Positions 1-64,000 of a stretch of DNA of 64,000 nucleotides are shown one piece after another (position 1 is the first letter of the stretch; every line of letters starts with the position of its first letter). Source of the DNA: Patagioenas fasciata (Eukaryota; Chordata; Aves; Columbiformes; Columbidae). Location of the stretch: assembly GCF_037038585.1 (NCBI RefSeq), contig NC_092523.1, positions 873,001-937,000 on the forward strand. Direction: 5' to 3'. The notes beneath the pieces were generated by a model that worked only from the letters and a program-made list of their open reading frames with translations, was not told where the DNA came from and ran no database searches. Position numbers and translations under genes: made by a program.

Positions 1-8920
<8,920 letters not shown>

Positions 8921-10499
8921 GGCCGCGGCGGAGCGGAGCGGAGCAGCCCCCGGCCCTGCCTGCCCGGCGCTGCCCGTTCCCGGCGCTGCCTGCCCGGTCC
9001 TGCCTGCCCCGTCCTCCCCCGCCGCCCTCCCCGCCCCTCCCCGCCCCCGCGCCCCCCGCCCACTCCCGCCTGGCCGGGACCCCCGGGGGCGGGGGGGGCA
9101 CCGGGCGCTGGGGCCGTGGCGGAGCGGGACCGGTCACACACGCGGCTCCGGGTGGGCTCCCGCTGGGCCCCCCCAGCGGGCGAAGTTCCGCTGCCCGCAC
9201 CCCTCGGCCGGGCCGGGCCGGGCAGGGGTCCTGCCGGGCTGCCCGGGGGCTTGCGGGGGTGTTGGGTAACACTGTCCCGCGCGTGTGACCAGCTGCTCAG
9301 AGAGGCCCCTCGAACAGGGGACATCGGGTCCCGCCTGCTCACCCTGAGCTGAGCACGTTGTCTCCAGCGTGTCCTCACTGTCCCCAGCACCCTGCAGTGT
9401 CCTCGCTGTCCCCACAGCCGGTGTCCGATCCCGGTCGCGGTGGTGGGGGGGAGCAGCCGCCCGGCACCCCGGGCCCGATCCTGCCGGCCGCCCCCGCCAT
9501 GGCTGTGCAGGGGAGGGGGCGGGGGTGGCGGCAGGATCGGGCCCGGGCCCGGACCCCGCCGGGTTGTGGCCGCTCGCGGGTCCCGGTCCCACGGGAAACG
9601 CGCGGTTCCGGCCTCCCCGCGTGCAGCGATGTGCCGGGACACCGGGCTGCGGCCGGGGGGCTACGGGGAGGCAGGGACGGGGCTGGGGGTGCTCCCCGCC
9701 CCCCGGAGCTGCCCGGCCCTCGGCGGGGGAACGCGCCCCCCCAGCCGACCACCCGGGGAACAAAACCAGCTGATCGGTGTGTGTCCCCCATCCCGCTGCC
9801 CCCGGGCCATCCCGGGGGGGCCGCGGCTGCACCCCAACCGAGGGGTGCCCCGTACTGCGCTTCCCCGGCTGCTCCCCCCGGCTCCCCCCCGCCCGGGACA
9901 TCCGAGCCCTTCCCCGGCTGCTCCCCCCGGCTCCCCCCCGCCCGGGACACCCGAGCCCTTCCCCGCCAGCACGGCGGGGGCAGCCGGGCCGGCTCAGGGG
10001 GCCGGGAGCCCTGGGGGGCTCTGCCGTACCCCCCTCCGCCGCCGGCCGAGCGCCGCCGGCCGAGCCCGGGGACCCGGGAGGCCCCGGAGCCGCCTGCGCG
10101 GAGCAGAACCCGCCCGGACTTCCCGGCCAAATCCGGCGCGGAGCAGCGGGGCCGAACCCCGGCCCTGCCCCGCAGCGGGGGGGCCCTGCCCGGTGCCCTG
10201 CCCGGGGGGGACACCGGGGGACGCGGTCCCCGGAGCCGCGGGGCATCCCCGGCGGGGCGGCGGCAGCGGCGGCTGCGCGGGGAAGGAGCGAAGCACCGCA
10301 AGGACGGAGGTGCGGGCAGGGGGTGCCCGGGTGGGAGGCGGGGGCCCGGGTCGGGGTGCCCAGGGGCCGCCGTCCCACCGAGGGGAAGGTCTCTGGGTCC
10401 TACCTCTCCCCCCACCCTGAGGAGGATCCTCCAAAAAGCCTCGACGCTGGCGCTACCACCAGCCTCCCATGAGCTCATTTTCCACCCCAAAAGGACTTT

Positions 10500-12080
10500 C
10501 CCAGCCTGACTTTTACTTCTTTTATTGGGATGTTCTGCAGCCTGCAGCCGCAGGGCTGGGCTCGGGGATGGGAAGGAGCTGGCTGGACTCTAGCACCCTT
10601 TGGTGACAGCTCGACATGTATCTGGCTTATGCCCCGCTGGAAGCAGGCAGGGGAGCAGAGCTGGCAGCTCGGGGAGCCGGTCCCATCACCATCCCCGTCC
10701 CTGTGCCCCCGCCAGGTCCCCACGGGGCTGCCCCAGAGCCCGCTGCAGCCTGTGGCACTCGCAGCCAGCCCTGGGTCCCCAGAGCCCCGGCGCAGGGCTC
10801 GGGCAGAGCGGGCACTGCGTGTTCTCCTGGGAGAGAGCAGCCCGGGGGCTGTGCCTGGCTGAAGGGGCAGTGGGACGGGGACCCACAGCACTCCGGGATG
10901 CTCCTGCCAGACAGTGTCCCCTGTCCCAGCAGTGCTGGGAGATGCTTCCCCATCCCTGCCCGGGAGCAGGGACGGCAGGGACAGGGCTGGCGGGGGCCCA
11001 GCCGTCTGGCGCAGGACGACGCTTTGTTCCGTGCCCGTCTCCGGGGGCTGGGTGGTGGGAAGGGTTTCTCTGGAAGCTGAGGCATCTCCCACATCCTGCC
11101 CAGGGCTCTGGAAAGGGCCCAGGTGGGGAGGCCGCCCTCGCTGGCCTGACTCAGCTCCCACGTGATGGGACTTTCGAGGTTTGCTGAGGACCTGGCACCT
11201 TTCCGCACCATCCTGGCCGGGGCGCCGGGCACAGCTCCCGGCTCCGGGGCAGGAGAGGCCGGCGGGGCTGGACGCGCTCCCAGCTCCCAGCTCTGCAGGG
11301 CCGCGGCGCAGGGCTCAGCAGGCTCCAGCGCTCCGATTCAGCCCGCTCAGCACTTCGGGGGTGTTGTGAATTTCCCCATGCAGCTTGGCTCCGAGTCAAG
11401 CCGGCCGTGGCCGCACCGCCAGCGGCTGCCAGGGCCCGCTGCGGGAGATGCCTTAAAGGCGCCGGAGCCTGTCCCGGCTGGGGTGTCACCGGGTGACCCC
11501 ACGGCCCCCCCGCCACCCTGCAGCTGGAGTGGGGCGGCAGCGGGGGCCAAACTCACTGACTCGGTGTTGGAGCTAATGCTCCCGGGAAAGCCTGCTGCTC
11601 TGCAGAGGTGTGGAGACCCCCCAGCAACCCCCAGTGTCGGGGTCTCCCAAAATGGGGGGTTCTCCCTGGGGTGCAATGGCTGAGCCCTGTCCCCACACTG
11701 GGTCCCTGTCTCCGGGGATGCCGGTGCCCCGCACCTGGTGCCGGTGCTGCCGCCTGCCTGGCTCGCTGCCCCGGCGTGGGGACCATGGGGACCGCGGGCT
11801 GCAGCTGAGGTCGGGGCTGGCAGCCAAGGCAAATGCTTTGGCAGCCACTGGGCTGGCCACAGGGCTCGTGCCCAAACCGCCCGGCAACCCCACATCCCCT
11901 GGCAGTGGCTGGGCAGGGGTTAGCGCCTGGGTGCATGGGCCAGGCGAGGGGTCCCAGGGCTGGGCGAGGGGTCCCCGAGCCAGCGTGGCCCTGTCACTGT
12001 GTTCTGGGGAGGGACGAGACTCCAAGGGGCTTTGCAGGGGTGTCCATGGTTGCTCAGGGCTGTCCCCGGCCACTGTGCCA
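10500..12080. other. Intergenic, no supported gene
   Basis: Unique-looking GC-rich sequence. A minus-strand AATAAA (plus TTTATT, 10521-10526) could end a minus transcript. The open frames upstream of it (minus, 10475-11232) match nothing I recognise and lack an obvious coding signature. Function unknown. Confidence 0.4.
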
Positions 12081-12090
12081 GCTGGGTGTG

Positions 12091-12215
12091 TGTCCCGTGG
12101 GTGGCAGGTCCAGGACCAGCACACGGCCCCAGGGATGGAGACACCCCAGCCTGGCTGCTCCTCTGCTGGCCCTGAGCCCCACATCCATGTCCCAGCCCAT
12201 CCCCATGTCCCAGCC
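12091..12215 (+). repeat. Left arm of a 12.1/13.8 kb inverted duplication
   Basis: The block beginning GTCCCGTGGGTGGCAGGTCC recurs in inverted orientation at about 13735-13865, with only a few mismatches over about 125 bp. On the inner side both arms continue into ACATGG-type repeats. Confidence 0.8.
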
Positions 12216-12591
12216 CATCTCCACATCCCAGCCGATCTCCATGTCCCCAGCGTATGTCCCTGTCCCCAGCCCCAGTCCTGCCGTGGCCCCAGGGAGGGTG
12301 GGCTCCAAGGCTGTCCCCTCCCCAGGGACAGCGGCAGCCCAGAACCCTCAGTTGTGACATCGCCCTCCCTGCTGTCCCAGCCAGGACCTGCCTGTGCTGG
12401 GCTGGGAGTCACTACCAGCCACAGGATCAGTGCCAGGACCCCATCGGGAGCAGAGCTGGTGTGTATCAGCCCGAGCAGGGGCTGGGGGGCTCAGGTGCCA
12501 GACACCCTCTGGGAACACCCCAGCAGGGCTCCCCGGCTGCAGCGCGGCTGATGCCCCACAGCCTGGTGTCCCCCAGGGCTGCGCAGGGACG

Positions 12592-12741
12592 ATGGAGCTG
12601 GACGGTGACAGCCAGTGGCTCCTGGAGGTGACGGCCTGTGTGGCGCTGGCCTGCTGCCCCTGCCAGGCCGCCCTCTTCTTCCTCTACCTGCTCCTGCTCC
12701 TGCCGCTCACCTTCCTTTTCCAAGAGCCCGTCGGAGGATGA
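12592..12741 (+). CDS. Possible 49-aa single-pass membrane microprotein
   Basis: A short frame starts in good context (GGGACGATGGAG). It gives MELDGDSQWLLEVTACVALA, then a Cys-containing, strongly hydrophobic Leu/Phe segment (about residues 14-43), and ends QEPVGG. A possible 3' splice site (CCCCCAG) lies about 17 bp upstream, and a weak AATAAG-like signal follows at about 12769-12774. I do not recognise the family. In human, small testis-expressed membrane genes (TMEM239, C20orf141) sit beside CPXM1, but I see no clear sequence match. It could be a chance frame; its composition is less repetitive than neighbouring spurious frames. Confidence 0.3.
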   Translation: MELDGDSQWLLEVTACVALACCPCQAALFFLYLLLLLPLTFLFQEPVGG

Positions 12742-13190
12742 CGATGGCCCCCGCTCCTGCTCGTGCTGCTCAATAAGAAGCCCCTGTCCCCACCAGCGCA
12801 GTGTTGTTGCTGGGGTGGGGGATGTGGGCACCACCGTGATAAGCAGCTCCGTGTCCCTCCTGCTCCACTGCCTGCGGTGACTGTCCCCTCGCCCAGCAGC
12901 ACGGCCCCCATCGTAGGGACAGCTCTGTCCCCAGCTCTGTCCCCAGCTCTGTCCCCAGCAGTGCTTTGGGGGAACCCTGTGGAGGTGCCACGGCCAGACC
13001 GAGCTCCAGGGCTTGTGTTGGGTGGAGGCCGCATGGCTGGGACATGGGGACAGCGCTGGTGTCCTGGGACATGGGGACAATGACGCTGCTCAGCTGGAGA
13101 CCTGCAGCGGGGAGCACTCGAATACCACCTGGGCCCTCAAATGGCCACGCTTAAAGTGAACAAAAGTGACCCAAAGTGCACAAAGGCTGC
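12742..13190. other. Gap without a recognised gene
   Basis: GC-rich unique sequence with a short triple repeat of CCCAGCTCTGT at about 12921-12960. No coding signal seen. Confidence 0.5.
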
Positions 13191-13780
13191 TGCCTGTCCC
13201 TGGGCTGGGACATGGGGATGGGCTGGGGACAAAGGGATGAGCTGGGGACATGGGGATGGGCTGGGGACATGGGGATGGGCTGGGACATGGAGATGAGCTG
13301 GGACAGAGAGATGGGCTGGGGACATGGGGATGGGCTGGGGACATGGGGATGGGCTGAGGACAGAGAGATGAGCTGGGGACATGGAGATGGGCTGGGACAT
13401 GGAGATGTGTTTGTGACAAGGAGATGGGCTGGGACATGAAGATGGGCTGGGGACAGAGAGATGGGCTGGGGACATGGAGATGGGCTGGGGACATGGAGAT
13501 GAGTTGGGACATGGGGATGGGCTGGGACATGGAGATGGGCTGGGATGTGGAGATGGGCTGGGATGTGGAGATGGGCTGGGACATGGAGATGTGTTTGTGA
13601 GACAAGGAGATGGGCTGGGGACATAGGGATGGGCTGGGACATGGAGATGTGTTTGTGACAAGGAGATGGGCTAGGACATGGAGATGGGCTGGAGACATGG
13701 AGATGGGCTGGGACATGGGGATGGGCTGGGACGTGGAGATGGGCTGGGATGTGGAGATGGGCTGGGACATGGATGTGGGG
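13190..13780. repeat. GCTGGGACATGGAGATGG minisatellite
   Basis: About 30 copies of an 18-20 bp unit (GGGCTGGGGACATGGGGATG), with a higher-order insert ATGTGTTTGTGACAAGGAGA seen three times. It adjoins the right arm of the inverted duplication. Confidence 0.95.
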
Positions 13781-13865
13781 CTCAGGGCCAGCAGAGGAGC
13801 AGCCAGGCCGGGACGTCTCCATCCCTGGGGCCATGTGCTGGTCCTGGACCTGCCACCCACGGGAC
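13735..13865 (-). repeat. Right arm of the 12.1/13.8 kb inverted duplication
   Basis: Reverse complement of the block at 12091-12215. The arms enclose the possible microprotein and the minisatellite, and the arm ends about 80 bp before the minus-strand protamine polyadenylation signal. Confidence 0.8.
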
Positions 13866-13942
13866 ACACCCCCAGCTGACACAGACACCCACCCACGGGA
13901 CATGACAGCAGGACACGCACACCCCTGTGCCATCATTGCAGC

Positions 13943-13948
13943 TTTATT
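13943..13948 (-). terminator. Polyadenylation signal of minus protamine
   Basis: AATAAA on the minus strand. The stop codon TAA of the extended frame (13944-13946) lies inside it. Confidence 0.8.
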
Positions 13949-14204
13949 GGAGCCAGGGCTGCGGTGACGCAGCAGCGCGGCGGCGGCCACGGCGGCCGGG
14001 GCTGTCGGGGCCGGTGTTCCGGCAGGAGCCCGGTGTGAAGGCGCGCTGAGCAGGAGCGGTGCCACGTCCCTGCCGGCGGCGGCTCCTCCTGTGCCGCTGG
14101 CGCTGGCTGCCCCCAGAGCGGTGGCGGGAGAGGCTCCGGTGTTGGCTTGGACTGCGGTGGCGGCGCCGGCTCTGCCTGCGGCTCCTTTGCCAGGACCGGG
14201 CCAT
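13944..14204 (-). CDS. Protamine-like sperm basic protein, divergent minus copy
   Basis: Intronless frame of 86 codons from the ATG at 14204, starting MARSWQRSRRQSRRRHRSPS. Residues 1-48 are Arg/Ser-rich like a protamine, which would package DNA in the spermatid nucleus. From about residue 49 the composition changes (GTAPAQRAFTPGSCRNTGPD). The frame stops only at a TAA lying inside the AATAAA signal (13943-13948). Aligned with the plus copy, the matching RRSRRR region is followed by different codons and the old stop is passed, so this copy has probably shifted frame and gained a new tail. Its TATA box (14262-14268) and CRE (14317-14324) are intact and spaced as in the plus copy, which suggests it is still transcribed. 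Whether the protein is made is unknown. Confidence 0.7.
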   Translation of the reverse strand: MARSWQRSRRQSRRRHRSPSQHRSLSRHRSGGSQRQRHRRSRRRQGRGTAPAQRAFTPGSCRNTGPDSPGRRGRRRAAASPQPWLQ

Positions 14205-14261
14205 GGTGGTGCGGCCACCGCTCTGTCCCACCAGAGGATGCGGCTCTGTGTCCCCCCCAGC

Positions 14262-14268
14262 TTTTATA
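14262..14268 (-). promoter_or_regulatory. TATA box of minus protamine
   Basis: TATAAAAG read on the minus strand, 64 bp before the ATG at 14204 and inside the palindromic promoter. Confidence 0.85.
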
Positions 14269-14316
14269 GGGGTGCTGGGGTGGGGGCCTTTGTGACACGG
14301 GCGCCTACCTCATCAG

Positions 14317-14324
14317 TGACGTCA
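14317..14324. promoter_or_regulatory. Full CRE of minus protamine promoter
   Basis: Perfect TGACGTCA, about 49 bp upstream of the TATA box. CREM-tau drives spermatid genes, including mammalian protamines, through such sites. Use by CREM here is inferred. Confidence 0.85.
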
Positions 14325-14431
14325 CAACGTCCCCACAGTGCTGCCTGGACCAGGAGGGAGTGAGTGAGCGGCTGTGTGGGCTGAGCGACCGGCTGGGCTG
14401 GAGCCGCAGCGGCTGCACCGTGGGGACATTG

Positions 14432-14439
14432 TGACGTCA
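14432..14439. promoter_or_regulatory. Full CRE of plus protamine promoter
   Basis: Perfect TGACGTCA, about 48 bp upstream of the plus TATA box and mirror image of the site at 14317-14324. Confidence 0.85.
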
Positions 14440-14486
14440 CTGATGAGGTAGGCACCGTGTCACAAAGGGCCCCGTCCCAGCACTCC

Positions 14487-14493
14487 TATAAAA
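14487..14493 (+). promoter_or_regulatory. TATA box of plus protamine
   Basis: TATAAAA in CACTCCTATAAAAGC, 66 bp before the ATG at 14553. The spacing is nearly identical to the minus copy. Confidence 0.9.
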
Positions 14494-14552
14494 GCAGACT
14501 GGGGGGTGCAGAGCCGCATCATCTGGTGGGACAGGGCAGCGGCCACACCACC

Positions 14553-14717
14553 ATGTGCCGGTACCGGCAGAGCAGGAGCCGCAGCCGGAGCCGGAGCCGC
14601 AGCCACAGCCGGCGCCACCGCCGCTACCGGAGGCGCTCTCGCCCCCGCTACCGGCGCAGCCGCGGCCGGCGGTACAGGAGGAGCCGCCGCCGGGGGTCAC
14701 GGCGCCGCCGCCGCTGA
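14553..14717 (+). CDS. Protamine (galline-like), plus copy
   Basis: Intronless 54-aa protein beginning MCRYRQSRSRSRSRSRSHSR and ending RRRGSRRRRR. More than half of the residues are Arg, and Ser, His and Tyr make up most of the rest. It has one Cys, at position 2, unlike Cys-rich mammalian PRM1 and closer to avian galline. It should replace histones in elongating spermatids. It has a TATA box at 14487-14493, a full CRE at 14432-14439 and AATAAA at 14814-14819. The ATG was chosen by position after the TATA box and by the M-x-R-Y-R start typical of protamines. It pairs head-to-head with the minus copy. Confidence 0.9.
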   Translation: MCRYRQSRSRSRSRSRSHSRRHRRYRRRSRPRYRRSRGRRYRRSRRRGSRRRRR

Positions 14718-14813
14718 GCCCACCCAGCACCGGGCGTCTGGGGAGCCGGTGCTGAGAGCCACAGCCACCACCACCACCACCGTGCCACCGTACCACCCCG
14801 GCCTGGCTCCACC

Positions 14814-14819
14814 AATAAA
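14814..14819 (+). terminator. Polyadenylation signal of plus protamine
   Basis: AATAAA 97 bp after the stop codon, in the context CTCCACCAATAAAGCTGGAA shared with the minus copy. Confidence 0.9.
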
Positions 14820-15063
14820 GCTGGAATGATGGCATGATGGGTGCGTTTCCTGGTGTCTCTGTGTGCTGGCTGCTTGTGCCCCGGTGTCCCCTCCATGTCC
14901 CACAGGTGTGGGTGGTCCATAGGGTGTGTGTGTGTCCATGTCCACCAGCCATTTCCTCTGGTCCTAAAGGATGTCCCCTGCTCCTACCCCTGGTCCCCTG
15001 GACTCCTCTTTAGGGTCCCTCCCATTGCGGGTTCCCGGGTCCAAGCAGAGCCCGCACGGATCG

Positions 15064-15215
15064 TCGAATCACAGAATCACAGAACCCCAGCACGTCCTGA
15101 GCTGCAAGGGACCCACAAGATCACCGAGTCTGTCTGCTGGCCCTGCACAGGACAACCCCGAAATTCTCACCATGTGTCTGAGGGCGCTGGCCGAATAGTT
15201 CTTGAACACGGTCAG
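15064..15215 (-). mobile_element. CR1 LINE 3' fragment
   Basis: Starts at the typical antisense CR1 terminus GAATCACAGAATCACAGAA, then reads the reverse complement of the CR1 3' region (GGGACCCACAAGATCACCGA). Badly truncated and diverged, so old. Confidence 0.85.
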
Positions 15216-15224
15216 GCTTGGGGC

Positions 15225-15445
15225 CGTGCAAGGGCTGGGGTGGGATGGGGCATGGGACGGTGCATGGAGCTGTGCGAGGGCTGAGGACAGTGCATGGGGT
15301 CTGTGTGAGGCTGGGGACGGTGCATGGAGCTGTGTGAGCCCTGGGGACGGTGCATGGAGCTGTGCGAGGGCTGGAGACGGTGCATGGAGGTGTACAAGGG
15401 CTGGGGACGGTGCATGGAGCTGTGCGAGGGCTGGTGCATGGGCCT
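15225..15445. repeat. GCATGGAGCTGTGCGAGGGC minisatellite
   Basis: Seven or eight copies of an approximately 30-bp unit (GGCTGGGGACGGTGCATGGA). Confidence 0.85.
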
Positions 15446-15539
15446 CATCCTGCAGCACTCACACTCACCCCAGCCCCCCCGGGCACCCCCCAGTCTCCCC
15501 CGGCAGTGGCCGCTCTGTGCCCCACAGGCCGGGCTACCG

Positions 15540-15860
15540 GCCGTGCCGCTCGCTGCAAGGGCCTGATTGGAAAAGTCCAATGTTACAAGCGAATTAATAA
15601 AAGTCTTTCCTTCCCCCGCCTGCCCCGGTGCAGCAAATGATGATAAATGGTTTCCATATGGTCCCCATAACGGCAGCGGGTGCCACATGCGTCTCCCCTC
15701 TGCCCCAGCCGTAAGCAAATAAATTAAAGCAATTACTGCTGCAGCTCGTCTGGCTGTTAATGAGCCGCAAGGAGCGACTGAGAGCTCCTGACACGTCCCG
15801 AAAGCGGGAAATGTCAGCGGTGCTTAAATACAGCGCTGCGGAGGCTGCCAGGTGCTGGAG
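15540..15860. promoter_or_regulatory. Candidate conserved non-coding element, AT-rich
   Basis: An island of balanced base composition in GC-rich surroundings. It includes AATGATGATAAATGGTTTCC, AAATAAATTAAAGCAATTAC and GCTGTTAATGAGCCGCAAGG, homeodomain-type sites of the kind found in developmental enhancers. Association with EBF4, whose 3' end is 2-3 kb away, is inferred. AATAAA-like strings occur at about 15595 and 15718, so a transcript end is an alternative. Confidence 0.4.
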
Positions 15861-15879
15861 CCCTCCAGTGGGGTGCCCG

Positions 15880-17225
15880 GGGAGCGGGGTGTCACGGGGA
15901 GCGGGGTGTCGCAGGGAGCGGGGTGTCGCAGGGAACAGGGAGCGGGGTCTCACGGGGAGCGGGGTGTCGCAGGGAGCAGGGCGCCCCGGGGTGGGAGAGC
16001 CGCACAGGGTGTCTGTGGGGTGGGTGCTCCCAGCCTGTGCCGGGCACGTTCCTCTCCCTGCGCTGCCCCCAGCTGGGAGACCCCCGCACCCCACGGGAGC
16101 CGGTGAACCCCTCGGCTCGGGGTCCCCGAGCTGCGTGTGCTGGGGTGCGGGCTGGGGTGCAGGGCGGGGGTGCAGCCCCATCCGCGGGCCGTGACAGCCC
16201 TCTTGTGGTGCGGTGCAGCCGAGGCCTGTCCCGGAGCTGGTGTGCAGGGGGACAGGGACAGACAGCATCGTGTCCCCGTGGGATTTTCAGCTCCGGGTCT
16301 GGCACACATCCCCACGGCGACGTGGGCCCCGACGTGAGCGCGGCGCTTGTGCGAGCAGGATGCACGTGCAGGGCCCCACTGCACGTGCGTCGCTTGTGCA
16401 ACGGTGCAAGCGCGGCACCCGTGTGAGCGGGCGTGCGTGTGGGGCGCTGGTGTGAGCACAGTGCGCAGGCAGGGGGTGACCGCAGGGCGCCGGTGTGAGC
16501 TCGCGTGCTTGTGCAAGCCGGGTGCGTGTGCACGGCACTGTTGCAAACAAGCAGCAGGCACGTGCGAGGTGCTGGTGCAAGGGTGTGCGTGGGACGTGTG
16601 CTGGGCACAAACGTGAGCGTGCTGCGCGTGCAAAGCATGCAGGGCACCATGCGAGCAGCGTGACAAGCGTGCGGAGCCCTGCTGCAGCACGTAAGCACGC
16701 AGGGCACTGCGTGAACGTGCGGATTTGGGGACCGTCCACTTGGGGTGCAGCCCCATAGCAATGGGGTGCCCCAGTCCCTCGCTGGTGGTGGCTCCTGGGG
16801 GGGACATACACGTCCCCCTCAGCTCTCGCCCTGTGCCGCAGCTCCCTCGGCGCAGCCTGAAGAGCCATCGAGCGCTCGCTTGCCGTGAAGTGCCAATTCC
16901 GGCACCAGCTGCGCCAGGTGCGGGGGTGGCCGTGCCCGCAGCCCCCGCTCCCTCAGCAGGTCACAGCCACCACAGGGGGACACCTTGGCTGTGGGGTGGG
17001 GACCCTGTGCGGGCGGCGGTTCCAGGGCAGCACCCTGGGGCTGCCAGGGCCAGGCTGGTGGCACCCCGTGTCCCCTGGGAATGTGACACGTCCCCAGGGG
17101 GTCATGGGCACGAGGTGACACAATTGCCCGGGGTGTGCCACACTCCGTGCCACCAACCTCAGGCACCCGTGGGCTGCCGGTTCGGCACAGCCAGTGCCGC
17201 GGCTGCCGCTTGCCGAACGCTGCCG
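15880..17225. other. Intergenic, no gene seen
   Basis: Begins with a short repeat (GGGAGCGGGGTGTCGCAGGG, 15880-15985). It then has a degenerate stretch of GTGTGAGC / GTGCAAG words (16330-16720) resembling a worn minisatellite. No coding match. Confidence 0.5.
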
Positions 17226-17234
17226 CTGCCGCCG

Positions 17235-17320
17235 CGGTGCGCACAGCAGCCTCATTAACCTTTCTTGATTAAGGCAATTATCTCCAGCACATTATCCTCT
17301 AAATCTAAACATCGTGGCTG
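17235..17320. promoter_or_regulatory. Candidate conserved non-coding element near EBF4 3' end
   Basis: AT-rich 80-bp island containing CTTGATTAAGGCAATTATCT and CACATTATCCTCTAAATC in otherwise GC-rich DNA. Enhancer function is inferred from composition only. Confidence 0.35.
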
Positions 17321-17969
17321 TGCTGTTGCGGGGGGCGGGAGCTGGCACCCGCAGGACCGTGTGCATGGGGGACACCGGCGGGGCACGGTGGCGGTGTCCC
17401 CGGAGTCCCCACATCGGGGTCCCCTCCTTGTCCCAGACCCCCCGACAGAGACCCCTGTGCAAAGGGGTGGGATGAAAGGGGGGCCCAGGGAGGATCCATG
17501 ACCCATCCCCTCTCCCCAGGGCTGTACTCGGGACCCCCACACACTCCCCTTGCTGTGGGGCTGGTGTCACCGTCCCCAGGGGTGTCCCCACATGCTGCCC
17601 CTCCCCACTCACAGACCCCCGGAGCCAGTGCCCTTCTGCAAGGCCTTTTATTTCCATGTCAGAAACCCCCCCGCTGCGAGGGACCCCGGGACCACCGGCC
17701 TGTGCCACCGCCACGGGGGGACTGGGACCCCAACCCCAGGTCGGGGGGGACCCACCCCCAGCCCCGGGCCCCCTGTGGTCACCTCAGCCTGGGGACATCG
17801 GGCCAGGACCCAGCACCAAGCAAGGGGCAACAGAGGGGACACATGTTGACACTGACCAGGGCATGGTGGCACCACCATGGTCATGGCATGAGACATGGCA
17901 GGGGACACAGGCACCCCCACGGGGGGGGGGCGGGGGGGGGGAGTGGTTTGGGATTTTTTTCCCTTTTTC

Positions 17970-17975
17970 TTTATT
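17970..17975 (-). terminator. EBF4: Candidate EBF4 polyadenylation signal
   Basis: Minus-strand AATAAA (plus TTTATT) about 1.0 kb after the EBF4 stop. It is followed at once by a run of G on the plus strand (17918-17942). A second AATAAA lies at 17647-17652. Which is used cannot be told. Confidence 0.5.
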
Positions 17976-18983
17976 TACAAACTTCCCGGCCGCTCCCTCC
18001 AGGCTGGGGGCTGTGGGACCCCCGGGAATGGGCAGCGCGGGGGGGGCTCCTGCCCACCCACCAGCCCCCGCCTGCTGCTAAAAACAATAACAATATTAAC
18101 AATAATAGTGATGGAAATGAGGAAAGCGCTGTGGCTGTGTCCTGGGGGGCCAGGCCCGGTGGCTCCTGGGGCCGGGGCCGGTGCTGCCCCCACGCTGGGT
18201 GTGGGGCAGTGGGTGTGGGATCTCCCCCCGGGCACCACCGGGGCCCCGATCCCGCGCGGGGGCAGGGGGTGCAGCACAGATCCGGCAGCTGCGGGTGGGC
18301 GGCTCCAGATGTGGAGCTGCACATCTGGGGAGAGAGTGCTGGCCAGGGCAGGGAGAGAGCTGGGAAGTGTGGGTCCCACTGAAGCATCCATCCCGCCCCC
18401 GAGCACCCGTCCTGCCCCCCAGCATCCGTCCCGCCCCCCAGCATCCGTGTATCGTACCTCGAGCACCCATCCTACCCTGGAACGCCCCCCGCATCCCACC
18501 CCGGAGCGTCCGTACCCCCCTGCCCGTGGCTGCTGTTGTCACCCCGTGGGTGTCTTGGTGTCTTTCTGAGGCCAAACCCCGAGGTTTGGGTCACTCCCGG
18601 GTCCCCCCAAGGCCCCTCTCTTGCCTGGGGGGGGCTGTGCCAAGCCGCGCCAGTGCTGGCCCTGGCCAGGGTCCCCCCCCACCCTGGGGACACCCCACTG
18701 GGGGGTCATCCCCTGTCCTAGGAGGGGGCCGAGCTTGATGGTGCTGGGCAGGGGGTCCTGCAGCCCCACGTGCCCCCACCCCAGCAGGAAGCCCTGGGAG
18801 CGGGCTGGGGGGCCACGCTCAGTCTCCATCCATGTTGCGGCTCTGTCCCTGTCCCAGCTCACCCGGGTGGCTCAAGGTGGCCGGGCACAGCTGCAAGAGA
18901 CGGTGAGGGGTGGGACACTGGGGCGGGGGGGCTGCCCTATTCCAGGGGGATGGGGGGGCAGGGCACCCCAGGACTTACTGTGC

Positions 18984-35119
<16,136 letters not shown>

Positions 35120-35379
35120 GGCAGGGGCTCAGCGGTCGCCCCCCGCCCTCAACTTTCCTGCCCCGGGCCCGGCAGCGGAGCTCAGAGCCGGGCAGGTGCC
35201 GGGGGCCGCCGCCGTCCCGGCCGCCGGGGAAGCGGCATCTGCGGCGGGTGAGCGGGAGGGAGCGGGGGGAGGCTCGGGGAGGCTCGGGGGGAGGCGGGAG
35301 GCGGAGGCAGGCGGAGGCAGGGCCGGAGAAGTTGGAGACGGAGGCGACCGGCAGCCAAGTGCGGGGACCGGGAGGGGAA

Positions 35380-35785
35380 GGGGCGGGGGGGGCTGGAGGA
35401 GGGATGGGGAAGACGGGGGAGGAGTGGAGGGAGGGATGGAGGGAGGCTTAGAGGAGCGGAGGGAGGGATGGAGGGAGGCAGAGGAGGAGTGGAGGGAGGG
35501 ATGAGGAAGGCTCAGGGGAGCGGAGGGAGGGATGGAAAGAGGCAGAGGAGGAGTGGAGGGAGGGATGAAGAAGGCTCAGGGGAGCGGAGGGAGGGATGGA
35601 GGGAGGGATGGTGAAAGCAGAGGAGGAGTGGAGGGAGGGATGAGGAAGGCTCAGGGGAGCGGAGGGAGGGATGGAGGGAGGCTGCGAGGAGCGGAGGGAG
35701 GGATGGAGGGAGGCAGAGGAGGGGTGGAGGGAGGGATGGAGGGAGGCTGAGAGGAGGAGTGGAGGGATGGAGGGGGGAGGAGAAC
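35380..35785. repeat. Purine GGAGGGATGGAGGGAGG repeat upstream of EBF4
   Basis: About 400 bp of pure purine on the plus strand in units of about 35-65 bp (GAAGGCTCAGGGGAGCGGAG). It is likely part of the EBF4 5' UTR or promoter. Confidence 0.95.
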
Positions 35786-36464
35786 GGAGAGGGGCGCGGG
35801 AGGGGCAGACGCGGCCCGGGATGGGGCGGGGGCGGGCGGCAGCGGCTCGTTACCGGGCGGGCGGCGGCGGCGGCGGGCGCGGCGCGGGGGGGCGGCGGCA
35901 GCGGCGGCGGCGGCAGCAGCGGCAGCAGCAGCAGGAGCGGCCGGGAGGGGGGCTCGGGGGGCGCCGGGGGCCCGGGGGCACCGGAGGGGCCGGGGGCGCC
36001 GCCTCCCCGCCGCCGCCCCGCGCCCCGGCCCCGCCGCCCCGCCGCGGCCACCAGCACCATGAGCAGCAGCACCGGGCGCCGCGGCCCCGCCGCCCCGCCG
36101 GCCCGGGCCATGCCGCCGCCGCCTCCCCGGGGAGGCAGGGCCGGAGCCGCCGGGGGAGGCGGGGGCCGCGGCCGGGCAGGCTGACATCATTCCGGGGAGG
36201 AGCGGTCCCTCCCCGCGCCGGCGGAGGGGCTCCGCGGCCACCGCCGCACCGGCCGCACCGGGGAGGGGGCGGCGGGAGCGGGCGCCCCCGGGGCCGCCGG
36301 GGAGGGATGGAGAGGGGAGTCCCTGCGCTACCTGGGGGCACGGCCGAGCCTCCCGGGGAGAGCCCGGCCAACCCCGGTACCGCGGGGACACCCCGCTGCG
36401 GCCCCAGAGACACCGGGCTGGCCCGGAGACGCCCTGGGGACACCCCCCTCTGTCCCCAGAGACA

Positions 36465-36795
36465 CACCGAAGGGACCCCAAACGTGTTCCAGAGCAACCC
36501 CGCTGCATCCCCCGGGACACTCTGCACACATCCCAGGCAGACTCTGGGGGTACCCTGGGGAGACCCTATTGACATACCTTGAGAGACCCCAGACAGGCTC
36601 AGGGACACCCTTGTGTCCCCTGTGACACCCTGAAGGGACCCCAAACATGTTCCAGAGCAACCTCGCTGCATCGCCCAGGACACTCTGCAGAGACCCCGGG
36701 GGTACCCCAGAGCAGACCCCAACACATCCCCTGACCGACCCTGCAAGGACCTCAGGCAGGCCCCGGGACAACCTGGGGACACCCCAAATGGGCTC
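36465..36795. repeat. 163-bp tandem duplication
   Basis: GAAGGGACCCCAAACGTGTT (about 36469) recurs at about 36632 with flanks TTCCAGAGCAACC and GGACACTCTGCA conserved. Degenerate related words continue to about 37080. No gene. Confidence 0.75.
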
Positions 36796-37084
36796 TGGAG
36801 ATGAGGCAGAGGGACCCCAATGCTGACACTGAAATGCCCTGGTGACACCTCCTGCAGAACCCCCACATTGCGAGGTGCCTCGTAGAGACCCCAGAGGAGC
36901 CTGTGGGACACCCTGGCATCCCCCCCACCCCCACAGACCCCCCAAACCTACTGACACCTGGTGTGACCCCCATGGGGCCCTGCCTGCCCCAAGGTGCCAC
37001 AGGGACCCCATCTGTGCCCCCTGAACCCCCAGGTTCCCCCACACTGACCCCCAATGGACCCCTCAGACACCTCGGAGTGACCTC

Positions 37085-37525
37085 AAAGAGCCACCCAGCA
37101 TCTGTCCATCCCAGTGTCCATCTGTCCATCCCAGTATCTGTTCATCCATCCATCCCAGAATTCATCCATCCATGTCCACATCCCTCCCAATGTGCACCTG
37201 TCCACCCCAGCATCTGTCCATCCATCCCTGTCCCCATCCATTCCAGCATCTGTCCGTCCATGCTCCCATCCCTCCCAGTGTCCACCTGTCCATCGCAGTG
37301 TCCATCTGTCCATCCCAGTGCCATCAGGCCATGTTCCCATCCATCCCCATGTCCATCCTTCCATGTCCCTGTCCAGCCCAGAATTCATCCATCCCAGTGT
37401 CCATCTGTCCATCCCGTTGTCCATACATCCGTGCCCCCATCCGTCCCAGCCTCCACCCATCCATCCCAGTGTCTGTCTGTCCATGTCCTCGTCCATCCCA
37501 GCATCCACCCCTTCATGCCCCCATC
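37085..37525. repeat. CATCCATCCCAGTGTCCATCTGTC minisatellite
   Basis: Mixed 4-bp (CATC) and approximately 25-bp units. Lies in the gap between EBF4 and the RNF145-like gene. Confidence 0.9.
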
Positions 37526-37529
37526 CCAC

Positions 37530-38455
37530 CCAGATACCCCAGGGCTGGACCCCCCCCAAGGGACCCCAGCTCCCCCGCAGGGTGCACGGGGGGACCTGCT
37601 CCCCACCCCCATCTCCCATTTCCAGGCAGCGCCGGGTGGGGCCGCGCTGGGGGCCGCGGGTGCCCCCCGGGACCAGGTCCGTGGGGATCCCGTTCCCAGC
37701 GCAGCGCCGGTAATGGGCCCTAATGGAGGCAGCGGGCGAGCGCGGGGGGGCCGCAGCGCGGGGGGCCCAGGGGAGGCGCTCGGGGGGTGGGGCAGCTGCA
37801 CCCCCTGCCCAGGAGCACCAGCAGGGACCCCCCCACCTGCTTGCACTGGGGGGGCCGGGACCTCAGGGCAGCAGGGGGGTTGGTGGATGGAGGTGGAGGG
37901 GATGGGGGTTTCCCCCACCCCCCATATGGGTTTTATGGCTTCCCCCCCCACTAATGGGCTGCGGGGCCCGCAGCCGCTGCGGTCAGTAAGTGCAGGGTGG
38001 GGCTGAGCAGGGGGGGCCCATTTACCACCCCCTGGGAACCCCCATCTGTGATCGCCCCCTCCCCTGTGAGCAGCACTGGGAGGGAGACGGGGACCCCCTG
38101 CAGCTGGGACCCCGCTCCCGAGCCCCCTCCCGTGGCTGGGAACCCCCGGTCACACCCGGGCTGGAGAGGAACCCCCAGTCCTGTACTGGTGCGGGAACAG
38201 GGAACGGGGTTTGGGGAAAGGGGACCCCTGCCAGACCTACATGAGCCCCAGGTCCCCCCCAAGACCCCCACCCACACCGAGCCACCCGGCATGTGCCACC
38301 CGTGCCATCCAGTGTGGTGACACCAGAAGGCACCCGTGCCCCCACCACACACACCTGGGTGCCCCCTTCCCACACCCCCACGGGACACGCCAGGCACAGG
38401 ACATTGTCCCGGGGGGTGACACGCAGCCCAGCCCTCGGGTGCAGCCGCTTCAGCT
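37530..38455. other. Intergenic gap, no gene seen
   Basis: GC-rich unique sequence between the EBF4 upstream region and the 3' end of the RNF145-like gene. No homology recognised. Confidence 0.5.
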
Positions 38456-38460
38456 CCGGC

Positions 38461-38466
38461 TTTATT
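38461..38466 (-). terminator. RNF145-like: Polyadenylation signal of RNF145-like gene
   Basis: Minus-strand AATAAA (TTTTTGCAATAAAGCCGG), 119 bp after the stop codon. Confidence 0.85.
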
Positions 38467-38584
38467 GCAAAAAGAGTCCAAGGGGATGTGGGTGCTCGGG
38501 GCCCCCGGTGCCATGGGGGGTCCCGGCCCTGGTCGTTGCCAGCGCGGCCCCCGCAGAGGGACCTGGGGGGGGCAGCTGGCGGTG

Positions 38585-41500
38585 CTAGGAGCGCGGGTGG
38601 GCGCTGTGGGGGTCCCCACTGTCCCCCACGCCCAGCGCGGGGCTGGCAGGTGTAGGGGACGGGTGCTGCGTGTCCCAGCTGTGGGGGTGACAGTCCCCGG
38701 GGGGCTGCGGGACGGTCCCCGCTTCGGGCTCCCGCGGGGTGGGGGTGCCGGGATGAGCGGGGTCCCCATCGTCCTGGGGAGCCCCAATGTCCCCCTGGCC
38801 GGGGACCACACTGTCCCCACCAGGCAGCTGAGCCGCGGCCGGGCTGCTGGCAGCTCCTCCGTCTCGTGTCCCCGTGTCCCTGCTGGCTGGCGCTGCCCCC
38901 CCGCCGCTGGGATCCTCCTCCGTGGCCACCGCTGTGACCTGCTGGTGGCACAGGGGACACGTGTCCTGCACGTAGAGCCACTTGCGGAGGCAGTTGGCGT
39001 GGAAGAAGTGGCTGCAGGGGGTGACGACGGCCACCTGCATGTCCTGCGGGGGGACAGGTGTCACCGGCGGGCAGGGGACCCCAGGGCTGCCCGCGGTGTC
39101 CGGGGGGCTGACCTGGAAGCAGATGGCGCAGACGTCGTCGTGGCGGCGCAGCTGCGCGGCCGTGGCGCGGGGCAGGGCGCCGATCCGGCGGGCGGCGTGG
39201 CGCCGCAGCAGGAAGCTCCGCCAGCCCGAGCGGGCGCGCAGCCACACGTTGAAGTAGCAGTGGATGATGATGACGGAGGCGCCCATCCAGCTCCACTCCC
39301 CGAACAGCGACTCCCAGGCGCCGTAGGCCACCACGCACACGGCCACCAGGAACTCCAGCACGCGGCTCACCGCGTTCACGCCGTACACGATCTCGTCCAT
39401 GCGCTCCAGCGGCGCCGCCTGCGCCCGCTCCACCATGAACAGGCTGTAGATGAAGAGGGTGCCCAGCACCTGCCGGGGCGGCACCTCGGTGACGCTGGCG
39501 GGGGCGCAGCCGGGGGGCGGCGGGAGCCCCGGTTGCGGGGTGGGGGCCGGACCTGCAGCGAGGTGAGCATGCAGCTGGACACCAGGATGAGCAGCCAGAA
39601 GTCCAGCTGGAAGAAGTGGGCGATCTTGTAGGCCATGAAGCAGGGGAACACCAGCAGGAACACGCACATGCTGACGCCGCGGAAATGCTTCCAGAGGCTC
39701 CTGGGGGGGCACGGCTCAGCGGGGCCGTGTGCCCCCGTGAGCAGCACCCGCCCTCCCCGCACCCCAAATGTGGCACAGATTGTGCCCAAAACCAGGGAGC
39801 GAGAACCCAAGGCGGGGGGAGGCCATGGGACCCAACGTGCTCTTCCCCACTGTGGCCCCCAAGCACGGGGGCTGGATCCTGTGCCCCCCCCCGGTACCTG
39901 TTGCGCGAGGCCCCCAGCGCCAGCACGATGGGGTCGGCGATCTCGATCATGGACTGCAGCGTGGAGGTGACGACGATGAAGAGGATGATGCTGAGGAGGA
40001 AGGTCCGCTGGAGGACCTGCAGGTCCAGCAGCCCCGTCTGCAGCGCCAGCAGCAGCAGCGTCACCCCCTCCGTCACCCCCCTGCGGGAGGGGGCGTCAGG
40101 CACCGCACGGGCCGTGTCCTGCCCGCCCCTCAGGGACCTGCCTGGTCCCCAAACCCCTGTGACCCCCCTGTGACCCCACCCTGTGCTGGGGTCCTGCACA
40201 CAAACAGGGCGGGAGGAGGGATGCCTGTGCCCCCCACCCATGGCCGCATCCTGCCCACACCCCCCGTGCCCCTGTACCCCCATCCATGACCCCTGGCCTG
40301 TGACACCCCCCAGCCTGTGACACCCCACAGCATGTGCCCCCTCCTGCCCATACCCTTCCCTGGCCCTGCCCCCAAACCTGCCGGTGCCCCCCACCCTCCT
40401 GTACCCCCAATCCTCAGCCCCCCCTCCTGCCCATGCCCCCCACATGTGGACCCCCCCATGCCCCTCCCTGCCCATGAACGCCCCTGCTGCCAGTGCCCTC
40501 CCCCGCCTGTGCCCCCTGCTGCCCCCCGCCCGCGCCCCCCACCCCACATCCCCGCGCACCGGTGGGAGCCGTGGCCGTGGGGCTGGGCCCCGAAGCCCAG
40601 CAGGTAGCAGCGGCACAGGCTGAGCAGCCCCAGCGCCAGGTAGGACACGGCCGAGGTCAGGCCCAGCAGCGCGTACGGCGTCCCGCAGCACTCGGCCACG
40701 CTGCGGGGCCACCGTCACCGCGGGGACACGCCGGGGCGCCCGGCCCTCCTCATCCTCCCACCGCACACACCAGACCCCCAGACCCTCCTCATCCTCCCGC
40801 TGCACACACCAGACCCCCAGACCCTCCTCATCCTCCCACCGCACACACCAGACCCCCAGACCCTCCTCACCCTCCCACCGCACACACCAGACCCCCAGAC
40901 CCTCCTCATCCTCCCACCACACACACCAGACCCTCAGACCCTCCTCATCCTCCCGCTGCACACACCAGACCCCCAGACCCTCCTCATCCTCCCGCTGCAC
41001 ACACCAGACCCCCAGACCCTCCTCACCCTCCCACCGCACACACCAGACCCTCAGACCCTCTTCACCCTCCCACCACACTCCCCAGACCCTCAGACTCTCC
41101 TCATCTTCCTCCCACAGCACCCACTGGACCCCAGACCCTCCCCATCTTCCTCCCAGCACCCATCGAGCTCCGACCCCTCCTCATCCTCCTCCCCAGCTCC
41201 CGGGGAGCCCACCCCCCGTGCTGCCCTGCAGGGAGGAAGGCTGAGGCTGAGCCCCCGGCCCCACCTGCTGAGGAGGAGGAAGAGGAGGCCGTGCTGGGCG
41301 CGGGGGCCGGGGGGGCCGAGGAGGAAGGCTGCGAGGCGCAGGGAGAACAGCACCAGCCAGAAGACGAGGAAGAGGAGGGGGACAGCCAGCTGGCTCCACA
41401 GGGACACCCCCAGGGCCACCAGCCGGGACAGCTCCAGCGCCTGGGGGGACACACTCAGGGGGTGGCCCCGTCCTGCCCCACACGTGGCGGACAAGGGGGC

Positions 41501-44500
41501 GTGGGGGGCGGCTGTGCAGGGGACACCCTGCAGCTCACCCTGTGGCACACCGGGCTCAGCATGGGACCCCCACCCACAGTCCCCTGCATTGTAGCCCCCC
41601 GCATCGCGCAGCCCCCATCCTGCAGGCCCCCCACCCCTCTGACCCCCCCCATCCTGCAACCCTGCAGAACCCCCATCCCACACCCCCCAGTCCCACAGAC
41701 CCCCACCTTGTAGCCTTCAACCCCACAGTCCCCCCATCCCCCAGACCTCCATCCCACAGCCCCCCACTTCATTGCTCCCCCATCCCACAGCCCCCCGATC
41801 CCACAGACCCCGATCCCACACCCCCCATCCCACAGACCCCGATACCACACCCTCCATCCCACATACCCTCATCCCACAGCCCCCATCCCACAGCCCCCCG
41901 ATCCCAGAGCACCCCATCCCACAGCCCCCTGATCCCACAGACCCCGATACCACACCCCCCATCCCACACCCCCCATCCCACACCCCCCATCCCACAGCCC
42001 CCTGATCCCACACCCCCCAATCCCAAAGCCCCATCCCACAGCCTCCATCCCACAGCCCCCATCCCACAGCCCCCCCACCCCGTAGCCTTCAGCCCCACAG
42101 TCCCCCGATCCCAGAGCCCCCCATCCCGCAGCCCCCGACCTGCAGCAGCTCCCGGCAGGCGGTGGCCGCCAGCTGGAAGGGGACGAGGACGTGGGTGGCC
42201 AGCACGTAGAGCACCTGGCTGGTGGTCACGGCGGCCGCCAGCGTGCAGAGGGGGGGCAGCGCGGCGGGGGGCAGCCCCCACAGCCGCCCCAGCACCGGCA
42301 GCGCCGGCGCCGCCAGCAGCCAGGGCCGGCGGGTCCGCATCAGCAGGGAGCACAGCGCACACAGGCACAGCTGGCCTGGGGGACAGGGACAGCTGGGGAC
42401 ACCCGGGGACACCCAGGGACACGGGACCCCCGTGTGACCTCCCCACAGTGTGGGGGGTAGAGGGGCCCCCAGGATTAGTGTCCAGCCTCCCTGCTCGACT
42501 GTGCCATTGTCACTCATGTCATCCCACGGGTGACAGGGAGCTCAGCACACACAGGCAGAGCTGGCCTGGGGGACAGGGACAGCTAGGGACAAAGGGCCCC
42601 TGTGCCACCTCTCTGGGTTGGGGGGCACAGAGGAGACCCCCAGGGCTCATGTCCAGCCCCCCCACTCAACACAAACCAGTGTCATTGTCACGCACGTGCC
42701 ATCCTGCAGGTGACAGCTCCTGCAGCCGGTCAGACCCTCACCCCACCCATTGTCACCCCCGTCCCCACCCCAGGGACACCTTGTGGGGCCAGGACCCCCC
42801 CGGCTCACCTGCCAGGGCGGTGGCGAAGCGGCCGAGCGCCGCGGTGTCACTGTACACGCTGTCCTGGGCGCCGGACTCCAGCTCACGCCGCACGTAGTCC
42901 CTGCGGGGACAGAGGCTCAGCCGCGGCGTCCCACGCGCTGTCCCCACGCGGTGTCCCACGCGGTGTCCCCTGCCATCCCCGCTCACCGGGCCGCCCCGTG
43001 CCCCGCGGCCAGCAGCAGCGCGGTCAGCAGGTGCAGGTAGAGCTTCACCAGGGACCGCACCGGCAGCGCCAGCACCACCAGGCACAGCACGTGTCCTGCG
43101 GGAGGGGACAGGGTCAGTGTCCCCACGGAGACCCCCGCCCCCCGGGACCCCTGCGAGGACACGGCTGTCACCACGCACACGTTGGGGTGGGAACAACGGG
43201 GATGTGCGAGGGGCATCTCCCGGCCCCGTGTCCCCAGGCTGCCCGCCCTGCCAGGGGACACGTGGTGACAAGGGCACAACGCTGGGGACACAGCGCCCGC
43301 CGGCCCTGGGGACAGACCCCCGGCGAGTGGGTGTCAGCAGGGCTGGGAGGGCAGGATCCCAAACACAACCAGCCCTTGGGGTGTCCCCTCATGTCCCAAA
43401 CACAACCAGCCCTTGGGGTGTCCCCTCATGTCCCCAAACACAGCCAGCCCTTGGGGTGTCCCCTCATGTCCCAAACACAGCCAGTCCTTGGGGTGTCCCC
43501 TCATGTCCCAAACACAGCCAGTCCTTGGGGTGTCCCCTCATGTCCCCAAACACAGCCAGTCCTTGGGGTGTCTCCTCACGTCCCCAAACACAGCCAGCCC
43601 TTGGGGTGTCCCCTCATGTCCCCAAACACAACCAGCCCTTGGGGTGTCCCCTCACGTCCCCAAACACAACCAGCCCTTGGGGTGTCCCCTCATGTCCCCA
43701 AACACAACCAGCCCTTGGGGTGTCCCCTCATGTCCCAAACACAGCCAGTCCTTGGGGTGTCCCCTCATGTCCCCAAACACAGCCAGCCCTTGGGGTGTCC
43801 CCTCATGTCCCAAACACAGCCAGCCCTTGGGGTGTCCCCTCACGTCCCCAAACACAGCCAGCCCTTGGGGTGTCCCCTCATGTCCCCAAACACAACCAGC
43901 CCTTGGGGTGTCCCCTCATGTCCCAAACACAGCCAGCCCTTGGGGTGTCTCCACGGTGTCCCCTCATGTCCCCAGCCTGGCCATGGCCTGGATGTCCCCT
44001 TATGTCCCTGACCTGTCCATCCCTAGTGTGTCCCCAGCCCTGTTGTCCCCTGGGGTATCCCCTTGTGTCCCCAACCTGCCCATGCCTTGGGGCGTCCTCC
44101 TGTGTCCACAACGTGACCATCCCTCTGGGTGGCCCTACCGCGTGCCCTGCCTGTCCGCCCCTTGGGATGTCCCCAACCTATCCATCACTTGGGGTGTCCC
44201 CTCATGTCCCTGGCCTGTCCACCCCTAATGAGTCCCCACCATGTCCCCAACCTGGTCATGCCTTGGGGTAGCACCACATGTCCCCAACCTGTCCAACCTG
44301 CGGGGTGTCCCCTTGTGTCCCCAGCCTGGCCGTCTCTGGGGTGTCCCAAACCTATCGATCCCTTGGAGTGCCTGCTTATCCCTTGGGGTGTCCCCTCACG
44401 TCCGCACTCTGTCCAACCCCCAGTGTCCCCAGCCTGCCCATCCCTTGGGATGTCCCCTCATGTCCCCAGCCTGTCCATCCCTAGGGTGTCCCCACCATGT

Positions 44501-44890
44501 CCCCAGCCTGGTTAACCCCTCACGTCCCCAGTTTGTGCATCCCTTGGGGTGACCCCAACACACCCATCCCTAGGGTGCCCCCTCACGTCCCCAGTCTGTC
44601 CCTGGGGTGTCCCCGGTGTCCCCAGCCTGTCCAGCCCAGGGGTGTTCCCAGTCCGTGGATCCCCCGGGGTGTCCCCAGTCCGTGGATCCCCGCGTGTCCC
44701 CAGCCTGTCCCCTGTCCCTACCCAGGCAGGAGGCCCCGCGGAGGGCGGGGGGCCGCAGCAGGGGGGGGTCCCCGCGGCGGGACCGCAGCAGCTCGGCGAT
44801 GGCGGCCGCGTCCCAGCGGTACAGCAGGTCCAGCAGCGCCAGCGCCGGCACCCGCAGCGCCACGTTGGCCACCGCCTCCAGCCGCGACAT
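38585..44890 (-). CDS. RNF145-like: RNF145-like multi-pass RING-H2 E3 ubiquitin ligase
   Basis: Ten exons close in phase to 689 aa: 44722-44890, 42987-43095, 42809-42900, 42140-42375, 41265-41440, 40560-40700, 39898-40080, 39553-39700, 39113-39469 and 38585-39043. The start MSRLEAVANVALRVPALALL matches the RNF145 N-terminus. Conserved blocks include RGVTEGVTLL, LLSIILFIVV, ADPIVLALGASRN and SLWKHFRGVS. Many TRC8-like membrane segments precede a C3H2C3 RING (CAICFQ ... PCSHFFHANC ... CPLC, about 533-569) and a low-complexity cytosolic tail. RNF145 is an ER ligase acting in sterol-dependent turnover. Here the YLYF motif position, which I recall from human RNF145, reads YLHL (KLYLHLLTALLL). Length equals RNF145, but side-chain divergence and its place beside EBF4 point to a paralog of RNF145, not the chr5-type ortholog. 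RNF139 is more distant. Confidence 0.92.
40725..41135. repeat. 39-bp minisatellite in RNF145-like intron 5
   Basis: Ten copies of CACACACCAGACCCCCAGAC plus CCTCCTCATCCTCCC. The unit length is divisible by 3, so a spurious 1045-codon minus frame runs through it. Confidence 0.95.
41570..42130. repeat. CATCCCACAGCCCCC minisatellite in RNF145-like intron 4
   Basis: Roughly 15-30 bp units (CCCCATCCCACAGACCCCGA) fill the intron up to the exon 4 donor. Confidence 0.9.
42530..42660. repeat. Duplicated exon-4 acceptor in RNF145-like intron 3
   Basis: The minus-strand stretch from 42565 (CCCCCAG, then GCCAGCTCTGCCTGTG) repeats the acceptor and first 30-40 bp of exon 4 (42375), and about 90 bp of the adjoining intron repeats too. 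The copy reads QLCLCVLSSL where exon 4 reads QLCLCALCSL. It is a possible decoy or alternative exon. Confidence 0.7.
43360..43965. repeat. 38-bp minisatellite in RNF145-like intron 1
   Basis: About 16 highly similar copies of CCCAAACACAGCCAGCCCTT / GGGGTGTCCCCTCATGT. High identity suggests recent expansion. Confidence 0.97.
43966..44715. repeat. Degenerate extension of the intron 1 minisatellite
   Basis: Words CTTGGGGTGTCCCCTCATGT and CCCAGCCTGTCCATCCCT recur irregularly up to exon 1. This looks like an older, worn part of the same array. Confidence 0.7.
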
Positions 44891-45425
44891 GGCCGAGGGT
44901 CCCCGCGGGGGGACAGGGGGGTCCCCGCGGCCCGCCGCCCCGCCCGGGGGAACCCCCCGGCGCCGCCGCGGCGGAGTTCCCCCGGCCCGGCAGGGGGCGC
45001 TCGCCCCGAGCCCAGCAGGGGCCTGTCTGCCCGGCCGCCTCCCGCCGGGGCGGCCCCCGCTCCCGCTCCCGTTCCCACTCCCTCTCCCGGTCCCGCCGCC
45101 GCGGTTCCGGTCCCTCCGCCACTTTCGCTTTCTCCCACCCCGCCCCTACGCTCGGCGCGTGGCGGAGAGGCCTTGCGCCAGGGCGCAGCGCCGACGCCGC
45201 GCCCGCCATCTTAGAAGAGGGCGCGCGCTCCCTCCGCCTCCGTGTCTTCCGCCATCTTGGATAAGGGCAATGCGCCGGCAGCGGGGAGGGCGCGGCCATC
45301 TTGGAGAAGGGGCGTGGCCCTCCGCGGCGACGTCACTCCCACTGCCCCGCCCACCCCCGTGTCAGCCATCTTGGGTGCGGGCAGGCGCTGAGGGCAGGCT
45401 CTGGCCGCCATTTTGAGAGGGGAAT
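44715..45425. promoter_or_regulatory. RNF145-like: CpG island and promoter of RNF145-like gene
   Basis: CpG-rich from exon 1 to about 500 bp upstream. It contains five same-strand GCCATCTT/GCCATTTT words, a consensus core for YY1, listed separately. No TATA box. Confidence 0.7.
45205..45415. promoter_or_regulatory. Array of five YY1-type motifs
   Basis: CCGCCATCTTA (45203-45213), CCGCCATCTTGG (45249-45260), GGCCATCTTGG (45294-45304), CAGCCATCTTGG (45363-45374) and GGCCGCCATTTTG (45403-45415). All are in the same orientation, mostly 42-46 bp apart with one gap of 70. Confidence 0.75.
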
Positions 45426-45539
45426 GCGGGGGGCTGCGGGAACCTGGGGTCCCCGGCGGGGATGGGGAGACCCTGGTAATACCAGCCCTTGGTCTTACGG
45501 GGGAGAAGGTGGAAGTGCCTGAAAACCACTGGAGACAAC

Positions 45540-45695
45540 ACAGTCATTGGCCATTGGTCCCCAGTTAATGAGGGGAAAGACCTGCTTAACCAACTTAACT
45601 TCCTTTTATGACAAGGTCACCCATCGAGTGGCTCTTTCGGATTTCAGCAAAGCTTTTGGCCCTGTCCTTCTGCACAAACTCCCAGCACCGGCAAG
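45540..45695 (+). mobile_element. CR1-type LINE reverse transcriptase fragment
   Basis: In one frame it reads MRGKTCLTNLTSFYDKVTHR then ALSDFSKAFGPVLLHKL, which matches the CR1 RT segment around LDFSKAFDTV. It is internally shortened and the catalytic YADD region is absent. It is immediately followed by an 18-bp repeat array. Confidence 0.8.
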
Positions 45696-45699
45696 ACGA

Positions 45700-46665
45700 G
45701 TCCATCACACGCTGGGTCCATCACACGCTGGGTCCATCACACGCTGGGTCCATCACACGTTGGGTCCATCACACGCTGGGTCCATCACACGCTGGGTCCA
45801 TCACACGCTGGGTCCATCACACATTCGGTCCATCATACACTGGGTCCATCACACGTTGGGTCCATCGCACGCTGGGTCCATCGCACGCTGGGTCCATCAC
45901 ACACTGGGTCCATCACCCATTGGGTCCATCACACGCTGGGTCCATCACATATTGGGTCCATCACAAGTTGGGTCCATCACAAGTTGGGTCCATCACCCGT
46001 TGGGTCCATCACACACTGGGTCCATCACAAGTTGGGTCCATCACACACTGGGTCCATCACCAATTGGGTCCATCACCAATTGGGTCCATCACCAATTGGG
46101 TCCATCACATATTGGGTCCATCACAAGTTGGGTCCATCACAAGTTGGGTCCATCACCCGTTGGGTCCATCACACACTGGGTCCATCACAAGTTGGGTCCA
46201 TCACACACTGGGTCCATCACATATTGGGTCCATCACCAATTGGGTCCATCACATGCTGGGTCCATCACCCATTGGGTCCTTTGCAGGTTGGGTCCCTCAC
46301 CCATTGGGTCCATCACCCATTGAGTCCATCACACGCTGGTTCCACCACAGATTGGGTCCATCACCCATTGGGTCCATCACACACTGGCTCCATCACACAC
46401 TGGCTCCATCACCCATTGGGTCCATTGCAGGCTGGGTCCATCACACGTTGGGTCCATCACACATTGGGACCATCACAGGTTGGGTCCATCACACGTTGGG
46501 TCCATCACAAGTTGGGTCCATCACAGGTTGGGTCCATCACATGGTGGGTCCATCACACGCTGGGTCCATCACAAGTTGGGTCCATCACATGGTGGGTCCA
46601 TCACACATTGGGTCCATCACATGTTGGGTCCATCACATGTTGGGTCCATCACAGGTTGGGTGAGC
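45700..46665 (+). repeat. 18-bp GGGTCCATCACACGCTGG minisatellite
   Basis: About 53 tandem copies with little change apart from two or three variable bases. Since 18 is a multiple of 3, all frames stay open (GSITRWVHHTL), giving artefactual proteins of 250-350 aa. Confidence 0.98.
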
Positions 46666-47470
46666 CCTTCCCTGGTGCGTTCCAGCCCGGGGGTGACATC
46701 CGGCTGGTGCCCAGTCCCAGCGGGGCTCCCAGGGCTCAGCCTCCTGTTTTTATAGACGCAGCAACCAGACGTACGGCGAGTTCACCAGCGACGCTGAGCG
46801 AGGAGCAGCTGTGGCCTCGCTCATGGGCAGAGAGCCCTTGGGGAGCTCGGGGGGGACCCCAATGGGGCCGGTGAGTCCCACCCCACCTCCCGGCCGTGCC
46901 GTGGACTCCACGGATGGTCCTGTCGGGTCCCTTCCCGCTGCAGACGTTCTGCGTCTTCATGATTCACCGCTTGCGCAACGTGCGGCCGACGGTTTCCTTC
47001 CTCCTCCCGGCACCCCCGGCACCCCCGGCACCCCCGGCACGCCCGGCCCGGTGACGGGAACGCCGGCCCTGACTCACGCGGCACAACCGCAGACCCCGGT
47101 CACATCCTCACACCGCAGCGAGCCGGCGCCTCCATCCCAGGCTGCTGGTGGGTGTCGGGGTGCTGCACCCCGGCAAACATTCTAAAAATTGACGTAGCAA
47201 ACCGAAGGCTCCGGTATGAAGTCCGTGTCTGCGCCGCGTAGGAGCTGAGCCGACAGGAACGAATGAAGCAAGTTATTGTGCCCATATGTAGGGTCGCAGA
47301 GCATCTCAAGGGGGAGCGACCCATCAGGGTCGTCAAGTCCAACCTGCAGGACAACCCAAAATTAAACAATAAGACCGAGAGTGTCGCCCAGACGCCCCTT
47401 GGGCAGCCGTGACCATGTCCCTGTTCCACCCACACACGCGGTGCGGAGCCTTCTCCTGACGGCCAGGCCG
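46666..47470. other. Intergenic, possible CR1 scrap at about 47268-47375
   Basis: Unique sequence. The words GGGTCGTCAAGTCCAACCTG resemble a degenerate antisense CR1 3' end. A (GGCACCCCC)n run lies at about 47009-47040. An exon-like piece after TTTTTATAG (46753) was looked at and not accepted. Confidence 0.4.
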
Positions 47471-47474
47471 AGGA

Positions 47475-48650
47475 GAAACCCCCCCCATGGACCGAAACCC
47501 AACCGGGAAGGGCTGGGCAGAGCGATGGGATGGAGCCCAGAGAACCCCAAATCCCCCCATGGACAGAAACCCAATAGGGAAGGGCTGGGCAGAGCGATGG
47601 GACGGGGCCCAGAGAACCCTAAACCCCCCCATGGACCGAAACCCAACCGGGAAGGGCTGGGCAGAGCTATGAGACGGAGCGCAGAGAACCCCAAACCCCT
47701 CTATGGACTGAAACCCAGCCAGGAAGGGCTGGGCAGAGTGATGGGATGGAGCCTGGAGCATCCGGAGAACACCAAACCCCCCCCAAACCGAAACCCAACC
47801 GGGAAGGGCTGAGCAGAGCTATAGTGAGCGGGAATGGAGCCCAGAGCATCCAGAGAGCACCAAATCCCCCCGGACCGAAACCCGACTGGGATGGGCTGGG
47901 CAGAGCGATGGGATGGAGCCCAGAGCATCCAGAGAATACCAAACCCCACCATGGATCGAAACCCAACCGGGAAGGGCTGGGCAGAGCGATGGGATGGAGC
48001 CCAGAGCATCCGGAGAACACCAAACCCCCCCATGGACCAAAACCCAACCGTGAAGGGCTGAGCAGAGCTATGGCGAGCGGGGATGGAGCCCAGAGCATCC
48101 AGAGAGCAACAAATCCCCCCGGACCGAAACCCGACCGGGAAGGGCTGGGTAGAGCGATGGGATGGAGCCCAGAGACCCCCAAGCCCCCCGATGGACCAAA
48201 ACCCAACCGGGAAGGGCTGAGCAGAGCTATGGGACGGAGCCCAGAGGACACCAAACCACCCCATGGACTGAAACCCAACCGGGAAGGGCTGGGCAGAGCT
48301 ATGGGACGGAGCCCAGAGCATCCAGAGAACACCAAACCCTCCCATGGACCAAAATCCAGCTGGGAAGGGCTGGGCAGAGTGATGGGATGGAGCCCAGAGC
48401 ATCCGGAGAACACCAAACCCCCCCATGGACTGAAACCCAACCGGGAAGGGCTGAGCAGAGCTATGGGATGGAGCCCAGAGCATCCGGAGAACACCAAACC
48501 CCCCCATGGACTGAAACCCAACCGGGATGGGATGGAGCCCAGAGAACCCCAAACCCCCCATGGACCAAAACCCAGCCGTGAAGGGCTGAGCAGAGCTATG
48601 GCGAGCGGGGATGGACGCCAGAGCATCCAGAGAGCACCAAACCCCCGGCT
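47475..48650. repeat. 71/92-bp minisatellite
   Basis: About 14 units of CGAAACCCAACCGGGAAGGG - CTGGGCAGAGCGATGGGATG - GAGCCCAGAG. Some carry an extra AGCATCCGGAGAACACCAAA block, giving two unit lengths. Confidence 0.95.
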
Positions 48651-49240
48651 GCGGGTCCTGCCCGGTCCCAGCTGATTCCAGCGGGTGTCCCCAGCACCTC
48701 ACAATCACACAACAATCTGAATTATCGGGTTTTAGTGGCCCCTCACTGGCAAGACGGTGGTGGAGCCTGCGGCTGCAGGCGCTCAGGGAGCTCAGTGGGG
48801 TCCGTGATTTGGAAAGTCCCCGCGCGGCCGCGGTTCGAGGGGAATTGGGTCAATCCCACAGAGATCCGTGGTGTGGAAGTGGAAGTGGAAGTGGGTCAGG
48901 GCAGGAGCGACACGGGGGCCGCAGCCACGTAACCGCGAGGGGGGGCGGGAAGACGGGTTGAAAGGATGCGAAATGGAGCGGGGAAGCAGGGCGGAAATGT
49001 AACCCCCGGGTTCCGGGCAATTCTTCCGTCTGCCGGAAAAACGCTGTGTCAGCATATTCGAGGCTATTTCCAGCGTCTGTGTCAAACGCGGCGACGGTTT
49101 GGGTCAAAAAGAGGAAAACCCCCCCTGAAGTCCCGAAGCCCACATCCTGCTCCTGCGGTGGGGGATGGCACCAGGGGCTGCGCCGGGGGGACGGATGGTG
49201 ACCCCGAGTGATCCCGTGGCATGGAGTCCCCCTTGGGCTT
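48651..49240. other. Upstream region of the lectin gene, no gene seen
   Basis: Unique, moderately GC-rich. It holds three tandem ETS-type cores GTGGAAGTGGAAGTGGAAGT (48872-48891). Possibly regulatory for the lectin gene 1.2 kb downstream; inference only. Confidence 0.4.
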
Positions 49241-49244
49241 CACG

Positions 49245-49695
49245 TCCCAGTGAGATGGTGAGGGTGGTGATGAAGATGATGATGGTGACAATGAAAGTGA
49301 TGATGGTGACGGTGAAGATGGTGATGGTGGTGAAGATGATGGTGATGGTGAGGATGATGATGAAGGTGATGATGGTGATGAAGGTGATGATGGTGATGAC
49401 AATGACAAAGATGACGAAGATGAAAGTGGTGATGGTGATGATGAAGGTGATGATAAATAATAAAGATGAGGATGGTGAAGATGAAGGTGGCGTTGGTGAT
49501 GGTAAAGATGATGATGGTGATGATAATGATAAAGATGATGATGATGAAGGTGATGATGGTGATGAAGGTGATGATGGTGATGATAATGACAAAGATGATG
49601 ATGATGAAGGTGATGATGATGATGAAGGTGATGATGGTGATGATAATGACAAAGATGATGATGGTGAAGGTGATGATGGTGATGAAGATGATGTC
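49245..49695 (+). repeat. GATGATGGTGAT trinucleotide-type microsatellite
   Basis: 450 bp of GAT/GGT/GAA triplets (AAAGATGATGATGATGAAGG) with 33-48 bp higher-order units. It makes artefactual Asp- or Met/Val-rich frames. Confidence 0.97.
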
Positions 49696-49834
49696 TTTCT
49701 CCCCAGCACCCCCCCAGCTGCTGCTCCCTGGGGCTGGAGAGCCCATTCCCTCCTGGGGTGCAGGGAACCCCCAAAGTTTCTGTGTCTGTGGGTGGGAAAC
49801 ACAAATTGGAACTGGGGTGTGTTTGGGGACAAAA

Positions 49835-49912
49835 GCACAGGGTCGGGGTCAAGGCCGGGGTCGGGGTCAAGGCCGGGGTCAGGGTCAAGGCCGGGGTCAG
49901 GGTCGGGCCATG
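49835..49912. repeat. 18-bp GGTCGGGGTCAAGGCCGG repeat
   Basis: Four copies between the GAT array and the lectin start. Confidence 0.85.
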
Positions 49913-50118
49913 GCTGGGGTGCAGGACCCCAGCCTTGTCCCTCACATGCCCATGTCCCTCACATGATGCCCATGTCCCTCACATGATGGGTTGTCCCAGA
50001 CGACGCCACCCGGGGTGTGGGGACACGTGTGGTGCCCGGCAGGCAGCAGGAACCGTCCCCGCGCCCCGGTTCCCTTTCCTGGCGCGGCCACAGCTCCGGT
50101 GCCAGCGCGGCTGCGGCG

Positions 50119-52881
50119 ATGGCAGCGCCGGGGCCCGACCTGTATGAGCCGCTGCAGATCCACTACCCACCCAGCGCCTCGGCAGGTACGGCCGCGGGAC
50201 GGACGGACGGACGGACGGACAGACGGACAGACGGACAGACAGCTGCCCGCTCCGCGCTGGGGCTGGGCTGACTCTGGCTTCTCCCCACAGCCCCCAGGGC
50301 GCCCCCGGCCGCGTCCCGTCGGACACCGGGCACCGTCCTGGCCGTGGGCACCGCCGTGCTGCTGGTGCTGGGAGCTGCGCTGGCAGCGCTGGTCGTCCTG
50401 CGTGAGTGCCACCGCGGGGACGCGGGGATGCGGGGACGCAGGCAGGGGCTGGGTGCAGGCAGGGGCGCGGGCAGGGATGCCGGCAGGGGTGCAGGCAGGG
50501 GTGCAGGCAGGGATCCGGTGCGGGCAGGGGTGCGGGCAGGGGCACAGGCAGGGGCACAGGCAGGGATGCAGGCAGGGGTGCAGGCAGGGGCACAGGCAGG
50601 GGCACAGACAGGGATGCAGGCAGGGGCGCGGGCAGGGGCACAGGCAGGGATGCAGGCAGGGGCGTGGGCAAGGGTGCGGGCAGGGGCACAGGCAGGGATG
50701 CAGGCAGGGGCGTGGGCAGGGGCACAGGCAGGGATGCAGGCAGGGGCGCGGGCAGGGGCACAGGCAGGGATGCAGGCAGGGGCGTGGGCAGGGGTGCGGG
50801 CAGGGGCACAGGCAGGGATGCAGGCAGGGGTGCGGGCAGGGGTGCAGGCAGGGGCACAGGCAGGGGCACAGGCAGGGATGCAGGCAGGGGCGCGGGCAGC
50901 AGCCCTGGCACGGTGCTCAGCCCCTGCCTGCTCCCCAGACGTGCAGGGCCAGGCGGAGCTGCGGGCAGCGCGGGCAGAGCTGGCGGCAGCGGGGAACCCT
51001 CTGCTGCCCGAGCCCCACGGTGAGCGGGACCCTGGGGGGCACGCGGGACCCCCAGCCCCTGTCCACATTCCCCATCCCCATTCCCTGTCCCCATTCCCCA
51101 TCCTCATCCCTGTCCCATCCCCTGTCCCAGCCCTGTCCCCCTCCCCTGTCCCATCCCCTGTCCCCATCCACTGTCCAATCCCCTGTCCCATCCCCTGTCC
51201 CAGCCCTGTCCCATCCCCTGTCCCATCCCCTGTCCCATCCCCTGTCCCATCCCCTGCCCACTCCTCTCCCTGACCCCGCACAGGTCCCTGGAGCCCCCAT
51301 GAGAGCTCGGCAGCGGCGCAGAGACGAAAGGATCAGCTTGGTAATGCCCCGGGGGGGTGACAGCCATCCCGGGGGGGTGACAGCCATCCTGGGGGGGTGA
51401 CAGCCATCCTGGGGGGGTGACAGACATCCCGGGGGGGTGACAGCCATCCTGGGGGGGTGACAGACATCCCGGGGGGGTGACAGCCATCCTGGGGGTTGAT
51501 AGCCATCCCAGAGGGGTGACAGCCATCCCGGGGGCGGGTAACAGCCCTCCTGGGGGGGTGACAGCCATCCCAGGGGGGGACACCTGTCCCCGTGTCCCCC
51601 ACCTGGTCCCCATCCCCCTGTCCCTATCCCATCCCCATCGCTGTCCCACGTCCCCTGTCCCTGTCCTGTCCCCACCGTGTCCCCGTCCCGTCCCACGGCG
51701 GCTCGCAGGGCGGTGGCTGCAGGGGCTGGCGCTGGGCTGGCGCTACCACGAGGGCAGGATCTACTTCTTCTCGGGGGACCGCAAGGCCTGGGGGGACGCG
51801 GAGGCCGCCTGCCGCTCCGCACACGCGCACCTGGCGTCCGTCACCAGCCCCGAGGAGCAGGTGGGTGCTGGTCCCGGCCCCCCCTGCAGCCCCAGCACCC
51901 CCTGCCTGTGACCCCCTGCCTGTGACCCCCTGCCTGTGAACCCCCTGCCTGTGAATCCCCGCCTGTGACCCCCCCCGCCTGTGAACCCCCTGCCTATGAA
52001 CCTCCTGCCTGTGACCCCCTGCATATGAACCTCCTGACTGTGATCCCTGCCTGTGAGCCCCTGCCTGTGACCCCTGCCTGTGACCCCCCTGCCTATGAAC
52101 CTCCTGACTGTGATCCCTGCCTGTGAGCCCCTTGCCTGTGAACCCCTGCCTGTGACCCCCTGCATATGAAGCCCTTGCATATGAACCTCCTGCCTGTGAC
52201 CCCCTGCCTGCACAACCTCATAGAATCACAGAATCACTTTGGTTGGAAAAGCCCCTCAAGCTCATGGAGTCCACCCATAACCCACCCTGTCCCTGCCCCA
52301 TGTCCTGAGAACCTCCTGTCCGTCTGTCCAACCCTCCAGGGACGGTGACTCCAGCACTGCCCTGGGCAGCCTGTTCAATGCCCCACAGCCCTTTGGGGAA
52401 GAAATTGTTCCCACATCCAACCTCAACCTCCCCTGGGCAACTTGAGGCCGTTTCCTTTGCTTCTATCGCTTGCTGCTTGCTGCCAGCTCCTGCCTGCGCC
52501 CCCTGCCCACCCCTCGCTGCCCGTGTCCCCGTGTCCCTGTCCCCAGGATTACCTGGCGCGGGAGGCGCGGGGCGGCTCCTACTGGATCGGGCTGTCGGCC
52601 ACGGGCCCGGGTGGCTCCTGGCGCTGGGTGGATGGAGCCCCCTACTCACAGGCCAAGAGGTGAGGGGGTTCTGGGGGGGTTGGCACCCCCGGCCCCCCGC
52701 CCCCCTGACCCACCCTGCTTGCAGTTTCTGGGCGCCCGGACAGCCGGACAGCACCGACTACGGACAGTGGGGCCAGGAGAGCTGCGCCCAGATCCACCCC
52801 GTGGGCAACGGGCTCTGGAACGACCACAACTGCAACTTCACCTTCCTCTGGATCTGCAAGCGCGACATGAGCCCCCCCTGA
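50119..52881 (+). CDS. Type II membrane C-type lectin, galactose-type (QPD)
   Basis: Seven exons close in phase to 245 aa: 50119-50185, 50291-50401, 50939-51019, 51284-51340, 51709-51860, 52547-52659 and 52725-52881. A short cytosolic tail with YEPL (possible YxxL-type sorting signal) is followed by a transmembrane helix (about 38-59), a short stalk, and one C-type lectin domain (about 106-245) ending [10 protein letters not shown]. Lectin marks are [15 protein letters not shown], the QPD triplet of the calcium/sugar site (about 200-202), WND (about 226-228) and four Cys. QPD with WND predicts Ca-dependent Gal/GalNAc binding, as in ASGR and CLEC10A. The three-exon split of the lectin domain fits the CD209/ASGR group. 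The exact member is not recognised; I know of no lectin beside CDC25B/AP5S1 in mammals. The ATG at 50119 is in good context (GGCGATGGCA). It converges on AP5S1. Confidence 0.88.
50195..50252. repeat. GGAC tetranucleotide repeat, lectin intron 1
   Basis: GGACGGACGGACGGACGGAC then ACAGACGG units, within the 105-bp intron 1. Confidence 0.9.
50420..50915. repeat. GGGGCACAGGCAGGGATGCA minisatellite, lectin intron 2
   Basis: About 40 copies of 12-bp GGCAGGGGCACA-type units in 30-60 bp higher-order groups. They fill intron 2 almost completely. Confidence 0.95.
51050..51270. repeat. CCCATCCCCTGTCCC repeats, lectin intron 3
   Basis: Short pyrimidine-rich units, related to the larger array at 53695-54185. 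Confidence 0.85.
51340..51580. repeat. 20-bp GGGGGGGTGACAGCCATCCT minisatellite, lectin intron 4
   Basis: About 11 near-identical copies starting within 7 bp of the exon 4 donor (51341). Confidence 0.95.
51885..52205. repeat. CCTGCCTGTGACCCC minisatellite, lectin intron 5
   Basis: About 20 copies of 15-17 bp units (CCCCTGCCTGTGAACCCC), running up to the CR1 insertion. Confidence 0.92.
52208..52475 (-). mobile_element. CR1 LINE 3' fragment in lectin intron 5
   Basis: Begins CATAGAATCACAGAATCACT (antisense CR1 3' terminus) and continues with GGTTGGAAAAGCCCCTCAAG and GGGCAGCCTGTTCAATGCCC. About 265 bp, 5'-truncated. It inserted antisense to the gene. Confidence 0.93.
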
Positions 52882-52894
52882 GCCCCGCGGCGGG

Positions 52895-53220
52895 ACCTGC
52901 GGCGGTACCTGCAGCTGGAGCCACAGCTGGAGCCACTACCGGATCAGCATCTGGAACCGCAGCTGGATCCACTGCTGGAGTCACAGCTGGGTCTGCTGGT
53001 GGATCTGCAGCTGGATCCACTGTCGGATATGCAGCTGGAACCACAGCTGGATCCACAACTGGGTCAGTGGCTGGATCCACTGCTGGATCTGTGGCTGGAT
53101 CTGCAGCTGGTTCTGCTGCCAGATCCACTGCTGGATCCACTGCCGGTTCTGCTGCTGCATCTGCTCCCAGATCTGTGCTGGATCCACAGCTGGATCCACA
53201 GCTGGATCTGCTGATTGCCC
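52895..53220. repeat. CTGGATCCACAGCTGGATCTG repeat in lectin 3' UTR
   Basis: About 12- and 24-bp units, starting just after the stop codon. Open on both strands, but it follows a normal lectin C-terminus, so it is taken as 3' UTR. Confidence 0.9.
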
Positions 53221-53538
53221 CGCTCACCCCTGCATACACTGGATGAGCCCCCGCACCCCACAGTGCCAGGACCCCTCAGCACCTGCGCCCCCCGGGGTCG
53301 CCCCTGTCCCCCCGTCCCTGTGCTGCCACGGCCAGGGACCTCCAACGCGGGTCCCTCACGGGGAGGGGACGGAGCCCCCAGCACCCGTCCCTTGGGCTGG
53401 GGGGCAGGTTTGCAGCCCCCCGGGAGCCACCCCTGTGGAGCCACCACCCACACAAAGTGACGTGGGGACACGTCCCCCTCCCTGCTCAGGGTGGGTTCTT
53501 ACGGGGGCGGTCTCAGCCCCCCGTGATGGGTCAAACGG

Positions 53539-53544
53539 ATTAAA
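53539..53544 (+). terminator. Polyadenylation signal of the lectin gene
   Basis: ATTAAA, the common variant signal, about 660 bp after the stop. It is followed by a TCTGCTCTTTGCTGG-type downstream element. It lies 32 bp from the opposed AP5S1 signal. Confidence 0.65.
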
Positions 53545-53570
53545 ATCTGCTCTTTGCTGGCTCGCGTCTC

Positions 53571-53576
53571 TTTATT
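53571..53576 (-). terminator. AP5S1: Polyadenylation signal of AP5S1
   Basis: Minus-strand AATAAA (plus TTTATT), about 620 bp after the AP5S1 stop codon. No nearer signal seen. Confidence 0.65.
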
Positions 53577-53636
53577 CCCGGGACGCTTCTGCTGTCCATC
53601 CTGGTGGGGTTTCTCAGCTCCCCCCCAATATTAGGG

Positions 53637-53705
53637 GTGCAGGGGAACCCTCTGCTGCCCGAGCCCAACAGTGAGCAGGACCCTGGGGGGCACCCGGGAC
53701 CCCCA
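53637..53705 (+). pseudogene. Duplicate of lectin exon 3 end plus intron 3 start
   Basis: GGGGAACCCTCTGCTGCCCG and GACCCTGGGGGGCACCCGGG repeat 50990-51055 closely. The copied exon end (GNPLLPEP) keeps its coding look, but the donor context CGGTGAGCG has become CAGTGAGCA. It is an isolated fragment outside the lectin gene, within the AP5S1 3' UTR on the other strand. Confidence 0.7.
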
Positions 53706-54185
53706 TCCCTGTCCCATCCCTGTCCCATCCTTTGTCCCCATCCCCTGTCCCATCCCTGTCCCCATCCCCTGTCCCATCCCCTGTCCCCATCCATATCCCA
53801 ATCCCCTGTCCCACTCCTGTCCTCATCCCCTGTCCCCATCCCTTGTCCACATCCCCTGTCCCATCCCCTGTCCCCATCCCTTGTCCGCATCCCCTCTCCC
53901 CATCCTTTGTCCCCATCCTTTCTCCGCATCCCCTGTCCCCATCCTTTATCCACATCCCCTCTCCTCATCCTTTGTCCCCATCCCCTGTCCCACTCCTGTC
54001 CCCATCCCCTGTCCCCATCCTTTGTCCCTATCCCCGTCCCCATCCTTTGTCCCCATCCCCTGTGCCATCCCTGTCCCCATCCATGTACCCATTCCTTCTC
54101 CCCATCCCCTGCTCCATCCTTCGTCCACATCCCCTGTCCCCATCCTTTGTCCACATCCTTTGTCCCCAGCCCCGTCCCATCCCCT
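53695..54185. repeat. CCCCATCCTTTGTCCCCATC minisatellite, AP5S1 3' UTR
   Basis: About 490 bp of pyrimidine-rich 14-28 bp units, an expanded relative of the lectin intron 3 repeat. It ends just after the AP5S1 stop codon. Confidence 0.92.
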
Positions 54186-54193
54186 GGGGGTGC

Positions 54194-55602
54194 TCAGCGC
54201 GCTGGTTTGATGCCCATCTCCCGGTCCAGCGCCTGCAGAAACGCCTGGTTGAGGAAGAGCATCTGTCCGTGGGGCAGGATGCGGTCCAGGACGGCGTCGG
54301 CAGCCTCGGGCCGCAGCAGCACATCGGCTCCGGGGCCCAGCAGCCGCAGCGCGGCCAGGAGCCGGGGGGCCAGGCGGCGCAGCGTCATTTCGGCCAGCGA
54401 CAAGTTCTCCTGGGGGTCGCAAACCAACGCGAAAGCCACGGCCAGGACGGAGAGCCAGGCGACTGTGACCCCCTGCGGAAAGGGGTCCCCCGGGGGTAGA
54501 TGGAAAAGCCCCCCTGGGGCATCTTGCAGAGATAGGGGGTCCTCGGGGGGCTGGGGGGTGGGTGGGAGTGCTGGGGATGATTGGAGCAGTTGGCAATGGG
54601 AGGTCACTTGTCTGCAAGAGAAGGGGGGACGCTCATGTTAAGACCCCCAGGGACAGGGTGACCCCCTCTATTAGGGGGTCCCGCCGAGCCCTGGTCCCCC
54701 TAAAAGTGGTTGTTGGAGCTCTGGGGTTCCTGGGGGGTTCCACAGCATCTCCAGAAAGGGGGGTCCCATGGGGAAGGGGGGCCCAGCATCCCCAGAAACG
54801 GGGGTCCCAGTATCCCCAAAAATGGGGGTCCCCATAGGGGAGGGGGTCCCAGCATTCCCAGAAAGGGGGTCCCTATAGAGGAGGGGGGCCCAGCAACCCC
54901 AGAAATGAGGGTCACATAGGGGAGGGGGTCCCAGCATCTCCAGAAATGGGGGTCCCATAGGGAAGGGGGGCACAGTATCCCCAGAAATGGGGGTCCCATA
55001 GGGTAAGGGGTCCCAGCATCCCCAGAAATGAGGCTCCCAGCATCTCCAGAAATGGGGGTCCCTATAGAGGAGGGGGGCCCAGCATCCGCAGAAATGGGGG
55101 TCCCAGCATCCTCAAAAAGGGGGGGTTCCAGCAACCCCAGAAATGAGGGTCACATAGGGGAGGGGGTCCCAGCATCCCCAGAAAAGGGGGTCCCATAGGG
55201 GAGGGGGTTCCAGCATCCCCAGAAATGGGGGTCCCATAGGGGAGGGGGTCCCAGCATCCCCAGAAACACGGGTCCCATAGAGGAGGGGGGCCCAGCATCG
55301 GAACGGAGGGTCCGATGGAGTGGGGACTGGGGGGTCCCGTGGAGTGGGGGTCGCAGCCCCAGCATCTCCAGCCAGGGGATCCCGTGGGGGTTTCCCATCC
55401 CGGGGGTCCCCCAGTCCCACCCCCCGGTCTGGGGGTACCTGGCCACTGCCAGCAGCTGCTCTTTGCGGAGGAGGCGCTGCCGAGCGGGGTCCGCGGGGGT
55501 CCCGGGGGGGGCCCCGAAGGAGCGCGCGTACAGCACGCGGCAGGGGGCGGGGCCCGGGGGGGCGGGCCCGCCCAGCGCCAGCAGCACGAACGCCCTCACC
55601 AT
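54194..55602 (-). CDS. AP5S1: AP5S1, adaptor protein complex 5 sigma subunit
   Basis: Two exons, 55439-55602 and 54194-54611, give 193 aa (human about 200). The start MVRAFVLLALGG and CRVLYARSFGA, then LLRKEQLLAVARQV, match the AP5S1 N-terminus. The second exon carries LAVAFALVCDPQENLSLAE and ILPHGQMLFLNQAFLQALDR, the sigma-type longin fold end. AP-5 works with SPG11/SPG15 in sorting at late endosomes and lysosomes. The AR codon is split by the intron as expected. Gene order CDC25B then AP5S1 in the same orientation is as in human 20p13. Its promoter holds an E-box GTCACGTG and several ATTGG boxes, and its 3' end faces the lectin gene. Intact. Confidence 0.94.
54715..55315. repeat. GGTCCCAGCATCCCCAGAAA minisatellite, AP5S1 intron 1
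   Basis: About 17 copies of 33-36 bp units (ATGGGGGTCCCATAGGGGAG). They fill most of the only intron. Confidence 0.95.
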
Positions 55603-55910
55603 GGCAACGAGACCCCGGCCCGCCGCGCGGTCACGTGCGGCCGGCCCGCCCATCCGCTCCTTGCCATTGGTCAGCTGCCGTGCCGGGGCCGTGCTCGGAT
55701 TGGCGCGGCGCGCAAAAGGCAGCGGTTGGCCGATGCGGAAGGAAGCGGCGGCAGCGATTGGTGAGCGTGGAGAGGGAGCCGGGAGCTGGGCGTCCGCCCG
55801 CTGCGTCGTGATTGGGCAAGGCCACGCAGGCGACGCGCTGATTGGCAGAGAGGCGCTGGTGGGCGAGGCAGAAGGAGGAAGTAGGGTCTGGGAGGGAACA
55901 GCGTGGCCGG
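55430..55910. promoter_or_regulatory. AP5S1: AP5S1 CpG-island promoter with five CCAAT boxes and an E-box
   Basis: ATTGG (inverted CCAAT, NF-Y core) at 55666, 55699, 55757, 55811 and 55841, all on the same strand, spaced 33, 58, 54 and 30 bp. GTCACGTG, a CLEAR-like E-box core, lies at 55630-55637, 28 bp above the ATG. No TATA box. Confidence 0.7.
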
Positions 55911-56084
55911 GGGGACACAGGGGCACCCGGTGCGGGTGACAGAACACCCGGGGCGGGGCGGACAGGGTCACCCTGGGGTGGCAGAGCCAGGGGCACCGGG
56001 GACGACAGGGGAGTGACACAGAGTGGCCCGGGGGAGGGGGTGACACGGCCAGTGTGAGCCGGGATGGGGGACGCCCCACTCATC

Positions 56085-56715
56085 ACCCAGAATCCCAGAG
56101 TGTGAGGGGCTGAAGGGCCCTGGAAAGCTCATCCAGTGCAACCCCCCCGGAGCAGCAACACCCAGCTGAGGTTCCACAGGAAGGTGTCCAGGCGGGTTTG
56201 AATGTCTGCAGAGGAGACTCCACAACCCCCCTGGGCAGCCTGGGCCAGGCTCTGACACCCTCACCCCCAACAAGTTTCTTCTCAGATTTAAGTGGGACCT
56301 CCTGTGTTCCAGTTTGCACCCATTGCCCCTTGTCCTGACACCCTCACCCCCAACAAGTTTCTTCTCAGATTTAAGTGGGACCTCCTGTGTTCCAGTTTGC
56401 ACCCATTGCCCCTTGTCCTGTCACTGATTGTCACCCAGAAGAGCCTGGCTCCACCCTCCTGACACTGCCCCTTTCCATATTGATCCCCAGGAATGAGTCC
56501 CCCCTCAGTCTCCTCTTCTCCAGCTCCAGAGCCCCAGCTCCCTCAGCCTTTCCTCACACGGGAGATGCTCCACTCCCTTCAGCATCTTGGTGGCTGCGCT
56601 GGACTCTCTCCAGCAGTTCCCTGTCCTTCTGGAGCTGAGGGGCCACAACTGGACACAATATTCCAGGTGTGGTCTCCCCAGGGCAGAACAGAGGGGTAGA
56701 ACCTCCTCATCTTTT
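56085..56715 (-). mobile_element. CR1 LINE fragment with internal 83-bp duplication
   Basis: Antisense CR1 3' part: CAGAATCCCAGAGTGTGAGG at the end, GACTCCACAACCCCCCTGGG, CCTTTCCTCACACGGGAGAT, GGACTCTCTCCAGCAGTTCC and CAATATTCCAGGTGTGGTCT. The stretch 56252-56334 is repeated exactly or almost so at 56335-56417. It lies between AP5S1 and CDC25B. Confidence 0.95.
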
Positions 56716-57775
56716 CAGCCCTGCATGGCCCTGGGGGTCCCAGCCATGACCCAGCTCCATGTCCCCCAGCGGTGTGCCCAAGGTCTGGGACAGTTCCTGC
56801 CACCCCCTGCACAAGGACAGCATTAAATGGGTCATTTGTCCCCACCCCAGCTGCCACCACCCTGGGGGAGCCCCCAAGGACCGCATCACCCCCCAAACCT
56901 CCCCCCTGCAGCCCCTCGCAATGCAGCCACACACCAGGCTGGGGGTTGCTCTCCCTCCTCAAGGAGTTATTAACCAGGAGCTATTAACCAGGAGTGTAAA
57001 AAACACAAACAAAGAAACAAGACACGTGGGCAGAGCCACCCTACGGGTGCCATGGCCCCCCCACGGGTGCCACAGCCCCGGGGGTGGGGGTGCAGCCGCT
57101 CCTGCCCCCCCAGTTCACTAGAGCTGGCTTGTGGGAAGAGAACAAACTACTTTAAATAACATCTGGGGCAGAACAAACCCCAACAACATCAACAGCCCCC
57201 CCAAACAACCCCAGGCAGTTGGTGACTGTGATAAGGGGCACCCCCAGGGTCCCCCACACAGGGACAGGACAGGCCCCACAGCACCCCCAGGGTTAAGTGC
57301 TTTTCTGCAACATTTCTACTAATTAAGCCCCATCAGGGGCTCCCCCACCCCCTCATGGGGGGTCCCCACCATCCCCAGCTCCGTGCCCCCCCCAGCTGCA
57401 CCCCAGGGGCTGACACAGCCCCCTGGCACAGGGTGCGAGGGGAACGGGGTGACGGGGTTGGGGGGCTCCCTACAGCCCCTGAGCCCCCACCCCACTGCGG
57501 GGAGAGCCCCCCACTCCCAGTGAGGCAGAGCTGGCAGTGGCACATTGCATCCCCCCTCCCCATTTAGGGTAAAACCTAAACCCCTTTTTACCCTGTCCTT
57601 AGGGTAAAAAGGGGTAAAACTACAACCTGTCCCCCCTTCCCATGGCCAAGGGTGACACTGTGCAAGGTCCCCAGCACAGGGTGGGGGGGGACATGAGGTT
57701 TCGGGCTGGGAACTGGTGCCTGATGGCAGCCCCAGGAGGTGGGGGGTCCCCAGGAGGGCGGGGGTCCCGGGGGGC
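56716..57775. other. Gap and probable CDC25B 3' UTR
   Basis: Downstream of the CDC25B stop codon. No clear minus-strand AATAAA was found, so the transcript end is uncertain. A short direct repeat (TATTAACCAGGAG) lies at about 56969-56995. Confidence 0.4.
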
Positions 57776-57778
57776 CCA

Positions 57779-60700
57779 TCAGAAGTCCTTGAGGCGGCTG
57801 TAGAGCTCCCGCTTGCTGCGCTCGCCCGCCCAAGTGCGGCTCTTGAGGCGGAACCGCCGCAGATCCTCCTTGAAGTCGGCGTGGTGCATGGGCCGGTAGT
57901 CCTGGGGCTCACAGTGGCTCTGGGGGGGGGCCGTCAGCACCCAGACAGCAGCCACGGCCCCCCCGGGGTGCGGGACCCCCCCATGGAAACCATCCCATGG
58001 AGGATGCTCAGGGCCAGACCCCTCCTTCCCCTCTCAGGGTTTGGGGAGGGGACAGGGGGTCCCAGCTGCCCCTACAGCACAGGGCAGTGGAGGGCTCACC
58101 TGGTACTGGGGGAAGAACTCCCGGTACCCCCCCTTCAGGACGTAGAGCTCGGGGTAGTGCAGCTGGGGGTACTCGTTACAGGCTCGGTCCTTCTCCCGGA
58201 CAAAGCGGCACCTGCGGGACACGGGGGGACTGTCACCAAACCAGGAGCTGGCTGTGCCCGGGGGGGTCTGGATCCCAGCGTGCCCCCCACTCACATCCGG
58301 GGGCCCCTCTCGGAGGAGAACTCGCAGTGGAAGATGACGATCACCCTCTTGCTGGCGTCGAAGGGGACGATGGGCTTCTTGAGCAGGAACTCCTCCACGT
58401 CCTGCTCCAGCGGCAGGTTCACCGCGCCCTGCGGGGGGAGGCTCCTTCATCCCCCCATTCCATCCGGGGGGGCTCTGCACGCTGCCCCAGCACCACCCAC
58501 CTCCCAGCGCAGCATCGCTCGGGGCTGGGCGGCTTGGGGGGGCGCTCAGCGGCTCTGGGGGAGCTCAGCCCCCCGGGAGTTTGATGGGTTTGAGCGTCCC
58601 CCACCCCACAGGAGCCCCCCACCCCGTCCCCTGTGGCGGTTCTGACCTTGATGTGTCCTCCCTCGTACTCGTAGGGGTACCTGCAGTCCACGATCACGCA
58701 GCTCTCGATCAGGCTGCTGAACTGCCCCGTCAGCACCGCCACCATCTGCGGGGGAACGTCACCGGGGCGGGTGCAACGTCACCGGGGTGGGGGGGGGGGG
58801 GTGGGAATGTCACCGGGGCGGGGGACATGGGGCAGGCAGCCCCGGGGTGTGCGGGGAGAGGCTGCTGCTCCTTTACCATCTCCGGGGAAATGTATTTGAG
58901 GTCCTGGTGCTTCCCCTCCACCGTCTGCAGGAGATAAGCCTGGAGGGGACGGGGGGGTCAGGATCTGTCCTGGGGGGTTGTCACCTGCTCCCCCACAAGA
59001 CCCAGCGCTGGCACTGCCAGAGCCGTGAGGCTCTTCAGGCTGGAAGTCACAGCCCCACGTGCCCTTGTCCCCAAGCAAGTGCCACCAGCTGGGTCTGGGT
59101 CTCCCAGCAGCACAGGGCTCTGCTATGGCCCCCACTTCTGCTCGGGGGGGGCAACACCCCCAGGCCCCCCCACCTTGGAGAAGTCCCCGATGAGCTCGCG
59201 GTGGTCGTTGGCCAGCAGGTCCTCGATCTCCTGGTGGCAGAAGGACCTGGAGCGCAGCAGCCGCGCTTTCTGCGGGGACACGAACCACGACCCCCGGTGT
59301 CACCGGCAGAGCCGCCACACGGGCCGGGACCCCCGCCCCAGCATCCCCATCACCCACCGGCTCCGTGTCCTCGCCGGGGGTCCCGGCCACACTCCGCCGC
59401 CGCTTGGGCTTGACCGGGCTGGGGGTGTCCCCGTCCGGGGGGCGCCGCTCCAGCCGCTTCAGGATGGGCCGGATGACGCTGCTGGGCATGGAGGGCGAGC
59501 GGAACAGCTGCCGGCACTTGCCGCGCTTGGTGGGACGCTGCGGGGAGAGCCCGTGCTGCTGCCTGGGGCCGCTGTCCCCTGCGTCCCCCCCCAGCGCCGG
59601 CAGGGGACAAGGGTCCTACTCTGGTGCTCATGGATGAGCCCCCAGGCTTGGTGACGCTCAACAACCCCCCCCGTGCCAGAGACCTCCAACCCCAGAGACC
59701 CCTCTGGAGAGCCTGGGGGAGACCTGGGGCTCCATCCACCCCCGGGGCTCCATCCACCCCCCCAGGGCTTCATCCACCCTCGCAGGCTCCATCCACCCTC
59801 CCAGGCTCCATCCCACCCCCCTGCTCCGTACCGGCTCTGCCTCCTCGGTCCTCACCAGCGGCGCGGTCAGCAGGTTCTCCATGCCCTGCGGCACGGCGCC
59901 ATCGCTCTGCTGGGGCACACGGGGAAGGAAGAGGAGGGGGTGAAGGGGACGAGTCCCACCGGCCACTTCCCACCCCCCCCGGTGGGACAGACCCCACACC
60001 CGGGCTGATCCAGACCCCCACCTTCATCTCTTCCTCATCCAGGATCTCCATGAACCCATCGTCATCCTCCTGGGACATGGAGGAGGTCAGGGAGCACCGG
60101 CGCAGCACAATGGGGCTCTCTCCCATGGACACATTTTCCTTCTCGGGGGTGTCACACTGGGGGGGGACACAGCCCATGGGTCAGTGGGGTCAGCCCCCCA
60201 CCGCCCCAGGCTGGGACTCCCCAGGCCCCTCCGTCCACGCGTTTCCAGGGTGAACACGGACGCTGGAGCAGCCCAGCAGGCCCTGCAGTGGGACCCCCAC
60301 ACCCAGAGCTCCCCCAGCCCCTGCAGTGGGATCCCCTGGCCCCAGAGCTCCCCCAGCCCCTGCAACAGGACCCCCCAGCCCCAGAACTCCCCCAGACCCT
60401 GCAGTGGGACCCCCAGCCCCTCTCAGCAGCCCCTGCAGTGGGACCCCCACACCCAGAGCTGCCCCAGCCCCTGCAGTGGGACCCTCACAACCAGAGCTCT
60501 TTCAGCCCCTGCAGTGGGACCCTCACAACCAGAGCTCCCCCAGCCCCTGCAGTGGGACCCTCACCACCAGAGCTCCCCCAGCCCCTGCAGTGGGACCCCC
60601 TGGCCCCAGAGCTCCCCCAGCCCCTGCAGCGGGATCCTCGTCCCCAGAGCCCCCCCAGCCCCTGCAACAGGACCCCCCAGCCCCAGAACTCCCCCAGACA

Positions 60701-63700
60701 CTGCAGTGGGATCCCCGTCCCCAGAACTCCCCCAGCCCCTGCAACAGGACCCCCCAGCCCCAGAACTCCCCCAGACCCTGCAGCGGGACCCCCCGGCCCC
60801 AGAGCTCCCCCAGCCCCTGCAGTGAAACCCCCAGCCCCAGAGCTCCCCCAGCCTCTCTGAGCAGCCCCTGCAGTGGGGCCCCCACGCCTAGAGCCCCCCC
60901 AGGCCCCTTCAGCAGCCCCTGCAGCAGGACCCCCAACTCCAGCCCCCCAGCCCCCCTCAGCAGCCCCTGCAGTGGGACCCCCACCCCAGAGCTCCCCCAG
61001 CCCCTCTGAGCAGCCCCTGCAGGACCCCCAGCCCCTCTCACCAGCAGGTCGGGTGCGGAGCTGGGTCTTGGGGTGCCGGGGTCCCCCCCCGCAGCCCCCT
61101 GGCCGGGGGGCGGCCGCCCGCGCTGGCACGGCCTCTGCGGCTTCTTGAAGACAAACCCCTCCTGCGGGGGGGCAGTGTCAGCACCCCCTGCCCCCTCCCC
61201 AGCCCCCCGCCCCCTCCCCAGCCCCCGCCCCAGTGTCCCCCTCACCGTGCCCTCGGGGTCCCTCTGCCCGTTGAACTCGGGGCGGTGGGAGATGTTCCTC
61301 AGGACCGGGCTGGCCCCCAGCACCTGCGGCTGTGGGGAGGGGGGGTCAGGGGTGCCGCACAGCCCCTGTGCCCCCCCGGCTCCATCCTCCCCCGGCTCTG
61401 GCCTCCGGACTTACCGGCACCGAGTGGATTCTCCGGGCGAGGAACTTATTGCTGCGAGGAGACAAGGGCTGGATGGGGGACAGAGCCCTGGCCGGGGTGT
61501 CCCCGAGGCTGGCAGGGCCCCCATCCCTTGGGTCCCCACAGTGGGGTGACACCTCCCCAGAGCTGTCACAGCTCCCAAAGGACCCGGGGGCAGCAAATCG
61601 TCTGGGGATAAAGCAACAGCAATGGCCTGATTTGGACCCCGGAAGGGCATGGGGACAGCCTGGGGACAGGGACAGCACAGCTTTAGGGTCTGGGTTTAGG
61701 GACAGCATGGGTTTGGGGACAGCAAAGCTTTAAGGTTTGGGGACAGCCTGGGCATGGGGACAGGGACAGAACAGCTTTTGGACCTGGGTTTAGGGACAGT
61801 CTGGGTATGTGGACAGTGGAGCTTTAGGGTTTGGGGACAAACCCTAAAGGGCATGGAGACAACACAGCTTTAGGGTCTGGGTTTAGGGACAGCCTGGGCA
61901 TAGGGACAGCAAAGCTTTAGGGTCTGGGTTTAGGGACAGCCTGGGCATAGGGACAGCAGAGCTTTAGGATCTGGGTTTAGGGACAGCAGAGCTTTAGGGT
62001 CTGGGTTTAGGGACAGCAGAGCTTCAGGGTCTGGGTTTAGGGACAGCAGAGCTTCAGGGTCTGGGTTTAGGGACAGCAGAGCTTCAGGGTCTGGGTTTAG
62101 GGACAGCCTGGGCATGGGGACAGCAGAGTTTTAGGATCTGGGGACCACCCGGCTTCCAGGTGTCGCTGCGGGGCCAAAGCCCTTCACTCACCCTCTGAGA
62201 ACGCTCCCGGACTTGAGCATCGCGCTCTCGAAGCTGCAGGGAGAGCAGAGCTGGGATCAGGGGGGCCGAGCCCTGTGCCCCAGCCCCCCACCCGCACAGG
62301 GACCAGCAGCCCCCCAGGAGCCCCCGTTCTCAGCCCCACAAAGGGTTAAAGCCCCATCTGGATGCTGCTGGTTTCAGGCTGGGGACCCCAGCCCGGGGGA
62401 GCAGCACACGGGGGTGGTCCCAGGGACCCCCGTGTGGGGGGCGGCAGCACATGAGGGTGGTCCCGGGGGCCCCCTGACCCCGCTCCACCCCCAGACAAAG
62501 CCGGCGGTCGCTCTCCACCTGTATGTAAATCCCCCGCCGGCGGGGACGCCGGGGACACCGGGATGCTGGCCGGCAGCCATATGGCCACGCCGGCGGCATG
62601 CGGGGGCCCGGCACGTCCCCCCCCGCCCCACAGCTGTCCCGGTATCACCATCTGCCCCCGGTTATTCATTCACCCGGCACATCTGCCAGGCCAGGCTGTG
62701 CCAACAGCCGAGCAAAGCACCAGCACGGGGGGCTTTGGGGACAGTGGGGGGGCTTTGGGGACAGCTCTCCAGCAGGGGGGCAGAGCCCCTCCTGAACCCT
62801 GCACCCCCAACCTCAACCCTGCACCCCCACACCATGGGGCCCGTGCAGCAGCACCCCAAGGCTCCCCAGGGAGATGGGGGGCGTTGGGAGCCCCCGGGGG
62901 GGGAACACTCACACATCCTCCAGTGCCATGGGGTCCTCCTGCGTGGGGGACTCCAGGTCCACTCCTGCGGGAACAAGGGCCAGGGGTGGCACCGGGGGGG
63001 ACATCGGGCCCCACTGGGGACAGAACTACGTCCTGCCCTGGGACCCCGCACTGGCACCGCTCCTGGGGGGCCTTTGCAGATGAGCCCCCACATCCCGCTG
63101 GGACGGTGGCCATGGCCAGTGCTCATGGGGGTCACCCAGCACCCCCCGCACAGCACAGGGGCTGTCACCGACCCTGGGAGCACCCGTCCTGGCCAGCATG
63201 TCCCATGTCCCCCGAGCAAGGACCCACTGGGTGCTTCACGGCCGAGCCCCCGGGGGGAGCAGCGCTGGGGGCTCTCACCCGTTGTCCCCCCCCCCGGAAG
63301 GGGACACAGACGGAAGCGCGGGGAGGAAGTCCCGGTTTGAAACCGAGCACCCACGGGGGTGACGCAGAGCGGGACCGGCCCCCATGTGCACGCGAGAACC
63401 TCAGACCCCCCAACCGCTCTGCCAGGTCCCTTCCTCACACCCCCCCCCCCACTGCCAGGACACCCCCCGGTGTCACAGCTCCACGCACGTCCCCAGGTTG
63501 GAGGAGGGGTCGGGGAGGGGGACCCATCACTCACCCTGGTCCGAGGAGTCGGAGGAGCCGGAGCGCCGGGGGGAGCCGGGGGCCCCCGCGGCCCGGGCCG
63601 GGCGGCAGCGCTGGCTCTGCAGGGACAGCCCCGCCACCCGCCGCTTCGGCGTGTCCCCGTGGCTGCGGGCGGGACGGGGTCAGCCCGGGACTCCCGAGCC

Positions 63701-63986
63701 CCCTCCCGAGGGGTCAGCCCCGGGACCCCCGAGCCCCCTCCCGAGGGGTGGGGGGGACCGAACCATCCACCCGCCCCCGAGCCCCGCGCGGGGCTGCCCG
63801 TGTCCCCGCGTCCCCAGGGGCCACGCGCGAGCAGCCCCCCGGCCCCACTGACCTGCCCAGCCCCACCAGGTTGTCCATGTCCAGCGCCAGCGTGGTGACC
63901 GGGGACATGGTGGCGGGGGACACGGTGGCCGGGGACACGCCGGCCCGCGCCGCCGCCAGCCCGCGCCGCCCGCCCCACGCCGCCAT
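57779..63986 (-). CDS. CDC25B: CDC25B, M-phase inducer dual-specificity phosphatase
   Basis: Sixteen exons close in phase to 542 aa (human 580): 63853-63986, 63535-63662, 62913-62964, 62192-62233, 61415-61451, 61246-61323, 61042-61161, 60022-60156, 59832-59909, 59358-59537, 59174-59269, 58877-58939, 58647-58745, 58295-58428, 58100-58211 and 57779-57919. The regulatory half has [10 protein letters not shown], a KEN triplet (TPEKENVS), a DDG-type degron region ([10 protein letters not shown]), [10 protein letters not shown] and the 14-3-3 site RSPSMP (Ser about 284). The rhodanese-fold catalytic domain has [15 protein letters not shown] and the HCEFSSER loop (Cys about 449, Arg about 455), then [14 protein letters not shown]. 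It removes inhibitory phosphates from CDK1/CDK2-cyclin to start mitosis. It is CDC25B rather than A or C by synteny with AP5S1, and by the GFVFK and SPVTTL blocks. Intact. Confidence 0.95.
60270..61035. repeat. CCCCAGCCCCTGCAGTGGGACCCC minisatellite, CDC25B intron 7
   Basis: About 22 copies of 31-36 bp units (CAGAGCTCCCCCAGCCCCTG). Starts near the exon 7 donor (61041). Confidence 0.96.
61640..62135 (+). repeat. GGGTTTAGGGACAGC minisatellite, CDC25B intron 4
   Basis: Units of 34 bp, TTCAGGGTCTGGGTTTAGGG + ACAGCAGAGC, most regular at 61960-62105. The TTTAGGG core gives it a telomere-like look. Confidence 0.93.
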
Positions 63987-64000
63987 GTGCGGGCAGGAAA
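63500..64000. promoter_or_regulatory. CDC25B: CDC25B 5' CpG region
   Basis: CpG-rich first and second exons; the start codon is only 14 bp from the window end, so the promoter lies outside. A 38-bp direct repeat (GGGGTCAGCCCCGGGACCCC type) occurs at about 63677-63745. Confidence 0.55.

What the first reader, a model, noticed from the sequence alone, without database searches (positions are those of the whole stretch)
13940..14830. Two divergent protamine genes on a palindrome with mirrored CRE/TATA promoters
Seen: two intronless Arg/Ser-rich frames facing away from each other. Each has TGACGTCA and TATAAAA at matched spacing (48-49 bp apart, ATG 64-66 bp on), in inverted copies separated by about 75 bp. 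Known: CREM-tau acts through CREs on spermatid genes, and mammalian PRM1/PRM2 are tandem, not divergent. Inference: an inverted duplication made a bidirectional, spermatid-specific promoter pair in birds.
Basis: partly seen in the sequence, partly recalled or inferred. Interest (0 to 1): 0.85.

Follow-up and report, generated by a model that had tools for sequence, protein, structure and literature searches.

The report
Divergent protamine pair and dispersed copies
In what looks like a bird genome, a back-to-back pair of sperm DNA-packing (protamine) genes is real, but one of the two is decaying, and a relative of it sits intact at about 38 other places in the genome, far more than the two copies birds are said to have.

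Summary
In detail: two intronless Arg/Ser-rich frames face outward from inverted arms of about 420 bp, each with TGACGTCA and TATAAAA. The arms are 61-96% alike by zone, so this is an old inverted duplication, not a foldback artefact. The + frame (54 aa, 57% Arg) is an intact protamine. The - frame has a net -1 shift, has lost its TGA and runs into the TAA of its own AATAAA (86 aa, 30% Arg). A bidirectional spermatid promoter is plausible but untested. They lie in a dispersed repeat; its upstream anchor occurs 175 times, and 118 units carry one and the same deletion that removes the gene. The dispersed copies share 3' flank with the decayed - arm, so they descend from that side of the palindrome or its ancestor. 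A review passage says birds tend to have two copies. Expression, species and selection are unproven; two of the 38 are probably assembly duplicates.

The parts
14411..14836 (+). right arm of the inverted duplication
13926..14345 (-). left arm of the inverted duplication
14346..14410 (.). unpaired centre, 65 bp
   Evidence: pair I3
14432..14439 (+). full CRE TGACGTCA of the + gene
14487..14493 (+). TATAAAA of the + gene
14553..14717 (+). intact protamine frame, 54 aa, begins MCRYR, 31 of 54 Arg
   Evidence: no Pfam match
14814..14819 (+). AATAAA of the + gene
14317..14324 (-). full CRE TGACGTCA of the - frame
14262..14268 (-). TATAAAA of the - frame
13944..14204 (-). decayed protamine frame, 86 aa: protamine-like for about 47 residues, then net -1 shift, TGA lost, stop supplied by the TAA in AATAAA
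13943..13948 (-). AATAAA of the - frame, containing its stop codon
13654..13942 (-). 3' flank of the - frame that is shared with the dispersed copies (the + arm shares only 65 bp past its AATAAA)
13201..13773 (.). 18-bp minisatellite; its near edge is part of the flank shared with the dispersed copies

Best explanation
The locus is an old inverted duplication of a small intronless protamine gene lying between a CPXM-type carboxypeptidase and an EBF-type gene. Shown from sequence: the arms keep mirrored CRE, TATA and poly(A) elements; the + gene is intact; the - gene has lost its frame. A copy of the - side, or of its single-gene ancestor, with its 3' flank, is part of a dispersed repeat whose neighbouring units lie about 16-20 kb apart. 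The repeat's upstream anchor occurs 175 times; 39 units keep the protamine promoter, 38 of them with an intact frame; 118 carry one identical junction where about 420 bp with the gene were deleted. Inferred: CREM-type activators at the CREs switch on the + gene and the dispersed copies in round spermatids, so that much of the protamine in this species' sperm comes from the dispersed copies, which freed the - arm to decay. The - arm may still be transcribed, or its CRE may serve the + gene, because its regulatory parts have changed less than its coding part.
For: Palindrome beyond chance. CDS branch lengths + 0.074, - 0.238, dispersed 0.059; promoter plus 5'UTR 0.051, 0.099, 0.165. 40 further places: 38 found by both searches, C12 by pattern only, C28 by DNA only. 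38 of 40 intact frames; of these 38, TATA in 38, exact CRE in 36, AATAAA in 26. 34 of 38 distinct over 1,487 columns. Shared 3' flank with the - arm. Anchor 175, junction 118, controls 0; 6 of 6 fetched gene-less units share the junction. In mouse, CREM binds Prm1 and Prm2 (PMC3285179, passages).
Against: No expression data. Selection on the dispersed CDS is not shown: pN/pS about 1.0; under an assumed neutral CpG-weighted model no disruption in 28 substitutions has probability 0.32; CpG sites vary more in CDS (20 of 58) than upstream (8 of 37) or downstream (6 of 30). 12 of 38 copies lack AATAAA and 2 lack the exact CRE. Three sets of copies are identical; two on C36 are probably false duplicates. 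No Pfam match for either protein.
Confidence: 0.72

Rival explanations
1. One reading: both arms are working protamine genes driven by one bidirectional CREM-dependent promoter kept as a pair; the - product is a protamine with a new tail.
For: CRE, TATA, 5'UTR and the 23-nt poly(A) element of the - arm are well kept; the - frame is open from ATG to the poly(A) site.
Against: Net -1 shift, lost TGA, Arg 26 of 86, no Tyr, long CDS and 3'UTR branches.
Confidence: 0.15
2. The dispersed copies are silent passengers of a spreading subtelomere-like repeat; only the C4 + gene makes sperm protamine, and intact frames reflect recent spread.
For: The 175 anchors and 118 gene-deleted units show that the repeat spreads without the gene; no selection is demonstrable; 12 of 38 copies lack AATAAA.
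Against: 38 of 40 frames intact, and 26 of 38 keep CRE, TATA and AATAAA; in-frame length changes only, all multiples of 6.
Confidence: 0.28
3. The high copy number is mostly an assembly artefact (false duplications, unmerged haplotypes).
For: Anchors on C36 recur at exactly 1,711,263 bp; L018 and L019 are identical over 9,264 bp; three identical sets among 38.
Against: 34 of 38 copies are distinct over 1,487 columns and the 39 promoter matches lie on 18 contigs. Artefacts can remove a few copies, hardly thirty.
Confidence: 0.07

Closest known systems
Avian protamine genes (chicken, quail)
   Same: Small, Arg/Ser-rich, apparently intronless; two copies are stated for birds (PMC7126135, one passage), and here too a pair stands at one locus.
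   Different: Here the pair is 74.5% alike in CDS, not identical, one member is decayed, and 40 further places carry the gene. Whether the chicken pair is divergent I could not check; the 1989 Oliva and Dixon gene paper is recalled, not seen.
Mammalian PRM1/PRM2/TNP2 cluster
   Same: CRE-bearing spermatid genes bound by CREM in mouse (PMC3285179, passages).
   Different: Recalled as tandem and at human 16p13; this window instead holds M14 peptidase, EBF, TRC8/RING, AP5S1 and CDC25-type exons, recalled as a 20p13-type set.
Multiplied sperm nuclear basic protein genes of Drosophila (19 amplification events)
   Same: Young, lineage-specific multiplication of a sperm packaging gene, up to about 50 copies (PMC9917458, abstract and passages).
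   Different: There mostly on sex chromosomes and often in tandem; here dispersed over 18 contigs, sex linkage unknown, with a majority of gene-deleted units.
Salmonid protamine multigene family (recalled)
   Same: A vertebrate with many intronless protamine genes.
   Different: Recalled only; one search for it listed nothing on the topic among 10 of 520 papers. No link there to a repeat with gene-deleted units is known to me.

Membership tests
Protamine (+ frame and dispersed copies) | Short, very Arg-rich protein | tested here: met
   + frame 31 of 54 Arg; dispersed copy L010 31 of 53 Arg
Protamine (+ frame and dispersed copies) | N-terminus of MARYR type | tested here: met
   + frame MCRYR; dispersed copies MARYR in most, MARNR in some. 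MARYR is given for mammals in PMC7126135
Protamine (+ frame and dispersed copies) | Match to a Pfam protamine profile | tested here: inconclusive
   0 families at E up to 10 and up to 1; I suspect that composition filters suppress such sequences
Protamine (+ frame and dispersed copies) | Made in spermatids and bound to sperm DNA | not testable with these tools
   no RNA or protein data
Protamine (- frame) | Short, very Arg-rich protein | tested here: not met
   26 of 86 Arg, 19 of the first 47; frameshift and stop loss
Bidirectional CREM-type promoter | Divergent CRE and TATA pairs within 1 kb | tested here: met
Bidirectional CREM-type promoter | CREM bound, both directions transcribed | not testable with these tools
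   needs testis CUT&RUN and RNA
Mammalian-type PRM cluster | Shared gene neighbourhood | tested here: not met
   Pfam on selected exon frames shows other neighbours within 64 kb; the mammalian order is recalled
[quoted passage not shown]
   40 further places, 38 intact; threshold from PMC9917458
Conflict-type SNBP amplification | Sex-chromosome bias or effect on transmission | not tested

The most novel reading that the evidence does not exclude
Protamine genes riding on a dispersed, subtelomere-like repeat have become a selfish or dosage-driving multicopy system in a bird: haplotypes with more copies gain in spermatids, the parental gene at the palindrome was replaced and is dying, and the gene-deleted units are the resistant or decayed state. 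It would be a vertebrate, dispersed counterpart of protamine-derived drive in Drosophila.
Probability: 0.1. Interest if true: 0.88.

Novelty: new variant of a known kind. Interest (0 to 1): 0.62.

Why it matters
Protamine dose shapes sperm chromatin, and birds are described as tending to have two copies. A genome with about 38 intact, nearly identical dispersed copies beside a decaying parental pair lets one test whether vertebrate protamines multiply by dosage, drift or genetic conflict. Testis RNA, sperm peptides and copy-number variation between individuals would decide it, and the gene-deleted units give a built-in control.

Tried and rejected
Foldback or assembly artefact for the palindrome: rejected, since the arms are 61-96% alike by zone. 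Gene conversion that fades with distance as the only reason for the kept promoter: disfavoured, because the far 23-nt poly(A) element is 96% alike while CDS (74.5%) and 3'UTR (61.5%) between are not. Insertion of the gene into a gene-free repeat as the source of the gene-less units: rejected, since 6 of 6 fetched units keep the end of the gene's 3'UTR and its 3' flank. Proof of purifying selection on the dispersed CDS: not obtained. 8 synonymous variants of 28 against 3.5 expected under the assumed CpG model would favour constraint, but several come from gap placement in the SR repeat. Nine frames of the repeat unit (one, eight): no Pfam match. PDB and Rfam: nothing. The protein alignment behind the dN/dS values (0.55-0.8) is poor for the - frame, so they are not used. 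Literature: nine searches; lists were capped, and none of the listed titles reports avian protamine multiplication; most subscription papers are not held. My own earlier count of 35 distinct copies missed an identical pair because of unequal ends; one search gives 34.

Full report
What the window shows. Two outward-facing, uninterrupted Arg/Ser-rich frames lie on inverted arms around 14346-14410. The arms align with a score of 325 against a maximum of 37 in 300 shuffles. Each arm has TGACGTCA, TATAAAA 47-48 bp further on, an ATG 64-66 bp after the TATA start, and an AATAAA inside a 23-nt element that is 96% alike between the arms. The window's only two TGACGTCA are these.

The two frames are not equals. 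The + frame gives 54 residues, 31 of them Arg. The - frame looks like a protamine for about 47 residues; then a net -1 shift and the loss of the TGA let it run to the TAA inside its own AATAAA: 86 residues, 26 Arg, no Tyr. With a dispersed copy as third sequence, Jukes-Cantor branches in the CDS are 0.074 for +, 0.238 for - and 0.059 for the dispersed copy; in the 3'UTR 0.109, 0.432 and 0.062; in promoter plus 5'UTR 0.051, 0.099 and 0.165. The coding part of the - arm decays fast, its control parts slowly. I read this as a dying gene whose promoter may still act, for itself or for its partner.

Neighbourhood. On the - strand the window holds M14 carboxypeptidase exons (0.4-2.8 kb), an EBF DNA-binding exon (29.8-30.8 kb), a TRC8/RING gene (38.6-39.7 kb), AP5S1 (54.2-54.6 kb) and an M-phase inducer phosphatase exon (59.8-60.2 kb) (ten proteins given, selected frames only). 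From memory this is the gene set of human 20p13, not the PRM cluster at 16p13.

The dispersed copies. A DNA search of the own genome (1.454 Gb, 359 contigs; 40 of 51 candidates scored) with the locus found 39 places outside C4. A 53-nt promoter/5'UTR pattern with up to 3 mismatches found 39 places, reversed control 0. The two sets share 38; the pattern adds C12, the DNA search adds C28: 40 places, all fetched. Of the 40, 38 have an intact frame of 49-55 aa, C12 is truncated within the CDS and C28 stops after MAG. Of the 38, TATA is present in 38, the exact CRE in 36, AATAAA in 26, and all of these in 26. CRE and TATA starts are 44 bp apart in the 20 copies, against 55-56 bp in the window. 34 of 38 are distinct over 1,487 alignment columns; the 703 pairs average 98.9% identity. 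Over about 2.5 kb the first 20 average 98.3%.

Caveat on number. L018 and L019, both on C36, are identical over 9,264 bp; L050 and L051, also on C36, are identical too, and several C36 anchors repeat at exactly 1,711,263 bp. Two of the 38 are therefore probably false duplicates; the identical set L035-L037 may include more. Since not all candidates were scored, diverged copies may also have been missed.

Where they sit. The 39 pattern places lie within 3.06 Mb of a contig end (median 1.37 Mb) on 18 contigs, none of them C1-C11; contig ends need not be chromosome ends. On C39 two copies lie 20.2 kb apart in a stretch with a 39-bp minisatellite, a 19/38-bp array and degenerate CCCTAA repeats. 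Nine frames of the unit and the copy's own protein match nothing in Pfam.

Units without the gene. A 65-nt anchor about 450 bp upstream of the gene occurs 175 times, control 0. Six gene-less units were fetched, six of up to 136. All six share one junction that removes promoter, CDS and part of the 3'UTR, about 420 bp, but keep the end of the 3'UTR and the 3' flank; the AATAAA itself is intact in one of the six. That junction occurs 118 times, control 0. So the gene was in the unit first and was lost, most simply once, after which the deleted form spread; some 18 anchors are accounted for by neither pattern.

Parentage. A dispersed copy is homologous to the - arm over 708 alignment columns, window 14340 to 13654, about 290 bp past AATAAA and into the edge of the 18-bp minisatellite; homology to the + arm ends 65 bp past AATAAA. 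The dispersed unit therefore came from the - side, or from the single gene that stood there before the inverted duplication. In the CDS the dispersed copy is nearer to + (87.8%) than to - (75.5%), as expected if - decayed later.

Function. Activation by CREM-type factors in round spermatids is inferred from the CRE/TATA layout and from mouse, where CREM binds Prm1 and Prm2 and both fall in Crem knock-outs (PMC3285179, passages). That the dispersed copies supply sperm protamine is inferred from their intact frames and control elements. Selection on them is not shown: pN/pS is about 1.0, and under an assumed neutral model with CpG transitions weighted twentyfold, 28 substitutions would leave the frame undisrupted with probability 0.32. 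Non-CpG sites vary at 4 of 104 in CDS, 36 of 613 upstream and 23 of 398 downstream; CpG sites at 20 of 58, 8 of 37 and 6 of 30. Length changes in the CDS are multiples of 6 only.

Known or new. [quoted passage not shown] Nine literature searches, with capped lists, showed no title on avian protamine multiplication. The nearest described process is the multiplication of sperm nuclear basic protein genes in Drosophila, preferentially on sex chromosomes (PMC9917458, abstract and passages). I rate this a new variant of a known kind: protamines and two-copy bird loci are known; a dispersed repeat with gene-bearing and gene-deleted units beside a dying parental palindrome is, as far as I could see, not described.

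Noticed in passing
G000 contigs C12-C49 and others, e.g. L052-L057: A dispersed repeat with an upstream anchor present 175 times; at least the listed places match it without mismatch. What it is (segmental duplication or mobile unit) was not settled.
   Followed up: partly
G000:C36, offset 1,711,263 bp: Several anchors recur at exactly this offset and two 9.3 kb stretches are identical: probable false duplication in the assembly.
   Followed up: partly
G000 contigs C27, C31, C33, C35: A gene-less unit lies about 18.6-18.7 kb upstream of a gene-bearing one again and again, as if a two-unit block had been copied between chromosomes.
   Followed up: no
window 56681-56760 (-): ARAGORN calls a tRNA-Trp; not checked further, and Rfam at gathering threshold lists no tRNA here.
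   Followed up: no
window 1215-63749: Very dense minisatellites: 125 overlapping rows at score 100 or more in a GC-rich stretch (57-76%) about 0.9 Mb from the start of an 81.5 Mb contig.
   Followed up: no
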